64,000 nt of DNA. It comes from Acidobacteriota bacterium (GTDB lineage: Bacteria > Acidobacteriota > UBA890 > WLXD01). This document shows positions 1 through 64,000 of this stretch, in pieces. The notes under the pieces were generated by a model. That model had not been told where the DNA came from. It saw nothing but the letters and a program-made list of their open reading frames with translations, and ran no database searches. The position numbers and the translations under genes were made by a program. The stretch is taken from NCBI GenBank assembly GCA_012103255.1, contig WLXD01000004.1, positions 62,001-126,000 on the forward strand. The letters are read 5' to 3'. Numbering within the stretch: position 1 is the stretch's first letter; each line of letters begins with the position of its first letter.

Positions 1-492
1 GTCAGTCTCGAACTCCGCGCGGCTACGATACGACTGCGCACCCCGGCAGGACGCTGGAACGTCACATCGGCGTTGAGTGACGGCGATTGGCACGACCTCG
101 AGTTGTTTGTGGATCCGCGTCGCGCAACCGTCGTGCTACGCATCGACGGCCTGTCCGTCGGCGAATTCCCCAGTGGCCGGATCGAAGCTCCTCGAACAGT
201 GATCCTGGGCAGTCACGGTACAAACGGCGCGTCGACCTTCCGGTATGACGACGTCACGCTACGACGCCTGCCGGAGATCGAACTCGGGGACTTGCAGCGC
301 CTGGCTCGTGCTTCCGGCGATACCAACCTGACGCGACGCCTTGATGCAGCACGGCTCGCGCTCGACGCGGGTGCGCCCAGGATGATGGCCGCCGAACTGC
401 GCGCAGCAGAACGCCTTGTCGGGCAGACCGATCTCCAGGAGATCGCAGTCGCTGTCGAAGACCTGCTCGCGCTTCTGGAAGCTACTCGGTAG
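1..492 (+). CDS. C-terminal part of a LamG/concanavalin-like domain protein (5' end outside window)
   Basis: The frame is open from base 1 to a TAG at 490-492, so the true start lies upstream; a TTG at 73 is only an internal candidate. The first ~85 readable residues look like the end of a beta-sandwich laminin-G/concanavalin-like fold: a W-x-D-L stretch, a short internal strand around VLRIDG, then a FRYDDVTL ending typical of such domains. The last ~55 residues are helical and rich in Ala, Leu and Arg. No catalytic residues are visible and the N-terminal domains are missing, so no function can be given. It lies 85 bases before sdhC on the same strand and is probably a separate transcript. 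Confidence 0.6.
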   Translation, partial: VSLELRAATIRLRTPAGRWNVTSALSDGDWHDLELFVDPRRATVVLRIDGLSVGEFPSGRIEAPRTVILGSHGTNGASTFRYDDVTLRRLPEIELGDLQRLARASGDTNLTRRLDAARLALDAGAPRMMAAELRAAERLVGQTDLQEIAVAVEDLLALLEATR

Positions 493-577
493 GCCATTCC
501 AGTCGACTGCGCGACGACCCGCGCCGGGCTAGACTGAGCGTGAAAGCGCTCCTCTTTTTCGCGTCACGAGGTCCATC

Positions 578-1306
578 ATGGCCGGGCTCACGGATATCAC
601 GCGATCCACCGTCGGCAAGAAACTACTCAACGGCCTCACCGGCTTGTTGCTGTGCGGTTTCATCGTCAGCCACCTCACCGGGAACCTGTTGTTGCTGGTG
701 GGTCGCGAAGCCTTCAATCAGTACGCCTACTTCCTGCACAGTCTCGGCCACGGCGCCGTGGTTCCGATCATGGAAGTCGGCCTCGTGATGCTGTTCGGCG
801 CGCATGCGATCAGCGGCATCAGCGTCGCAAGGTCGCGTCGCCGCGCGCGTCCGGACGGCTACAAGAAGTCCGCCAACGCCGGGGGCACGAGCCGTAAGTC
901 GCTTGCGTCCCGGTCGATGATCGTAACCGGCACCGTGCTCCTGATCTTCGTGATCCTGCACGTGGCGCAGTTCAAGCTCGGCTGGGGCCAGCTCCGCGAC
1001 TATCCGGACGTGATGATCGACGGACACGCCAGCGTCGACCTCTACTCTCGCGTCGTCGACTGGTTCAACTGGGCGCCGATGGTGGGGCTCTACGTGGTGG
1101 TGATGCTGATGCTCGGCAATCATCTGCGGCACGGCTTCTGGAGCGCCTTCCAGACGCTCGGCGCGAACAACCCGCGGTACGAAAACCTGATCAACACGGC
1201 AGGGATGCTCTTCGCGGCCGCAATGGCTGTCGGATTTCTGCTGATCCCGATCTACATCTTCCTGTTCGTGGAGCCCACGGCCGGCAGCAGCCTCGCCGCC
1301 GGCTAG
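578..1306 (+). CDS. sdhC: Succinate dehydrogenase cytochrome b subunit (b558 family)
   Basis: Membrane anchor of succinate dehydrogenase/fumarate reductase. It holds haem b and passes electrons between the iron-sulphur subunit and the quinone pool. The 242-residue protein has five hydrophobic segments (about 15-40, 55-80, 110-131, 165-187, 207-231), as expected for the single-subunit Bacillus/Bacteroides-type anchor rather than the SdhC+SdhD pair. Histidines suitable as haem ligands lie in or near helices (SHLTG, AHAISG, LHVAQF, NHLRHG). A GAGG sequence precedes the ATG. It is followed after 9 bases by sdhA and then sdhB, so the three form an operon. The family call is firm. The quinone type and the direction of the reaction cannot be read from sequence. 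Confidence 0.93.
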   Translation: MAGLTDITRSTVGKKLLNGLTGLLLCGFIVSHLTGNLLLLVGREAFNQYAYFLHSLGHGAVVPIMEVGLVMLFGAHAISGISVARSRRRARPDGYKKSANAGGTSRKSLASRSMIVTGTVLLIFVILHVAQFKLGWGQLRDYPDVMIDGHASVDLYSRVVDWFNWAPMVGLYVVVMLMLGNHLRHGFWSAFQTLGANNPRYENLINTAGMLFAAAMAVGFLLIPIYIFLFVEPTAGSSLAAG

Positions 1307-1315
1307 GAGACGACA

Positions 1316-3268
1316 ATGAATGACGTCACCGTGCAAAGCGCCTCCGCCGCACCGGGCCCGTTGAAGTCCGGCGCGCCGGATGGGCCCATCGAGGACCGCT
1401 GGGACAACTACAAGGCGAGCATGAAACTCGTCGCCCCGGCGAACCGGCGCAAACACAAGATCATCGTCGTGGGCACCGGACTCGCAGGCGGCTCGGCTGC
1501 GGCTACGCTCGGTGAGATGGGCTACAACGTCCAGAGCTTCTGTATCTCGGATTCGCCGCGACGCGCGCATAGCGTTGCCGCCCAGGGCGGCATCAACGCT
1601 GCCAAGAACTACCAGAACGACGGCGACTCCATCTATCGCCTGTTCTACGACACTGTCAAAGGTGGTGATTTCCGCGCCCGCGAGTCGAACGTCTATCGAC
1701 TCGCACAGTGCAGCGTGAACATCATCGATCAGTGTGTCGCCCAGGGCGTGCCCTTCGCACGCGAGTACGGCGGAACACTCGCCAACCGATCGTTCGGCGG
1801 CGTGCAGGTGCAGCGAACCTTCTACGCGCGAGGCCAGACGGGGCAGCAGCTACTCCTCGGCGCCTACAGCGCTCTCGTCCGACAGATCGATGCCGGCACG
1901 GTCACCATGCACGCACACCACGAGATGCTCGACCTCGTGATGGTCGACGGCGTGGCGCGCGGCATCGTCACGCGCAACCTCAACACGGGTGAGATTCAGA
2001 CCCACGCGGCAGACGCCGTGTTGCTCTGCACGGGTGGATACTCTCCGGTCTTCTTCCTGTCGACCAACGCAGTGAACTGCAACGCCACAGCGGGCTGGCG
2101 TTGCTACAAGCGCGGCGCCCACTTCGCGAACCCGTGCTACACGCAGATCCACCCCACCTGCATTCCACAGGGCGGCGACTACCAGTCGAAGCTGACTCTC
2201 ATGAGCGAGAGCCTACGCAACGACGGTCGGGTCTGGGTTCCCCGCAAGACCGACGAGACGCGACCACCACAGCAGATCCCCGAAGACGACCGCTGGTACT
2301 ACCTCGAAGAGATCTATCCGGCCTTCGGCAACCTGGTGCCACGCGACATCGCTTCGCGCGCCGCCAAGATGGTTTGCGACAAGGGTCACGGGGTGGGCAG
2401 CAGCGGATTCGCCGTCTACCTCGACTTCGCAGAGGCCATCGGCCGGCTCGGCAAGGATACGGTCGCCTCGCGCTACGGCAACCTCTTCGATATGTACCGC
2501 GAGATCAGCGACGAGGACCCGTACAGCACGCCGATGCGCATCTACCCGGCACCGCATTACACGATGGGTGGCGTCTGGGTGGACTACGACCTGATGAGTA
2601 CGATCCCCGGGTTATTCGTGGCAGGCGAGGCAAACTTCTCGGACCATGGCGCCAACCGGCTCGGCGCCAGCGCTTTGATGCAGGGGCTCGCTGACGGCTA
2701 TTTCGTCGCGCCGGCGACGGCGTCGAACTACCTGGCAAGCAACAAGATGGACGACGTCACCACCGACGCTCCGGAATTCGCCGCGGCCGAAGCCGGCGTC
2801 AGGGATGACGTGAACCGGCTCCTCAACATCAACGGCAAGCGTACGGTGCGCGAATTCTGGTGGGAACTCGGTCGTGTGATGTGGGACAAGGTCGGCATGG
2901 CACGGAACGCCGCCGGCCTCGAGTCGGCCATCAGCGAGATTCAGGGACTCAAGGAAGAGTTCTGGACCGACGTCAATGTTCCAGGGTCACAGGACGAGTG
3001 GAACAAAACGCTCGAGACCGCTGGGCGTGTGGCCGATTTCCTCGAACTCGGCGAATTGATGGCCCGCGACGCGCTGGAGCGCAACGAATCGTGTGGCGGC
3101 CACTTCCGTGAGGAGTCTCAGTCCCAGGAAGGTGAGGCCATGCGCGATGACGACAACTACTCGCACGTGTCCGCGTGGGAATATCGCGGCCCGGACCAGC
3201 CCCCCACAATGCACAAGGAAGCGCTCGACTTCGATTACGTGAAGCCCGGCACCAGGAGCTACAAGTAA
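1316..3268 (+). CDS. sdhA: Succinate dehydrogenase flavoprotein subunit
   Basis: Catalytic subunit oxidising succinate to fumarate with covalently bound FAD, at the cytoplasmic face of the inner membrane. The 650 residues begin with a ~45-residue extension, then the dinucleotide-binding motif [11 protein letters not shown] (about 52-62). The [10 protein letters not shown] block follows, whose His (about 85) is the usual site of covalent FAD attachment. The long [14 protein letters not shown] region and a [15 protein letters not shown] segment belong to the substrate and FAD domains of the Bacillus-type SdhA family. The C-terminal helical domain is complete. The stop codon shares one base with the ATG of sdhB (TAATG), so translation is probably coupled. 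Confidence 0.96.
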
Positions 3269-4020
3269 TGGCTGGCAACGAGTTTTCCGTGAAGCTCCTG
3301 ATCTGGCGGCAGTCTGGTCCGGCCCAGCCCGGCGAGCTGGCCTCTTACACGATGGACAACGTGCTTCCGGAAATGTCTCTTCTGGAAATGCTCGACCTGC
3401 TCAACGAGAAGCTGACTGCGGAGGGCATCGACCCCGTTGCCTTCGACTCGGATTGCCGCGAGGGTATCTGCGGCACTTGCGGCCTGGTGATCAACGGAAT
3501 CGCGCACGGCCCGCACTCGGGCGCAGCCACCTGCGAAGTCCGCATGCGCAGTTTCTCCGACGGCGAGACGATCGTTATCGAGCCGTTCCGCGCAGCGTCA
3601 TTCCCGGTGATCAAGGACCTCGTCGTGGACCGCGCCGCCTTCGACCGCATCATGCAGGCCGGCGGCTACGTGTCGATCAACACTGGTTCAGCGCCAGAGG
3701 CGAACTCGATCCCCGTACCGCGTCCTCATGCCGAGTCGGCAATGGACGCGGCCGCATGCATCGGCTGCGCCGCGTGCGTGGCGGCTTGCCCCAACGCCTC
3801 CGCGTCGCTGTTCACCTCCGCCAAGATCTCGCAGTACGCGCAACTCCCTCAGGGACGCGCTGAAGCCAAACGCCGGGTCGTGCGCATGGTCGACGCCATG
3901 GACGAAGAGGGCTTCGGCAACTGCTCCAACCACGGCGAGTGTGAGGCCGTCTGCCCGAAGGAGATCTCGATCTTCAATATCGGTCGGATGCGACGCGAGT
4001 ACCTGAAGGCTGTTCTCTAG
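3268..4020 (+). CDS. sdhB: Succinate dehydrogenase iron-sulphur subunit
   Basis: Electron-transfer subunit carrying [2Fe-2S], [4Fe-4S] and [3Fe-4S] clusters between flavin and haem/quinone. I start it at the ATG overlapping the sdhA stop. That gives 250 residues; a longer in-frame reading from 3175 would run through the end of sdhA. The plant-type ferredoxin motif CREGICGTCG lies near residue 63, with a further Cys in ATCEVRM. The second domain has CIGCAACVAACP near 164 and CSNHGECEAVCP near 219. Both patterns are complete. As the last gene of sdhCAB it is followed by about 60 bases without a clear terminator before the PadR operator. Confidence 0.95.
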   Translation: MAGNEFSVKLLIWRQSGPAQPGELASYTMDNVLPEMSLLEMLDLLNEKLTAEGIDPVAFDSDCREGICGTCGLVINGIAHGPHSGAATCEVRMRSFSDGETIVIEPFRAASFPVIKDLVVDRAAFDRIMQAGGYVSINTGSAPEANSIPVPRPHAESAMDAAACIGCAACVAACPNASASLFTSAKISQYAQLPQGRAEAKRRVVRMVDAMDEEGFGNCSNHGECEAVCPKEISIFNIGRMRREYLKAVL

Positions 4021-4080
4021 AACCTCGCCGCGAGAGCTGGCGCCCGAGCGTTCGCCAACCTCATCTTGAGGTTTGTTGCT

Positions 4081-4124
4081 GATTCATATAAATAACGTTG
4101 TTATGAATTACAACGTTATGAATC
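4081..4124. promoter_or_regulatory. Candidate PadR operator, module A
   Basis: An AT-rich island in GC-rich DNA directly before the PadR gene. ATAACGTTG (4092-4100) and CAACGTTAT (4111-4119) are a perfect 9-bp inverted repeat with a 10-base spacer. TTATGAAT occurs twice as a direct repeat (4101-4108 and 4116-4123), and GATTCATA/TATGAATC flank the site. A TATAAAT stretch (4087-4093) could be a -10 element. Such dyads are typical of autoregulated PadR operons; binding is inferred. Confidence 0.65.
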
Positions 4125-4134
4125 CAATGCGGCG

Positions 4135-4464
4135 ATGAGCAAACCCAAGACACTGGGCCGCCTCGAGGAAAAGCTTCTTCTGGCGCTGCTCCACGTTGGC
4201 GGCGAGAGCTACGCCGTTCCGCTGGCCGAACTCGTTGAACACCGCACCGGCCGCGAGGTCTCACCTGCGTCGAGCTACATTGTCCTGCGCCGACTGGAAC
4301 GCGCCGGACTCCTCGAGTCACGGGTCGGGGACCCCAGACCAGAACCGGGCGGACGGGCGCGGCGATACTTTGCAATCACGCCACGCGCCGAGGCCATGCT
4401 CCGCACGGTACGGCAAGAGTCGCTGAGCATGTGGCGCGGTCTCGAATCGCGCCTGGAGAAATGA
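4135..4464 (+). CDS. PadR family transcriptional regulator (module A)
   Basis: DNA-binding winged-helix protein, 109 residues, the usual size of a short PadR. The core reads LEEKLLLALLHVGG..SYAVPLAELVEHRTGREVS..SSYIVLRRLERAGLLES, the PadR recognition-helix and wing pattern, followed by RRYFAITPRAEAML. It has only a short C-terminal helix for dimerisation. The TGA stop overlaps the ATG of the downstream permease (ATGA), so the two are almost certainly one translationally coupled operon. The dyad at 4081-4124 is the likely autoregulatory site. The ligand or signal is unknown. Confidence 0.9.
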   Translation: MSKPKTLGRLEEKLLLALLHVGGESYAVPLAELVEHRTGREVSPASSYIVLRRLERAGLLESRVGDPRPEPGGRARRYFAITPRAEAMLRTVRQESLSMWRGLESRLEK

Positions 4465-6974
4465 TGCTCGCCCGTCTGGTCGACACGATGTCACGTGCGC
4501 TCCTTCGCCTCGTACTGGCCCCACGCGATAGGGGGCCGACACTGGACGCGCTCGATGATGCCGCTCGACGCCGGGCATCGCACGGTGAGGAGAACTCGTG
4601 GCGAGGCGCGCGCGATGCGCTTCGCGCCGTTCCGATCGCCATCGAGGTCCGACTGGCCGGGCGCCGTCCGCGCGTAGACAACGCGAGCGAAATCGTGCAG
4701 GCCGCCAGACGCATTCGTCGGCGTCCGGCTACCACCCTGATCGCTTCGTTGATTCTTGCGGTGGGCACCGTAACCGGCACCGCTGCGTTCGGGCTCTTCG
4801 ATGTGCTGGAGCGCATGCATAGTGGGCTCGATGCAACGGGACTCCATGTGGTTCGCATCACCAGTCCGAGATCGCCCTTCCCCGCGAGATTCCACGATCC
4901 GGCGTTGTATCGTTCGGCTCGCGATGCCGGGCTCCTTGTTGCGGCTAGCGCGCACTCCGAGGCCATCGTTCGGGTGGATGGCGCGACCACAACCGAGTGG
5001 GGCGTCCAGGTCTCCCCGGAATACTTCGAACTCGTCGGCGTCCCGCTGCAGGTCGGTCGGCCGCCGGATCCGGCGGCCGCGCAGCCAGAGGCCGCGATCG
5101 CCCATTCGTTCTGGCGGAGCCACTTCGGTGGCGACCCGGCCGTCGTTGGCAGAGTGGTCGCGATCGGCGGCGAGGACCACCGGATCGTTGGCATCCTCTC
5201 TGCCGGAGTGCGCGGCTTTCGTGGCAGTGCGGCGGTATGGCGGGTCTTCGATCGCCAGGGCGCGCCCCGCCGCGTCCGGCTTCTGGCGCGCATCCCGGCG
5301 AACACCGGCGCCGAGACGGAACGCGTCCGCGCGCAGATCGCGGCCGCGGTCAGCGAGCGCGATCGCGGCACCGAACTCGCAGTCGAGCTCCTGCCGGTGG
5401 ACGACCTGTCGCTGACGACGCTCGATCGGCTCGCAGCGGGCGATCGAACGGCTGGACTCGTGATCCTAATGGCGCTGCTCCTCGCCCTCGCCACGACGGC
5501 TAATGCCGCCAACGTCATCCTCGCCGACCACCTGGCGCGCAGCCGCGAATTTGCTGTGCGCCGAGCTCTCGGCGCGGGGCGCGGTCGCATGCTCGCGCTC
5601 GTTGCCTCCGAGGCTACGATCCGTGCGGCCCTGGTGATGGTGATCACGCTTGTCGGATCACAGGCCGCTCTCCTGGCATCGCAGGCGTGGAACCCAACGC
5701 CGGTCGTACCGGGATTCGATCGGCCGCCCGCACTACCGGGTGAGACCGTGATGTTCGCTGTTCTGCTTGCCGGCGGGACATGCTTCCTCGCAAGCTTGGT
5801 ACCAGCCACCACCCTGTTACGTCGTCTTCGTCATCGTTCCGACGCTGGCCGGACGGGCAATGGGCTTGTGGTCGTCCAGGTCGGTATCGCTACGGCACTC
5901 GTCATCGCAGCCGCGGCAGTGAGCTTGGCGGTGATGCGGATTCACGGGCAGCCCCTCGGCTACGAGGAGTCGGGAAGATACGCTTTCCGGGTGAACTTGA
6001 GCGCGGTTCCCGAGCACGAAGGTGCGCGCGGCGCGGCCACCGAAAGACTGACCAGAGCGCTGCAGGATCATCCGCAGATACGGCACGTGGGTATTGCTGA
6101 CTCCATCCCGGCGTTCCTGCGCGACAACTTCCTACTCAGCGAGGGCGACGACACTCTACGGGTGGCCTGGATGGGCGTAGGTGCCGACTATCTCGACGCA
6201 GTCGGACTCGAGCTGGTGCACGGGCGTCGGCCGCACCCAGCGGCGGCCGACGAAGTCATGCTGAGCCGTGCCGCCGCTGAAGGACTCGGTATCCCGGCCG
6301 GCACCACCGGCGCTGTGGTGCGCCTGGAGCGCGATGAAGCCGACCGCGTGGTCGTCGGAATCGTCGAGGACGGCACCTACACGGCCCCCGATATCGTGCC
6401 GATGATGATCTCTCCGACATCGGCCCGGAACGCGTCTATCCTTCTGTTCATCGTCGACACGAGTGCCTCGCTCCCCGAACTGCGTGACACATTCCGGGAG
6501 CTGTCGGCGGAAATCCACCCGCAACTGCCAGCCGCTGAGCCGATCGCCCTCGCGGAATGGTTCCAGCGCGCCTGGTACCTGTCGTATACCGGCGCCGCCT
6601 TAGCCCGCGTGCTGGCGGTGGTGAGCCTCGTGATTTCCGCCCTTGGGCTCTACGCGACGTTCGCCCGGCTCGTGCGAGCCAGAACACCGGAACTGGGCAT
6701 CCGTCTCGCCCTCGGCGCGACTCCGGCCACCGTCTTCACCCGCGTTATGCGCACAGGACTGGCGGTGTGCGGCGTCGGTATCGTCTGCGGGGCCGGCATC
6801 GCCTACTACTCCGCAAGCGCCCTCCAGAGCCTGGTGAACATGTCGAGCCGACCCGAACCACTCATCTACTTTGCCGGCGGCGCACTCGTAGCGGCTATCG
6901 CCTCCGCGGCGATGCTGCTCCCAGCCTTGCGCGCGGCGACCGTCGATCCGGCGATCTCACTGCGCGAGGACTAG
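4461..6974 (+). CDS. MacB/FtsX-like ABC transporter permease (orphan, module A)
   Basis: Inner-membrane permease of the duplicated MacB-FtsX type, 837 residues from the ATG that overlaps the PadR stop. A ~75-residue soluble prefix precedes the first membrane helix (TTLIASLILAVGTVTGTAAFG). A periplasmic MacB-like domain follows, then a three-helix FtsX block (from about 335), a second periplasmic domain and a second FtsX block (about 715-837). It ends in LRAATVDPAISLRED, the usual terminal consensus of this family. No ATPase gene lies nearby, which is typical of these orphan permeases. The substrate cannot be inferred. The first FtsX block has the REFAVRRALGAGRGRML signature. Confidence 0.88.
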   Translation: MMLARLVDTMSRALLRLVLAPRDRGPTLDALDDAARRRASHGEENSWRGARDALRAVPIAIEVRLAGRRPRVDNASEIVQAARRIRRRPATTLIASLILAVGTVTGTAAFGLFDVLERMHSGLDATGLHVVRITSPRSPFPARFHDPALYRSARDAGLLVAASAHSEAIVRVDGATTTEWGVQVSPEYFELVGVPLQVGRPPDPAAAQPEAAIAHSFWRSHFGGDPAVVGRVVAIGGEDHRIVGILSAGVRGFRGSAAVWRVFDRQGAPRRVRLLARIPANTGAETERVRAQIAAAVSERDRGTELAVELLPVDDLSLTTLDRLAAGDRTAGLVILMALLLALATTANAANVILADHLARSREFAVRRALGAGRGRMLALVASEATIRAALVMVITLVGSQAALLASQAWNPTPVVPGFDRPPALPGETVMFAVLLAGGTCFLASLVPATTLLRRLRHRSDAGRTGNGLVVVQVGIATALVIAAAAVSLAVMRIHGQPLGYEESGRYAFRVNLSAVPEHEGARGAATERLTRALQDHPQIRHVGIADSIPAFLRDNFLLSEGDDTLRVAWMGVGADYLDAVGLELVHGRRPHPAAADEVMLSRAAAEGLGIPAGTTGAVVRLERDEADRVVVGIVEDGTYTAPDIVPMMISPTSARNASILLFIVDTSASLPELRDTFRELSAEIHPQLPAAEPIALAEWFQRAWYLSYTGAALARVLAVVSLVISALGLYATFARLVRARTPELGIRLALGATPATVFTRVMRTGLAVCGVGIVCGAGIAYYSASALQSLVNMSSRPEPLIYFAGGALVAAIASAAMLLPALRAATVDPAISLRED

Positions 6975-6984
6975 CCCCGGCCAG

Positions 6985-8217
6985 TTACGACGTCGCCGAC
7001 GCATCGCGAGCGCCCACGGCATCTAGCACGTTCTGGGCTATCTCCCGAAAGATTGCTGCCGCATCGCTCTCCGGATTCGCAACGACGTATGGCGTCCCGG
7101 CATCGCCGGCCTGGGCGATCTGCGGATCGAGCGGAAGCGCGCCCAGGAACGGCACGTTGAGTTCCTCGGCGGTGCGTTTGCCACCGTCGGTACTGAACAC
7201 ATGCGACCGGTGACCGCACTCCGGGCAACAGAATACCGACATGTTCTCGACGAGCCCGAACACCGGCACGTCGACTTCCTGGAACATGCGGAGTCCCTTG
7301 CGAGCATCGATCAGCGCCACGTCCTGCGGTGTGGTGACGATCACGGCGCCGTCGAGTGGTGACGACTGCGTGAGGGTGAGCTGTGCATCGCCCGTGCCTG
7401 GCGGCAGGTCGATCACAAGCACCTCGGAGCCCTTCCAATCGACATCGCGAAGGAACTGGCGAATCGCCTTCATCACGATGGGACCACGCCAGATCACCGG
7501 ATCATCTTCCGGCTGGATGAAGCCCAGCGACATCAGGTTCATTCCGAACTTGTTCACCGGAACAAGCATCCGCTTCCCGTTGTGGTCCTCGACCTTCGGC
7601 TGCTCATGCGTGCCGAGCATCGTCGGCACGGAGGGTCCGTAGATATCTGCGTCCATCAACCCGACTTTCTCGCCGAGCTGTGCCAGCGCGGCTGCCAAGT
7701 TGACCGCAACGGTCGACTTGCCAACGCCACCCTTGCCGGAAGCCACGGCGATCACGTGCTTCACACCCGGAATGGGCGTGCGGTCATAGAGCGGCTCGGT
7801 GCGCGGGGCACCAGGAGGGCCTCCAGGTGCGCCACCTGGGCCGGCAGGCCCTGGACCGCCCGGTCCTCCCGGCGCAGGTCCACCTGGTGCGGGACCAATG
7901 CCCGGGGTCGGCGGCACACCGGGTGCCGGACCGGGGCCAGGCGCGGGGTTGCGCTGCGGCACGCCCTTCGATTGTGGTGCTGCAATCTCGATGCTCACAC
8001 CGCTGACACCGTCAATCTTCGACACTGCGGCGTGGGCATCGTCCGCGATGCGTTCCTGGTGCGCGGGAGACCCCATCGGGATGCTGAGACGGAGCGTCAC
8101 ATGGCCGCCGTCGAGGCCCACCGATTCGAGGAAGCCAAACGACACGATGTCGCGCGACAGTCCGGGGAAGTTGACGGTGCTCAGAGCCTGGCGAACAGAT
8201 TCTTCGGACAGCGACAC
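6985..8217 (-). CDS. Mrp/NBP35-type iron-sulphur cluster carrier ATPase
   Basis: Cytoplasmic P-loop ATPase of the Mrp/ApbC group, which binds and delivers Fe-S clusters. I choose the GTG at 8215-8217 (MSLSEESVRQAL), preceded by GAGGA; a TTG at 8256 would add 13 unlikely residues. Residues 1-75 are a DUF59 domain. A ~65-residue linker made almost only of Pro, Gly and Ala follows. The ATPase domain has the deviant Walker A GKGGVGKST, and a CPEC motif near the C-terminus is the cluster-binding pair. The linker is unusually long for the family. Convergent with permease A. Confidence 0.92.
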   Translation of the reverse strand: MSLSEESVRQALSTVNFPGLSRDIVSFGFLESVGLDGGHVTLRLSIPMGSPAHQERIADDAHAAVSKIDGVSGVSIEIAAPQSKGVPQRNPAPGPGPAPGVPPTPGIGPAPGGPAPGGPGGPGPAGPGGAPGGPPGAPRTEPLYDRTPIPGVKHVIAVASGKGGVGKSTVAVNLAAALAQLGEKVGLMDADIYGPSVPTMLGTHEQPKVEDHNGKRMLVPVNKFGMNLMSLGFIQPEDDPVIWRGPIVMKAIRQFLRDVDWKGSEVLVIDLPPGTGDAQLTLTQSSPLDGAVIVTTPQDVALIDARKGLRMFQEVDVPVFGLVENMSVFCCPECGHRSHVFSTDGGKRTAEELNVPFLGALPLDPQIAQAGDAGTPYVVANPESDAAAIFREIAQNVLDAVGARDASATS

Positions 8218-8306
8218 GGTTCCTCGCTCGATTCTCGGCTGCCGACGACGCGGCAAATATTGGGATCGAAATCACGATACCGCGGAGAACCGCGGCGCAT
8301 CTGCAC

Positions 8307-9461
8307 CTAGAACGACTCGCCGACTCGCAAGTAGAACAGCCCCTTGTTGTCGGGCGACCAGGCCATGTCGATCCCGATGCGCAAGCCATCGCCGGGTCGG
8401 AGCGCATAGCGAAGTCCGAATCCGCCGGCCACCCGAGCCTTATCGTCGAGAAGCTCAGAGAACGTTTCGCCCGCCCAGCCGAGGCCTCCGAACGCGGCGA
8501 CGCCGATCCGCCAGAACAGGTCGTAGCGCGCCTCGGTCTCCGCCCAGAGCGTAACGTCATCGCGAATCTCGCCGCGCGCGTAGCCGCGGAGTTCCAGATA
8601 GGGCTGTTCGAAAAAAGGCGCATCGTCGCCATCTACGAACTCGGAGCGCCCGCGCCCCCCGATTACGAGGCGATCGGTCAGCGCGGCGAACTGCCTGTAT
8701 TCGAGCTTGCCCTTGTTGAAGGCATCGGTACTTCCCAACCACGGCTGGAACGTCCCGATATAGACCTCAAAGAGTCGTCCGTCCTTCGCCTGATAGAGGT
8801 TCGTGCGGCTATCAAACGCGACCACCCCGGTGAGCCCGGCGACCCTGCGGGTGCCGTCGGTAGGAGCGCCATCGTCGCGTTCCGCCGCCGGAACCGCGTC
8901 GATCAAGGTGGTCTGGGTGCTATCGAACCGATACTCAACACCCGCAAACCAGTTGCTGCTCTTGATACGGAACCGGGGTTCGACCTCAAATACGAACTTC
9001 TTCTGGTTGTAGTCGATTCCGGGATTGAGGTCACCGCCTACTCCGAAGTACTTCTCGTTGAAGCTGCCGTACCCGATCAAGGTTTCGATCCGGAGCGTGT
9101 CGTTCTTGAGCTTCATGGAATTGAGCCCACCGACGGTCCACGAACCGTTCGACGTGGCGCCACCGAGAAGCGCCGCGTGCGAACCATGGGGACCCGCTCC
9201 ACGCGGCTGATAGAACATCATCCCGGCAAGAGCCAGGCCGGTGCCTAGCACCGGCTCGCTCACTGGAATCGGCGCCACGAGGAAACCGGGCTTGCTGCGA
9301 GTCTTGGCGCCAGCGATCTCTTTCGCGTCGTCAGCCTGCTCCTCGGCCCGATCGCGTTCCTGAGCGTCGACGAACGGCGAAAAAGAAGCGGCCAGTAGTA
9401 GTCCAGAGGTGGCCAGCGCGAGAATCCGAGCCTGAGGGCTGTTTTTCCGGCGACGACCCAT
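8307..9461 (-). CDS. Outer-membrane beta-barrel protein, surface antigen (D15/BamA-like)
   Basis: Predicted outer-membrane protein, 384 residues from the ATG at 9459-9461. That start gives a clear signal peptide (ARILALATSGLLLAASF, cleavage near VDA-QE); the longer frame from 9635 adds 58 residues that look non-coding. The mature protein begins with a charged Glu/Asp/Lys segment, then a run of alternating strands with many aromatic and Gly residues, as in the C-terminal barrel of the bacterial surface antigen family. It ends in Phe, the usual barrel signature. No POTRA domains are present, so it is a barrel-only member rather than BamA. Role unknown. Confidence 0.75.
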   Translation of the reverse strand: MGRRRKNSPQARILALATSGLLLAASFSPFVDAQERDRAEEQADDAKEIAGAKTRSKPGFLVAPIPVSEPVLGTGLALAGMMFYQPRGAGPHGSHAALLGGATSNGSWTVGGLNSMKLKNDTLRIETLIGYGSFNEKYFGVGGDLNPGIDYNQKKFVFEVEPRFRIKSSNWFAGVEYRFDSTQTTLIDAVPAAERDDGAPTDGTRRVAGLTGVVAFDSRTNLYQAKDGRLFEVYIGTFQPWLGSTDAFNKGKLEYRQFAALTDRLVIGGRGRSEFVDGDDAPFFEQPYLELRGYARGEIRDDVTLWAETEARYDLFWRIGVAAFGGLGWAGETFSELLDDKARVAGGFGLRYALRPGDGLRIGIDMAWSPDNKGLFYLRVGESF

Positions 9462-9563
9462 TGCGGCTTCGACAACCGACCCGCTATTCTCCCCCGACTC
9501 TGTTTCTTGACGAGCGCTTAAGAAGCTAGGCAAGGGCTTAACAGAGCGCTGCAGGCTAGTTCG

Positions 9564-9586
9564 TGAGAGGAAGGGGCGTCCTCTCA
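9564..9586. repeat. Inverted repeat in the divergent promoter region
   Basis: TGAGAGGA (9564-9571) and TCCTCTCA (9579-9586) form a perfect 8-bp inverted repeat with a 7-base loop. It sits in the ~194-base region between the divergent outer-membrane barrel gene and the small acidic protein gene. It has no T-run, so it is more likely an operator or a 5'-leader hairpin than a terminator. No regulator can be assigned. Confidence 0.35.
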
Positions 9587-9655
9587 ACACAAAGTTGATC
9601 CGGGTCGAATTTTGGCTTGGATTACGAAACATCAAGTATCCGGGAGGCGCGCTTC

Positions 9656-9997
9656 ATGTCCTCTGACCTCATCCCTGTGCAGGTCACCGCCGGCATCGTG
9701 CCGGACGTAGCACTCGAAGATCTGACCGACCATCAGGCGTATCGCCAACTGTACGTGTCGATCATTCAGCTAGCTATCAAAGACTACGAGTTTCTCCGGA
9801 AGATCGACGGCCGTAACGCCCTGTCGCCTTCCGAGCGCAAGAAATTGCGCGGGCTCTCCGAAGACTCGGATCCGGTGGAGTTCTTCAACTCCGGCTGGTT
9901 CGAGGACATCTGCGGCATGATCGGCGTTCATCCGCAGGCGATTCGCGAGCGCCTCGAGGTCGAAGAAGACATGAACCTGATGCCCTTCTCCGTCTAG
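9656..9997 (+). CDS. Small acidic protein of unknown function
   Basis: A 113-residue soluble protein that I do not recognise. The ATG at 9656 has GGGAGG eight bases upstream, so I prefer it to the TTG at 9617. The sequence is acidic, with one long helical region (AYRQLYVSIIQLAIKDYEFL). A segment DPVEFFNSGWFEDICGMIGVHPQAIRERLEVEED follows in two parts and resembles the end of a helical DNA- or sigma-factor-associated protein; this resemblance is weak. There is no signal peptide, metal motif or membrane segment. A strong terminator follows at once, so it is a single-gene transcript or the end of a short one. Confidence 0.7.
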   Translation: MSSDLIPVQVTAGIVPDVALEDLTDHQAYRQLYVSIIQLAIKDYEFLRKIDGRNALSPSERKKLRGLSEDSDPVEFFNSGWFEDICGMIGVHPQAIRERLEVEEDMNLMPFSV

Positions 9998-10013
9998 AGG
10001 GCAACTGATTCAG

Positions 10014-10048
10014 AAAAGCCCCCGACGCTTGGGCGTCGGGGGCTTTTT
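10014..10048. terminator. Strong intrinsic terminator, probably bidirectional
   Basis: GCCCCCGACGC (10018-10028) and GCGTCGGGGGC (10033-10043) make a perfect 11-bp stem with a TTGG loop. It is followed by TTTTT (10044-10048) and preceded by AAAA (10014-10017). It lies between the convergent ends of the small acidic protein and the DUF2277 gene, so it can end transcription from both sides. Confidence 0.95.
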
Positions 10049-10063
10049 CGTGCTCTTGGCGCG

Positions 10064-10336
10064 CTAGGCAGTGCCGAAGCGTTTGCGAGCGCGCTCACGC
10101 GCCTTGGCCGCTTCCACTTCGCGGTCCTTCGAAGGTGCCGCCGTGACCAGTCCACCAAGCAAGTGCTCCACGATGGACGTCACGTCAGCGACCGCCCGAT
10201 CGAACGCGTCCTGATTCGCCTGCGATGGCTTGGTGAAACCGCTGACCTTGCGGACAAACTGGAGCGACGCTGCCTGGATCTCGTCGTCCGTGGCCGGCGG
10301 CTCGAAATTGTAGAGAGTGCGAATGTTGCGGCACAT
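10064..10336 (-). CDS. DUF2277 family protein
   Basis: A 90-residue cytoplasmic protein starting MCRNIRTLYNFEPPAT, the very conserved opening of the DUF2277 family. The rest is helical (DEIQAASLQFVRKVSGF, then a charged C-terminal helix rich in Lys, Arg and Glu). AGGAGG lies just upstream of the ATG, so the start is firm. Length is as expected for the family. The function of DUF2277 is not known. It is divergent from PadR module B, with about 136 bases between the start codons, so its promoter may lie near the operator at 10411-10433. Confidence 0.9.
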   Translation of the reverse strand: MCRNIRTLYNFEPPATDDEIQAASLQFVRKVSGFTKPSQANQDAFDRAVADVTSIVEHLLGGLVTAAPSKDREVEAAKARERARKRFGTA

Positions 10337-10402
10337 CGTGTTCCTCCTGTGGCGTTGAAGTGATCCTAGGCCTCGGCCAGGCGGCGGAACAACCGGGTCA
10401 TC

Positions 10403-10442
10403 TTGACATTCGATTATCGATCATCGATAATCGCTCATCGAT
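10403..10442 (+). promoter_or_regulatory. Sigma70-type promoter overlapped by PadR operator, module B
   Basis: TTGACA (10403-10408), a 17-base spacer and GATAAT (10426-10431) make a near-consensus promoter. CGATTATCGAT (10411-10421) and ATCGATAATCG (10423-10433) are a perfect 11-bp inverted repeat around one central base, covering the spacer and the -10 box. TCATCGAT from the dyad is repeated 14 bases downstream (10435-10442). A repressor bound here would block RNA polymerase directly. Confidence 0.85.
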
Positions 10443-10472
10443 ATAGGTTCACTTTCGCTCGGAGCAGATTCC

Positions 10473-10832
10473 TTGGCTACCTCGACATCAACCGACGGCG
10501 CGCCCAAGCCACTGACTCCGGCGACGTTTCACATTCTCTTGAGTCTCACTCGTGGCGCGATCCATGGCTACGAAATCAAGCGCATGGTCGAGGAGCGCAC
10601 TCGTGGAGCCGTGCTTCTCGGCGCCGGCACCCTCTATGCCGGACTCCGGCGTATGGCAAAGGACGGGCTGATCCAGCAGACCGAGGCGCCAGCTGACGCC
10701 CCGGCCGAGCCCGGCGCGCGATGGCGCTTCTACGAACTCACGCCTCACGGCGGAGAGGCGCTCGAGGCCGAGATCGGCCGACTTGAAGCCGACCTGGAAG
10801 CGGCGCGTGCAGCGGTTCGCCGTCCGGTTTAG
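10473..10832 (+). CDS. PadR family transcriptional regulator (module B)
   Basis: Winged-helix regulator of 119 residues, from a TTG start with GGAG upstream. After a ~14-residue tail the core reads LTPATFHILLSLTRGAIHGYEIKRMVEERT, then GAGTLYAGLRRMAKDGLIQQ and RWRFYELTPHGGEAL. These are the PadR helix-turn-helix, the GTLY recognition motif and the wing. A short C-terminal coiled-coil helix (EIGRLEADLEAARAAV) should dimerise it. The permease gene starts three bases after its stop. The dyad over its own promoter predicts autorepression of the whole operon. Confidence 0.93.
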   Translation: MATSTSTDGAPKPLTPATFHILLSLTRGAIHGYEIKRMVEERTRGAVLLGAGTLYAGLRRMAKDGLIQQTEAPADAPAEPGARWRFYELTPHGGEALEAEIGRLEADLEAARAAVRRPV

Positions 10833-10835
10833 CCG

Positions 10836-13625
10836 ATGAGCGCCACGCACGCGTCCGCCCCGAGTCCGCGATCGCATCGCCTCGTTCTACGGCTGTACCC
10901 GCGCTGGTTCCGCCTCGAATTCGGCCGCGACCTGGCACAGCACATCGCTCGGCAACGCCGCGAGTCGCGCTACCGCACTCGCGGGATTGGCCAGGCTCGC
11001 TTCTGGTGGCACGTGCTCACCGATGCCGCAGCGACAAGCCTCCAACTTCGCTACGAGCGCCTGTCTGAACGTTCATCCACTTTGCGAAACCTCAACTCAC
11101 AATCACCCGAGCCTTTCCCCCGCTCTGGCGTCCCCGCCCCACCCAACGGAGAGATGGGAACCGTGCTCGATTCAATTCTTCGCGACCTTCGTCACGCCAT
11201 GCGTGGCCTGAGACAGAACCCTGGCTACGCCTTCGTCTTCATCCTCACACTCGGGCTCGGCATCGGCGCCAACACCGCGATGTTCAGCGCGGTGAATGGC
11301 GTCCTGTTGCGACCACTGCCGCATGAGGATGGCGAACGACTCGTGTACCTGCGCCACTCGGCCCGCGCCATCAATGTCGAGAACACGCTCTTCTCGGTGC
11401 CGGAGATCGACGACTACCGGCAGGGATCACCGTCCCTCGCCGCCGTGGCTGAGTTCTCCGCCCTCAACTTCACCATGCTGGGGCTCGACACTCCGCGCCG
11501 CGTGCGCGCCGGAATCGTGACCGGCAACTACTTCGAGGTGATGGGGCTTTCCTCAACGCTCGGACGAACGATCGGGCGCGAAGACGATGGCAAAGAGGCC
11601 TCCGCGGTGATCGTCCTCTCCGACGCGTACTGGCGGCAAGCATTCGGCGCCGATCCCGAGATCGTCGGCAAGGCCGTGGAGATGAACGGCCGCATCGCGA
11701 CGTTCGTGGGTGTGGCAGAGCCTGCGCCGCCCTACCCGGAGCGCACCGACATCTACGTCAACCTCGCAACGAGTCCGCACCACCTCGAGGCCTCGATGGA
11801 GGACGACCGCCTGCACCGGATGACCGAGGTATTCGCCAAGCTATCCGCGACGGCCACAGTCGATAGCGTGCGTGCGGAGGTCGACGCGATCAGCGATCGT
11901 ATTCACGCGGACTACCCGGAGTCATACGATCCCGCCGCGGGATTCGGTGTGAGCGTCACTCCATTGAAGACTCAGCTCACTTCGCGCGCACGGCCCACCT
12001 TCCTGCTGCTGCTTGGAACAGCGTTCCTGGTGCTCGTTATCGCGTGCGCCAACCTCGCCAACCTCACATTGACGCGAGTGCTCCGGCGTGACCACGAGTT
12101 GTCCATCAGGGTCTCCCTGGGCGGCAGTCGCGCAACACTCCGCCGTGCGTTACTCATCGAGAGCCTCCTGCTCGCCCTCGCAGGCGCGGCCGTAGGTCTC
12201 GTGATCGCATCGACGGGTCTCGGTCTGCTCGTGTCGTTTGCCGAGCGTTTCACTTCCCGGGCCTCCGAGATCTCGCTCGATGCCAGCGTCTTCGGCTTCG
12301 CATTATTGGCCGCGGTCGGTGCGTCCGTCTTCTTCACCTTGCTGCCGCCGCTACCCAATGGCGACCGCCTGGGTGGCGTCCTGCCTAGCGGTGCGCGTAC
12401 GACCTCCGGGTCCGGGGCCCGGCATGCCCAGCGCGTCCTCGTGGTGGCGCAGATCGCGGTTTCGTTCGTGCTCCTGATCGGGGCGGGCCTCCTCGTACGC
12501 ACGATGTGGCACCTCAATCAGGTCGACCCCGGGTTCGACGAGGCGCAGGTGCTGACGATGAGCATCCCGGCAAACACCGCCGGCAAGGCACCGGCCGACA
12601 TCGAAGCGCAGTACCTGTCGATCCTGGATGGCGTCGAGGCACTCCCGGGAGTCGAGGGCGCGGCGCTCACGAGTTCGATCCCGCTCACCGGCTCGACCGG
12701 GTTCACCACCCAGTTCGAGATGGATGTGGATGGTCATGAGCCGACCTCTGGCGCTCCCAAACCGCGCGCCGACTTCCGTGTGGTCACCCCCGGCTACTTC
12801 GAATCCATGGGAATCGAGCTCATGGAAGGCCGCGACTTCGTGACCACCGATCTCGCCGATTCGCAGGGGGTTGTGATCATCAACGCGACGATGGCGAAGG
12901 ACTACTTCGGCGACCGCAGCGCGATCGGCGAACGCATCGCCTGGACAGACAATGTGATGCGTTTCATCAGTATGAGCAAGGATTTCCGCACTGTAGTGGG
13001 AGTCGTTGCCGACACCCGCGACGCCGGTCTCGACGCCGAGATCGTGCACACGATGTACAACCCGTATCGCCAGGTGACGCCCTCCTTCACGGGGTCGCTG
13101 GTGATTCGAACCACGGCGAACCCTGAAGGATTGATGCCGCAGGTTCGGGACGTGGTGCATGCGCATGATCCGAATCAGCCCATCGTAAATGTGGCCACGA
13201 TCGCCGACCTCGGCGACGACTCGGTTGCGCCACGGCGACTCAACGCGATGCTGCTCGCTGCCTTCGCGACTCTCGCACTCGTCATCTCAGCAGTCGGTAT
13301 CGGCGGTGTCCTGGCCTTCTCGGTGGGCAGCCGCACGAAAGAATTCGGTGTTCGCAGCGCCCTTGGAGCCGCGCCCCACCAGGTATGGCAGGGAGTGGTG
13401 GCGGAGGGTGCGAGGCTCGCGAGCCTCGGTGTCGCGCTGGGCGGCCTCGGCGCAGTTTTCCTCGCTCGGTTCATGGCCGGCCTGCTCGTGGGTGTGCCCG
13501 CGCTCGACCCGCTGACCTTCGCCGCAGTCGGCATCCTGCTCGGCGGCGTCGCCATCGCGGCGGCGTGGCTCCCTGCCTGGCGCGCCGCTTCCGTCAGTCC
13601 GATGGAAGCCATCTCCGCCGACTGA
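10836..13625 (+). CDS. MacB/FtsX-like ABC transporter permease (orphan, module B)
   Basis: 929-residue inner-membrane permease, the longest of the five in the window. The first ~110 residues are a soluble prefix with the LRLYPRWFRLEFG motif shared in form with modules C and E. A linker follows, then the first membrane helix (FVFILTLGLGIGANTAMFS). A MacB-type periplasmic domain, an FtsX block (about 380-500), a second periplasmic domain and a final FtsX block follow, ending WRAASVSPMEAISAD. No ATP-binding subunit is nearby. Coupled to the PadR gene before it, with only 3 bases between. The substrate is unknown. Confidence 0.9.
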   Translation: MSATHASAPSPRSHRLVLRLYPRWFRLEFGRDLAQHIARQRRESRYRTRGIGQARFWWHVLTDAAATSLQLRYERLSERSSTLRNLNSQSPEPFPRSGVPAPPNGEMGTVLDSILRDLRHAMRGLRQNPGYAFVFILTLGLGIGANTAMFSAVNGVLLRPLPHEDGERLVYLRHSARAINVENTLFSVPEIDDYRQGSPSLAAVAEFSALNFTMLGLDTPRRVRAGIVTGNYFEVMGLSSTLGRTIGREDDGKEASAVIVLSDAYWRQAFGADPEIVGKAVEMNGRIATFVGVAEPAPPYPERTDIYVNLATSPHHLEASMEDDRLHRMTEVFAKLSATATVDSVRAEVDAISDRIHADYPESYDPAAGFGVSVTPLKTQLTSRARPTFLLLLGTAFLVLVIACANLANLTLTRVLRRDHELSIRVSLGGSRATLRRALLIESLLLALAGAAVGLVIASTGLGLLVSFAERFTSRASEISLDASVFGFALLAAVGASVFFTLLPPLPNGDRLGGVLPSGARTTSGSGARHAQRVLVVAQIAVSFVLLIGAGLLVRTMWHLNQVDPGFDEAQVLTMSIPANTAGKAPADIEAQYLSILDGVEALPGVEGAALTSSIPLTGSTGFTTQFEMDVDGHEPTSGAPKPRADFRVVTPGYFESMGIELMEGRDFVTTDLADSQGVVIINATMAKDYFGDRSAIGERIAWTDNVMRFISMSKDFRTVVGVVADTRDAGLDAEIVHTMYNPYRQVTPSFTGSLVIRTTANPEGLMPQVRDVVHAHDPNQPIVNVATIADLGDDSVAPRRLNAMLLAAFATLALVISAVGIGGVLAFSVGSRTKEFGVRSALGAAPHQVWQGVVAEGARLASLGVALGGLGAVFLARFMAGLLVGVPALDPLTFAAVGILLGGVAIAAAWLPAWRAASVSPMEAISAD

Positions 13626-13669
13626 CCTCCGACTCACTCGATTTCCAAGTCCCCTGGAAGGAGTGCGCC

Positions 13670-14653
13670 ATGCGCGCTGCCCTGTATTCCGAGTACGGTT
13701 CGCCTGACGTGATTCACGTTGAAGACATCAACCGGCCCAAACCGGCCAACGGAGAAGTTCTGGTCCGGGTCCGCGCCGCCGCGACGAACCCCTACGACTG
13801 GCACTTCCTGCGAGGAACGCCGTACATCATTCGTTTGTTCGCCGGACTCCGGCGCCCGCGCGACCGGCGGCTGGGAGTTGACCTCAGCGGGACCGTCGAG
13901 GCGCTCGGGCCAGGTGTCGACACCATTTCGAGCGGCAAGGTCGCTGCCGGCGACTCCGTATTCGGCGCCAGCCCTGGTGCGTTCGGAGAGTACGTCGCGA
14001 TTGCTGCCGATCGTCTCGTCCGTGTGCCCGAGGGTGTTGGATTCCAGGAAGCCGCCGGCGCTCGGATGACCGGGGTGACCGCGCTGCAGGGCCTGCGCGA
14101 CGCGGGACGCCTGCAGGCCGAGCAACGCGTGCTGATCAACGGGGCTTCCGGCGGCGTGGGCACCATGGCCGTCCAGATCGCACGGATCTTTGGCGCAGAA
14201 GTCACCGCCGTTTGCAGCGCCCGCAACGCCGATGCCGTCCGAGCACTTGGCGCGCACCGGGTGATCGATTACACCACCACGGACTTCGTGGCCGACGGAG
14301 GGACGTTCGATCTGATGTTCGACGCCATTGGCAATCGCTCGATCGCCGACTGTCGCTCAGTTCTCACACGCACCGGCACGTACGTACTGGCCGGATCGTT
14401 CGACGACGGAGCGTGGCTCGGTCCACTACGTCGCGGAATCCTGATCGCGTTGCTGTCCCCGTTCGTTTCCCAACGGCTGCTCGGATTCGATGCCAAGCGT
14501 TCCACGGACGACGCGGCACTGATCGCGTCCTGGCTGGCCTCGGGCGAAGTGCGGACTGTGATCGACCGGACCTTTCCGCTGGACGAGACTGCCGAGGCAA
14601 TTCGCTATCTTGAGACCTATCGCGCCAGTGGGAAAGTCCTGATCACACCCTGA
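13670..14653 (+). CDS. NAD(P)-dependent quinone-oxidoreductase-like dehydrogenase (MDR superfamily)
   Basis: Medium-chain dehydrogenase/reductase of the zinc-free quinone oxidoreductase type, 327 residues from an ATG preceded by GGAAGGAG. The longer open frame upstream runs through the end of the permease and is not used. It has the GroES-like N-terminal half (EVLVRVRAAATNPYDWHFLRG, GVDLSGTVEALG). The Rossmann half carries INGASGGVGTMAVQIA near residue 155-170, the usual cofactor-binding loop. No structural-zinc Cys cluster is visible. It probably reduces enones or quinones with NADPH; the substrate is not known. It follows permease B after 44 bases and may be cotranscribed. Confidence 0.85.
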   Translation: MRAALYSEYGSPDVIHVEDINRPKPANGEVLVRVRAAATNPYDWHFLRGTPYIIRLFAGLRRPRDRRLGVDLSGTVEALGPGVDTISSGKVAAGDSVFGASPGAFGEYVAIAADRLVRVPEGVGFQEAAGARMTGVTALQGLRDAGRLQAEQRVLINGASGGVGTMAVQIARIFGAEVTAVCSARNADAVRALGAHRVIDYTTTDFVADGGTFDLMFDAIGNRSIADCRSVLTRTGTYVLAGSFDDGAWLGPLRRGILIALLSPFVSQRLLGFDAKRSTDDAALIASWLASGEVRTVIDRTFPLDETAEAIRYLETYRASGKVLITP

Positions 14654-14663
14654 ACGCGTCGCG

Positions 14664-15170
14664 TCAGATGATCGTTCCGAGTGCAAAAACGCCCAGGAAA
14701 AAGCCGTACCAGGCGAGACACACAGAGGCGACGAAACCGACCCTGGCAAGGCGCGAGTACCCCTCGGGGGAAAGGTGGGGCCCCTGGGAGATCGTAAGGG
14801 CGATGAAAAAACCCGCGAGCAACAACGCATCGAACGCGAAATGGTCGCCGACAACCCAGTTCAGACCGGTCCCGATGATCGCAATCAACAGGCTCACGCC
14901 GAGCATCAGCGCCACGCTACGCGGTGCGTTCTCCTCGTAGAAAACAAGCGCACCGAACCTTTTGGCTACGGGAGTTCCAATCATCGTTTCTTCTCCGTGT
15001 TCATCGGTTGATTCAGGGGTCGCGTCCGAGCACATCCAGGCGTCGATCGCGCCCGCCACCAGATTGGCCATCGCGGCGACGCGAAAGGGTTCATGCGCCA
15101 GATGTGCTTCGACTTCCTGGCGATAGCGGCGCTGCCAGGCCGGCGGGTAGAGCCCGAGGATCCACTTCAT
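14664..15170 (-). CDS. Small membrane protein with permease-prefix-like N-terminus (module C)
   Basis: 168-residue protein whose ATG overlaps the stop of the upstream PadR gene (ATGA). Residues 1-50 start MKWILGLYPPAWQRRYRQEVEAH in form, the same short LYP-x3-RR helical motif that opens permeases B and E, and end in a region with WMCSD. Three hydrophobic segments follow: SVALMLGVSLLIAIIG, ALLLAGFFIALTI and VCLAWYGFFLGVFALG. There is no FtsX or MacB domain. It is therefore a module in which the PadR controls a different membrane output. Its function is unknown. Confidence 0.7.
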   Translation of the reverse strand: MKWILGLYPPAWQRRYRQEVEAHLAHEPFRVAAMANLVAGAIDAWMCSDATPESTDEHGEETMIGTPVAKRFGALVFYEENAPRSVALMLGVSLLIAIIGTGLNWVVGDHFAFDALLLAGFFIALTISQGPHLSPEGYSRLARVGFVASVCLAWYGFFLGVFALGTII

Positions 15171-15493
15171 GCCTGCGCCAACCGGGCCTGGCCGAGTTGA
15201 GCGACGGTTGCCATCGCGTTGAGTCGGGCATCGAGCGCCTGCCTCCCCTCGCGAGACAGCTCGTATTCGGTACGGTTGTCTTCGGCACCCAGAGGAGTGA
15301 TAAAGCCCCGCTTCTCGAGCCGGCCGAGCGCGCCATACAGCGTTCCCGGCCCGGACCGGACGCCCGTCACCCGCTCGATGTCATCGGCAATCGCGTAGCC
15401 GTGACGTGGCATCTCGGCCAGGCTCACCAGGATCATTACCGCAGGCTCAGTGAAACGGCCGAACTCGTCGAGGTTCTTCGGGCGTGGGCTCAT
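15167..15493 (-). CDS. PadR family transcriptional regulator (module C)
   Basis: 108-residue winged-helix regulator. The core reads EPAVMILVSLAEMPRHGYAIADDIERVTG, then GPGTLYGALGRLEKRGFITPL and RTEYELSREGRQALDARL, a textbook PadR fold with the GTLY motif. The ATG at 15491-15493 lies 29 bases from a dense set of AGTACGT repeats, its probable operator. It is translationally coupled to the membrane-protein gene downstream. It is convergent, through that gene, with the dehydrogenase. Confidence 0.93.
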   Translation of the reverse strand: MSPRPKNLDEFGRFTEPAVMILVSLAEMPRHGYAIADDIERVTGVRSGPGTLYGALGRLEKRGFITPLGAEDNRTEYELSREGRQALDARLNAMATVAQLGQARLAQA

Positions 15494-15521
15494 GGCGTCT
15501 CTCGGCTAGACGGGTTACGGC

Positions 15522-15569
15522 AGTACGTTTTACGAAGTACGTATAACGTACTATTACGCGAAACGTACT
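15522..15569. promoter_or_regulatory. Candidate PadR operator, module C
   Basis: Nested palindromes upstream of the minus-strand PadR gene. AGTACGT-ATA-ACGTACT (15536-15552) is a perfect 7-bp dyad. It is flanked by AGTACGTTT (15522-15530) and its exact complement AAACGTACT (15561-15569). AGTACGT or its complement thus appears four times in 48 bases, in a region otherwise of ordinary composition. Confidence 0.75.
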
Positions 15570-15612
15570 ACCGTGCAAGTCCTCGTTGGGAACCCGCGTT
15601 TCAGAGCAGCCG

Positions 15613-17004
15613 TCAGCCGCAGCGCGCGACTACGGACACCGGAAGATCGAGCAGCGCCAGTTCGACCCCGCCGTAGCGATCCGTTGCCAGCAGGAGCCTG
15701 TTGCCCGGACTCCAGACAGGCTCCGAGTCGAAACCTCCCCGATGAGTGAGCTGCTCGCTCCAATCGCCCGCCACGTTCGTGACCCAGAGATCGCGGTTGT
15801 CGCCGTCGATCGCGACATACGCCACGCACAGGCCGTTCTCAGACCAGCTCGGATACTGGTTCGACGTGTCTCCGTGCGTGAGTTGCCTCGGCGCCGACCC
15901 ATCCGCCGACATCACGTAGACCTGGGTGTGGAACGCTTCGTTGCCGCGATCGGAATGGAACACGATCTGCTCACCGTTCGGTGACCAGCGGGCATCGGAG
16001 TCGTAGCCGGGGTCATCCGTGAGTTGTCGCACCTCGTCGCTGGACAGGTCGCGCACGTAGATATCGTGGTTTGATCCGCCATCCGGCTGCACGGCGTCGA
16101 ACAGAAGTCGCGTACCGGACGGGTCTACCAGCGGCCGAAAAGCGTGCGCCCCGGTGCCCTCCAAGAGGCGGACCTGCCCGCCCGCACTTGGAACGCTCAG
16201 CATCTGATAGGCGCCGTCACGTGTTCCGTAGAAATAGATCGTCGAGCCATCGTGCGACCAGCTAGGCCAACCCACCGGCTCCGCCTCGGACGTCAGCCGG
16301 CGGGGCCGCCCACCGTCGGCATCCATCACCCACACTTGCCACCCGTCGTCCCGATTCGACACGAACGACATCCGTTCGCCGTCCGGCGACCAGAACGTCT
16401 GACCATTCCGAGCACCCGACTCGGTCAGCCGCGTCACCGCGGCCCCTTGTGTGGTGTCAGGCACTCGGCGCCAGATGTAGATACCGCCGCTGACCCATTC
16501 GCCGTTGTCACGAGCAAAGGTTTCGTTGTGGTGCTCGTCGGGCCCGATGATGTCGTTCGTATCTCGGTGATCGGCTTCGCCATTGTCCGCGTACCGCGTC
16601 GTCATCGTGGCAAAGGTATCGGCATCAGGAAACGTCGTAACGCCTTCGGTGAGACCACCGCCGCGGTCCACCATCCGGTAGACGAGTCCGCCGGTGTCAG
16701 GATTCCATGCCCAGCTACCGCGCGAACTGATCACATCTCGATCGGCGAAGTGCGCCACGATCTTGAGTTCGAGGTAATGCCCGCGGACATCGCGCTCGAA
16801 CCAGAGCCCGAAGGCATGCGGCGAACGCTCCGATCCATCGTGGTTCGGATTGTCTCCGATCCAGCGACCACCATCGCGAGCCAGGTACTCGGCCATCACC
16901 TGGAATGACGCGTGTGTGTCTTCCGGTTCGAAACTGGGCTCCTGTGCACCGGCCGAAAGCGTTGCGGCAGTGCAGAGCATCGCGAAGACCAGCCGATTGA
17001 TCAC
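15613..17004 (-). CDS. Exported TolB-like beta-propeller protein
   Basis: 463-residue secreted protein with a signal peptide (LVFAMLCTAATLSAGAQE). Residues ~25-175 form a separate N-terminal domain with many Trp, Gly and Asp, resembling DUF1579-type lipocalin-like domains. From ~185 there are six or so PD40/WD40-like blades of the TolB type, each with a pattern such as FWSPDGERMSFVSNRD, WSHDGSTIYFYGTRD or RWSPNGEQIVFHSDRG. It probably binds protein or polysaccharide in the periplasm; no catalytic site is visible. It is divergent from lexA, and the 165 bases between them hold two LexA-like boxes, so it might be SOS-responsive. Confidence 0.8.
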   Translation of the reverse strand: MINRLVFAMLCTAATLSAGAQEPSFEPEDTHASFQVMAEYLARDGGRWIGDNPNHDGSERSPHAFGLWFERDVRGHYLELKIVAHFADRDVISSRGSWAWNPDTGGLVYRMVDRGGGLTEGVTTFPDADTFATMTTRYADNGEADHRDTNDIIGPDEHHNETFARDNGEWVSGGIYIWRRVPDTTQGAAVTRLTESGARNGQTFWSPDGERMSFVSNRDDGWQVWVMDADGGRPRRLTSEAEPVGWPSWSHDGSTIYFYGTRDGAYQMLSVPSAGGQVRLLEGTGAHAFRPLVDPSGTRLLFDAVQPDGGSNHDIYVRDLSSDEVRQLTDDPGYDSDARWSPNGEQIVFHSDRGNEAFHTQVYVMSADGSAPRQLTHGDTSNQYPSWSENGLCVAYVAIDGDNRDLWVTNVAGDWSEQLTHRGGFDSEPVWSPGNRLLLATDRYGGVELALLDLPVSVVARCG

Positions 17005-17081
17005 TGTGGAGCCTCTTTACCTTGTTCGTCAGAATTCGTTTGCCAGCATAACGCCGTCCCTTCTGGACAAGCCATGATCGG

Positions 17082-17095
17082 CAGACAAAAATCTG
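17082..17095. promoter_or_regulatory. Imperfect second LexA-like box
   Basis: CAGACA-AA-AATCTG matches the dyad at 17114-17127 in ten of the twelve arm positions. Its centre is 32 bp from the centre of that box, about three helical turns. It lies between the lexA promoter and the divergent propeller gene. It may assist cooperative LexA binding or control the propeller gene; this is inference. Confidence 0.45.
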
Positions 17096-17105
17096 GTTAG
17101 GTCTC

Positions 17106-17134
17106 TTGCGGCACAGACATTTGTCTGGTTTATT
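17106..17134 (+). promoter_or_regulatory. lexA promoter with SOS box in the spacer
   Basis: TTGCGG (17106-17111), 17 bases, TTTATT (17129-17134) is a plausible promoter. The perfect dyad CAGACA-TT-TGTCTG (17114-17127) fills its spacer. The same 15 bases ACAGACATTTGTCTG occur at the same distance from a TTGC hexamer before dnaE2 (33504-33527). A predicted start site near 17141 leaves a ~29-base leader containing AGGAG before the lexA ATG. Confidence 0.8.
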
Positions 17135-17169
17135 GATGTGCTCTGATTCACTTCAAAGGAGCGCATCTC

Positions 17170-17868
17170 ATGACGCCGAAGACGCCCCCAGGGCAAACGC
17201 GAGAACGCGTCTATAACTTCGTTCGTGATCGCCTCCTCGCCGGCAATCCGCCCAGCGTCCGCGAAGTTCAGGAAGCGTTCAATTTCAAGGCCGTCGAGTC
17301 GGCTCGCTCGCATCTGACTGCGCTCGTCAAACAGGGGCTCCTCCTCAAAGAAGGCAACAAGGCACGGGCCTATCGCCTGCCGGACACCGTCGCCGTGGAG
17401 GACCCACCGGTTCAGGTGCCTCTCCTTGGCCGTGTTCCTGCCGGCCCTCTGAGCGAGGCCATCGAAGACGTCGAGTCCTACCTTCCGGTGCGTTCCAAGT
17501 TCCGAGGCGCAGAACTGTTCGCGCTGCGTGTTGAAGGCGACTCCATGCGTGATGCCGGCATCCTCGATGGCGACGTCGTGATCGTGCAAAAGCAACCCAA
17601 CGCAGATCCTGGCGACATCATCGTGGCCATGATCGATGGCGAAGCCACCGTAAAGACGTTGTTTGTCGAAGGGCGACGCATCGAACTGCGTCCTCAGAAT
17701 CCCGAGTACGCCCCCATCGTTCCTGATCCGACGGAATTGAGTGTTCTCGGCAAAGTGCTCGAAGTTCGTCGACACCTCGATGAGAACCCTTTCCGCACCG
17801 CGCTCACTCGCTATGGCGCATCGAGTTCAAGTGGGGCTCCTTCTGGCGGGCACGGTGCCGTTGCCTGA
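17170..17868 (+). CDS. lexA: LexA repressor (SOS regulator)
   Basis: Self-cleaving transcriptional repressor, 232 residues. Residues 1-70 are a winged-helix DNA-binding domain (TRERVYNFVRDRLLAGNPPSVREVQEAF). The S24 peptidase domain follows. The predicted cleavage bond is Ala91-Gly92 in GRVPAGPL, the catalytic Ser is S125 in EGDSMRDAG and the Lys is K162 in EATVKTLF. All three are as in LexA. A ~25-residue Ser/Gly/Ala-rich C-terminal tail is unusual. AGGAG precedes the ATG. Its stop overlaps the ATG of imuA (TGATG). The recognition helix differs enough from E. coli LexA to fit the unusual operator. Confidence 0.93.
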   Translation: MTPKTPPGQTRERVYNFVRDRLLAGNPPSVREVQEAFNFKAVESARSHLTALVKQGLLLKEGNKARAYRLPDTVAVEDPPVQVPLLGRVPAGPLSEAIEDVESYLPVRSKFRGAELFALRVEGDSMRDAGILDGDVVIVQKQPNADPGDIIVAMIDGEATVKTLFVEGRRIELRPQNPEYAPIVPDPTELSVLGKVLEVRRHLDENPFRTALTRYGASSSSGAPSGGHGAVA

Positions 17869-18536
17869 TGGCGCAGCCACTACCCATTCCGCCAGGTGTC
17901 GTCCGTGCCGTTCGGCTCGGCAACGACACCCACCTCGCCCCCGTTCCGGTTGGGTGGAATCTCGATGAACTCCGCGGTCGCCTGACCGAGATCTCTGGAC
18001 TGAGCGACAGTTCCAGTCTCACGCAGGCTTTCAGCGTTGTTCTCGATGCACAGAAGCAAGAAGAGCCGGTTGCCTGGCTCACGCGTCAGGAGAGTGCGTT
18101 CTTCCCGATTGATGCCTGGTGTAACGGAGTCGATCTCGAGGCACTCATTGTCGTGCGACTCCCCGATGAAGACGCCATTCTGCGTGCCACCGATCGCCTT
18201 GCCCGTTCAGGTGGCTTCGGGTTGCTCATTGCGGATCTGGGATCCAGCAGTGACAAGGCCACGGCACTGGGACGCGCGCAGCCGCCTGAAGTACCTATGG
18301 CATCACAGGCGCGGCTTCGCAGCATCGCCCATCGACATGACATGTCGATTGTTTTCCTGACCCGGAAAACGAAGAAACAGCCTTCACTCGGCTCACTTGT
18401 TTCACTGCGCGCCGAAGCACATCGAGCGCGTACTCCCGACGGCTACTTCTCCTGTTCCCTCAACGTTCTCAAAGATAAGTATCGCGGCCCGGGGTGGGCT
18501 CATGACGAGCTGGTGCGTGGACCCGATGGTTTGTGA
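17868..18536 (+). CDS. imuA: ImuA-like mutasome accessory protein
   Basis: 222-residue protein between lexA and imuB. It has the block order of ImuA: VAWLTRQESAFFPIDAWCNGVDLEALIVVR-like segments (about 66-100), a LARSGGFGLLIADL core and a RLRSIAHRHDMSIVFLTRK segment. These are derived from the RecA fold, but no Walker A motif is visible, so ATP binding looks lost. In characterised systems ImuA works with ImuB and DnaE2 in damage-induced mutagenesis. The start overlaps the lexA stop by one base and imuB follows after 22 bases. The identification rests on both sequence pattern and context. Confidence 0.85.
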   Translation: MAQPLPIPPGVVRAVRLGNDTHLAPVPVGWNLDELRGRLTEISGLSDSSSLTQAFSVVLDAQKQEEPVAWLTRQESAFFPIDAWCNGVDLEALIVVRLPDEDAILRATDRLARSGGFGLLIADLGSSSDKATALGRAQPPEVPMASQARLRSIAHRHDMSIVFLTRKTKKQPSLGSLVSLRAEAHRARTPDGYFSCSLNVLKDKYRGPGWAHDELVRGPDGL

Positions 18537-18558
18537 ACTCCAACCATGACGAATCCAA

Positions 18559-20217
18559 ATGTCCCGCACCTCCAAGCGTCCGCGTCTCTCAAAACGCGCG
18601 GCAACCTTCTATCACGCGTTGACCGGCGTCGACGCGGCACCAGTTCCACCCCAGGGCGAGAAGGGAGGCAACGGTAGGGACGGCGGCTCGCCGTCCCACG
18701 TCACTGCATCAGACGAACCGGCTTGCGAGGCCGTCAAACCGGTTGCCTGCATCGACATACCGGCATTGCCGCTGCAACTTCTGGCACAGCGACAACCTGA
18801 GTGGGCATCGGGACCGATGGCCGTGGTGGCCGAAGATCGGCCACAGGGACAGATCCTGTGGGTCAACGAAAAAGCCTACAGAGGCCGCGTTCTGCCTGGC
18901 ATGCGCTATGCCGCCGGTCTGTCGATATGTCGTGAACTGTGTGCAGCTGAAGTTCCGGAAAGTGAGATCAGCGCCGGTTCCGAGCATCTCCTGAATCTGC
19001 TGCTGCGCTTCAGTCCTTATGTGGAGCCCAACGAGGATGAGCCCGGCGTCTTCTGGATTGACGCCTCCGGACTCCTCGGCATTGAAGAGTCCCTCGAGTC
19101 ATGGGCCGACAAAGTCCGTACCGCGCTGCGAGACAACGGTTTCGTTGGACATATCGTTGTCGGCTTTCATCGCTTCAACGCATACGCGCTAGCTCGTGCA
19201 CGATGCGCGACCACTGTCTTCAGCAGTCCCTCCGACGAGAAGGCCGCCGCCCGGTCTGTTCGCTTTGATCGACTGCATCTGGACCCGAAACTGCGCGGCC
19301 ACCTCGCCCGATTGGATATCCACACCGTAGGCGACTTTCTGCAGCTCCCGATCGACGGCCTGTCGCGACGTTTCGGAAAGGCCGCGCTGGAACTACACCG
19401 GCAAGCGAGCGACGCAGCACCCGCACCGCTCGACCCGACGATCCCCCTCGACCCCTTTGAGGCCTGGATCGAACTCGAATACCCCGAACTCGACGCCTAT
19501 CGGCTCACCTTTGCCATTCAGCGGGTCCTGCCAATGTTGCTGGAACGTGTGGCTGCGCGCGGACATGGGCTTGGCGCGATGTCGATCACACTGAAACTCG
19601 ATGACCATTCGGTTCGCACCAGCGAGATCCGCACTGCCAACGCCACCCTCGACGCCGATCAGGTTCTTGAACTGGTCCGCCTCAAGCTCGAATCCACGGC
19701 GCTGGATTCGGGCGTTGTGGAGATCGATCTTTGCGTAAATTCGACAGCAATCGATAAGGGGCAGCTGGATCTGTTCGCTGAGAAGCCTCGTAGAGATCTT
19801 CCGGCTGCGGAACGCGCACTCGCCCGTGTCCGTGCCGAGTTCGGACGCCTCACGGTGGTGTTCGCCAAGCTGAAGCAGGCGCATCTGCCCGAGGCCAGTT
19901 TTTCCTGGGAACCCCTGGAGCATGCGCGTCTCCCCTCGCCCCTGCCCGTACAACAACGCTCTCTCGTACGGCGCATCTTTGACCGCCCCGTACCACTACC
20001 GGCGCGGGGCCGACACGAACCGGACGGCTGGCTCGTGCGTGGCCCCGAGCAAGGCTCCATGTCGCGCATTTCTGGTCCCTACACCGTGTCCGGTGGTTGG
20101 TGGGTGCGCGAAGTACACCGCGACTACCACTTCGTCGAAACCGCCAAGGGCGATGTCATGTGGGTCTACTACGATCGCCGACGACGTCGATGGTTTCTAC
20201 AAGGCCAGGTGGAGTAG
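18559..20217 (+). CDS. imuB: ImuB, catalytically inactive Y-family polymerase-like protein
   Basis: 552-residue Y-family polymerase homologue that acts as the hub of the ImuA/ImuB/DnaE2 mutasome. After a ~60-residue tail the palm begins with VACIDIPALPLQLL; D66 aligns with the first metal-binding Asp. The second motif reads WIDASG (D168-A169), where active polymerases have Asp-Glu, so the acidic triad is broken, as in known ImuB proteins. A helix-hairpin-helix (LDIHTVGDFLQLPIDGL) and little-finger region follow. QLDLF at 402-406 is a consensus sliding-clamp-binding motif. The C-terminal ~130 residues end with WVYYDRRRRRWFLQG, typical of ImuB. Confidence 0.92.
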   Translation: MSRTSKRPRLSKRAATFYHALTGVDAAPVPPQGEKGGNGRDGGSPSHVTASDEPACEAVKPVACIDIPALPLQLLAQRQPEWASGPMAVVAEDRPQGQILWVNEKAYRGRVLPGMRYAAGLSICRELCAAEVPESEISAGSEHLLNLLLRFSPYVEPNEDEPGVFWIDASGLLGIEESLESWADKVRTALRDNGFVGHIVVGFHRFNAYALARARCATTVFSSPSDEKAAARSVRFDRLHLDPKLRGHLARLDIHTVGDFLQLPIDGLSRRFGKAALELHRQASDAAPAPLDPTIPLDPFEAWIELEYPELDAYRLTFAIQRVLPMLLERVAARGHGLGAMSITLKLDDHSVRTSEIRTANATLDADQVLELVRLKLESTALDSGVVEIDLCVNSTAIDKGQLDLFAEKPRRDLPAAERALARVRAEFGRLTVVFAKLKQAHLPEASFSWEPLEHARLPSPLPVQQRSLVRRIFDRPVPLPARGRHEPDGWLVRGPEQGSMSRISGPYTVSGGWWVREVHRDYHFVETAKGDVMWVYYDRRRRRWFLQGQVE

Positions 20218-20453
20218 CGCGCCCTCTCGTCGGTCCCGCAACACCGTTCGTCCGAACCTACTGTCGAGAATCGTAGTCGATGCCGCGTAGCCAAGACCGA
20301 CCACTAGTCCTTACCGACGGGCCACTCGTCGTGCCCGCCGGACGCGGCGCCGCGAAAATCGGCGAGCGCGGTTAGACTATCGATGGATCCGCCATGAGAG
20401 TCCCCTACATTTGGCTCCCCTCGCGCCTTCCGCAAGACCGAGACTTCAACACC

Positions 20454-21914
20454 ATGCCAGCCGAACTCCGACGCCTGTTCTCGCGCGTCGTTGCAGTCAT
20501 GCTTCTTACGGTCGCCTGGTCATCCGCCTCGCCGACGTCGGGCGCCGAACGCGCTCGTGTGATCGTCATCGACGGTCAGTTCGGCGACTGGAAGGGCGTG
20601 AAGTTCAGCGACCGGAAGGGTTGGCAGGTTGGCCTCGCAGAAGGCCCTCGCTACTTGTATTTGCACTTCCGGCAGCCTGAAGCTCGCATCCTTCAGGCAG
20701 CCGGGAGCGATGTCGTCTTGTTGCTCGATACGGATGGCAAGGCCTCGACGGGCAAGAAGATCTTCGGGATGGGCGCGGACATCGAATGGAACTTCGGATC
20801 ACGTTCCGGCAAGACCTTCCCTGGAGGCGTGGCGCGTGGCGCGACTCCGGCCGATCTCGGACTCGTGATCGCGCCGACCGTCGGCTCGCGGCGCATCGAA
20901 ATCGCCCTGTCGACGCCCGATGGGCGCGGCGGCGTGCCCACGTTCGGCAAGAAGGTCCGCGGCGCTATCACCACTCCGCTTGGAGCGAACGGACTCGCGG
21001 ACGAGCATCAGAAGTTCAACTACCGCCGCGGCAAGAATCGCGTAGAAGAGCCTCCGCTGATCGAACTCGAGCGTCCGGAAGGGACCCTGCGCGTGATCAA
21101 CTACAACATCGAGCGCGACGGACTCTTCGCCTCGTCCCGGCATGCTGCGTACCGACGGATCTTCCGCGCGATCGAACCAGACATCGTGGGCTTCCAGGAG
21201 ATCTTCGTGAACCCGATTGCGGGTGCCGGCGGACTACTCGATCAGTGGATACCGCTCGACACCGGGAGGTGGCACACGGCGGCCGCAGGCGCCGACGCGG
21301 GGATTGCTAGCCGCTTTCCGATCGATTCCACCTGGCTAGTCACTCCAGGAGTTGATGCCTACCTGGTGGACACGCGCGCGACCCTCGGCACGCGCGCGTT
21401 AGTAGTCGTCGTGAGTCTGAAGTGTTGCGACGATCCGGAACAGATTCGCAAGACGCAAATCGACGAGATCCTCCACTTCTGGCGCGATGCCATCACGCCG
21501 GGTGGCGCGGTCAGCCTGCCGGCGGACACGCCGATATTGATGATCGGCGACATGAATCTGGTCGGCGATCCGACCGAGGTTTCGGCTCTGCGCGAAGGCA
21601 TCCCGTTCAGCCAGACCGGCGGCGGCCCGTTCGACCCCGATTGGGGGCGCGGCCCGCTCCTCGACGTCCTGCCGCGGCAAACCGACAACCCCATGGCCTA
21701 CACGTGGCGCAGCGATGGCAACACCGGCGGCTTCGCTCCCGGACGACTCGACTACCTGTTCCTCACGCCGAGTGTTCTTGATGTAGCGCGAGCGTTCGCG
21801 CTGCACTCGAGCTCGATGTCGAACAAACGGCTGCGTGAGCACGGTTTGAAGCGCTCGGACACAGCCGTCGCCTCCGATCATCTACCGATCGTCGTCGACG
21901 TAACCAGCCGCTAG
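20454..21914 (+). CDS. Exported endonuclease/exonuclease/phosphatase family protein
   Basis: 486-residue secreted hydrolase. I start at the ATG at 20454, which begins a signal peptide (LFSRVVAVMLLTVAWSSAS); an ATG at 20394 would add 20 residues. Residues ~35-200 look like a CBM9-type carbohydrate-binding fold (VIVIDGQFGDWKGVKF). The EEP domain follows, with RVINYNIERDG, IEPDIVGFQEI (metal-binding Glu), MIGDMNLVGD and SDHLPIVVDV (catalytic His). This set fits metal-dependent phosphodiesterases such as exonucleases or sphingomyelinases; the substrate is unknown. About 236 bases upstream hold no other gene. Confidence 0.85.
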   Translation: MPAELRRLFSRVVAVMLLTVAWSSASPTSGAERARVIVIDGQFGDWKGVKFSDRKGWQVGLAEGPRYLYLHFRQPEARILQAAGSDVVLLLDTDGKASTGKKIFGMGADIEWNFGSRSGKTFPGGVARGATPADLGLVIAPTVGSRRIEIALSTPDGRGGVPTFGKKVRGAITTPLGANGLADEHQKFNYRRGKNRVEEPPLIELERPEGTLRVINYNIERDGLFASSRHAAYRRIFRAIEPDIVGFQEIFVNPIAGAGGLLDQWIPLDTGRWHTAAAGADAGIASRFPIDSTWLVTPGVDAYLVDTRATLGTRALVVVVSLKCCDDPEQIRKTQIDEILHFWRDAITPGGAVSLPADTPILMIGDMNLVGDPTEVSALREGIPFSQTGGGPFDPDWGRGPLLDVLPRQTDNPMAYTWRSDGNTGGFAPGRLDYLFLTPSVLDVARAFALHSSSMSNKRLREHGLKRSDTAVASDHLPIVVDVTSR

Positions 21915-22354
21915 CTGCTCGCGCCCAGGGGCATCGTGTAGCACAGCGCTTCGCCCTCGAGCGCCAGGGTTCCATCGTCACGAGTCACGGTCGTGCGCAG
22001 TTTGCACATTGGCTTGTCGTCGCGGACCTCCAGCACCTCCACGGCGCCGGTGATCGAGTTGCCCGGATACACCGGCGCTCGGAAGTTCCAATTGACGTTC
22101 AGGAAGACCGTCCCGGGGCCGGGCAACTTCTCGGCCACCACGGCATTCAGGATCGCGCTCGTCACGCCGCCCTGCACGATGAGGCCACCGAACGCTGTTG
22201 CGGCGGCGATCTCCTCGTCATAGTGAACAGGATTCCGATCGCCCGAAATATCGGTAAAGAGCTCGATGTCGCGTTGCGATACGGCGCGCGTCATCTCGGC
22301 CACCTGGCCTACTTTGGGCGCTCCGGCCGGCCAAATATCGTTCGCTTCGGTCAT
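21911..22354 (-). CDS. MaoC family (R)-specific enoyl-CoA hydratase-like protein
   Basis: 147-residue hot-dog fold protein from the ATG at 22352-22354; the longer TTG start adds 20 unlikely residues. The hydratase motif is FTDISGDRNPVHYD, with the catalytic Asp and His in the order of (R)-hydratases. GGLIVQGGVTSAIL and the strand FRAPVYPGNSITGAVEV follow, as in MaoC/PhaJ. It should hydrate trans-2-enoyl-CoA to (R)-3-hydroxyacyl-CoA in the cytoplasm. Its stop overlaps that of the convergent nuclease gene by three bases. No fatty-acid or PHA gene is next to it. Confidence 0.85.
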   Translation of the reverse strand: MTEANDIWPAGAPKVGQVAEMTRAVSQRDIELFTDISGDRNPVHYDEEIAAATAFGGLIVQGGVTSAILNAVVAEKLPGPGTVFLNVNWNFRAPVYPGNSITGAVEVLEVRDDKPMCKLRTTVTRDDGTLALEGEALCYTMPLGASS

Positions 22355-22467
22355 ATCGCCCCGCTGCAAGAGAGTCTGGTTGTCATCAGGAGTGAATACC
22401 GCAAAACGAGCCAATAGGGCTCAGATATCTGACCCGGCTCAACGTGGGTCGAGCGAGCGGCGCAGGG

Positions 22468-23400
22468 CTAACGATCCTCCGGCACTCGAGCGGCTCGCGC
22501 CGAGACGATGCGCCAACCGGCGGCCCCGCGCGCCAGCACCATCACAAACGCTTCTCTGAGAGATGCGTCGGTCGAGGGTGCGAAGTGCATCAATACGTCG
22601 GCCAGCGCGTGGTCGGGGCCCAGCAGTCGCACGTGGCTCACGTCCACATCAATGCCAAGTTCCGCGGACGTGGCACGGTCACCGAGGCCAACGTCCCACA
22701 CCCCGCGCACTTGGTCCCGTCCGGCAACGATGCGTCGCGAGCCAATCACGTTGCTCCAATCGCCGTCCTCGGCCCAGATTGCCGCGACGGCGTCTACGTC
22801 ACGGTTTCGCCACGCCGCGGCGAAGTCGACTTCGAACAGCGCCTCGATATCACTGACGTCCGTCCGCAGTGCAGTGGCGGCATCAGGTTCCGCATCCCGC
22901 GATAGAGCCTCGAAGAGTTGCAAGCGGTTGCCCTCGGGATCGCGAAACACGACGCTGCGCGCACCAAGAGCGTCGTCCGTGAAGATCTCGCCGACCGTTT
23001 CTACTTCGTGTTGCCGCAACCAGCCATAGGCGGCATCGAGATCGTCCACGTGGAACCCGGACTTGAACAGTCCGTGGCTACGATCCGCGACGGCCGCGGA
23101 GTCGCGGAGCCGCAATAGTTCGACCACCAGACCCTGTCCGGAGAGAAGGCGTACCTCGACTCCGCGGTCGGCGTTGTCGAACCGGTTGACCTCTACCGCT
23201 CCGAACACGCGCTCGTACCAGGCAACGGAGGTGTCGAGATCCTCGACGATCACCGCAACGAAGGCGTTGCCTGCAACCCGGAGGCGCGGGGATGTCTGCT
23301 GCGCGGCCGCCGGCAGTGCCGAGCCAAGCAACGACGTGATCGTTGCCAACGCGACAGCGCCTCGCCACCAATGCAAACCCGCCGCCAGGTACTCCGACAC
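22468..23400 (-). CDS. Exported VOC (glyoxalase-fold) and SnoaL-like fusion protein
   Basis: 310-residue protein with a GTG start and a signal peptide (ALATITSLLGSALPAAAQQ). Residues ~40-165 are a vicinal-oxygen-chelate domain (FVAVIVEDLDTSVAWYERVFG, then VVFRDPEGNRLQLFE). Residues ~180-305 are a SnoaL/DUF4440 cone-shaped domain (IEALFEVDFAAAWRNRDVDAVAAIWAEDGDW). Both folds bind small molecules. Only the Glu of NRLQLFE is an obvious VOC metal ligand. A secreted fusion of the two is unusual, and no substrate can be proposed. It is a stand-alone gene between the MaoC gene and permease D. Confidence 0.7.
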   Translation of the reverse strand: MSEYLAAGLHWWRGAVALATITSLLGSALPAAAQQTSPRLRVAGNAFVAVIVEDLDTSVAWYERVFGAVEVNRFDNADRGVEVRLLSGQGLVVELLRLRDSAAVADRSHGLFKSGFHVDDLDAAYGWLRQHEVETVGEIFTDDALGARSVVFRDPEGNRLQLFEALSRDAEPDAATALRTDVSDIEALFEVDFAAAWRNRDVDAVAAIWAEDGDWSNVIGSRRIVAGRDQVRGVWDVGLGDRATSAELGIDVDVSHVRLLGPDHALADVLMHFAPSTDASLREAFVMVLARGAAGWRIVSARAARVPEDR

Positions 23401-23506
23401 TTGCCCGTCCTTCGTTCGCCGCTGAGTCGCGGACTACCGCTGTTAATAGACAGCGGTCATCGTACGCCCCGACGAAGGGTCAGGAATAGTGCGGGACACG
23501 GGCGCG

Positions 23507-26188
23507 CTAGTCGGAACGGAGCGCGTCCGTGGGCTCGATCCTGAGCCCGCGCCTGGCGGGCCCCAGAGCCGCGAGCACTCCCACCACAATCAAGATCAGC
23601 GCTGTGGCCGGCACGAGGGCCAGACCCTTTTCCCCGACGATGCCGCCGTCCGCCAGGCCATCGAGGGCGACGGCCAGGGCGACGGCCAGAACAACACCCG
23701 CCGCCATCTGTTTCAGCGAAGCGCCGAAGACGGTGCGGAGAATGCTGCCAGGTCGCCCGCCGAGCGCCGAACGAATACCGATCTCGCGTGTCCGGCTCGT
23801 GACCGTGAACGACATCATCGCGTAGACGCCCGCGGCGGACAGCAAGAGCACGCTCAGCGTCACGGCCACGAGAGCGATGATCGTAGTTCGGATTGCCACA
23901 GTCTCCTGTTGACTGATCTGTTCGAGCGAACGCGTACCGACAAGACGGAGACTTGGGTCGAGCCCCGTAGCGATGCCGTCGAGTTGTGCCTCGATGTCGC
24001 CCACGCCGTTAGACACCGCGCTGCCCGGTGCCCTCACAATCAGGCGAGCTGGGAAGCCAACATCGGGAATCGAGACGGGCTCGTAGACGGTAGGCCGGAC
24101 CCAGTCAGGATCAGCGCGATTCGAGTGCAGATCCGCGACGACTCCGATGACCTCGCGCCATTCCTCTGATTCGGCAACGCCGTCACGCCCCACGTAGCGG
24201 AGTCGATGCCCGACCGCCGGCATGCCCTTCAGGATCTTGTCCACGAACGTCGCGTTCACCACCACCGGTCGCATGCCAGCAGACAAATCGCCGGCGTCGA
24301 ATTCGCGCCCATCCAGCACCGGCGTATCAAACGCGGCGAAAAAGTCCACGGCGATCTCGGCCCTGCGCGCGCTGGCGAGAGTCGTCTCCGCGCCGTCAGG
24401 CGCCGCGAGATCAAGTTCCAGCCGGCGCACCGGCTCCCCGCCAGGATGAGTCCCGGCGATGGTCACGGCGGAAATGTTCGTCTCGGATTCAAATCGGCGC
24501 TCCAGTTCAGCCACGAAACCTTGATACGGCCCTGTGTACTTCGCGCGCGCTTCATCGTCGGGGAGGGGCGGAAAGTCGAGCTGCATCCACAACCGCGTCG
24601 ACAGAATCTCGTCGGAGTCGAAGTTCGGCTCGGTGGCGCCGGATCCCACCACCGTCCAGCCCATCGACATCGCCACGGGAAGGCCTGCCACGCTGATCGC
24701 GATCTGGGCGACGATGAGGAGACTCCACGTCCTGCCGAAAGCGACACTGCCGCCGCCGCCGATGTCACTCAGCGAGTCGCGCAGGTCGCGCCCCGTTGCA
24801 CGGAGCGCCGGCAAGGCTCCGATCAAAACCGCGGTGAGCGCGATCATGAATAGGGTGTAGACCCAGGCGGCTGGCGGCAGACTGTAGCTGGCCCAGAATG
24901 GCGCCGCGGAAGTGAGATCGAGTTCCATAACCCGGTTCGATTCGCGGATGAAATACCGCGCCGCCACGAGCCCCACGGCCGCCGACGCGACCGTGAACAC
25001 AAGCGCCTCGGCCACAAACTGGCTGAGCAGACGTCGCCGGCTCGCACCCAACGCGCTCCGCACGGAGAGCTCGGTGCTGCGCGTAGCGGTCCGGGCATAC
25101 GTGAGCACGGCGACGTTGGTCCCCACGACGATCAGGAGTAGCGAGACGATGACCTGAAAGGCACCGACTTCCGCGAGCCCGATGCCCTGGATGTCGATCA
25201 ACGGGTAGGTGTACGGATGTACCCGAGCGCGTAGCTGGGCGTGCGTGTCCGGATACTCGACAGACGCACGGTCACCGATGGCGGCAAGCTCCGCCTGCGC
25301 CGCCTCGAAGGTCGCCCCCTCGGCCAGGAGCCCGAAGATGAAGATCGACGGTCCCTCGCCGCGTTCGAATTCGTTGGGATCGAGCCGTAGTGGCGCCCAG
25401 TAGCTTTCGGCGAACGGAAAGCCGAAACCCTCCGGCATCACCCCCACGATCGTGTGCGTGGACCGACCCAGCCGGACCTCGCGGCCGACCACATCAGGAT
25501 CGCCGGCGAACTGCGACTGCCAGATCCCATGGCCAATGACCAGCACCGGAACCGCACCGACCGCCTCATCGGCCTCCACCAGGTAGCGTCCGAGGACCGG
25601 TGCCACACGAGCCATCTCGAAACCGGACGCCGTCATCTGCGCGATCCGGATCCGCTCCACCGAACTGCCGCCGATGATGTCGGCGCTCACTGGCCGGAAC
25701 GCCGCGAACTCGCTCACGGTCCGCATTGCCGCGCGCCATTCGTGATAGTCGTGTAGCTGCTGGCGTGATTCGTTGTTGATCTCCACATCCCAGTTCTCGA
25801 GCCCCACCAGGCGGTGGCCTTCCTCGAGCGGGATCGTCGGATACAGATTCGTGTAGAAGAACGTGAACGAAGCCACGCCGATGGCGATCGTCACGGCGAT
25901 ACCCAGGCCCCCGATCAACGTGATCACGGGGTGACGGAAGAGCATCCGCGCCCCCACTACGAGGTCCAGCCAGGAGACCCCCCAGCCGTTGCCGCGGCCG
26001 GCGGACCGACGCATGCTCCGCGACGACCCGATCGTGTTGACGGCGTAGAGCCAGCTGGCCCGCCACCCAGGGAGCCCCCGGGCACGGTCGCGGCGATACA
26101 GCTCGTCCATATCGGCGAGGATCAGCGGCGCCTCTCGGCCCCTGACAAGACGTTTGGCGATGCGGCGGAGCAGGCGCGGAGCAGCCAC
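23507..26188 (-). CDS. MacB/FtsX-like ABC transporter permease (orphan, module D)
   Basis: 893-residue inner-membrane permease with a GTG start three bases after the PadR stop. Residues 1-70 are a soluble prefix of the other type seen in this family (RIAKRLVRGREAPLILADM..LYRRDRARG..GWRASWLYAV). A first helix (LIGGLGIAVTIAIGVASFTFF), a MacB periplasmic domain, an FtsX block with ELSVRSALGASRRRLL, a second periplasmic domain and a last FtsX block (REIGIRSALGGRPGSILR) follow. The end is ARRGLRIEPTDALRSD. The two FtsX signatures show the duplication clearly. No ATPase is nearby. Confidence 0.9.
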   Translation of the reverse strand: MAAPRLLRRIAKRLVRGREAPLILADMDELYRRDRARGLPGWRASWLYAVNTIGSSRSMRRSAGRGNGWGVSWLDLVVGARMLFRHPVITLIGGLGIAVTIAIGVASFTFFYTNLYPTIPLEEGHRLVGLENWDVEINNESRQQLHDYHEWRAAMRTVSEFAAFRPVSADIIGGSSVERIRIAQMTASGFEMARVAPVLGRYLVEADEAVGAVPVLVIGHGIWQSQFAGDPDVVGREVRLGRSTHTIVGVMPEGFGFPFAESYWAPLRLDPNEFERGEGPSIFIFGLLAEGATFEAAQAELAAIGDRASVEYPDTHAQLRARVHPYTYPLIDIQGIGLAEVGAFQVIVSLLLIVVGTNVAVLTYARTATRSTELSVRSALGASRRRLLSQFVAEALVFTVASAAVGLVAARYFIRESNRVMELDLTSAAPFWASYSLPPAAWVYTLFMIALTAVLIGALPALRATGRDLRDSLSDIGGGGSVAFGRTWSLLIVAQIAISVAGLPVAMSMGWTVVGSGATEPNFDSDEILSTRLWMQLDFPPLPDDEARAKYTGPYQGFVAELERRFESETNISAVTIAGTHPGGEPVRRLELDLAAPDGAETTLASARRAEIAVDFFAAFDTPVLDGREFDAGDLSAGMRPVVVNATFVDKILKGMPAVGHRLRYVGRDGVAESEEWREVIGVVADLHSNRADPDWVRPTVYEPVSIPDVGFPARLIVRAPGSAVSNGVGDIEAQLDGIATGLDPSLRLVGTRSLEQISQQETVAIRTTIIALVAVTLSVLLLSAAGVYAMMSFTVTSRTREIGIRSALGGRPGSILRTVFGASLKQMAAGVVLAVALAVALDGLADGGIVGEKGLALVPATALILIVVGVLAALGPARRGLRIEPTDALRSD

Positions 26189-26191
26189 GAT

Positions 26192-26524
26192 CTAGCCCTC
26201 CGCCAGTTCGGCGAGCTTCGGAATCGAGTCGCCGGCCATCGCCTGGATGATCTGGTAGGACTGCATCAACACCTGGGCGCCGCGCGGCAGGAGGCTGTAG
26301 TGCTTGCGCGGCCTCCCCCGGCGACCGGTCTCGGCTCCGCGTTCCGACGACTCCACGAGTCCGCGTTCTTCCAGGCGGCCGAGCGTGGTGTACACCGCCC
26401 CCGAGGACACGGCACGCCCAGTGCGTTCCATGATCGCGTCACGAATGGACACCCCGCAGGCGTCGTCGTCGAGGTTCAGCACCGAGAACAAGATGATCTG
26501 TTCGAACTCGGCCAGGTTGGCCAT
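26192..26524 (-). CDS. PadR family transcriptional regulator (module D)
   Basis: 110-residue regulator from the ATG at 26522-26524 (a TTG six bases upstream is possible). The fold is PadR-like: NLAEFEQIILFSVLNLDDDACGVSIRDAIMERTG in form, then SSGAVYTTLGRLEERGLVESS and RPRKHYSLLPRGAQVLMQ. GAVYTTL replaces the more common GTLY motif. A perfect 23-base dyad lies 24 bases upstream of the start. The permease follows with 3 bases between stop and start. Confidence 0.92.
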   Translation of the reverse strand: MANLAEFEQIILFSVLNLDDDACGVSIRDAIMERTGRAVSSGAVYTTLGRLEERGLVESSERGAETGRRGRPRKHYSLLPRGAQVLMQSYQIIQAMAGDSIPKLAELAEG

Positions 26525-26548
26525 CAGCAAATCTCGTCGGTCAGGGAC

Positions 26549-26571
26549 TTATAACCACATTGTGGTTATAA
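26549..26571. promoter_or_regulatory. Candidate PadR operator, module D
   Basis: TTATAACCACA-T-TGTGGTTATAA is a perfect 11-bp inverted repeat around one base, in GC-rich surroundings and 25 bases from the PadR start. The TATAA parts could be the -10 element on the minus strand. It has the same arm length and single-base centre as the module B dyad but an unrelated sequence. Confidence 0.8.
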
Positions 26572-26675
26572 AGGATCGCGACGCGTACCGCCAGGCTTTG
26601 ACGCATTTTTCCCGACATTGTAGGCAAATTCAGCCCCGAAGCGCTCAGCAAAGAGCGGTTCGCCAGCCCGCACGT

Positions 26676-29090
26676 CTACTCGAAGGCGCTGAACTCCACC
26701 ACGTGCAGACCGGGGTTGGCGCTGTTGTAGAGCAGATTGAGACGCAGGTAGCGGACCTCGGCGGGCGCGATCTCGTGGACGTAGCCGTCGATCGTCGCGA
26801 TGTCCGTGTTGCCGCTGTGATCCACGAGCGCCTCCCACTGTTCCCCGTCGAGTGAGCCGTCGATCGTGTACTGGTAGTAGCGGCGACCGTCCCAGAAATT
26901 CTGCACCTGCAGACGGCGGACCGTCACAGGGTTCTCGAGGTCAACGGTCAACCCCACGCCCTCACCCACGTGCCCCCCCCATTGTTCCCAGAGAGTGACG
27001 CGGCCGTTGTTCGCCAGCCCAGCAAGGCCTGGGCGATCAGATTCGTTCGTGGCCCAGATCGGCTTGCCCGTGGTGAGGCTGGACTGCTGGACGATCTCGT
27101 AGTAAATCTGGGCGAATTCCTCTCCTTGAGGAAGCCCGGCCTCGTCAAACCAGCGAGCGCGAACACGAGTTGTTCGACGAATCGTCAGAGGCTCCGCGTA
27201 ACGCGCCGAACTCGTCTGGGGCGAGGTGCCGTCGACCGTGTAGTGGATCGCCCCTCCGGAACGCGCTGCACGGAAGCTGACTTCAAGCACGTCCTCGAAG
27301 CGGTGCTTCTCCCAGCTGCCCGGCGGAAGGTCCTTCCAGATTCCGTCCACCGCAGCCGTGACAGGCTTCAAAGTGAACACGCGTCGATAGGGCGCACCCA
27401 CCGGGAGAGAGTCGGCATCGAATGCCTGCACCAGCAGCGTCGCGGTGCGGTCGATCTCGAGCGACGTGAGTATCTCCGCGTCGGGTCGCACTTCCGAAGC
27501 GTCCAACGCGTAGCGCAGAGTAAGGCCCGGCCGCCGGGGACGCGCCGACACCGTGACCCGATCCGAGAACCACCCCTGCTCGAGGAACAGCCCCTCGCCT
27601 GCGTCCGGGAACATCAGCCCGGCCGTGCTGATCTCGTAGGGGTGCAGGAGCGAGCCGAGCGCCGCATCAGCGGCCGCCGACCAGGCGGTGAACCGCTCTT
27701 CCGACGGGACCGGATCCAGCCAGACATGCGCCGCCATGGCCGGCAGTCGGCGACGCAGGCGCGGAACTTGGTTTGTCTGGTGCTGCTCCCACGCGGACAT
27801 CGAAGCTCCGAGAATCTGATTGGAAGGGCCCACCTCGAGGCCTGCAAATTCGCTGGAGTCGATGGCCCAGCTCTCCCACCGGCGCGGATTCCAGTGAGAG
27901 TAGATATAGGCGGGATCCCACTTCCGATTGTTGACCACGTAAAGGGGCTTGAACGAGGCGTTGATCACTTCGAAACCGTCGTCCAATAGTCTCTGCGGGT
28001 CGTAGTACTGCGCCTCCCAGTGCATGACGACGATGTCTCGCGGCACCTCGACGGCCCCTTCCTCGGCGAACCCGGCCCACACGATGGTCCGGCGGCTCCG
28101 GTCCTTGACCATTTCGTTGATGCGGCCGAGAAAGTGCCGGAACAGGTCATCGAGCTCGCTCAGCCCATGCGCCGCCATGTACTCGATGGTCTCCGGATCG
28201 GAGTCCATGCCGGCGAAGAACGCCTCGTCTCCACCGATGTGAATGTAGGGCGAATCGGGGAACGCCTCGGCAACTTCCCCGATCAAGGCATCGAGGGCCT
28301 GATAGGTACGTTCACGTCCCATCGCGATGGTGTACGGATTGGCAGAGGAGTCGCCGATCGCGAACACATCAGGGCGTTGCCGGACGAACTGGGTGGCATG
28401 TCCGGGCACGTCAATCTCCGGCACCAGTTTGATCCCGCGTTCACGCGCGAACTTGTTGAGCTCGCTGAGTTGGTCCGTCGAATAGCTGCGACCCTCGGTC
28501 GCCAGCTCGGGAAACGCCTGCGACGGGAAGGTGAAGGACTGGTCGTCGGTGAGATGCAAGTGCACGTAGTTCAGCTTGTACCAGCGCGCCAGCGTAATGA
28601 CATCGCGGATCGTGCTCGGGTCGTGCCAGGCGCGGGCGAGGTCGAGCATGACCCCTCGATACGGTGACGCGGGCGCATCGCGCACCTCCATTCGAGGCAC
28701 GGACCCGTCGGGATCGAGAGACTGCATCAGGGTGACCAGCCCGAATGAGACGGCGGCATAGGATCCGCCTTCGAGACGGATGGAATCGGCTACGCGAAGC
28801 CGGTATTCCTCCGAGTCGAGCTCCATATCGAGGCCCAGATCCAATCCGACGCCGCCAGACGTCGCGCCGTTGTCGACGCCCGTCAGGAGAAAGAAGTTAC
28901 TCTCGAATATCGGCACCAGAGGCTGCAACTCGGGCGTTTCCAGCGTCACCTCGAAGCCGTCTGAAAGGTCAACGTGGCCGCCTAGCAACCGCACTTCGGC
29001 GGCGAGAATGTCTCGATTGACCTCCGGTGCAGCCTCACTGCATGCCGCCGTCAACACGACCCCGACAAGCGTCGCGCGCTGCCAGCTCAT
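26676..29090 (-). CDS. GH20 beta-N-acetylhexosaminidase, lipoprotein
   Basis: 804-residue exo-glycosidase from the ATG at 29088-29090, which gives a signal peptide ending in the lipobox LTAAC. A GH20b-type N-domain (about 20-145) precedes the barrel (SPYRGVMLDLARAWHDPS onwards). The catalytic pair is D288-E289 in IHIGGDEAFF; the family uses substrate-assisted catalysis to release terminal GlcNAc or GalNAc. After the barrel come a chitobiase C-terminal-like region (GAIHYTVDGTSPQTSS) and an F5/8-type carbohydrate-binding domain (WGGHVGEGVGLTVDLENPV). It is the third gene of a minus-strand operon after a cupin. The nearby sulfatase suggests sulfated amino-sugar substrates. Confidence 0.9.
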   Translation of the reverse strand: MSWQRATLVGVVLTAACSEAAPEVNRDILAAEVRLLGGHVDLSDGFEVTLETPELQPLVPIFESNFFLLTGVDNGATSGGVGLDLGLDMELDSEEYRLRVADSIRLEGGSYAAVSFGLVTLMQSLDPDGSVPRMEVRDAPASPYRGVMLDLARAWHDPSTIRDVITLARWYKLNYVHLHLTDDQSFTFPSQAFPELATEGRSYSTDQLSELNKFARERGIKLVPEIDVPGHATQFVRQRPDVFAIGDSSANPYTIAMGRERTYQALDALIGEVAEAFPDSPYIHIGGDEAFFAGMDSDPETIEYMAAHGLSELDDLFRHFLGRINEMVKDRSRRTIVWAGFAEEGAVEVPRDIVVMHWEAQYYDPQRLLDDGFEVINASFKPLYVVNNRKWDPAYIYSHWNPRRWESWAIDSSEFAGLEVGPSNQILGASMSAWEQHQTNQVPRLRRRLPAMAAHVWLDPVPSEERFTAWSAAADAALGSLLHPYEISTAGLMFPDAGEGLFLEQGWFSDRVTVSARPRRPGLTLRYALDASEVRPDAEILTSLEIDRTATLLVQAFDADSLPVGAPYRRVFTLKPVTAAVDGIWKDLPPGSWEKHRFEDVLEVSFRAARSGGAIHYTVDGTSPQTSSARYAEPLTIRRTTRVRARWFDEAGLPQGEEFAQIYYEIVQQSSLTTGKPIWATNESDRPGLAGLANNGRVTLWEQWGGHVGEGVGLTVDLENPVTVRRLQVQNFWDGRRYYQYTIDGSLDGEQWEALVDHSGNTDIATIDGYVHEIAPAEVRYLRLNLLYNSANPGLHVVEFSAFE

Positions 29091-29106
29091 GCGGCCTGCA
29101 GACAAC

Positions 29107-29472
29107 CTATATCTCCGGATACTCGGTCACCGTTCGTTCATGCACCGTGTCGCCGGTGTGGTCAGTGGTCGACTTCTCGAACAACAGCACGTGAACGACC
29201 TCGTCGTCCACTGTCTTCGGACAGTGTTCAACGCCTCGGGGCACGACGATCAACTCACCCGGACGGACGACCTCGGTGCGATCGCGGAACTGCATATGTA
29301 GCGTGCCCCGCACGACGAAAAAGAGTTCGTCCTCGTCGGGGTGGGCGTGCCACAGGAAGTCACCCTGCAGCTTGGCCAGGAGTACCACCGAGTCGTCAAC
29401 CGCGGCGATCTTGTGCGGGTGCCAGGTGTCGGTGAAGTTCTCGAACTTCGCGGCTACATCGATTGCGTTCAT
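29107..29472 (-). CDS. Cupin domain protein
   Basis: 121-residue single-domain cupin. The metal motif is present: HAHPDEDELFFVVRG (His, His, Glu) and, after the intermotif loop, PRGVEHCPK (His). The intervening strand reads RPGELIVVP. Such proteins are small metal-binding sensors, isomerases or dioxygenase-like; the sequence does not say which. It has no signal peptide, so it acts in the cytoplasm. It precedes the hexosaminidase gene by 16 bases and follows a small membrane-protein gene by 37, so it might act on a sugar released by that pathway. Confidence 0.85.
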   Translation of the reverse strand: MNAIDVAAKFENFTDTWHPHKIAAVDDSVVLLAKLQGDFLWHAHPDEDELFFVVRGTLHMQFRDRTEVVRPGELIVVPRGVEHCPKTVDDEVVHVLLFEKSTTDHTGDTVHERTVTEYPEI

Positions 29473-29509
29473 TTATAAGTTCCTGTGCGAGGCCCGTCCG
29501 GCACTGAGG

Positions 29510-29929
29510 TCAAGCCGAACTAGGGCGAGCGAACAACTGGAGTCGAAGTGTCAGCATCCCCGCGTCGACCAACGCGATGACCTCGTCACCCGCGGCCCTG
29601 CCGTCGAGGATCGTGGCCTTCAGCTCCATACGCACGCCCAGCCCGCCGCGGGCGGCCAGTCGATCATCGATGAAGAGCTTCTCTCCGGTGGTAGGCGCGT
29701 TCACGAAACGAATCTGATGGCCACGATACTCAGCTTCCCAACGCTGTTGGGTGCGCCCGCCAGCGACCGTTAACGCGAGTCCGACTACCAACAGAACTCC
29801 AGCAACAGCCGGAGAAGTTGCGCTCGCCAGCAACCAAACACCGACCACGGCGAGCAGTGCGCCACAAACAATGCCGCCGTTCTGCAGCGCTCGACCGCGG
29901 CGGTCGGTGACGTCCAGGAGCTGTTCCAT
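29510..29929 (-). CDS. Membrane protein of unknown function
   Basis: 139-residue protein from the ATG at 29927-29929; the longer frame from 30133 adds an Arg-rich stretch that is antisense to the sulfatase and is not credible. Two membrane helices (residues ~20-57: GIVCGALLAVVGVWLLAS, then VAGVLLVVGLALTVAGG) are followed by a small soluble beta domain with GHQIRFVNAPTTGEKLFIDD. I do not recognise the family. It is the first gene of the cupin-hexosaminidase operon. Its start is 59 bases from that of the divergent sulfatase, so the two promoters overlap. Confidence 0.6.
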   Translation of the reverse strand: MEQLLDVTDRRGRALQNGGIVCGALLAVVGVWLLASATSPAVAGVLLVVGLALTVAGGRTQQRWEAEYRGHQIRFVNAPTTGEKLFIDDRLAARGGLGVRMELKATILDGRAAGDEVIALVDAGMLTLRLQLFARPSSA

Positions 29930-29988
29930 TGCAAACCTCTCGGAGCCGGCCGGTTGACGCGGGCACGAAAGTGAAGGTGGATATCGAC

Positions 29989-32301
29989 ATGCACCGTACC
30001 GCAAGTCAGCTATTGATCCTCGCGACGCTCGGAGCCTGCGCCGGCCCGAGCGTGCAACACGCGACTCCGCCGAACGTCGTGCTGATTTTCGTGGACGATC
30101 TTGGCTACGCCGATATCGGCGCCTATGGCGCAACCGACTACGCCACGCCGAACCTCGGTCGGATGGCGGCCGAAGGCGCGCGATTCACCAACTTCTACGC
30201 GTCGCAGCCCGTATGTTCGGCGTCACGCGCAAGCCTGCTGACCGGCGTGTACGCGAATCGCCTGGGTCTGCATGGCGCTCTGGGCCCAGGCGCAAACCAC
30301 GGCCTGCATCCGGAAGAAACGACGCTGGGCGAACTGTTCCAGGCGGAGGGATATCGCACCGCGATCTACGGCAAGTGGCACCTCGGCCACCTGCCGGAGT
30401 TCCTGCCAACGCGCCACGGATTCGACGAGTTCTACGGCATTCCTTACTCCAATGACATGTGGCCTTTCCATCCCGAGTCACCGGAAGTATGGGGTGACCT
30501 GCCGACGCTCGAGAACGAAGCGATCGTCGGCTTCAATACCGACCAGAGTCGGTTCACAACGGACTTCACGGAGCGCGCGATCGAGTTCATCGAGCAAAGC
30601 GCCGGCTCGGACGAGCCATTCTTCGTATACCTGGCGCATCCCATGCCGCACGTTCCGCTGTTCGTCTCGGAAGAACGCTCGGGGGCAAGCGGCGCCGGCC
30701 TCTACGGCGATGTGGTGGCTGAGATCGACTGGTCCGTCGGCCAGGTATTCAATGCCTTGCAACGGCTCGGGGTCGATGAACAGACACTCGTCGTCTTCGC
30801 GTCCGACAACGGTCCATGGCTCAGCTACGGAGACCACGCGGGCAGCGCTGGACCACTGCGCGAAGGCAAGGGGACCGCCTTCGACGGCGGCGTGCGCGTC
30901 CCGTTTCTCGTGCGCTGGCCCGGCACGGTCGAACCCCGCGTGATCGCCGCGCCCGCGATGACGATCGACGTGTTCCCCACACTCGCCGAGACCCTGGGTG
31001 CGCCGCTGCCGGCCCGGCCGATCGACGGCGCCACGATGTGGCCTCTGCTCAGCGGACTATCGGCGGAGGCGCCCCAGAACGCCTACGCCTTCTACTACCG
31101 CAGCAACGAACTCCACGCGGTGCGCAGCGGACGTTGGAAGCTGGTGTTCCCCCACACCTTCCGGACGATGGAGGGTCAGGCAGTCGGCGCGGGCGGGATC
31201 CCAGGCAAGTACGACTACGACGCCGAGATCGGGCTCGAACTCTTCGACCTGGAAGCGGACATCAGCGAAACCGCCAACGTCGCAGATGACCACCCGGATG
31301 TACTCGAGCGCATGCAACAGATCGCGGAACGCTTCCGCAACGACATGGGCGACACGCTCACCGAGCGCGATGGCCGCGGGCTCCGCGCCGCCGGCCAGGC
31401 ATCCGCCGAGTCGCTAGTGGGCCGCGTTCGGGAGCTGCGACTGGCTGGACACCTCGACGCCGCGCAAGATCTTGCCGAAGCACAACTGCATCGAGCAGCC
31501 GACCCTGTTGCCGCGCAGCTGCACATCGAACTCGCGCGCATCGCCGATCGCTTCGGCCTGCACAACAACCGCCGTCCGGTGGCCGAAGCCATGGAGCACA
31601 TCGAGCGAGCAGCAGAGTTCGCCCGCGACGGTGGCCGCAGACTCGCCGCCGATGTCGAGATGGCGCGGGCCCAGATGCTCTATCGGGCCGAGATGGCGGG
31701 ACGCGAATTCACCATGGCACGTCGACACAGCGTATCGGCACTCGCGGCCTATCAGGACCTCGACGATGAACACGGCCAGGCCGAAGCCACGCACTTACTG
31801 GGACTGGTCGCGATGCAACGCCGCGAGCTCGTTGAGGCGCGCCGCCTGTTCGACGAGTCGCTTCGCCTCGACCAGGCCGCCGGCGAGCGAACGTTCTTCC
31901 GCGGCGAGTACGAGCGTCATGTCGCCTTCGTGGAGTTGTTCGAGGATCGGCCCGCGACTGCAATCCCGCATCTGCAACGATCGCTTCGGGCTCGCCGAAC
32001 GGCCGGCGCGGTGGACGCCAGCGTATTCGCGGCGAGCACCCTGGCGTCGACGTTACTCGACCTTGGCCGAGATGACGAAGCGGGCCCGGTCATCGAATAC
32101 GGCGTCGCCGTGAGTCGAGAACTCGACTTTCCTCGCGGCGGCGCACAGATCGAACTGGTTGCCGGGCGTTTCTATCGCGCAACCGGAGATCAGGTTGCGG
32201 CGCGTGCAGCCTTCGAACGAGCGCTCGAGCACGCGCTGTCCGCGAACCTCGAAGGCATGGCCAATTCTGCGCGCCAGGCTTTGAACGAACTCCAGAACTA
32301 G
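29989..32301 (+). CDS. Arylsulfatase-type sulfatase lipoprotein with C-terminal TPR region
   Basis: 770-residue sulfatase. The ATG at 29989 has GAAGGTGG upstream and gives a lipoprotein signal (LLILATLGAC). Residues ~35-430 are the alkaline-phosphatase-fold domain: NVVLIFVDDLGYADIG holds the metal-binding Asp pair, and CSASR (C76) is the type I motif whose Cys becomes formylglycine. YGKWHLGH and FASDNGPW also match the family. From ~490 to the end there are several helical TPR-like repeats (ALAAYQDLDDEHGQAEATHLLGLVAMQRREL), which sulfatases normally lack. No formylglycine-generating enzyme is in the window. Divergent from the hexosaminidase operon, which fits desulfation of its substrate. Confidence 0.92.
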   Translation: MHRTASQLLILATLGACAGPSVQHATPPNVVLIFVDDLGYADIGAYGATDYATPNLGRMAAEGARFTNFYASQPVCSASRASLLTGVYANRLGLHGALGPGANHGLHPEETTLGELFQAEGYRTAIYGKWHLGHLPEFLPTRHGFDEFYGIPYSNDMWPFHPESPEVWGDLPTLENEAIVGFNTDQSRFTTDFTERAIEFIEQSAGSDEPFFVYLAHPMPHVPLFVSEERSGASGAGLYGDVVAEIDWSVGQVFNALQRLGVDEQTLVVFASDNGPWLSYGDHAGSAGPLREGKGTAFDGGVRVPFLVRWPGTVEPRVIAAPAMTIDVFPTLAETLGAPLPARPIDGATMWPLLSGLSAEAPQNAYAFYYRSNELHAVRSGRWKLVFPHTFRTMEGQAVGAGGIPGKYDYDAEIGLELFDLEADISETANVADDHPDVLERMQQIAERFRNDMGDTLTERDGRGLRAAGQASAESLVGRVRELRLAGHLDAAQDLAEAQLHRAADPVAAQLHIELARIADRFGLHNNRRPVAEAMEHIERAAEFARDGGRRLAADVEMARAQMLYRAEMAGREFTMARRHSVSALAAYQDLDDEHGQAEATHLLGLVAMQRRELVEARRLFDESLRLDQAAGERTFFRGEYERHVAFVELFEDRPATAIPHLQRSLRARRTAGAVDASVFAASTLASTLLDLGRDDEAGPVIEYGVAVSRELDFPRGGAQIELVAGRFYRATGDQVAARAAFERALEHALSANLEGMANSARQALNELQN

Positions 32302-32753
32302 CGCACGGCGTGCTCGCGGCTTCGTCGCTTGCACTCGGACGCCAGCAGACGGAGTGACTCCGAAAGCGCCGTCTGGAGCTTTCCCTGAAGCTGGCCGCTG
32401 AACCAGCGCGCCAGGGTCCCGTCCAGCGATTCTTCAGTGCGAGCGAAGAGTCCGTCGTCACGGGCTTCGAATTCCCAGATGTGGATCGCATCCATCCCGA
32501 GTGAGCGCCCGGTCCACGCGATCTTCCGCTCCGGCTCGACGACCTCGATGCGCGAAGAGATCGGAATGCGGCCGGAACGCCACTCAAACTGTGTCCCGGA
32601 CTCGATCGGGCCGTGCACCTTCACCCGGTTCACCCCCGGATTCCATCGGCTCCATTCCGCGATGTTCGTCAATAGCGCCCAGGCCTGGTCGAGGGGAGCG
32701 TCGATTACCTGCTCCGCGCGCGCCTTCACCGGGGCGTCATGTTTGATTTCCAT
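32298..32753 (-). CDS. SRPBCC (START-like) family protein
   Basis: 151-residue cytoplasmic protein from the ATG at 32751-32753; the longer GTG/TTG frames add a low-complexity stretch. The opening VKARAEQVIDAPLDQAWALLTNIAEWSRWNPGV is the standard start of polyketide-cyclase/START-like domains. The strands and the long C-terminal helix (LQTALSESLRLLASECKRR) complete the helix-grip fold, which binds hydrophobic ligands. No ligand can be predicted. Its stop overlaps that of the convergent sulfatase gene. It lies 113 bases from the toxin gene and is probably a separate unit. Confidence 0.85.
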   Translation of the reverse strand: MEIKHDAPVKARAEQVIDAPLDQAWALLTNIAEWSRWNPGVNRVKVHGPIESGTQFEWRSGRIPISSRIEVVEPERKIAWTGRSLGMDAIHIWEFEARDDGLFARTEESLDGTLARWFSGQLQGKLQTALSESLRLLASECKRRSREHAVR

Positions 32754-32866
32754 CGTGCTCTGCCTGGGACCTGGGGATGCTGCGACGAGACGATGTGTCC
32801 TGTCGGTCCGCAGCACCATACCTCTCACGCCAGCGGATGTCTCCCTCGGTGTCGAGGAGCCCACGA

Positions 32867-33196
32867 CTAGGCGGTCAATCCGAGCCAGAGCGCCATGGCC
32901 CGTTTGGCTCGCACGAGAACATCGTTGCCCGCATGCCCGATCGTCCGCCCCACTCGGTCGCGCGACACGGTGGTCATCTTGTCGACCATCAACTGGGATA
33001 TCGAACGGAGCCCATTGGTGGGCGTCGGCTCCAAAGTAATCCGGAACAGTGGGGCGTCAACGATGGTGCTCGTCACCGGGATCACGGTCACGCTGGCGTG
33101 CGTTTCGTTAAAATAGTCCGCCTGCACTACGAGTGCGGGGCGCGGTTTGCCGTAGTCACCGCTCACGGTGACAACGACCAGATCACCTCGTTTCAC
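32867..33196 (-). CDS. PemK/MazF-like endoribonuclease toxin
   Basis: 109-residue toxin of a type II toxin-antitoxin pair. MKRGDLVVVTVSGDYGKPRPALVVQ is the MazF/PemK opening, with the RPALVV strand. TVIPVTSTIV, LRSISQLMVDKMTTVSRDRVG and the closing helix complete the fold. MazF-type toxins cut single-stranded mRNA; the cleavage sequence cannot be predicted. The ATG overlaps the antitoxin stop by four bases (ATGA), the usual antitoxin-first order. Confidence 0.9.
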   Translation of the reverse strand: MKRGDLVVVTVSGDYGKPRPALVVQADYFNETHASVTVIPVTSTIVDAPLFRITLEPTPTNGLRSISQLMVDKMTTVSRDRVGRTIGHAGNDVLVRAKRAMALWLGLTA

Positions 33197-33417
33197 TCGG
33201 TCCAGCCTTCGATATCACGCGCAGCGTCGGCCCAATCGAGAACGTCGCGCTCGAGATTCACGTTCGCCACGGCCTCCAGACTCTGTCTCCGACACTCTCC
33301 GGCAAAGTCCGGCGCACGGGTATCAGGCACCCAGAGTTGGACCAGCCTCAGCCCCGCCCGGCGCATGCGCTCGCGATAGCGACGTACGTCTCGTGCATTC
33401 GAAGAACGTTCTGACAT
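33193..33417 (-). CDS. MazE-like (DUF3018) antitoxin
   Basis: 74-residue antitoxin. The block RRYRERMRRAGLRLVQLWVPDTRAPDFAGECRRQS is diagnostic for the MazE-like DUF3018 family; the first ~20 basic residues should bind DNA. An acidic C-terminal tail (DWADAARDIEGWTE) should wrap the toxin. The start codon lies inside the first of two palindromes, so there is no room for a normal ribosome-binding site. Translation may start from a leaderless or very short transcript. It is the first gene of the pair. Confidence 0.87.
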   Translation of the reverse strand: MSERSSNARDVRRYRERMRRAGLRLVQLWVPDTRAPDFAGECRRQSLEAVANVNLERDVLDWADAARDIEGWTE

Positions 33418-33439
33418 GTCATGAAATATGACATGTCAT
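33412..33439. promoter_or_regulatory. Twin palindromes at the toxin-antitoxin start
   Basis: TGACATGTCA (33412-33421) and ATGACATGTCAT (33428-33439) are two perfect palindromes with centres 17 bp apart. The ATG of the antitoxin (33415-33417) is inside the first. They are the probable operator for autorepression by the antitoxin or the complex. Confidence 0.75.
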
Positions 33440-33500
33440 CTTGAGAATCTCCATATCAACCAATGATGACGGGCATCCCAGATTTTTTTCGTGGTGCTTA

Positions 33501-33529
33501 TTGCTAAACAGACATTTGTCTGTTTAGAT
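33501..33529 (+). promoter_or_regulatory. dnaE2 promoter with SOS box in the spacer
   Basis: TTGCTA (33501-33506), 17 bases, TTAGAT (33524-33529). The dyad CTAAACAGACA-TT-TGTCTGTTTAG (33504-33527) is perfect over 11-bp arms and contains the same 15-base core as the lexA promoter, at the same distance from the -35 hexamer. A start near 33536 leaves a leader of about 138 bases before the dnaE2 ATG. The leader has no obvious gene. Confidence 0.85.
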
Positions 33530-33673
33530 ACTTCTCACCCCGCGGGACATGACCTTCGGACGCACCGGTCACCCAGGTCGCGGGCGGCAAACTCCTGCCC
33601 CGCCGCTCGCGACCCCCGGTGTTGTCTGCCCCCTCGCCCATCCTCCTCATTCGATAGGTCTGTCCGTCCGCCG

Positions 33674-36600
33674 ATGTCTGCTTCTGCCTATCTGGGCGGC
33701 TCGCTCGCCTACGTCCCGCTCTGGTGCAAGAGCAACTTCTCCTTCCTCGAAGGCGCCAGCGACCCTGCTGAGCTGGTCGAGGAAGCGCGTCACCTGGGGC
33801 TACGGTCGATCGCCATCACCGACCGGGACGGTGTGCACGGCATCGTGCAGGCGCATGTACGGGCCGAAGAGCTGGGAATCCATCTGATCGTGGGCTCCCA
33901 GATCACCGTGCAGGACAATTCGGTGATCACGCTGCTGGTGACAAGCCGGGAGGGCTACTCCAACCTCTGTCGCCTCGTAACCAAGGGGCGGCTCCGCAAT
34001 GCCAAGGGCGAATGCAGCGTCACCTGGCACGAGATCGCCGAACACGCCGGCGGGCTCATCGCACTATGGGGTGGTGATCGTAGTCTGCTGACTCAATCGA
34101 TCGATGAAGTCTCGCCTTTCTCCGGCAGGCTGGTCGATCCCTATTCCGTCGAGTCATCGTTCACTCCAGGCATGCGTTTCGGTGCTGGAGCACACCTGGA
34201 CAGTTCCCCTTCCGGCGAAGGTGCCGCGCTGCCTCCTACCTCCACGGAAGTGGCGGCTGCTCACGTCGTTGACCTGTTCGAATTCAGTGCGGCACGCGAA
34301 CCACGAACACTCGAAGAGGTCGCCGACCTTCTACGCGAAGCCTTCGGGCCGCGCCTGTTTGCAATGGCTACCCGCCATTACCGCGCCGATGAACCTGCAA
34401 TGGAACGTCGTCTCCGCGCCCGCGCTCAACGCTTCGGCCTCTCCGTTGTGGCAAGCGCCGAGGTGCTCTACCACGTGCCGGCGCGTCGCGATGCGCACGA
34501 TGTCCTCAATTGCATCCGTCACGGCACCCAGGTGCCCAGCGCCGGCCGCTGCATCAAAGGCAACGCCGAGCACGCGCTGCATTCGCCCCAGACTTTTGCG
34601 TCGCTCTTCTCTGACGATCCGCTTGCCGTAGCACGCACCCGCGAGATCGCCGAGATGTGCACCTTCTCCATGCGTGAACTGCGCTATCGCTATCCGTCCG
34701 AACAGCTGCCCGACGGCACCTCATCCATGCAGCACCTACGCGATCTGACCTGGGACGGGGCCCGGAAGCGCTATCGCGACAACCCCGGCCCGGATGGTGC
34801 CCGCGGACATGTCCCGTCTGCGGTTCGACAACAGATCGAGAAAGAACTCGGCGTCATTGACGACCTCGACTACCCCGGGTACTTCCTCACCATGCGCGAG
34901 ATCGTGCGCTTCTGTCAGGAAAAGAACATCCTCTGCCAGGGGCGCGGCTCCGCGGCCAACTCGATCGTCTGTTTCTGCCTCGAGATCACCGCGATCGACC
35001 CCGTGCGCATGGATCTTTTGTTCGAGCGCTTCATCTCGAAGGAACGCGCCGAGCCCCCGGATATCGATCTCGATATCGAGCACGACCGGCGCGAAGAAGC
35101 GATCCAGCACATGTACACCAAGTACGGTCGCTCGCATGCGGCCATGGTGGCCAACGTCATCCGCTACCGCGGCAAATCGTCCGTGCGCGACGTCGGCAAG
35201 GCCCTGGGGCTTTCGGAAACATCGCTCGATCGACTCTCCAAACTCGCGGGACGCTGGGGCGGGCTCGATGAGAAGACCTTGCGCTCTGCAGGGCTCGATC
35301 CGCACAACCCGACCATCAGTCACCTGGTGCGCCTGTCCAACGAGATCAGCGGGTTCCCCCGCCACCTCTCGATCCATCCGGGAGGGTTCCTGCTCGGTCA
35401 CGAACCCGTGCACGACCTCGTTCCCATCGAGAACGGCGCCATGGAGAACCGCACTGTCATTCAGTGGGACAAGGATGACGTCGAAGCTCTCGGCCTCTTC
35501 AAGGTCGACCTGCTCGGCCTTGGGGCCCTCACCCAACTCCACAAGGGCTTCGACATGCTACGTGAACACCGCGGCATCGAACTCGACATGGCCACCGTGC
35601 CTCATGACGACGAAGCCACCTTCGACATGTGCTGCGAGGCCGATACGGTCGGCGTCTTCCAGATCGAGAGTCGGGCGCAGATGTCGATGCTGCCGCGTCT
35701 GAAGCCGCGCAATTTCTACGACATGGTCGTGGAAATCTCGATCGTGCGACCGGGGCCGATCACCGGCGGCATGGTGCACCCCTACCTGCGCCGACGAAAT
35801 GGCGAAGAGCCCATCGAGTACCCACACGAGTGCCTCGAGCCGGTTCTCAAAAAAACGCTGGGAGTTCCCCTGTTCCAGGAGCAGGTGATGAAGCTCGCCG
35901 TCGTCGCCGCCGACTACACGCCAGGCGAAGCCGATCAGCTACGCCGCGACATGGCCGCCTGGAAAAAGACGGGCCGGCTCGAACGTCATCGCGACCGTCT
36001 CATCTCACGGATGATGAAAAAGGGTATCGAGGCCGAGTTCGCTGAACGCGTATTCGAGCAGATCCGTGGCTTCGGCGACTACGGCTTTCCTGAGTGCGTC
36101 AGCGGCAACACCCAGATCATTGATGCTGACACCGGACGCCTGGTCGCCATACGCGATCTCGTGGAGGGCGACGCCCAGGTCACTCATACACTCACCTGCA
36201 GCTCCGATCTCCAGATCGAGCCGCGGCAAGTTCTGTCCGCCAAACCCAGTGGGCGAAAACCGGTGTATCGGCTCCGGACTGCACTCGGTCATGTTCTCGA
36301 CGCGACGGCAGAACACCCGCTCCTCACGGTTTCCGGATGGCAGAAGCTCGGAGAGCTTCAGGTCGGGGACGCGGTCGCAGTGGCCCGGTCCCTACCGACC
36401 ACCGGCATCAAGCGATGGCCCCGCTACAAGATCGTCGTTCTCGCTGACCTGATTACCGAGGGCAACCTGTGCCACCCCTCCACCTGTTACTTCTACACAA
36501 CGGATGCAGCCCACCGCGACGAATACATCCGGTGTGTCGAACAGTTCGCAAATACCGAGGCAGTTCTGGCTCTGCATCGTGCGTGTTTCAGCATTCATGT

Positions 36601-38449
36601 TCGTCGCAAGAACCGGCAACGGTTGTCTGGCCTGGTGCGCTGGTTACGCGATCTCGGCATGTGGAATGTTGGAGCCAGGCACAAAGAGCTTCCCCCGGAG
36701 GTCTTTGAACTCGCGCCGAGCTGTATCGGGCTGCTGCTCGCACGAATGTGGGAAGGCGATGGACATGTTTCGACCAGCAGTCGGCATGCGGATTACGACA
36801 CCTCGTCGCGAAAACTCGCGCACCAGGTTCAACACCTACTGCTGCGACTCGGCGTCGTAGCCAGAATCTACGAGCGTCAGCGAGACTATCGTGGCGAGCC
36901 GAATACCAGCTATGTCGTAACTGTCACCGGAGCGGCGCTCGCCTCGTTCTACAAACAGATCGGGCAACGGTTCCTCAATAAGCGCAAGCGCGCCCGCGCA
37001 CACGACTTACGGGAAACTTCGTTGATGTCCTCGAAGGACGTCATCCCTGTTGCCGTTACTGACCTGATCCGTCGCGAGCGCGATCGGCACGGTGTTACCT
37101 GGCGTGAAATCGGAAGGGCGACTTCGCTCGGCATGCGAGAGATCCAGGCTCGGCAACATGACACCAAACTAGGCTTCCGTCGCTGGGTGATCGATCGCCT
37201 CGGCGGCTATCTCCAATCCGGTGAACTCAAAGCGCTCGCTAATTCAGATCTCTACTGGGATCGTATTGTCTCCATCGAAGCGATGGGTTCGCAGATGACG
37301 TACGACCTAGAGATCGAGGGCAATCACAATTTTCTTGCCAACGATTTCGTGGTTCACAATTCGCATGCGGCAAGCTTTTCGCTGATCGCCTATGCGACAT
37401 CGTGGTTGAAGTGTCACTACCCCGCCGAGTTCGCCTGCTCGTTGCTCAACTCGCAGCCCATGGGGTTCTACTCGGCTGCCACTATTGTCGATGACGCCAA
37501 GCGCCATCATGTCGAGGTGCGGCCCGTCAGTGTTCGAGCGCCGTGGTGGGACTGCGTGCTGGAAACGACAAAGATGGACGCGCAGCACGCCAGTGTTGTC
37601 GAGGACGAATTCGACGGGGCGGCGGCGTTGGCGCATCTCGAAGATCGCCTCACGACGCCGACTATTGCGCGCGGGCCCGGGGACCCGACTCCGGCGCTGT
37701 CTCCTGCGCGGGGTCTCGCCGTTCGGATGGGACTCCGCTACGTGCGTGGACTCCGCACCGACGAAGGCGAGCGCATCGAGACAGCCGCACGCGAAGCGCC
37801 TTTCACGTCCATCAACGATTTCCGACAGCGCGTGAAGCTCTCTGAGCGTTCGCTGCGACGGATTACCGAAGCTGGGTTCTTCGAACCTTTCGAATCCTCG
37901 CGACGAGGGGCCCTCTGGCAGGTACATGGCCTGGTCGCCGAGAGTCCCGAGCCCGAACTGCAGGCCGTCGACCAAACCTCGACATCGGCTACCGAGTTCA
38001 CTGATGGTGCTGCGCCGCAGTTCACAGAGCTCAACAGCTACGAGCAGATCAACTGGGACTACCGCACGGCCGATCACTCTGCCCGGGGTCATATTCTCGA
38101 GCCGCTACGTTCGCAGCTGCAGCAAATGGGCCTTCCTGATGCCGAAACCATTAGCCGCATGCGTGACGGATCACGAGCCTCCTATGCGGGCATCGTGATC
38201 TGTCGCCAGCGCCCGGGCACTGCATCGGGTGTGGTCTTCATGACTCTCGAAGACGAGTCGGGTTTCGTGAACCTCGTACTCTGGCCCGACGTCTTCGAGA
38301 AATTCGGTGTGATCGGTCGCACCACGTCTTTCCTCGGAGTCACCGGCAAGGTCCAGGCCCAGGATTCCGTAGTCCACATCGTTGTCGATATGCTCTGGCA
38401 GCCTGAGCTTCGACTGAACCACGAGCGTCGCAGTCGCGACTTTCACTGA
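33674..38449 (+). CDS. dnaE2: Error-prone DNA polymerase III alpha (DnaE2) with in-frame intein
   Basis: 1591-residue precursor of the damage-induced polymerase that partners ImuA/ImuB. I start at the ATG at 33674 (MSASAYLGG); the frame from 33491 runs through the SOS box. The N-extein (1-807) has the PHP domain (LGLRSIAITDRDGVHGIVQAH), the C-family active site with QGRGSAANSIVCF and PDIDLDIEHD (about 460-470), and FQIESRAQMSML. Residues 808-1229 are an intein. The C-extein (1230-1591) resumes with SHAASFSLIAYATSWLKCHYP and ends with an OB-fold (GVVFMTLEDESGFVNLVLWP), the DnaE2 hallmark. Without the intein it is 1169 residues, slightly longer than usual. It is separated from lexA-imuAB by about 13 kb. 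Confidence 0.95.
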   Translation: MSASAYLGGSLAYVPLWCKSNFSFLEGASDPAELVEEARHLGLRSIAITDRDGVHGIVQAHVRAEELGIHLIVGSQITVQDNSVITLLVTSREGYSNLCRLVTKGRLRNAKGECSVTWHEIAEHAGGLIALWGGDRSLLTQSIDEVSPFSGRLVDPYSVESSFTPGMRFGAGAHLDSSPSGEGAALPPTSTEVAAAHVVDLFEFSAAREPRTLEEVADLLREAFGPRLFAMATRHYRADEPAMERRLRARAQRFGLSVVASAEVLYHVPARRDAHDVLNCIRHGTQVPSAGRCIKGNAEHALHSPQTFASLFSDDPLAVARTREIAEMCTFSMRELRYRYPSEQLPDGTSSMQHLRDLTWDGARKRYRDNPGPDGARGHVPSAVRQQIEKELGVIDDLDYPGYFLTMREIVRFCQEKNILCQGRGSAANSIVCFCLEITAIDPVRMDLLFERFISKERAEPPDIDLDIEHDRREEAIQHMYTKYGRSHAAMVANVIRYRGKSSVRDVGKALGLSETSLDRLSKLAGRWGGLDEKTLRSAGLDPHNPTISHLVRLSNEISGFPRHLSIHPGGFLLGHEPVHDLVPIENGAMENRTVIQWDKDDVEALGLFKVDLLGLGALTQLHKGFDMLREHRGIELDMATVPHDDEATFDMCCEADTVGVFQIESRAQMSMLPRLKPRNFYDMVVEISIVRPGPITGGMVHPYLRRRNGEEPIEYPHECLEPVLKKTLGVPLFQEQVMKLAVVAADYTPGEADQLRRDMAAWKKTGRLERHRDRLISRMMKKGIEAEFAERVFEQIRGFGDYGFPECVSGNTQIIDADTGRLVAIRDLVEGDAQVTHTLTCSSDLQIEPRQVLSAKPSGRKPVYRLRTALGHVLDATAEHPLLTVSGWQKLGELQVGDAVAVARSLPTTGIKRWPRYKIVVLADLITEGNLCHPSTCYFYTTDAAHRDEYIRCVEQFANTEAVLALHRACFSIHVRRKNRQRLSGLVRWLRDLGMWNVGARHKELPPEVFELAPSCIGLLLARMWEGDGHVSTSSRHADYDTSSRKLAHQVQHLLLRLGVVARIYERQRDYRGEPNTSYVVTVTGAALASFYKQIGQRFLNKRKRARAHDLRETSLMSSKDVIPVAVTDLIRRERDRHGVTWREIGRATSLGMREIQARQHDTKLGFRRWVIDRLGGYLQSGELKALANSDLYWDRIVSIEAMGSQMTYDLEIEGNHNFLANDFVVHNSHAASFSLIAYATSWLKCHYPAEFACSLLNSQPMGFYSAATIVDDAKRHHVEVRPVSVRAPWWDCVLETTKMDAQHASVVEDEFDGAAALAHLEDRLTTPTIARGPGDPTPALSPARGLAVRMGLRYVRGLRTDEGERIETAAREAPFTSINDFRQRVKLSERSLRRITEAGFFEPFESSRRGALWQVHGLVAESPEPELQAVDQTSTSATEFTDGAAPQFTELNSYEQINWDYRTADHSARGHILEPLRSQLQQMGLPDAETISRMRDGSRASYAGIVICRQRPGTASGVVFMTLEDESGFVNLVLWPDVFEKFGVIGRTTSFLGVTGKVQAQDSVVHIVVDMLWQPELRLNHERRSRDFH
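36095..37360 (+). mobile_element. DnaE2 intein with LAGLIDADG homing endonuclease
   Basis: A 422-residue, in-frame protein intron inserted between Glu and Ser of the DnaE sequence YGFPE/SHAASF. It starts with Cys (CVSGNTQIIDADTG, block A). Block B has T71-x2-H74 in DATAEHPLL. It ends YDLEIEGNHNFLANDF, then VVHN, followed by Ser, the nucleophile of the second step. Between the splicing blocks lies a DOD endonuclease: ADLITEG (E122) and WEGDG (E220, D222) are the paired LAGLIDADG helices with their acidic residues kept. About 150 further residues (TWREIGRATSLG and neighbours) may be a DNA-recognition domain. All splicing residues are present, so it looks active. Confidence 0.95.
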
Positions 38450-38460
38450 ACGAGGTCCGC

Positions 38461-38967
38461 ATGTCCGATCAGGAACAACCACAGCAGCGTGTCATCAACA
38501 TCGACCAGGCCGAGTTCATGGACTGGGGCAAGGGTGAGGACTACCAGGCAAAGATGGCCCGGTTGTCGTTCCTCATCGGCGCTCAGAAGCTCGGTTTCAA
38601 CATGACCCGGCTCGAGCCCGGCAAGTCCGCCTTCCCCTATCACCTCCATCACAACAACGAGGAACTCTTCATCATCCTCGAGGGAACCGGCACCGCCCGC
38701 ATGCCCGACGGGGAGCACGCGCTTCGCCGTGGCGACCTGCTCCTGTGCCCTCCAGGCCCGGACGGCGCCCACAAGATCACGAACGACGGCGAAGAGGACC
38801 TCGTGTATCTCGCCGTGAGCACGAGCCTGTCGCCCGAGGTGGTCGAGTATCCCGACAGCAACAAGTGCCTGGCCTTCGCGGGAACGTTCCCCGACAACGT
38901 CGCCTTCCGTGGTGTGTTCAAGCAAGACACGATGGTCGACTACTGGGACGGCGAAGCCACAGACTGA
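38461..38967 (+). CDS. Cupin domain protein
   Basis: 168-residue cupin starting 11 bases after the dnaE2 stop. The conserved motif is FPYHLHHNNEELFIILEGTG (His, His, Glu), followed by GEHALRRGDLLLCPPGPDGAHK (His). The extra N-terminal ~45 residues and the tail KQDTMVDYWDGE are typical of the cupins annotated as metal-binding sugar-related proteins in soil and marine bacteria. Catalysis is not predictable. The short distance suggests that it can be read through from dnaE2, but a link to DNA repair is not implied. Confidence 0.82.
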   Translation: MSDQEQPQQRVINIDQAEFMDWGKGEDYQAKMARLSFLIGAQKLGFNMTRLEPGKSAFPYHLHHNNEELFIILEGTGTARMPDGEHALRRGDLLLCPPGPDGAHKITNDGEEDLVYLAVSTSLSPEVVEYPDSNKCLAFAGTFPDNVAFRGVFKQDTMVDYWDGEATD

Positions 38968-39018
38968 CGCTCAGACAGATACCGCGATCCGGTTCATAGC
39001 GAGTACAGTACGGCCACG

Positions 39019-41820
39019 ATGATCTGTACCCACTGTGGCGAGGAAATCCCCGACAACAGCGTGGTGTGCCCGTTCTGCGCAACGTCGCAGGCGGAGGCAC
39101 CGACATCGCTGGGGCCGAGTGCCGGTGGCGGTGCGTCCCTAGACGACGCCGCAACTTCGCTCGAAGTGCCCACGACGAGTCCTGACGACGTACCAACATC
39201 GGGCGGCATCGTGCCGCCCACTTCGGTATCCAGTCCGTCGATGTCGGCCTCCGACAGCGGCCAGCACGGCCGCTTTCTGCCGGGTACGACCGTAGCGGGG
39301 CGCTACCGGATTGCAGGGCTCCTGGGTCGGGGCGGCATGGGCGAGGTTTATCGAGCGGACGACCTGAAGCTCGGGCAGCAGGTTGCGCTCAAGTTCCTAC
39401 CGGGCCGCATGGTGGCCGACGCCGAGGACGTCCAGCGTCTCTACGACGAAGTGCGTATGGCCCGGAAGGTCTCGCACCCGAACGTTTGTCGGGTCTTCGA
39501 TGTCGGTGAAACCGACGGGCTGCACTATGTCTCGATGGAGTACGTGGATGGTGAAGATCTCTCATCACTTCTCCGCCGCATCGGCCGTCTGCCCGAGGAC
39601 AAAGCGCTCGAGATCGCGCGCCAACTTTGCGCCGCGCTCGGTGCCGCGCACGATGAAGGCGTGCTCCATCGCGACCTGAAGCCCGCGAACATCATGATCG
39701 ACGGTCGCGGGCGCGTGAAACTCACGGACTTCGGACTCGCCGCCGTGAACGAGGTGCGCGCCGGTACTCCTATCTACATGGCCCCTGAACAGCTCGCCGG
39801 CACAGAGGTATCGATCCGGAGCGACGTGTATTCGCTCGGCCTGGTGCTCCACGAGATCTTCACCGGCAAGCGGGTATTCGAGGCCGATGACCTGACCGAA
39901 CTCTCGCAACTACACCAGAGCGACCTGTCCAACTCGCTCACGGACACGTCGCGACTCGACATGGCGGTTGATCGGGTGATTCACCGCTGCCTCGAACTCG
40001 AGCCCGCCAAACGCCCTGCCTCGGCTCTTTCCGTTGCCGCTGCTTTACCCGGGGCCGATCCGCTGGCGGCTGCACTCGCGGCCGGTGAGACGCCATCGCC
40101 GGAGATGGTCGCCGAAGCCGGGGGCGAAGGCAGTCTGACGCTGTCCCGCGCGGTTCCTCTTCTGCTCTTCGCTCTAATCGGCGCCTTTTTCGTCGGCGGA
40201 CTGCAGTGGCAGCACAGCCTTGCAGGATGGGTGCCCATGGATATCGCTCCCGCGGTTCTCGAGGCCCGCGCCACGGAAACTCTCGAGCTGCTCGGCTACT
40301 CGGATGACTTCGCGGACACCGCATCGGGACTCCGAACGGATCTCAGCTACTTCAGCTGGCTACGCGGTGAGGAAGCGACGGACGCGCACTTCGACTTGAT
40401 CGCCGACGGTCGCGCCGGGGTGGCCGCATTTTGGTGGCGCGGATCCCCGGTCACGCTGGTGCCAGCAGGTCCGTCCGGAATCGGCCTCTCGGACGGCGCC
40501 GATTTCAATGATCCGCCACAGACCGTCCCGGGCATGCTGACGATCGAACTCGACACGATGGGGCGACTGGTGAGCTTCGAGGCCCTACCGGACCGACTCG
40601 ACCCGCCGGCGTCGCAGGGCACGCTCGCTTGGGCAGAAATCTTCGAAGCCATGGGTTGGGAACTCAACGCCTTCGAAACCGTGGAGCCCCGACTCACGCC
40701 AACGCAATTTGCCGACCAACGCATGGCGTGGGAAGGCCGATACTCTGACGACCCCGAGTTTCCCGTCCGTATCGAAGCGGCGGCACTCGGCGACCGCCTC
40801 GTCAGCCTGCGGGTGTTCGCGCCCCACGCGCCGCTCGACCCGCCGACCAGAACGATCGGCCCAACCAGCTTCGGCTTTGCCAGCGTCGTGGCCTTGCTCG
40901 TCGTTGTGGGGATTATCGTCCTACTCCTGACAGCCATCTTCGGCGGCCTGTACGTTGCGCAGAAGAACCTCCGATCTGGGCGCGGCGACCAGCGTGGCGC
41001 GCGACGACTCGGCTCCGCCGTCGCCCTGATGCTCGGCATCTCGTGGCTACTTGGCGACCACACCTACTCCATGAACGACATCAACGAGTTCATGAAGATG
41101 CTCGTCTTTGTTGGCGCCGGTGGCGCCATGAGTTGGGCGCTGTACCTCGCGGTGGAGCCGTTCATGCGCCGGCACAACCCAGGGGCGCTGATCGGCTGGA
41201 CACGGGTGATCGACGGACGTCTGGGCGATCCTCTTGTGGCGCGGGACGTTCTCATCGGATGCGCGGTCGGAATCCTCAGCCGTCTGCTCGACTTGGTTCC
41301 GCTGGCTATCGGCGATCGAGCGGCCACCGCCGGGAGCTATGTGGGGCTGCCCCTCGAATCGACAACTCAGCTCTTCAGCACGGCTCTCGGCGTCGCCAAC
41401 AACTACGTGTTCCTGGGCCTTGGATTGTCCTTTCTCTACGGCCTGAGCTACCTCGCAGCCGGCAAGCGCACCTGGCTCGCGTTCCTCGGCTGGATCCTCT
41501 TTTTCGGCGGACCGGGCTTCGTGCCCGGCCTGACCATCAACGGGGCACGGCCGTCCGCCACTGCTCTGAGCGCAATACTGTGGACGGTCGGCTGGGCCGT
41601 GCTGCTGATCGTTCTCGTGCGCTTGGGCATCCTGGTTTTCGTGGTGATGGCCACAACCTCGACAGTATTTTCGCTGGGCCTTCCCACGCTCGACTTCGGC
41701 GCCTGGTACGGCAGCACGATCGGCGCCACGCTGCTGGCATTCACGGTCGTCGCCGCAATCGCCTTCTGGCGCACTGTGTCCTGGGGCGGCGGGCTCGCGG
41801 AAGCCATGGGCGGGGACTAG
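39019..41820 (+). CDS. Membrane Ser/Thr protein kinase with N-terminal zinc ribbon
   Basis: 933-residue protein. Residues 1-20 hold a zinc ribbon (CTHCGEEIPDNSVVCPFC: two CxxC pairs 12 residues apart), then a ~70-residue Ser/Thr/Pro-rich linker. The Hanks-type kinase domain (about 95-350) is complete: LLGRGGMGEVYRA, VALKFLP (Lys), HRDLKPANIM and DFGLA. A membrane helix (LLLFALIGAFFVGGLQW) is followed by an extracytoplasmic region of ~210 residues. At least seven further helices lie towards the C-terminus. Such a polytopic sensor-kinase arrangement is unusual. The activation loop is short (AVNEVRAGTPIYMAPE). It should phosphorylate Ser/Thr in response to an envelope signal. Confidence 0.9.
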   Translation: MICTHCGEEIPDNSVVCPFCATSQAEAPTSLGPSAGGGASLDDAATSLEVPTTSPDDVPTSGGIVPPTSVSSPSMSASDSGQHGRFLPGTTVAGRYRIAGLLGRGGMGEVYRADDLKLGQQVALKFLPGRMVADAEDVQRLYDEVRMARKVSHPNVCRVFDVGETDGLHYVSMEYVDGEDLSSLLRRIGRLPEDKALEIARQLCAALGAAHDEGVLHRDLKPANIMIDGRGRVKLTDFGLAAVNEVRAGTPIYMAPEQLAGTEVSIRSDVYSLGLVLHEIFTGKRVFEADDLTELSQLHQSDLSNSLTDTSRLDMAVDRVIHRCLELEPAKRPASALSVAAALPGADPLAAALAAGETPSPEMVAEAGGEGSLTLSRAVPLLLFALIGAFFVGGLQWQHSLAGWVPMDIAPAVLEARATETLELLGYSDDFADTASGLRTDLSYFSWLRGEEATDAHFDLIADGRAGVAAFWWRGSPVTLVPAGPSGIGLSDGADFNDPPQTVPGMLTIELDTMGRLVSFEALPDRLDPPASQGTLAWAEIFEAMGWELNAFETVEPRLTPTQFADQRMAWEGRYSDDPEFPVRIEAAALGDRLVSLRVFAPHAPLDPPTRTIGPTSFGFASVVALLVVVGIIVLLLTAIFGGLYVAQKNLRSGRGDQRGARRLGSAVALMLGISWLLGDHTYSMNDINEFMKMLVFVGAGGAMSWALYLAVEPFMRRHNPGALIGWTRVIDGRLGDPLVARDVLIGCAVGILSRLLDLVPLAIGDRAATAGSYVGLPLESTTQLFSTALGVANNYVFLGLGLSFLYGLSYLAAGKRTWLAFLGWILFFGGPGFVPGLTINGARPSATALSAILWTVGWAVLLIVLVRLGILVFVVMATTSTVFSLGLPTLDFGAWYGSTIGATLLAFTVVAAIAFWRTVSWGGGLAEAMGGD

Positions 41821-41923
41821 AGCTTCGTTGACTGCCGTGCGACACGGACGCCCTGTTCGGTAGTATCGGAGAGCGAAGATCCCGACCCTGCGCACTCCCG
41901 ATCCCCCCAACGGTTCCACACCC

Positions 41924-42841
41924 GTGCCACATCGGATCTTCGCTCTTGCGATTCTCGCTCTTGCTATGAACCTCGGCGCCACGTCATCCACCCGGGCCAC
42001 GGCATCGGCCCCGCCATCGAGCCAGGCGGCCGTCAGAGCACTTCCCGGCAACATCTTCGCGGCGAACCTCAGTTCGCACAGCGTTTCGCAGCATGACGGC
42101 AACTCCGGCGAGAGCCTCGGCGACTTCGTCGCGTCAGGAGCGGGCGGGCTCGTCGGCCCAACCGGCATAGCATTCGGGCCTGACGGCGACCTTTACGTCG
42201 GAAGCTCCGGCAGTAACCAGGTGCTCCGGTTCGACGGCGACACCGGCGAGCCCATCGATGTCTTCACGAAGTCAGCGATCGAGCGGCCGTTCTCAATCAT
42301 CTTCTCTCCTGACGGTGATCTGCTCGTGAGTTCCCGCGATCAGATCCTGCGTATCAACCCCGAAGGTCAGATTCTCGGCGAGGCCGTCGTCAGCGACAAA
42401 CTCCGTCAGCCGATCGGGCTCCGCTTTGGTCCGGAGAACAAGCTCTACGTCGCCAATAGCCGGGGCGACAATGTGCTCGTCTTTGATTGGCCGTCCGGAA
42501 CCCTGGTCAACGAGATTGACAGCGAATCGCTGCGATTCCCCTCCGACGTCGACCTCACCCCCGATGGGAGGCTTCTGGTCTCCAGTGCATTCACGCGGGC
42601 GGTTCATGTCTTCGACCCGATCACCGGACAGGAGCTACCTGACGTTGCGATGTTGCCGGAAGGAAGCGCGCCCGTCGGGCTGGCGTTGGACGACATCGGC
42701 CGAGTCTGGATTGCGGATTTCGCCGCGAACGCTCTCTATCGGTGGCCCATAAGCGGCCAGTTGACCGGCGCCCTTTCGAGCACCGGCCTGGCAGGCCCGG
42801 AGAACATCGCGATCAAGCCCCGAGAGGTTCGGGACCGCTAG
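41924..42841 (+). CDS. Exported NHL/SMP-30-type beta-propeller protein
   Basis: 305-residue secreted protein with a GTG start and a signal peptide (FALAILALAMNLGATSS). The mature part consists of about six NHL-like blades with repeats of the form GPTGIAFGPDGDLYVGSSGSNQVLRFDGDTG, RPFSIIFSPDGDLLVSS and FPSDVDLTPDGRLLVSS. Such propellers are lactonase-like or protein-binding; the catalytic metal residues of SMP-30 enzymes are not evident here. It follows the kinase gene after 103 bases and might be its periplasmic partner, which is only a suggestion from position. Its stop overlaps the end of the convergent PadR gene. Confidence 0.8.
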   Translation: MPHRIFALAILALAMNLGATSSTRATASAPPSSQAAVRALPGNIFAANLSSHSVSQHDGNSGESLGDFVASGAGGLVGPTGIAFGPDGDLYVGSSGSNQVLRFDGDTGEPIDVFTKSAIERPFSIIFSPDGDLLVSSRDQILRINPEGQILGEAVVSDKLRQPIGLRFGPENKLYVANSRGDNVLVFDWPSGTLVNEIDSESLRFPSDVDLTPDGRLLVSSAFTRAVHVFDPITGQELPDVAMLPEGSAPVGLALDDIGRVWIADFAANALYRWPISGQLTGALSSTGLAGPENIAIKPREVRDR

Positions 42842-43203
42842 CTACGCGCCTTCTCGATCAGCGCACGTACCGCCGAAGCTGCGACGAGTTCCTGGAGGCG
42901 CAGTGCCTCCGCCGCAGCGACCCGCGTGCCGAAGTCGGTGATCCGGTACATCCGCCGCGGACGACCCGGAGTGTTCCCTTCCGTGTCCAGACCCACGTCT
43001 TCGAGAACACCTTCCCTGATCAGCCGCTGCAGCACCGTGTAGAAGTTGCCCGGCAGCATGTCGATCTGCCCGCTGGTGCGACTCTTCATCTCTTTCACGA
43101 TGCCGTAGCCGTGACTCTCGCCTTCGAGAAGCACCAAGAGCACCTGAAAGTCCACCGGGTTGAGCGGCAGAAGCGATTCGGGATCGTTTGTTTGTTTCGC
43201 CAT
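42838..43203 (-). CDS. PadR family transcriptional regulator (module E)
   Basis: 121-residue regulator from the ATG at 43201-43203; the longer frame adds 24 residues that belong to the permease end read in another frame. The core is NPVDFQVLLVLLEGESHGYGIVKEMKSRTSG in form, then LPGNFYTVLQRLIREGVLEDV and RPRRMYRITDFGTRVAAAE, a PadR fold with GNFYTVL in the recognition region. Unlike the other modules, it follows its permease (4 bases after the TAG) instead of preceding it. It is the last gene of the minus-strand operon and should bind the dyads at 45870-45907. Confidence 0.9.
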   Translation of the reverse strand: MAKQTNDPESLLPLNPVDFQVLLVLLEGESHGYGIVKEMKSRTSGQIDMLPGNFYTVLQRLIREGVLEDVGLDTEGNTPGRPRRMYRITDFGTRVAAAEALRLQELVAASAVRALIEKARS

Positions 43204-43207
43204 TCTG

Positions 43208-45857
43208 CTAGTCCGTTCGGAGTGCCTGCATCGGGTCGACGCGCAGCGCGCGGCGAGCAGGGATGTACGAAGCAAGGATCGTAGCCGCCAGAAAACACGA
43301 GTGCCACTGCACCCAGCGTGGCCGGATCGTTCGGCTCCACGCCGAACAGGAGCGATGAAATCAGGGAGCTAGTCTGCCAGGCGATCAGGGCGCCGAGCGC
43401 GAGTCCGACGAGAACCGGCCGGAGTCCACCGAATGTCGCGAGTCGCAGAATCGAACCGCTCCCAGCACCCAAGGCGACCCGAATGCCGATCTCGCGCGTC
43501 CGCGAGGCCACCGCGTGACCAACCACGCCCGCGACACCCACCAGGACGAGCAGGAGAGCAACCACGGCAAAAGTACCGAACACCATCGCGTTGAATCGCG
43601 TGTCCACGATCCACTCCGCCATCGTCTCGGAGCCGAGCTCGAACCGGCTGATTGGCTGCCGTGGATCAATGTCCCAGACCGTCCGCTCGAGCTGGGTCTG
43701 GAGCAGCGAAGGGTCCGCACTCGCGCGGACGATCAGAGCACCGTACGGACGGGGCGTACGCTCGGACTTCAATGGAAAGTACGCCTGGTAGTCATCCTCG
43801 CTGCTCTGAAGACTGAAAGTGGCGGTCTCGCGCACTACACCGATAACGGTGATCCAATCGCCGGTCGAATCCCATCGGAAGCGCCGACCCACCGCCGAGG
43901 ACTCGCCGAACAGCCGCCGCGCCAGCGGCGCGGAGATCACAACGTTGTCGGTGTCGTAGTCGCTCTCGTCAAGCGCACGGCCTTCGAGCAGGTCGATTCC
44001 GGTTGTAGTGAAGTAGCCCGAGGACACACGACCATAGGGCAGAACAACGCTCTCCTCGATCGCCTCGCCTCCCTCGACCTCCACGCTGTCGAGGAGCATT
44101 GTGCCTCCAGGCTGGGGCGCGGCATCACCGCCGATCGTCGCCTGTTCCACTCCCGGGAGGCGCGACACGCGGTCCTGCAGGGTTTCGAAGAACGTCAGTC
44201 GCGATTCCGGCGTCGGGTAGCGGGTCTCGTCAAAGCGCAAAATCAGAGACACCAGCGGCTCGGGGTCGAAGCCCGGGTCGACCTGTGTCAGCTCATCGAA
44301 GCTCTTCAACAGCAGACCCGCGTCAGCGAGAAGCACCATGCAGAGTGCGGCCTCGGCAACGATGAGGCTCGACTGGACCCGTCGACGACTCCGACTCGAA
44401 CTCATGCCGCGCTGCTGTTTCTTCATGGCCGCTGCCGAGCAACGCCGAGCCGCGGACCAGGCAGGCAAAGCCCCGGCGAGCAGTCCGACGACCACCGAAA
44501 GGAGTATCGCCGCCCCGAGGGCGCGCCACTCCACCCCGAGCTGAATCGCATCAACTCTCACCATGTCCGGGGGGGCCGCCGCCGATATCGCGCCAACCAG
44601 GAAGTAGGCGAGCAGGGCTCCCACCATGCCGCCCCCCAGACTGAGCAACAGACTCTCCATCAGAACCTGGCGAACGATTCGACCTCGTCCGGCACCGAGC
44701 GCTGCCCGCATGACGAGCTCACCTTCGCGCTCGACCGCTCGTGCTAATGCAACCTGGGCGACATTCACGATCGCCACCAGAAGGAGCAGCGCCGCCGCTC
44801 CCAACCCCACCCACAGCGCCGTGCGCGTGTTGGGGTTGGTGCGCTCTGTGTCCATGGGAATCAGACCAATGCTCCAACCGCCCTCGCGGGGCTGTGCTTC
44901 GGCGAGGCCCTCGGCGACGCTCGTCGCCATCTCGGTGGCGCGGTCGAGCGTCAGATCCGGCGCTAGTCGGGCCAGCGGCCGTATGAAACCAGACGCTGCC
45001 GCAGGATCAACTGCCGTCCAGAAATCGGTTCGGCGACTGGGGAAGGCAAACGTATCTGGAATCACTCCAACGATCTCGTGTTCTATTCCCTCGAGACTCA
45101 GCCACTCGCCAGAGAGGTCGGCGTCCGCGGCGAACTCGCGACGCCACATGCGCTCGGAGATCAATACGGTGGGTGCCGCCCCCTCGGCAGCGTCCTCCGC
45201 CGCCAGCAGGCGTCCTGCAACGGGACGCGCACCGAGCAACGTCAACAGGTTCGGCGAGATCTGTACGACATCGAACTCGCGCGGCTCGCCGTCGATCTGG
45301 ATTCCGACCTGTTCGGTGGTGTACCCGCCCATCGCGTCGAACAGCTGCTCCTGTTCAGACCAGGCCTGGAACGCCGCGGAGTCGAGCGAGTAGAGTAGCC
45401 AGCCCGCCGGATGTGACTGCGCCACGGTGACAAGTCGGTGCCCTTCTGGGAACGGGAGTTTCCTGAGAATCGCCGCATCGGTGACGCTGAACACAGCCGT
45501 CGTCGCGCCGATCCCGATGGCCATGGTCGCTACGACAATGGCCGTGTGGCGACGTTGACGGGTGGCGGCGAGCCATGCGAATCGCAAGTCCGAGAAGAAA
45601 CTGCGCACGAGATACGCTCCGGTCGGGGAATCGGGATCGCCGTGAGCCTGGGCGGCTCGAGGGAGCACCTCGCCCCATGCGCGCAGCACGAGCCACGCGG
45701 CATGCAGGCGACCCAACTCCCGGGCGTCCGCATGAAGATCCAGGAACAGCCCTTCCATCTCTGCGCCGAGTTCTCGGCGCAGAGAACGCGGGTACAGCCG
45801 CAGCAGCCGTCGGTAGACGGCGAGCGCGACTCGTGGTTCCGCGTGGAAGTGAGGCAT
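43208..45857 (-). pseudogene. MacB/FtsX-like ABC permease (module E) with a one-base frameshift near the 3' end
   Basis: Orphan permease of the duplicated FtsX family. I start at the ATG at 45855-45857 (MPHFHAEPRVAL), which has GGAG upstream. The prefix has RLLRLYPRSLRRELG. Two FtsX blocks (EGELVMRAALGAGRGRIV and REIGIRVALGAGSGSILR) are intact. The reading frame is lost after DPATLGAVALVF: one extra A in AAAA (43292-43295) shifts the rest into a 66-residue run ending over the PadR gene. Removing one base restores LAATILASYIPARRALRVD..MQALRTD, the family's terminal consensus, with a TAG at 43208. The corrected length is 882 residues. This is a sequencing error, a recent mutation or slippage. 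Confidence 0.85.
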
Positions 45858-45869
45858 TCCGAACTCCAT

Positions 45870-45915
45870 ATGCTGAATTTCAGCATTTATATACTGAATT
45901 CCAGCATATAAACAA
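45870..45915 (-). promoter_or_regulatory. Promoter and tandem operator boxes, module E
   Basis: ATGCTGAA-T-TTCAGCAT (45870-45886) is a perfect dyad. A second copy, ATACTGAA-T-TCCAGCAT (45891-45907), matches it in 15 of 17 bases, with centres 21 bp apart (two helical turns). On the minus strand TTGTTT (45910-45915), a 16-base spacer and TATATA (45888-45893) form a promoter embedded in these boxes. Confidence 0.8.
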
Positions 45916-46028
45916 GTCCCGATCCAAACCGTGTCGCGCAACACATCAGTGCTGCCGTTCGGAGCGTTGGTATGCTGCGACACAGCGCCACCCGATCCTA
46001 GTCCGCTGAAGCGTTGTCCGGAGCCGTG

Positions 46029-46913
46029 ATGAACAAGCCCCTCGCCCTCGCACTTCTTGGCCTGGCGTTGACGCCGAGCGCGCCGGCCACACCGCAGGAA
46101 ACCGAAGCGTGGCGCGCCATGAACCAGCCGGTCGAGCCCTTCGAGATCGGCGGCGGGCTCTACTACGTCGGTGCGAGCAGCGTGACGTCCTACCTGCTGA
46201 CTTCCGAGGCGGGGCACATCCTGATCGACGGAGGCTTCGAGGAAACCGCTCCGATGATCCTCGCCAATGTCGCTTCGCTCGGATTCGACATCACCGATGT
46301 CCGCGTTTTACTCAACTCGCACGCTCACACTGATCATGTCGGTGGACTAGCCGAACTGAAGAGGGCATCCGGCGCCGAGATCTGGATCAGCCGGGCGGAC
46401 GCCGAAGTGGCCCAGGCAGGCGGGCGCGGCGACCCGGTTCTGGGTGATCGCGCGCCTTTCCCGCCCGTTGCCATCGATCGGCAACTACGCGACGGCGATT
46501 CCGTCACCGTCGGGCCGTGGGAACTGACCGCGCTCGTCACTGCAGGCCACACGCCGGGGTGCACGTCATGGGCTTTCGACGTTGAACTCGACGGAGCCCG
46601 TCAGCGCGCGGTCAGCATCTGCAGTGTGTCGGTGCTCGACGGAGTCCAGCTGGTGGGAGAAGAAACCTACCCCGGGATCCGGTCAGACTTTGAAAGGACG
46701 TTCCGCGTACTCCGCGAACAAAACGCGGATGTGTTCCTCGCGTCGCATGCCGGGTTCTTCAGGATGACTGAGAAGCGTGCCGCCTTGGCCGCGGGAGCCT
46801 CGACAAACCCGTTCATCGATCCAGCGGGTTACCTGGCCTTCGTCGAACGCACACGGCTCGCGTTCCAAGAGATCCTCGAAGCCCAACAGGCCGCGGGCGA
46901 CGCCGGGCAGTGA
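46029..46913 (+). CDS. Subclass B3-like metallo-beta-lactamase-fold hydrolase
   Basis: 294-residue exported protein (signal LALALLGLALTPSAPAT). The zinc site is complete: SHAHTDHVGG gives H98, H100, D102 and H103, with GHTPGCTSW and SHAGFFRM providing the later histidines. The order and spacing fit subclass B3 beta-lactamases (H-x-H-x-D-H, no Cys ligand). The function may be antibiotic hydrolysis or an ancestral lactonase-type activity; sequence alone cannot decide. The alternative start at 46014 adds only five residues. The stop overlaps the GTG of the next gene (GTGA). Confidence 0.85.
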   Translation: MNKPLALALLGLALTPSAPATPQETEAWRAMNQPVEPFEIGGGLYYVGASSVTSYLLTSEAGHILIDGGFEETAPMILANVASLGFDITDVRVLLNSHAHTDHVGGLAELKRASGAEIWISRADAEVAQAGGRGDPVLGDRAPFPPVAIDRQLRDGDSVTVGPWELTALVTAGHTPGCTSWAFDVELDGARQRAVSICSVSVLDGVQLVGEETYPGIRSDFERTFRVLREQNADVFLASHAGFFRMTEKRAALAAGASTNPFIDPAGYLAFVERTRLAFQEILEAQQAAGDAGQ

Positions 46914-47575
46914 AGACGCGTGGCGCCTGCTGGCTCTGGTGGAGTTCGGGCAAGGACTCGACCTGGGCGTTGCGTGAACTCCGCCGCACGGGCTACGACG
47001 TCACCCGACTGGTAACGACCGTCAACCAGCTTCACGACCGTGTTGCGATCCACGGCGTCCGCCGAGAGCTGCTCGAGGCTCAGGCACAAAGCGTCGGCCT
47101 GCCACTCCGGATCATCGAACTACCTTCCCCCTGTTCCAACGAAGACTACGAAGCCGCCGTCGCGCCTGCGATTGCGGAAGCCTCGACGGCCGAAGTGCGC
47201 AGCATGGCGTTCGGCGACCTGTTCCTGAGAGACGTGCGGGCGTATCGCGAACGTCTTCTTGCCGGCTCAGAGATCGCTCCCGCGTTCCCCATCTGGGGCA
47301 TGGATACGCGGCGACTCGCCCCAGCGATGATCGCCGGCGGACTGCGCGCGCGTCTCACCTGCGTGGACACCGAAGTACTCCCGGCCGAATTCGTGGGCCG
47401 AGTGTTCGACGAGCAACTGCTGAGTGACCTCCCCGACGGGGTCGACCCCTGCGGCGAAAACGGAGAATTCCACACCTTCGTCTACGACGGACCCGGGTTC
47501 ACCGAGCCGCTCGCGGTCGAGACCGGGCGAATCGAGGATCAGGGACGCTTCGTCTTCTCAGACCTGACCTGGTAA
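46910..47575 (+). CDS. PP-loop ATPase, diphthine-ammonia-ligase-like (DUF71/MJ0570 group)
   Basis: 221-residue cytoplasmic ATP-pyrophosphatase of the adenine-nucleotide alpha-hydrolase fold. The PP-loop is SSGKDSTWAL (about 12-21). VHGVRRELLEAQAQSVGLPL, the AFGDLFLRDVRAYRERLL segment and the closing PCGENGEFHTFVYDGP are the signature blocks of this group. In eukaryotes and archaea it amidates diphthine, but bacteria lack diphthamide, so the bacterial substrate is unknown. It is translationally coupled to the metallo-beta-lactamase gene by a GTGA overlap. Confidence 0.85.
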   Translation: MKTRGACWLWWSSGKDSTWALRELRRTGYDVTRLVTTVNQLHDRVAIHGVRRELLEAQAQSVGLPLRIIELPSPCSNEDYEAAVAPAIAEASTAEVRSMAFGDLFLRDVRAYRERLLAGSEIAPAFPIWGMDTRRLAPAMIAGGLRARLTCVDTEVLPAEFVGRVFDEQLLSDLPDGVDPCGENGEFHTFVYDGPGFTEPLAVETGRIEDQGRFVFSDLTW

Positions 47576-47594
47576 GCGCTCCGACACAGGATGC

Positions 47595-47652
47595 TTGTGA
47601 TTCTGTTTGGTTAGTGTCTACAATGTTGTCACTGTCGACATTCTTGACACTA
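47595..47652 (+). promoter_or_regulatory. Promoter and PadR operator, module F
   Basis: TTGTGA (47595-47600), 18 bases, TACAAT (47619-47624) is a plausible promoter. Two pairs of arms share one centre at 47632: TAGTGTC/GACACTA (47612-47618, 47646-47652) and AATGT/ACATT (47622-47626, 47638-47642). The dyad covers the -10 region, 17 bases before the PadR start. Confidence 0.7.
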
Positions 47653-47668
47653 TCCGGACCCGACACCC

Positions 47669-48001
47669 ATGGGCGACCAGACTCGATTCCTTGGAGAGTT
47701 CGAACTCATGGTTCTACTCGCCGTAGCCCAGCTTGGCGACACCGCTCGGGCCGTCGATGTCCGCGGGAACATCCAGGATCGGGCCGGCCGCAACGTGTCG
47801 CGGGGGAGCCTCTACATCACGCTGGAGCGGCTCGAAGCCAAGGGCTACCTGACGTGGCGTACCGAGGACCCCGTCGATGGCCGGCGCGGAGTTCCTCGCC
47901 GCGTCTTCGAAGTGACTACTTCCGGCCTTGAGGCGCTGCGCGTTTCTCACTCGGCGATCGCCAACCTATCGAAAGGTCTCGAGAAACTCCTGTCGCCATG
48001 A
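47669..48001 (+). CDS. PadR family transcriptional regulator (module F)
   Basis: 110-residue regulator. The core LGEFELMVLLAVAQLGDTARAVDVRGNIQDRAG in form is followed by RGSLYITLERLEAKGYLTWR and GVPRRVFEVTTSGLEALRVS. The recognition motif is GSLYITL, close to GTLY. The C-terminal helix is short. The stop overlaps the ATG of the permease (ATGA), so the pair is coupled. The dyad upstream should give autorepression. A GTG start a few residues downstream is not better supported. Confidence 0.92.
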   Translation: MGDQTRFLGEFELMVLLAVAQLGDTARAVDVRGNIQDRAGRNVSRGSLYITLERLEAKGYLTWRTEDPVDGRRGVPRRVFEVTTSGLEALRVSHSAIANLSKGLEKLLSP

Positions 48002-50640
48002 ATGGCTCGCGACGGAATCCTCCCCGGTTCGCCGAGCGACTGCTCCAGCGCACGCTTCGGTCGCGTGCGCGGCGCTACATGGTCGCCGATCTGGCCGAGG
48101 AATACGCAGCGCGACGAACCTCCTCCAACCGGTTTCCCTGCGACGTCTGGTATTGGTGGGAGAGCCTGAGGCTCATCGCTCGTCTGCTCCCTATCCGTCG
48201 CCCACCCAACAAGGTCCTTCCCCGCCGTGAGACCGATTCGATGTTCGACACTCTGAAACAGGACGTTGCCTACGCAGTCCGTACCCTCGCACGCTCGCGC
48301 ACTTTCACACTCTCGGCGGTCGCAACGCTTGCCATCGGAGTCGCCGCGAGCACCGCGATCTTCAGCGTTGTCTACGGTGTTCTGCAGGCCCTTCCCTATC
48401 CGGGCGGAGATCGATTCGTCCTGATCTATGAGGGCGATCAAACACAGCGCGGATCGCAGAGCCTGCTCACAATCCCCGAGATCGCTGCGCTGGAAGAACT
48501 GGAAGGCAGCGTCTTCGAGAGGGTCTCCTCGTACAGCTATCGCAACGTCACGATGACGGGCGACCCCAACCCGATCCTCGCCCCGGCAGTGGCCATCGCT
48601 CCCGACTTCCAGGACCTATTGGACTCTCCCGCTAGTCTCGGTCGGGGCTTCAGAGATTCCGACACCGACGACGCCTCGATCGTGGTGCTCGGCTACGACT
48701 TCTGGCAGCGCCAGTTCGGCGGTGACCCGGACGTTGTTGGAACAACAGTGGTCCTGAACGACGTCAGCCACCGAATCGTAGGCGTCTCTGCCCCAGGGTT
48801 CACCTACTTCAACGACACGAACCGGATCTTCCTGCCGCTGTTGCTGGACCCCGCCCAGCCCGGCGCGTCGCGGCATAACACCTACGCTCTGGCGCGGGTT
48901 CGCGACGACCTCGATTTCGCCACCGCGGAGGCGCGCGTCGCCGCGGCCGTGGGACGCGCTCAGGAAGCCACCGAACATCGGCCCGACGCTCCACGCGACA
49001 TCTGGATGCACTCGCTCTACGACGCTTGGGTTGGCAGCGTCCAGAGCAGGCTGTTGATGCTGCTCGGAGCCGTTGGGATTCTCGTGATGATCGCGTGCTC
49101 GAACGTCGCCAGCCTTCAACTGGCCCGCGGGCTAGGGCGCAGTCGGGAAATCGCAGTTCGGGTAGCGCTCGGCGGTGGACGCTGGAGGATCATGCGACAG
49201 CTCTTCACCGAGAGTGTGATCCTCGCCGTCGCCGGCGGGGCCGCGGGCCTCGGCCTGGCCTGGCTGAGCCTTGATCGGCTACGCGAACTTGTCCAGGTGC
49301 AACTGCCACGCACCGAGAACATCCAGATGAACCTCACGGTGCTCGTGTTCTGCTTCGCCGTGTCGGCGGCCGCGGCCGTGGGGTTCGGGCTCTTGCCGGC
49401 ATGGGTGGTGTCAGGCCGCGATCCGGCGCGGCCGCTCCGTGGTGAGCGTCAGGGGGCTGCCCATGGCGGCGGACGGATTCGCTCCGGGCTGCTTGTCGCC
49501 CAGATCGCGCTCGCGGTGATCCTGGCTGTGGGGGCTGGTCTCCTCTCACGAAGTTTCGGGAATCTGCAGTCGCGGCCGCTCGGATTCCAACCCGGCGATG
49601 TCTACATGACAGGGCTCTTTGTCGGCTCGCGCCCGGAGTACCGCGACCCGGATCGCGTCCGCGCCTTCTATTCCGAGGTCGCCGAGCGCGTTGAGGCAAT
49701 TCCGGGGGTGGTCGGAGTCGGCGCAATCAGCACGCCGCCTGGCTGGACAAACCGGGTGGCGGGCGACTTCGTGGCGCGTACGGACGGTGCCCTACCGACG
49801 CCGGCGCAGATCGTCGTGGTAACCCCGGGCGCACTGGAGACCTTGCGCGTGCAAACGCAACGGGGCCGGCTGTTGCGAGACACGGATGGTCCACACGACT
49901 CTCCGGTCGTTGTCGTCAACGAAGCCTTCGCGGAGAGGTTCTGGCCGGGTAGCGATGCTATCGGCCAACTGGTACGCCCGCATCAAGACGACGTGGAGAC
50001 CACCTGGGCCACCGTAGTGGGTGTGATCGGCAATATCCGTCAAACGTCGCTGCACGATCCAGATGAGCCCAGGATCTACATGCCGCTCACACAGCGCGCC
50101 CAGCCCTTCATGACTCTACTCACTCGCGTCACTGCCCCGGACGGATTTGCGGAACGTGTGCGCGAAGCCGTGGCTGAGGTTGATCCCGGCCAAACGGTCG
50201 TCGGGCCCGGATCAATGGCGGAAACGCTCGACCGGTACGTCGTCTCGAACCGGGTCAATGCGTGGCTGGTGAGCCTCTTCGCGTCGATCGGACTCTTACT
50301 AGCCGCGTTGGGCGAATACGCGGTGGTGCAGTACTCGGTCATGCGCCGGACGCCCGAACTAGGCGTCCGCATGGCTCTCGGCGCTCCAGCGGGACGGGTT
50401 CTTGCGTTGGTTGTACGCAACGGCGTCGCGCTGGCGATTCTGGGCCTACTAATCGGCTTCGCCGGAGCGTGGGCTGCGAGTCGCTCACTCGATGGCCTTC
50501 TGCATGATGTGCCGACAACCGACGTGTTCACGTACGCGAGCGTGGCCGCGCTGCTGCTGGGCGTCGCAGTCGCCGCCAGCTGGATTCCCGCCCGTCGGGC
50601 GGCTGCAATCGACCCGGTCGCGGCCCTCCGCGGGGAGTAG
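47998..50640 (+). CDS. MacB/FtsX-like ABC transporter permease (orphan, module F)
   Basis: 880-residue inner-membrane permease. The ~70-residue prefix (RFAERLLQRTLRSRARRYM..DLAEEYAARR) resembles that of module D more than those of B and E. A first helix (LSAVATLAIGVAASTAIFSVV), a periplasmic MacB domain, an FtsX block with REIAVRVALGGGRWRIM, a second periplasmic domain and a last FtsX block (ELGVRMALGAPAGRVL) follow. The end is IPARRAAAIDPVAALRGE. It is intact and coupled to the PadR gene. No ATPase partner is nearby. Confidence 0.9.
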   Translation: MNGSRRNPPRFAERLLQRTLRSRARRYMVADLAEEYAARRTSSNRFPCDVWYWWESLRLIARLLPIRRPPNKVLPRRETDSMFDTLKQDVAYAVRTLARSRTFTLSAVATLAIGVAASTAIFSVVYGVLQALPYPGGDRFVLIYEGDQTQRGSQSLLTIPEIAALEELEGSVFERVSSYSYRNVTMTGDPNPILAPAVAIAPDFQDLLDSPASLGRGFRDSDTDDASIVVLGYDFWQRQFGGDPDVVGTTVVLNDVSHRIVGVSAPGFTYFNDTNRIFLPLLLDPAQPGASRHNTYALARVRDDLDFATAEARVAAAVGRAQEATEHRPDAPRDIWMHSLYDAWVGSVQSRLLMLLGAVGILVMIACSNVASLQLARGLGRSREIAVRVALGGGRWRIMRQLFTESVILAVAGGAAGLGLAWLSLDRLRELVQVQLPRTENIQMNLTVLVFCFAVSAAAAVGFGLLPAWVVSGRDPARPLRGERQGAAHGGGRIRSGLLVAQIALAVILAVGAGLLSRSFGNLQSRPLGFQPGDVYMTGLFVGSRPEYRDPDRVRAFYSEVAERVEAIPGVVGVGAISTPPGWTNRVAGDFVARTDGALPTPAQIVVVTPGALETLRVQTQRGRLLRDTDGPHDSPVVVVNEAFAERFWPGSDAIGQLVRPHQDDVETTWATVVGVIGNIRQTSLHDPDEPRIYMPLTQRAQPFMTLLTRVTAPDGFAERVREAVAEVDPGQTVVGPGSMAETLDRYVVSNRVNAWLVSLFASIGLLLAALGEYAVVQYSVMRRTPELGVRMALGAPAGRVLALVVRNGVALAILGLLIGFAGAWAASRSLDGLLHDVPTTDVFTYASVAALLLGVAVAASWIPARRAAAIDPVAALRGE

Positions 50641-50757
50641 TCCGCTCGGGCCGCACCGTGCGCTGGTAGGCACGGGCTCGAGCTTGCACGACGATTGCCG
50701 CGAAACCGACCGGTCAGATACAGTCCGGCCTGGTATTCCCTGCTCCCCGGAGGTCGC

Positions 50758-53451
50758 GTGCAGCCCGGAACCCGTCTCGATCACTACGAAATCACCGGCA
50801 AGCTCGGTGAGGGCGGCATGGGCGCGGTGTATCGCGCTGAAGACACCCGGCTGAAACGCGAAGTCGCCATCAAGGTTCTTCCGCCGGAACTGGCGATGGA
50901 CGAGGAGCGGCTGGCCCGGCTTGAGCGCGAGGCGCAGCTGCTCGCATCGCTGAACCATCCGAACGTGGCCACGATCCACGGGTTCGGCGACGTCAAGACC
51001 GACATCGACGGCACCCCTCAACGCGTCACGTTCCTCGTCATGGAGTTAGTCGACGGCGAGTCGCTGCATTCGAAGGTCGCAGCGGGGCCGATGCCGTGGC
51101 GCGAAGTCGTAGAGATCGGGATCGGGATCGCCTCTGGCCTCGACGCCGCCCACGAGCGCGGCATCGTGCATCGCGACCTGAAGCCGGCCAACGTTCAGGT
51201 GGCGGAAGACGGGACTGTAAAGGTCCTCGACTTCGGACTGGCGAAAGCGCACGCGGGTGAGGCCAACAGTGGGACACTCGAACTCTCGGCATCACCGACG
51301 ATGGCGGCGGCCACCCAGAGCGGCATGATCCTCGGCACCGCCGCCTACATGAGCCCGGAGCAGGCGCGAGGCAAGCCGGTAGACAAACGAGCCGACGTTT
51401 GGGCCCTCGGCTGCGTTCTCTATGAGTTGCTGGCTGGCCACAAGACGTTCGAAGGCGAGACGGTTTCCGACGTTCTGGCGGCAATTCTCAGGGAAGAGCC
51501 GAACCTCGACGGACTACCGTCGATCCCACCGAGCCTCCGGCATGTGCTGGAACGGTGTCTGGAGAAACAGCCGGCTCAGCGAATGCGGGATGTTGGTGAT
51601 GTACGCATCGACCTCGAAGCCGCACTCACCGAGGAACCCCGAGCCGCCGCCGAGAAGGCGACTTCGGGGCTGTCGGTACCCGTGGCCGCCGGCATCGCGC
51701 TGGTGGCAGCCCTCGTCGGAGCAACTTCGGTGATGGTGTGGGGCAGCACCGCGGCGCCGGAAGCCCACGTCATCCTCTCAGCTGACTCCATCGGCGAAGG
51801 GCCATCACCGCTGAACGTCTCTCCGGATGGCCGCTGGGTCGCCGAATTGGATCCTCAGAGGGGCATCCGACTCCGATCAATCGGGGATCTCGCGTGGCGA
51901 GACATACCAGGGACCACGAACGTCGTGGTCGCGGCGTTCTCGAGCGACAGTCGCACGCTCTACATGGCGATCGGCCCGACTCCGGATGCTCCAGGTACGA
52001 TCCAGCAGATCACGGTAGACGGCACATCACCGGTTCTCGTGACTGACGTCGGCCCTGGGTTCCCGGTGGTGTTCCGTGGACTCGACGATCAGATGTACGT
52101 CAGCACGCTCGACGGTGCCGCCCCTCCCAACATCCCCTTCACGATCTCGCGACTTGAGCCGAATGGTGCGCTCACCGAGATTTATACAGGAGCTACCGAG
52201 GGCTTCGCTGCCGTGGTCGGCGCGCAGGTGGACAGCACGCACTGGCTCGGCGTATCAGGGCGCGGTCAGTCAATCGATGGCATCGTGCTGATCGACACGG
52301 CGTCGGACACCGTCACCGAGATCCTCGCTGGGTACACGATGCCTATGCCGCTCGGCGGTGGTCGACTGCTGGCCGTGGATAGCATCGGACGACTGGTCAG
52401 CCTTGAGATCGATCTCGACGACGGCTCTGTCGTCCAGCCGCCGATCGTCCGAGTTGAGGGACTCGGAATCACGGGAATGAACAGCGCCGGCTACGGCATC
52501 TCGGACGAGGGCACCCTGGTGTATCTCGCCGGCGACGTCGGCGGCGCACACGAGGAGTTTCTTTCCTGGCTCTACCCGGACGGCACTGTCGAGCGCTTCA
52601 GCGAACGAGGGATCGAGTACCAGGTCGATACCTTCCCGTCACCTGACGGCACCATGGTTGCAGCGGAGTTCATTACCAACGCCGCGTCGAATGAGGTGAC
52701 GATCCACGTGCACGACGTGGCACGCGATGTGAGCACGCCGCTGCTACCTGGGTCGAAGTCCTCGTTCCCTGTGTGGTCGCCAGACAGTCGCCGTATCGCG
52801 TACTACCTGGGCGACCCCACAGCGCCCGGCATCTACAGCGCACCGGTCGACCGCAGCGAATTGCCGACCCTGCTTCTGGCGCAAACCGAGTCAGGCTTTC
52901 CGCTACCAATCCACTGGTCGCCCGACGGGAATTCCCTGCTGTACGTACTGAGTGGGAACCAGTTCCGATCCGCAACGGTGGAGCTCAACGATCTCTGGCT
53001 GCTGCCTCTAGATGGCTCACAGCCCCGAGAGTTGGTGGCCACATCAGCGCGCGAGATCGAAGGGCGCTTCTCGCCCGACGGTCGCTGGATTGCATACGAA
53101 TCGGACGCGACGGGCGAACCGGAGATCTACGTGAAGGCCATCGCCGGCGGAGGCGAATATCGGATCTCTGCGCAGGGCGGCAGCGAGCCCGAGTGGAATC
53201 CCCGCGGCGGTCAGCTCTTCTTCCTCCAAGGCAACGACATCCGGGTGGTCGACATCGACATCGATGGCGCGACACCGAGCGTGTCACCGGAACGGATTCT
53301 CGTCTCCATGGCTGGGCTGCTATTCAAACAAAGGCTCTATGCCGCATGGCCGGATGGGGAGAAGTTCCTCGTCGCGGCTCACAACGAGCGCGCGGCGACG
53401 CAAAGCGTTCGCGCGATCTTCAACTGGTCCCTCTGGGCCGAGCTCGAATGA
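50758..53451 (+). CDS. Ser/Thr protein kinase with C-terminal TolB/PD40 propeller
   Basis: 897-residue protein; the GTG at 50758 has GGAGG five bases upstream and fits the kinase start QPGTRLDHYEITGKLGEGGMG. The kinase domain is complete (VAIKVLPPE, HRDLKPANVQ, DFGLAKA, TAAYMSPEQARG). A single membrane helix (VPVAAGIALVAALVGATSVM) follows. The extracytoplasmic half (about 345-897) has TolB-like blades such as SPDGRWVAEL, SPDSRRIAYYLGD and WSPDGNSLLYVLSG. This kinase-propeller layout is common in Acidobacteriota. It is a likely transmembrane sensor. The stop shares bases with the ATG of the enolase-superfamily gene. Confidence 0.92.
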   Translation: MQPGTRLDHYEITGKLGEGGMGAVYRAEDTRLKREVAIKVLPPELAMDEERLARLEREAQLLASLNHPNVATIHGFGDVKTDIDGTPQRVTFLVMELVDGESLHSKVAAGPMPWREVVEIGIGIASGLDAAHERGIVHRDLKPANVQVAEDGTVKVLDFGLAKAHAGEANSGTLELSASPTMAAATQSGMILGTAAYMSPEQARGKPVDKRADVWALGCVLYELLAGHKTFEGETVSDVLAAILREEPNLDGLPSIPPSLRHVLERCLEKQPAQRMRDVGDVRIDLEAALTEEPRAAAEKATSGLSVPVAAGIALVAALVGATSVMVWGSTAAPEAHVILSADSIGEGPSPLNVSPDGRWVAELDPQRGIRLRSIGDLAWRDIPGTTNVVVAAFSSDSRTLYMAIGPTPDAPGTIQQITVDGTSPVLVTDVGPGFPVVFRGLDDQMYVSTLDGAAPPNIPFTISRLEPNGALTEIYTGATEGFAAVVGAQVDSTHWLGVSGRGQSIDGIVLIDTASDTVTEILAGYTMPMPLGGGRLLAVDSIGRLVSLEIDLDDGSVVQPPIVRVEGLGITGMNSAGYGISDEGTLVYLAGDVGGAHEEFLSWLYPDGTVERFSERGIEYQVDTFPSPDGTMVAAEFITNAASNEVTIHVHDVARDVSTPLLPGSKSSFPVWSPDSRRIAYYLGDPTAPGIYSAPVDRSELPTLLLAQTESGFPLPIHWSPDGNSLLYVLSGNQFRSATVELNDLWLLPLDGSQPRELVATSAREIEGRFSPDGRWIAYESDATGEPEIYVKAIAGGGEYRISAQGGSEPEWNPRGGQLFFLQGNDIRVVDIDIDGATPSVSPERILVSMAGLLFKQRLYAAWPDGEKFLVAAHNERAATQSVRAIFNWSLWAELE

Positions 53452-54491
53452 GCCTCTTTGGCCAGATCGAGCGACTGCCCCTGCGCATTGACCGCTACCG
53501 GCTAGAACCGCGCAGCCTCGACGTGGCATCCGGATGGCAACGGCTCACAACCACTGTTGTCTTCGAGGGCGAGGGCCATGAGGGCCGTGGCGAGGACGTG
53601 GTCTACGAGGCACCCGATCAACTGGCTCACCACAACTTCGGATCCGGACTAGAACTTGTCGGCGAGTTCACGCTGACAGCGTTCTCGGAGCGCCTCGACG
53701 CTCAGATTGAAGGGTTGCCGCCGTGTAGTGAGGGCCATAGCACCAACTACCGCCGGTGGGCCTACGAGAGCGCCGCGCTCGACCTTGCGCTCCGGCAGTC
53801 GAGCGTCTCGCTGGCAGCGTCGATCGGCGTTCAACCAGCGCCGCTCAACTACGTGGTCTCGACCGGTCTCGGGTCGCCGGCGAACGCGGCGCCGCTTCAG
53901 CGCGTACGCGCCCTCTATCCGCAGATGCGCTTCAAGATCGATCTCGGGGACGACTGGACGCCGGCCCTTGTCGAGGAACTCGCAGCATTCGGTGGCATCG
54001 ATACGGTCGATTACAAAGGGCTCTACCGCGGCAACTTCAGCGGCCCGGAACCCGATCCGGAGATGTATCGCCTGGTGGCGGAAGCGTTCCCGTACGCGCT
54101 GCTCGAAGATCCTGCCCCGGAGATCATCGAATGCATCGAACCCCACTGGGATCGCGTGAGCTGGGACGCCTGCCTCCACTCCGTGGCGGACATCGAAGCT
54201 CTCCCCTTTCCGCCGAAGACGATCAACATCAAGCCCTCCCGCTTCGGCACATGGAAGGAGCTCCTTGCTGTCTACGAGTACTGCCGCGAGCATGAGATCG
54301 CCATGTACGGCGGCGGTCAATTCGAACTGGGCTGTGGCCGCGACCATATCCAGCTGCTGGCGAGCCTGTTCCATCCCGCCGGCGCCAACGATGTGGCGCC
54401 CTCCGGATTCAACAGCGCCGAACTTGCGGGCGACCTCCCGGCGAGTCCGATCGACCTGGCGACTGCCCCAACCGGATTCCGGCTGCTGTAG
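53448..54491 (+). CDS. Enolase-superfamily enzyme (OSBS/dipeptide-epimerase-like)
   Basis: 347-residue protein beginning at the ATG overlapping the kinase stop (ATGA); the longer frame runs through the kinase gene. The N-terminal capping domain is followed by a barrel with the expected order of acids: FKIDLGDDW (Lys and Asp), LLEDPAPE (Glu), SWDACLHS (Asp). NIKPSRFGTWKE carries a second Lys. This is the muconate-lactonising/OSBS pattern of one Lys on each side of the metal site. The reaction is racemisation, epimerisation or dehydration of a carboxylate; the substrate is unknown. There is no menaquinone gene nearby, so an OSBS role in menaquinone synthesis is not supported by context. Confidence 0.8.
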   Translation: MSLFGQIERLPLRIDRYRLEPRSLDVASGWQRLTTTVVFEGEGHEGRGEDVVYEAPDQLAHHNFGSGLELVGEFTLTAFSERLDAQIEGLPPCSEGHSTNYRRWAYESAALDLALRQSSVSLAASIGVQPAPLNYVVSTGLGSPANAAPLQRVRALYPQMRFKIDLGDDWTPALVEELAAFGGIDTVDYKGLYRGNFSGPEPDPEMYRLVAEAFPYALLEDPAPEIIECIEPHWDRVSWDACLHSVADIEALPFPPKTINIKPSRFGTWKELLAVYEYCREHEIAMYGGGQFELGCGRDHIQLLASLFHPAGANDVAPSGFNSAELAGDLPASPIDLATAPTGFRLL

Positions 54492-54502
54492 GATTGCGCT
54501 CC

Positions 54503-55507
54503 ATGATGCGCGAACCAGTACGTCCGTTGTTCAGTAGCCTCCCTGTTCTCGTCGCGTTCGCATGTGTTTTTGCACTAGCGGTCGCCTACAACGTCTGGGC
54601 GTTCACGCGCAGTCCGCTGCCCGCGGTCGCCGGATCTGCGCCGACTCCGCTGGCGAGCCAGGATCCGGATGCGATGCGGGTCGTCGTCCTCGGCACCGGA
54701 ACGCCGAATAACGATCCGGAACGGTCCGGCCCGGCCACGGCCATCGTTGTCGGCGATATGGCCTACCTGATCGACGCGGGGCCCGGTGTCGTGCGACGTG
54801 CCGCAGAGGCCACGGCCGCGCACGGACTCCGCGGACTTGTGCCCAGCCAACTCGGGAAGGTGTTCATCACGCACCTGCACTCCGACCACACGCTCGGGCT
54901 CCCGGACGTGATGCTCGGCAACTGGGTGCTCGATCGCATGTTTCCGATCGACGTCTACGGTCCGCCCGGCACCAAGGAACTCACCGACGGCATCGTCTCC
55001 GCGTGGGCGATCGACCTCGACATCCGCATGAACGGCCCCGAACCGCACAACGAGCCGCATTATCGCGCCATTACCACCGAGATCGAGCCGGGCGAGATCT
55101 ACAGCGACGAGCACGTCACGGTGGAAGCGATCCCGGTGCCGCACGCCAACTGGCCGCATGCCTACGGCTACAAGTTCACCGGTGGTGGGCGAACGATCGT
55201 CATCTCTGGCGACACAAAGCCCGCGGAGTCGCTGGTGGCGGCATGCAGCGGCTGCGATGTGCTCGTGCACGAGGTCTATTCGGCCGAGGCATGGGAACGC
55301 CGAACGCCGGACTGGCAGGCGTATCACGCGGACGCGCACACCTCGACGATTGAGCTCGCAGAAATTGCCCGGCGCGCGCAGCCGAAGCTTCTCGTTCTCT
55401 ACCACCAACTCTACTGGGGCGCGTCGGACGACGACCTGCTCCGTGAAATCCGTGAGGCGGGCTACGAAGGCGACGTCGTTTCCGCACGCGATCTCGACAT
55501 CTACTGA
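54503..55507 (+). CDS. Exported MBL-fold (RNase Z/arylsulfatase-like) hydrolase
   Basis: 334-residue protein from the ATG at 54503; a TTG at 54494 is possible. A signal anchor (FSSLPVLVAFACVFALAVAYNVW) is followed by VVLGTGTPNNDPERSGPA, the start of the beta-lactamase fold. HLHSDHTLGLPD is the H-x-H-x-D-H motif, and SGDTKPAE and HEVYSAE with YHADAHTS supply further ligands. The form is that of RNase Z-like phosphodiesterases, but the signal sequence points to the periplasm. No RNA substrate is implied. It is the second gene after the kinase in one direction, 11 bases from the enolase-type gene. Confidence 0.8.
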   Translation: MMREPVRPLFSSLPVLVAFACVFALAVAYNVWAFTRSPLPAVAGSAPTPLASQDPDAMRVVVLGTGTPNNDPERSGPATAIVVGDMAYLIDAGPGVVRRAAEATAAHGLRGLVPSQLGKVFITHLHSDHTLGLPDVMLGNWVLDRMFPIDVYGPPGTKELTDGIVSAWAIDLDIRMNGPEPHNEPHYRAITTEIEPGEIYSDEHVTVEAIPVPHANWPHAYGYKFTGGGRTIVISGDTKPAESLVAACSGCDVLVHEVYSAEAWERRTPDWQAYHADAHTSTIELAEIARRAQPKLLVLYHQLYWGASDDDLLREIREAGYEGDVVSARDLDIY

Positions 55508-55525
55508 CCGACGACGAGGAACGCC

Positions 55526-57112
55526 ATGTCCAGACGCCCCGCCGCCCTCCTGCTGACACTCGCAGCGGCCCTCACCCTCGCTGCACTCCCGCCGACCTCG
55601 ACCGCGCAGATGGGAGGCGGCCCGTCGGTGAACGAACGTCTCGCCGAGGACATGCCGGTGTTCGGTTTCTTCGGTGCTCAGCGCGACGAGGATGGCGGCA
55701 CCCAGGCGGCCGCGGTTCGGCCGGCCGACTTCGTCTTCTACTCGCTCGAGAGCGGTCCGTTCGATATCCCAGGCGTCGAGAAGTTCCGCGACGACATGCG
55801 CGCCGCGGCGGAAACCAGCGGGACCAACCACCCTCTCGCCTTGCGCATCCCGCCCATCGGCGAAGACGTCACGGGCTCCAACGAACGCGTCGAGTTGGCG
55901 CTCGGCGCCGACGTTTCGATACTGATCGTGCCGCATGTCCGCACGGCCGACGAGGCCGCTGCAGCGGTCGGCACGATGGCCTCCACCATGAACGTCTGGC
56001 CGTCGAACGACTCCGGCGAGCTCAGTAGCTGGCTCATCGTCGAGGACAAGGAGGGCGTTGCCAACGCCGACGCCATCGCAGCGACTCCGGGAGTGGGAGC
56101 GATCATCGCAGGCCCCGGGGACCTGAGCCGCGCGTACGAACGCGACATGGACGCGGTCGAGAACGCGATCCAGACGATCCTCGCGGCGTGCAAGAACGCC
56201 AACGTGCCCTGCGGCATCACTGCGGGACCTGACGACATCGAGATGCGCCTGGAACAGGGATTCCGCGTCTTCATCGTGGTTGATCCGGCAGCTCTGGGCA
56301 TCGGGGCCCGATGGCGGCGCGCAGAGGCCGGGCGGCGACAAGCCGCGGCGGAAATGGCAGCGCCCAACCCCATCCCTGCAGTCGACTCCGTCTGGATCGA
56401 GGATCTCACCTGGATGGAGGTTCGCGACGCGCAGCGCGCGGGCAAGACTGTCGCCATCGTGAGTTCGGGCGGGATGGAGCAGAACGGTCCGTACCTGACC
56501 ACCGGCAAGCACAACGTCATTCTGAAAGGCGCCTGCGAGATGATGGCGCGGGACCTGGGCAACGCTCTGTGCGCACCGATCCTGCCGTTCGTTCCGGAGG
56601 GCGACATCGATCCGCCCACCGGTCACATGCTCTACCCCGGCACGATCAGTCTCACCCAGGACACCTTCGAGGCGGTGGTGGACGACATCACGAGCAGCCT
56701 ACTGGCCACGGGCTTCGAGCACGTGGTGCTGATCGGGGACAGCGGCGGCAACCAGCGCGGCATGGCCAACGTTGCCGTGACCGTGAACGAACGACACGGT
56801 GCTTCGCGCGCTCATTTCATTCCTGAGTTCTACGAGTTCACCGCGCTACTCGAATACGTCGCGGACGACCTCGGCGTCGAAGAGCCGATCAACGAAGGCT
56901 TGCACGACAACTACGCGGTCACCGCATTGATGATGGCCGTCGACCCCACAAGCGTGCGTTACGACCAGCGCGTGGCCTCCGGCAAGGCAACGATCAATGG
57001 CGCCGACATCGCGCCGGCAGAACGCACCATCGAGATCGGCGAGAAGGCGCATCAGTTCCGCGTGGACATGGCTGTCGAGGCAATCCGCAAGGCGCTCGCA
57101 GGAGTCCAGTAG
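55526..57112 (+). CDS. Exported fusion of HpcH/HpaI aldolase-like and creatininase-like domains
   Basis: 528-residue protein with a signal peptide (LLLTLAAALTLAALPPTSTAQ). Residues ~40-265 are HpcH/HpaI-like (FVFYSLESGPFDIPGVEKF, the acidic ligand in LIVEDKEGVANAD, IIAGPGDLSRAY). Residues ~285-528 are creatininase-like. The canonical motif E-Q-H-G-P-H-L-x4-D is here EQNGPYLTTGKHN: E318 is kept, but the ligand His is N320 and the ligand Asp is H329. The usual GHGGN reads GDSGGN. The metal site is thus much changed. Both parts belong to amide/carboxylate metabolism, but the fused, exported form is not one I can assign. Confidence 0.75.
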   Translation: MSRRPAALLLTLAAALTLAALPPTSTAQMGGGPSVNERLAEDMPVFGFFGAQRDEDGGTQAAAVRPADFVFYSLESGPFDIPGVEKFRDDMRAAAETSGTNHPLALRIPPIGEDVTGSNERVELALGADVSILIVPHVRTADEAAAAVGTMASTMNVWPSNDSGELSSWLIVEDKEGVANADAIAATPGVGAIIAGPGDLSRAYERDMDAVENAIQTILAACKNANVPCGITAGPDDIEMRLEQGFRVFIVVDPAALGIGARWRRAEAGRRQAAAEMAAPNPIPAVDSVWIEDLTWMEVRDAQRAGKTVAIVSSGGMEQNGPYLTTGKHNVILKGACEMMARDLGNALCAPILPFVPEGDIDPPTGHMLYPGTISLTQDTFEAVVDDITSSLLATGFEHVVLIGDSGGNQRGMANVAVTVNERHGASRAHFIPEFYEFTALLEYVADDLGVEEPINEGLHDNYAVTALMMAVDPTSVRYDQRVASGKATINGADIAPAERTIEIGEKAHQFRVDMAVEAIRKALAGVQ

Positions 57113-57133
57113 GCACCTAGTGCGGCGCTCAGA

Positions 57134-59095
57134 TCAGCAGGACACGCACTTGTCGTTGTTGACCGCGCCTAGGCTCACCAGTAATTCCACCGTTTCAGGA
57201 AACGGTTGAATCCGCTGCACGGGGCCGTTGGCCATGTCGGCCGTGCTATTGCCCTCACGGTTCAACTTCGTGACATCGGCACCCTGCTCGACCAGATAGA
57301 GAATCATCTCGTTGTCGCCACGCGCCGCGGCGTGGTGAACCGCCGTATTGCCCTCGTGATCGACCGCGTTGACATCAGCACCTACCTCCTCAATGAGGTA
57401 GCGGACAGCGGTCATCCAGGCGCCGGGCGCGTTGCGGTGCGAGTTGGCGGCAAAGCCCTCGCCGTAGCCTACTCCAGCCGCCGCGTGCAGCGGCGGCACC
57501 GCGGGTCCGCCCACCGCCACGGGCGGCAGCCCTGATACATCGCTAACGTCACGCTCGGCGTCACCGGTGCGCGGACGGCCGGGCGGCTTGATGGTCGGCA
57601 GGTGCGGCTCCGCGCCGTATTCGAGCAGGATCTCCATGGCGGGCACATCGCTGCCGTATGCCGCGCGCCAGAACGGCGTCGCTCCGCTCTCATCCACGCC
57701 CGACAGATCGAAGTTGTAGCCGGAATACCAGACTTTCTTGGTGAGGCGCACGTTCGGGTCAGCGCCGGCTTCAAGAAGAGCCCGCATCACGTCGAGATGG
57801 GTGCTCTGCTGCTGCAGGTGCGCCCGTGGTTGCGGCTTGAGGGTCTTCGGCGCCCACTGGACGTTGAGAGCGGCGTACAAGGGCGTCACGCCGCCATCCG
57901 ACTCGAACGTCGGGTCGCCGCCCTGGCCGAGGAGATACATCGCGAGGTCGAAATGGCCGTTGATGGTGGCGACCAGAAGCGGATTGCTGTTGTCGCCGCT
58001 CACCTGGTTGACGTCAGCACCGAGTTCAACGAGGGCCTGCACGGACTCGATATGGCCTTGCCGCGTGGCGTGCAGCAACGGCGTGAGTCCGCCGTACGCG
58101 CCTACGAGTTCTCCGTAGCTCAATCGACCGCGGCTTGGAGCGGCGGGACGCGGCTCCTCGTCCTCCGCGTCCTCAGAGTCATCCGCCGCTGCGTCTTCAC
58201 CGTCGTCGCCTTTGAGTTCCGCCGACGGATCCCTCGGGATCTCCTCGGGTTGGACGTCCGCGTCATCTGCGGCGTCACCACCGTCTTCATCGACCGCCGG
58301 TTTGTCCTTGCCGTCGTCACCCTTGAGTTCGTCGCTGGGATCAGCCGCCTCGTCGTCGCCGTCCGGTTCATCCGACTCATCGCCTTCGTCGTTAGACTCG
58401 TCGCGCTCGGGCTCGGGCGGCGGCGGATTCTCGATGGCAGCGATGGCCGCCCGAATCCGGCCACGCTTCCGGAAGCCCTGAATCGCCTCGGCGTACATGT
58501 CAGCGGCGTCGGTCACAGTGCTCCGCTTGTGCAGGTCGGCACCGGCCGCCACCAGAACATCGATCGCGCCCACAACGTTGGCCGACGCGGCGAACATCAG
58601 TGGCGTCTGGCCCTGCGCACTATCTGCGGCATTGACGTCCGCGCCATGGGCGATGAGCTGCTCCACCGCCTCCACGCTGCCCGAGGAGGCAGCCAGCATG
58701 AGCGGCGTCGCACCTGTAGCAGATGGTCTGTCCGGTTCGGCGCCGCCCACAAGAAGCGCGGCTATAGCATCCGCTTGCCCGTAGCGACTGGCGATGAGCA
58801 GCGGGGTATACGCTCCGATTCGCGTGGCGGCCTTCGGGTTTGCGCCTGCGTAGAGGAGTGTCGCCACGAGGTCGCCGTCACCGTGCATCGCCGCCCAGTG
58901 CAGAGCGGTCATGCCGTCGCCGTGCGCCGCGTTGACGTCGTTGCCGGAACGCAGCAGGTCCCGAACAGCGTCGGCGTTGCGCGACCGAGCTGCATCCGCA
59001 ACGGGCGACTCGTTCGAAATCGCAACAGCGAGCTGGGGCAACGCCAGGGCAGCGACCAGCAGAACAGCAGCCAGAGTCCGAACGCGCCCGATCAT
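57134..59095 (-). CDS. Exported ankyrin-repeat protein with acidic linker
   Basis: 653-residue protein with a signal peptide (LAAVLLVAALALPQLAVA). Residues ~30-205 hold about five ankyrin repeats (DGMTALHWAAMHGDGDLVATLL, TGATPLMLAASSGSVEAVEQLI). A linker of ~120 residues follows, about half Asp and Glu, containing a tandem pair of DPS-x-ELKGDDG units. Further ankyrin repeats (~325-640) follow, with several insertions. The protein ends in NDKCVSC, two Cys near the C-terminus. Ankyrin domains bind proteins; its ATG overlaps the stop of the DUF1552 gene upstream (ATGA). It may be the scaffold of the DUF1552/DUF1592 system. Confidence 0.88.
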   Translation of the reverse strand: MIGRVRTLAAVLLVAALALPQLAVAISNESPVADAARSRNADAVRDLLRSGNDVNAAHGDGMTALHWAAMHGDGDLVATLLYAGANPKAATRIGAYTPLLIASRYGQADAIAALLVGGAEPDRPSATGATPLMLAASSGSVEAVEQLIAHGADVNAADSAQGQTPLMFAASANVVGAIDVLVAAGADLHKRSTVTDAADMYAEAIQGFRKRGRIRAAIAAIENPPPPEPERDESNDEGDESDEPDGDDEAADPSDELKGDDGKDKPAVDEDGGDAADDADVQPEEIPRDPSAELKGDDGEDAAADDSEDAEDEEPRPAAPSRGRLSYGELVGAYGGLTPLLHATRQGHIESVQALVELGADVNQVSGDNSNPLLVATINGHFDLAMYLLGQGGDPTFESDGGVTPLYAALNVQWAPKTLKPQPRAHLQQQSTHLDVMRALLEAGADPNVRLTKKVWYSGYNFDLSGVDESGATPFWRAAYGSDVPAMEILLEYGAEPHLPTIKPPGRPRTGDAERDVSDVSGLPPVAVGGPAVPPLHAAAGVGYGEGFAANSHRNAPGAWMTAVRYLIEEVGADVNAVDHEGNTAVHHAAARGDNEMILYLVEQGADVTKLNREGNSTADMANGPVQRIQPFPETVELLVSLGAVNNDKCVSC

Positions 59096-60471
59096 GCGAA
59101 CGACATCGGGGCGGTGCTGTCGCCGAAGCTCTCCATGTCATCCATGCCCAGGCCATGCGCCAGGCCGAGGAACGCGTTCGCCATCGGCGTGCCGTTCTCC
59201 GCACGGATGTGGTTGTCGCCAGCGAGCAGTCCGTTCGCCCCGCCCGCGAAAAACAGCGGGCAGCGCTTGTGGTTGTGCAGGTTGGAGTCGCCCATCGGCG
59301 AGCCGTAGACGATCAGAGTCTTGTCGAGCAGGTTGGCTTCGCCTTCCTGCGCCGCCTGAAGCTTCTCGAGAAGGTAGGGCACGAAACCGACGTGGTACCG
59401 ATTGATCTTCGAGAATGCCTCGACGCGATCCTCTCGGCCGCCATGATGGGAGGCCGGGTGGAACGGGAACGGTGCCCCGCTGTCCGGATAGACCCGCGCC
59501 GAACCGTCGCGGCCCATCTTGAAGGAGAACACCCGGGTGGTATCCGACATGAACGCCAGAACCTGCAAATCGAACATCAGTTCGACGTGTTCACCGAAGC
59601 TGTCGGGCACCCCGATCGGCGCCTCGGGCAGGTCGCGGAGCTCACCACTCGTGTTGTGTTCTTCGATGCGCTGGATGCGGCGTTCGATCTCGCGCACGTT
59701 CGTGAGGTAGCGATCGAGCCGATTGCGGTCGGCAGCGCCCAGATCGGTGCGGAGACGTGAAACCTCTGCGGTGATCCAGTCGAGGATGCTGCGGTCTGTG
59801 GCCCGGCGAGCTGCGCGCTCCTCGGCGGATCCGCCGGAACCGAACAGCTGGTCGAAGGCCACTCGCGGGTCGCGCACCATCGGCAGCGGCTCGGTGGGGC
59901 TCGCCCAGCTGATCGTGTCGGTGTAGACGCAGGCATAGCCATACGCGCAGCCGCCCGACTGGTCGACATTCTCAATGCACAGCTGCATCGAGGGGATCGG
60001 CGTTTCCTGGCCGAAGCGCTGGGCGTACATCTGGTCAAACGACGTACCGACCTCGATGTCCGACCCCTCGGTCTGGTGCGGGTGCTTCTGCGTCAGGAAC
60101 ACCGCGCTCGAGCGGAAATGGTCACCGCCGACCTCGCGTGCCGAAAACGCTTCGGCATTGCGCACGTCGGTGTTGCTCACGATGGTGAGGTAGTCGCGGA
60201 ACGGATCCAACGGGCTCATGCTGCTGGGCGACAGGTCGAAACCCGCGCCAGTATCGGCAGGCGCCCAGAGATTCTTCGAGGCGCCGAGCTCGTTGCTGCC
60301 CGCCGCGCCGTGGACCATCTCGATACAAATCAGCCGCGTGGGGTCATCCGCGTTTTCGCGGGCGAGAACACGGGCCGGCCGCATCGCGTCCAGCAACGGC
60401 AAAGTCATGGAAACGCCTATGCCGCGCAGCAAGGTGCGACGGGACAGGTGTCGATTCGTGAGGTAACTCAT
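59092..60471 (-). CDS. DUF1552 family protein (Tat-exported)
   Basis: 459-residue protein from the ATG at 60469-60471 with AGGAGA upstream; the longer frame adds 19 Arg-rich residues. SRRTLLRGIGVSMTLPLL is a twin-arginine signal. The body has DUF1552 blocks: LICIEMVHGAAGSNELG, FRDYLTIVSNTDVRN, AVFLTQKHPHQT, PSMQLCIENVDQSGGCAYGYAC in part, FPFHPASHHG and VYGSPMGDSNLHNH. These look like a metallohydrolase of the sulfatase/phosphatase superfamily, but the family function is not known. In many genomes it occurs with the DUF1592 haem protein, as here, 16 bases downstream of that gene. Confidence 0.92.
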   Translation of the reverse strand: MSYLTNRHLSRRTLLRGIGVSMTLPLLDAMRPARVLARENADDPTRLICIEMVHGAAGSNELGASKNLWAPADTGAGFDLSPSSMSPLDPFRDYLTIVSNTDVRNAEAFSAREVGGDHFRSSAVFLTQKHPHQTEGSDIEVGTSFDQMYAQRFGQETPIPSMQLCIENVDQSGGCAYGYACVYTDTISWASPTEPLPMVRDPRVAFDQLFGSGGSAEERAARRATDRSILDWITAEVSRLRTDLGAADRNRLDRYLTNVREIERRIQRIEEHNTSGELRDLPEAPIGVPDSFGEHVELMFDLQVLAFMSDTTRVFSFKMGRDGSARVYPDSGAPFPFHPASHHGGREDRVEAFSKINRYHVGFVPYLLEKLQAAQEGEANLLDKTLIVYGSPMGDSNLHNHKRCPLFFAGGANGLLAGDNHIRAENGTPMANAFLGLAHGLGMDDMESFGDSTAPMSFA

Positions 60472-60487
60472 CGTTCTCCTGTTCTGG

Positions 60488-62941
60488 TCAGGGCTTCGCC
60501 CCGCCGGCCGTCGCCTCCGAACCGGCACTCTGTCGCATCCGGAACGGCACGCTTTCGATCACGCCATTGATGAATGCAGACATCCGATAGTCCGATGCCT
60601 CCGCCCTGCGGACGATGGCACGAACCGTCGGCATGTCATGGTATTCGACTCTCCGGCCAAGTCCATATGCCAGGAGGTTTTCCGCGAAAGTTCGCAGGAA
60701 CACCTCGGAGCGCACGAGCAGCGCTGCGCGGAGGTCGGCGGGGCCGCTGAGCGGCGTGCCATCGTAGAGTTCGCCCGTGGGATCTACCCACTCGCCGTGG
60801 TCCCGGACACGCCAGGCACCCGTAACGTCGAAGTTCTCGAGCGCCAGACCCAGCGGGTCAATCACGCGATGACACGACTGGCAGGACGGGTTGGCGCGAT
60901 GCTCCTCGAGCTGCTCGCGAACCGTCAGTTCGCGACCCCCGACGACTGGGCTGATCTCCTCCAGGTCCGGTATGTCCGGTGGCGGCGGCGGTGGTGGCGA
61001 ACCGAGGAGAACCTCCATGATCCATTTACCGCGCAGCACCGGCGACGTCCGGTTGGCATGCGACGTTGACGCCAGCATGCTCCCGTGTCCGAGCAACCCG
61101 TAGCGGTTCGGGTCTGCGACGGGAACCCGACGGAACTCCGATCCCACGATGTTCGGGATCCCGTAGTGCTTGGCGAGGCGCTCGTCGACGAAGGTGTAGT
61201 CGGCCGTGAGGAGATCGAGCACGCTCCCATCGTCGTCCACGAGGCTCTGGGAAAGCAGCTCGGTCTCGCGGCGCATCGATCGCGCCAACGTCTGATCGTA
61301 CTGCGGGTACGCCAGGGCATCGGGATGCAGTTTTTCCAGGTCCTGTAGGCGGAACCACAATGCGGCAAAGCGCGTCGAGAGAGCCTCGGCTCGCGGATCG
61401 GCAAGCATTCGCTGAACCTGCGCACCGAGTTGATCGCCCGCGAGCCCGCCGGAATTCGCAGCGCCCAGCAACTCTGCATCGGGCGGCGCCGACCACAAGA
61501 AGAAAGCCAGTCGAGAGGCCAGTTCAGTGGCGCCCACCGGCTGCGCCGAGTCGGCCGTCACGCCGCGCTCCAGCCGGAAAAGGAAATGCGGGCTGGCCAG
61601 AATCGCCTGCAACGCGTCCCGCACGCCCTGTTCGAAGTCGCCGCCCGCGGCGCCAGTCCGGTAGAAGTTCATCAAGCCATCGATATCCGCCCGGTTCAGC
61701 GGCCGCCTGTACGCCTGCTCCGCGATCCGGTTGATGATCGACTCGGCGCACGGTTCGGCTTCGTCCGGCGAGAGCGGCCGGCAACTGAAGATGTGGCGAC
61801 GCGTCGGCGTCTCGGAAACCCCGGTGACGTCGTACGGACCGCCCACCGTGAGGTCTCGTAGATGTGGAACCGTCATCACCCCGAAGCCCATGGCGCCGAT
61901 TTGCGTGTCGGCGAGCGTGTGTTCGATAGGAGCCAGCAGATCATCCACCGGGCCGTCGAACTTCGGAATAAAGACCGCCGCGATCGTGCGGGGACCTGCC
62001 TTGATCGCCACCGGCCCCGAGCGGATGGCCATCCCGTCGGGGTCTGACTCAGACATGTAAGGATCGACGTCGAGCACTGCGACCCGCTCACCGTCGACCG
62101 AGATCTCGACCTGCTCGTCGACGGTGCTTCCGAAGAGCTGCCCAGTCGGAGTGGGGTGGAGCTCGATTTTGAAGAGGTAGTCGCCGTCGGCCGGGAAGTT
62201 GTGGAGCACGGCAACGCCGCCACGTGAGCCGAATGGGGCACCAGGCGCCTGGCGAAGCTGGTTGGCAGTCCGCGGCACCTTGTAGGTGGTATCGCCCGGG
62301 GCCGCGTTGCGGTCGCCCACCGCCAGCCGGGCCACCGCCCCGGCTGCGCGGAGATAGCCCTCCATCATCGTTGCCGAGAGCATCTGTACATCGGCGATGT
62401 TGTCGAACCCAGCGCTGATGGTATCGGGCGGCAAGAACGCCGCCACATCGATCTCGAGGCCGAGAAGCGACTCCACCGTGCGTGCGTATTCGGCGCGGTT
62501 GAGGCGCTGGAATGTGCGATCCCCTGGGTTCGGGTCAGCTGCAGCAGCCGTGTCGACGCGACCTTCGAGATAGCCGGCCAGCGCCTCGAGAGTCGCCTCG
62601 TCGGGGCGGCGCGAGCTCGCCGGAGGCATCATGCCCGCGCGCAGCTTGCGAATCATCTTCTCGCTGGTTGCGGCGTCGGTCTCGGCGTTGAGCACGTCGA
62701 ACGACTCCAGGGTCAGTCCGCCGCGCATCGAGGAGTCGCTATGGCAGCGCAAGCAGAACCGGCCAACTGTGATCGCGTGCGCTTCGTCGTCGGACCGTGC
62801 GGGCGCTCCGGTGGCGGCCGGCGCAGGCGTCGTTGCGACGCGTGAATCGCGCTCCTGTGCTGCGGGCTGCGCTGGTCCAGGGCCTGCCAGGGCGAAGTAG
62901 ATTAGGCTGAGCCCCAGCAACGCCATAGTGGTTCTACGCAT
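60488..62941 (-). CDS. DUF1592 family exported haem protein (with DUF1587/1595/1588/1585)
   Basis: 817-residue exported protein (signal MALLGLSLIYFALAG). A cytochrome-c-like motif CLRCHS lies near residue 63 and a second CxxCH (CQSCH) near 690, so it may carry two c-type haems. The domain series is DUF1587 (FQRLNRAEYARTVESLLGL), DUF1595 (YRRPLNRADIDGL), DUF1592 (LASRLAFFLWSAPPDAELL), DUF1588 (LLGHGSMLASTSHANRTSPVLRG in form) and DUF1585 (LRTFAENLLAYGLGRRVEY). The order matches the common planctomycete/acidobacterial type. Substrate unknown. It is the first gene of an operon with DUF1552 and the ankyrin gene. Confidence 0.92.
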   Translation of the reverse strand: MRRTTMALLGLSLIYFALAGPGPAQPAAQERDSRVATTPAPAATGAPARSDDEAHAITVGRFCLRCHSDSSMRGGLTLESFDVLNAETDAATSEKMIRKLRAGMMPPASSRRPDEATLEALAGYLEGRVDTAAAADPNPGDRTFQRLNRAEYARTVESLLGLEIDVAAFLPPDTISAGFDNIADVQMLSATMMEGYLRAAGAVARLAVGDRNAAPGDTTYKVPRTANQLRQAPGAPFGSRGGVAVLHNFPADGDYLFKIELHPTPTGQLFGSTVDEQVEISVDGERVAVLDVDPYMSESDPDGMAIRSGPVAIKAGPRTIAAVFIPKFDGPVDDLLAPIEHTLADTQIGAMGFGVMTVPHLRDLTVGGPYDVTGVSETPTRRHIFSCRPLSPDEAEPCAESIINRIAEQAYRRPLNRADIDGLMNFYRTGAAGGDFEQGVRDALQAILASPHFLFRLERGVTADSAQPVGATELASRLAFFLWSAPPDAELLGAANSGGLAGDQLGAQVQRMLADPRAEALSTRFAALWFRLQDLEKLHPDALAYPQYDQTLARSMRRETELLSQSLVDDDGSVLDLLTADYTFVDERLAKHYGIPNIVGSEFRRVPVADPNRYGLLGHGSMLASTSHANRTSPVLRGKWIMEVLLGSPPPPPPPDIPDLEEISPVVGGRELTVREQLEEHRANPSCQSCHRVIDPLGLALENFDVTGAWRVRDHGEWVDPTGELYDGTPLSGPADLRAALLVRSEVFLRTFAENLLAYGLGRRVEYHDMPTVRAIVRRAEASDYRMSAFINGVIESVPFRMRQSAGSEATAGGAKP

Positions 62942-63001
62942 GGCACTCCTGAAGTGCGGACGATTCTAGAACTTCAGGACCAACGAAGGAAGTTAGCGCC
63001 C

Positions 63002-63475
63002 GTGAGCGAAGTCGAAACTCGATTCCTTATCGACGCTGACGCCTGCCCGGTGAAGGACGAGATCTACCGGGTTGCGGTGCGCTACGGCATCGCCGTCAAG
63101 GTCGTAACCAACACGTGGATGCGTACTCCGGATCACCCTTCGATAGAACTGATCCTTGTGGAGAAGTCGCGGGTTCTCGACGTGGCCGACGACTGGATCG
63201 CCGACGAGTCACGGCCGGGCGACGTGGTGATCACGGCCGACATTCCGCTAGCAGCGCGGTGCGTAGAACGCGGAGCGAGGGTGGTGAGCCATCGCGGCAA
63301 GGAATTCACGCCCGAATCAATTGGCGACGCGTTGGCCACCCGCGACCTCATGGCCGACCTGCGCGAGGCCGGCGAGTTCACGGGCGGCCCACCGCCGTTC
63401 AGCAAGCGCGACCGGTCTCAGTTCCTGCAGACTCTCGACGCGATCGTCCACAAGGTGCGCAAGAGCCGCGACTAG
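63002..63475 (+). CDS. YaiI/YqxD (DUF188) family protein
   Basis: 157-residue cytoplasmic protein. I start at the GTG at 63002 (MSEVETRFLIDADACPVK); the longer frame adds a poor N-terminus. The family motif FLIDADACPVKDEIYRVA is followed by VVTNTWMRTP, DDWIADESRPGDVVITADIPLA and RDLMADLREAG. The arrangement is that of a PIN-like fold, with Asp residues in IDAD and DIPLA positions, so RNA- or nucleotide-related hydrolysis is possible but not shown for DUF188. It is divergent from the DUF1592 operon and convergent with the TipA-like gene (stops overlap). Confidence 0.88.
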   Translation: MSEVETRFLIDADACPVKDEIYRVAVRYGIAVKVVTNTWMRTPDHPSIELILVEKSRVLDVADDWIADESRPGDVVITADIPLAARCVERGARVVSHRGKEFTPESIGDALATRDLMADLREAGEFTGGPPPFSKRDRSQFLQTLDAIVHKVRKSRD

Positions 63476-64000
63476 GCCGTCGCGCGCTCCGCATTCGCAC
63501 AGATCGCGGCGCACACATAGTCGGCAAGACCGTCCGCGTGCTTGTTGTAGTAGGCCGCGAAACGTTCGTCGCTGACATACATCTCGCCCAGCCCAGCGTG
63601 CATCTGTGGAGTGCATGCATAGAACCAGCGATCGATGTGCTCGCGGTATTCCTCGGCCAAGGCCATCCCCATATTGGAGGTGGGTGCGTTGCCATCACCT
63701 TGCGGCGCGACGAAACGCGCGACGATGTCATCCGCCTCCGCCTGGATCGCCTCCCACTCGGCCTTCCCGTACTTGGCGGTTCGCCGTGCCGACTGCTTGT
63801 ACGAGTCGGAGTCTCCCCACCGTTCCTTGGCCTCGCGAGCGTGCTCTTCGGGCTGGAAACCGGCAAATCGTTCTTCGGCTGACATCTCCCCATCTCCTTC
63901 CATCGTTCTCAGTGTTCGGTCGATCGTGGCAACCAGCGCCTCGGTCTCTCGCAACCGCGACTTCAAACGCTCCCGGTGCGCCCGTAGCGCCGCGCGAGCA
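63472..64000 (-). CDS. TipA-like MerR family regulator, C-terminal part (5' end outside window)
   Basis: The frame stays open to the edge of the window. The visible 175 residues begin with a coiled coil (LRETEALVATIDRTLRTME) like the dimerisation helix of MerR proteins. The TipAS antibiotic-recognition fold follows (about residues 40-175: GFQPEEHAREAKERWGDSDSYKQS, then a globin-like helical set and YCxA-type end). TipAS binds thiopeptides and other compounds; the ligand here is unknown. The N-terminal winged-helix domain would lie beyond base 64000, so the MerR assignment is inferred from the C-terminal part. Confidence 0.75.
   Translation of the reverse strand, partial: ARAALRAHRERLKSRLRETEALVATIDRTLRTMEGDGEMSAEERFAGFQPEEHAREAKERWGDSDSYKQSARRTAKYGKAEWEAIQAEADDIVARFVAPQGDGNAPTSNMGMALAEEYREHIDRWFYACTPQMHAGLGEMYVSDERFAAYYNKHADGLADYVCAAICANAERATA

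Follow-up and report, generated by a model that had tools for sequence, protein, structure and literature searches.

We propose, with high confidence, that the LexA protein encoded at positions 17170–17868 of a 64-kb window (the whole stretch of DNA analysed) from the genome of an uncultured Acidobacteriota bacterium has as its operator the inverted repeat CAGACA-N2-TGTCTG, through which this repressor would control both lexA-imuA-imuB and dnaE2. LexA is the textbook example of evolutionary change in a regulator's DNA target, and the operator described here very probably belongs to a diverged, cassette-linked form of the protein. A sequence-only reading of the window had put forward a candidate LexA box common to lexA and dnaE2, and comparative genomics now supports that candidate; from the same comparisons we infer LexA binding, repression and damage induction at the box. 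In the mechanism that we suggest, a LexA dimer would bind the dyad, which takes up the interval from the −35 to the −10 hexamer, and shut RNA polymerase out, thereby repressing its own operon, lexA-imuA-imuB, together with the separate dnaE2. DNA damage would give rise to RecA filaments and these to LexA self-cleavage (Ala91–Gly92, Ser125/Lys162), whereupon the three-part mutagenesis machine would be made together. A single operator would, in most relatives, serve a contiguous lexA-imuA-imuB-dnaE2 cassette; in the window's genus, dnaE2, lying 16 kb off, would be kept in step by its own operator copy.

Two identical boxes before mutagenesis genes

The window carries lexA, imuA and imuB together, with dnaE2 16 kb away, all on the plus strand. 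Domain and curated model searches identify lexA (17170–17868) as encoding a 232-residue protein with a winged-helix domain (recognition segment FKAVESARSHL), in which the S24 and LexA DNA-binding domains, the Ala91–Gly92 cleavage site, Ser125 and Lys162 are all present. It passes TIGR00498 with 163.7 bits (cut-off, 110.95), and the cleavage site and Ser/Lys dyad are invariant across ten aligned relatives. Domain searches place after it an imuA-like gene of the RecA fold (17868–18536), overlapping the lexA stop and recognisable as an open reading frame in many relatives, and an imuB-like gene encoding a Y-family polymerase homologue (18559–20217). The error-prone polymerase gene dnaE2 (imuC; 33677–38449) was identified in the same way, and its product passes PRK05672. 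The earlier assignment of both boxes to genes of the mutasome is thus borne out by the gene calls.

The DnaE2 protein contains an intein with a LAGLIDADG domain at about residues 807–1232; the DnaE2 frame of the related genome G003 (1147 residues) seems too short to accommodate this intein. Divergent from dnaE2, on the minus strand at 32867–33417, lies a small gene pair resembling, by eye, a MazE/MazF-type toxin–antitoxin; the promoter of the pair carries the repeat TGACATGTCATGAAATATGACATGTCA (about 33415–33441).

The 14-mer CAGACATTTGTCTG is found in identical copies at 17114–17127, before lexA, and at 33509–33522, before dnaE2; the 15 bases originally reported, ACAGACATTTGTCTG (17113–17127 and 33509–33523), read correctly, give or take the leading A. 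A scan of the 64-kb window returned these two exact CAGACA-N2-TGTCTG sites, and 100 shuffles returned none. The putative operator of dnaE2 extends, as had been claimed, to a perfect dyad with 11-bp arms, CTAAACAGACA-TT-TGTCTGTTTAG, at 33504–33527. The impression that the window holds only two sites is right for exact sites and overlooks an imperfect second box in the lexA promoter, CAGACAAAAATCTG, at 17082–17095, which lies upstream of the main box by 32 bp, or roughly three turns of the helix; the sister genome G001 has CAGACAAAAAACTG at the matching place. The putative operator would thus be common to these SOS genes, reaching imuA-imuB through the operon and dnaE2 through its own copy.

The box occupies the promoter spacer

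In the lexA promoter, the sequence and the TTG position in aligned sites indicate a −35 hexamer TTGCGG at 17106–17111 (plus strand), and the conservation of T residues in a pile-up of 28 sites across genomes indicates a −10 hexamer TTTATT at 17129–17134 (plus strand). The corresponding −35 hexamer of dnaE2 is TTGCTA (33501–33506, plus strand), as judged from the sequence and the pile-up. TTGC begins 8 bp before the box in both promoters (17106 and 33501), the equal spacing noticed at the outset. Of the 28 aligned sites, 16 have a TTG beginning at position −8 from the box and 6 more have it at −9 or −7; a −10 element like TAtnnT begins 1 bp after the box, with its first T in 28/28 and its last in 27/28. 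On these positions in the pile-up, the box fills the −35/−10 spacer, where the first reading had located it, and by that position overlaps the RNA polymerase site. A simple sigma-70 promoter scan brought neither of the two window promoters to threshold, so the promoter reading rests on cross-genome comparison.

The box follows one LexA subfamily

Among 396 Acidobacteriota genomes, the LexA subfamily occurs in 24, clearly set apart from the other LexAs (E < 1e-80 versus 1e-50); adding the incomplete close relatives G002 and G003 gives a lineage of 26 genomes. These hold 16 exact sites, all of them before lexA (10), dnaE2 (3) or a gene for a glyoxalase-fold (VOC) protein (3), versus 1.1 expected at the outside rate. 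The other 370 genomes also hold 16 exact sites, none before lexA (genomes with a site, lineage versus rest: Fisher p = 5e-10). A recognisable dyad, exact or altered, is present in 22 of the 24 lexA promoters of the subfamily; of the remaining two, G050 retains a single half and G254 has a weak version. The relatives' promoters, in which absence of the motif would have spoken against a LexA operator, carry the box before lexA in G004, G007, G010, G030, G054, G222, G297, G318 and G321, and with one mismatch in G001, and before dnaE2 in G001 and G003. The closest relative in a scan of named genomes, which matches exact short peptides and is not exhaustive, is the Acidobacteriota isolate OFTM137 (91%), followed by matches of 45% or less.

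A search for the box upstream of recA had been suggested along with the original candidate. In 19 recA promoters nothing convincing emerged, the best match being 10/12 and confined to G050, and recA was rejected as a target. Control of recA by LexA is usual but not universal, and its lack of a box is therefore indecisive for the identity of the operator.

Within the lineage, the third base of the half-site appears to follow the LexA recognition helix. It is G (CAGACA) with all 15 LexAs of the V[EQ]SAR type and T (CATACA, CGTACA, AATACA) with all five of the P[QM]TAR type, and is mixed with the four VQTAR proteins; this pattern follows the tree and offers one or two independent pairs, too few for a significance test.

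Short, perfect promoter dyads are typical of many repressors, and a different protein (of the TetR, MarR or phage type) might bind this one and happen to regulate the same cassette. We regard this as very unlikely: the dyad keeps to a single LexA subfamily in eight families and is missing upstream of other LexAs, its third half-site base varies with the LexA helix, and it precedes lexA even where it is found nowhere else in the genome. Less probable still, to the point of being negligible, is that the dyad works as an RNA or terminator hairpin, as which a loose scan flagged the lexA copy; the dnaE2 copy is unflagged, the stem is short and its position relative to the −10 is fixed. Moreover, lying between the promoter hexamers, the dyad would not be transcribed from its own promoter.

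Comparison with known LexA operators

The sequence-only reading held that the box fits none of three known consensuses, and none of them is matched. Relative to the E. coli box, CTGT-N8-ACAG, the half-sites stand in opposite order; the alphaproteobacterial box, GTTC-N7-GTTC, is a direct repeat, whereas the window box is inverted. Within the same phylum, a LexA operator was reportedly described for Acidobacterium capsulatum (Mazon 2006, cited in PMC3323433), the title saying that an alphaproteobacterial lexA was acquired; judged from that title, its box is apparently the direct repeat GTTC-N7-GTTC. The cyanobacterial box is RGTAC-N3-DGTWC, from which the window's own box differs (AGAC, not GTAC); two members of the subfamily, G144 and G160, have CGTACATTTGTACG, near the cyanobacterial form, which we treat as a lead only.

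The Gram-positive box is given as GAAC-N4-GTTC in PMC3323433, a consensus from which the window's AGAC-N4-GTCT departs; the best match to it in the window's lexA promoter is 5/8. The two nonetheless have a common register, NNAC-N4-GTNN, and differ in the two outer bases of each half-site (GAAC to AGAC). A canonical-type LexA in the same order (genome G006) has GAACAAATGTTC. Because all the boxes compared have the frame NNAC-N4-GTNN, the window box is not unrelated to the Gram-positive form, and to this extent the claimed misfit needs qualification.

CAGACA-N2-TGTCTG is not among the LexA motifs given in the parts of PMC8565304 and PMC3323433 compared, and an earlier mention elsewhere is possible; as far as that literature goes, the description of the box as new stands.

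Further sites in the genome

A search of the window's whole genome (4.8 Mb, nine contigs) found only three exact sites, all in promoters: those of lexA-imuA-imuB, dnaE2 and the VOC gene, the last at C6:415629. Six further sites have one mismatch, against about ten expected by chance from base counts, and are therefore leads only. Three of them are in coding DNA and were treated as chance (L005, L006, L007); the other three occupy promoter-like gaps, one upstream of a UG4-type reverse transcriptase locus, one in the interval between hemW and the gene of a UvrD-like helicase, and one upstream of a radical SAM gene of the PA0069 family. An extension compatible with our main explanation is that the LexA network has grown beyond mutagenesis to control the VOC, UvrD-like helicase/hemW, radical SAM and reverse transcriptase genes as well. 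In its favour, the VOC gene has an exact site, which all three genomes of the genus retain, and the rest are in promoter-like gaps; the chance expectation tells against those others, and conservation lends the UvrD-like and radical SAM candidates no support: the G007 orthologue of the UvrD-like gene is boxless, and the radical SAM gene has no orthologue in five relatives. We hold this wider network to be possible, though somewhat doubtful.

The UG4-type reverse transcriptase gene (L241:2985–4354; C1:716984–718353 of the genome) has a small upstream open reading frame, and its promoter holds two near-boxes at a distance of 21 bp from each other; another copy of the gene (L242:3223–4173) is without near-boxes. 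Small open reading frames ending GPGN(..)GAS form a repeated small-peptide family (L241:4379–4699, minus strand; L007:411–623; L233:8299–8523), and two of the three adjoin UG4 reverse transcriptase copies.

Cassette architecture and LexA paralogues

In 13 relatives, a single contig carries lexA and dnaE2 at a distance of 2–6 kb. The window's genus and family (its own genome, G001 and G003) have a detached dnaE2 preceded by an exact box of its own; G254, of another family, also has a detached dnaE2, with CGTACATTTGTCTG and then a −10 before it. The cassette appears to be the only LexA target in most relatives of the lineage, and PMC3323433 states that it can be the sole LexA target in a genome. 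In Pseudomonas putida and relatives, a second LexA, diverged and with a separate regulon, stands at the head of lexA2-imuA-imuB-dnaE2 (imuC) and controls it (PMC3901139). The likeness is that of a diverged LexA heading a mutagenesis cassette; the differences are in the operator, in dnaE2, which in the window's genome stands apart under a putative operator of its own, and in that genome's remaining LexA paralogues, which have lost the catalytic residues.

One of these, a full-length LexA (C7:205899–206450; L232:1364–1984), passes the LexA model with 153.1 bits; aligned by eye, it lacks the catalytic Ser and Lys, as do the paralogues of G001, G002 and G003. In a neighbouring family (G004, G005 and G007), the older LexA keeps the Ser and has Arg at the Lys position (also by eye). 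Because the older paralogue has lost the catalytic serine and lysine, the cassette LexA is the only cleavable LexA found in the genus. A further LexA-like protein (C7:274365; L234:1210–1827) is also without Ser/Lys, and both C7 proteins are possibly uncleavable repressors, to judge from their residues. Also on C7, 7 kb after recA, an open reading frame with no ATG start (L233:9779–10039) encodes a LexA-type DNA-binding domain only, with a similar recognition segment, SIESARHHL, and adjoins an apparent truncated DNA methyltransferase; possible readings are a decoy repressor derived from a mobile element and a remnant.

According to PMC8565304, lexA duplications accompany motif change, and once the primary gene is lost a diverged copy may take the network over again. 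The lineage looks like such a case. Tentatively, at rather less than even likelihood, the ancestral LexA would have become uncleavable in this order, leaving the cassette LexA as the sole damage-responsive repressor, which would now be starting to recruit genes such as the VOC gene.

Discussion

The only Acidobacteriota box named in the portions of the literature compared appears to be of a different kind, and the motif described here is usable for finding damage-induced mutagenesis genes in this phylum. The boxes CAGACA, CATACA and CGTACA form a graded series at one promoter position, alongside changes in two or three residues of the recognition helix, and the change in specificity is therefore testable residue by residue. 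If the cassette LexA has indeed become the sole damage-responsive repressor in the order, the lineage would capture, in nature, a moment of the takeover that has been proposed, in which a diverged duplicate gains control of an SOS network.
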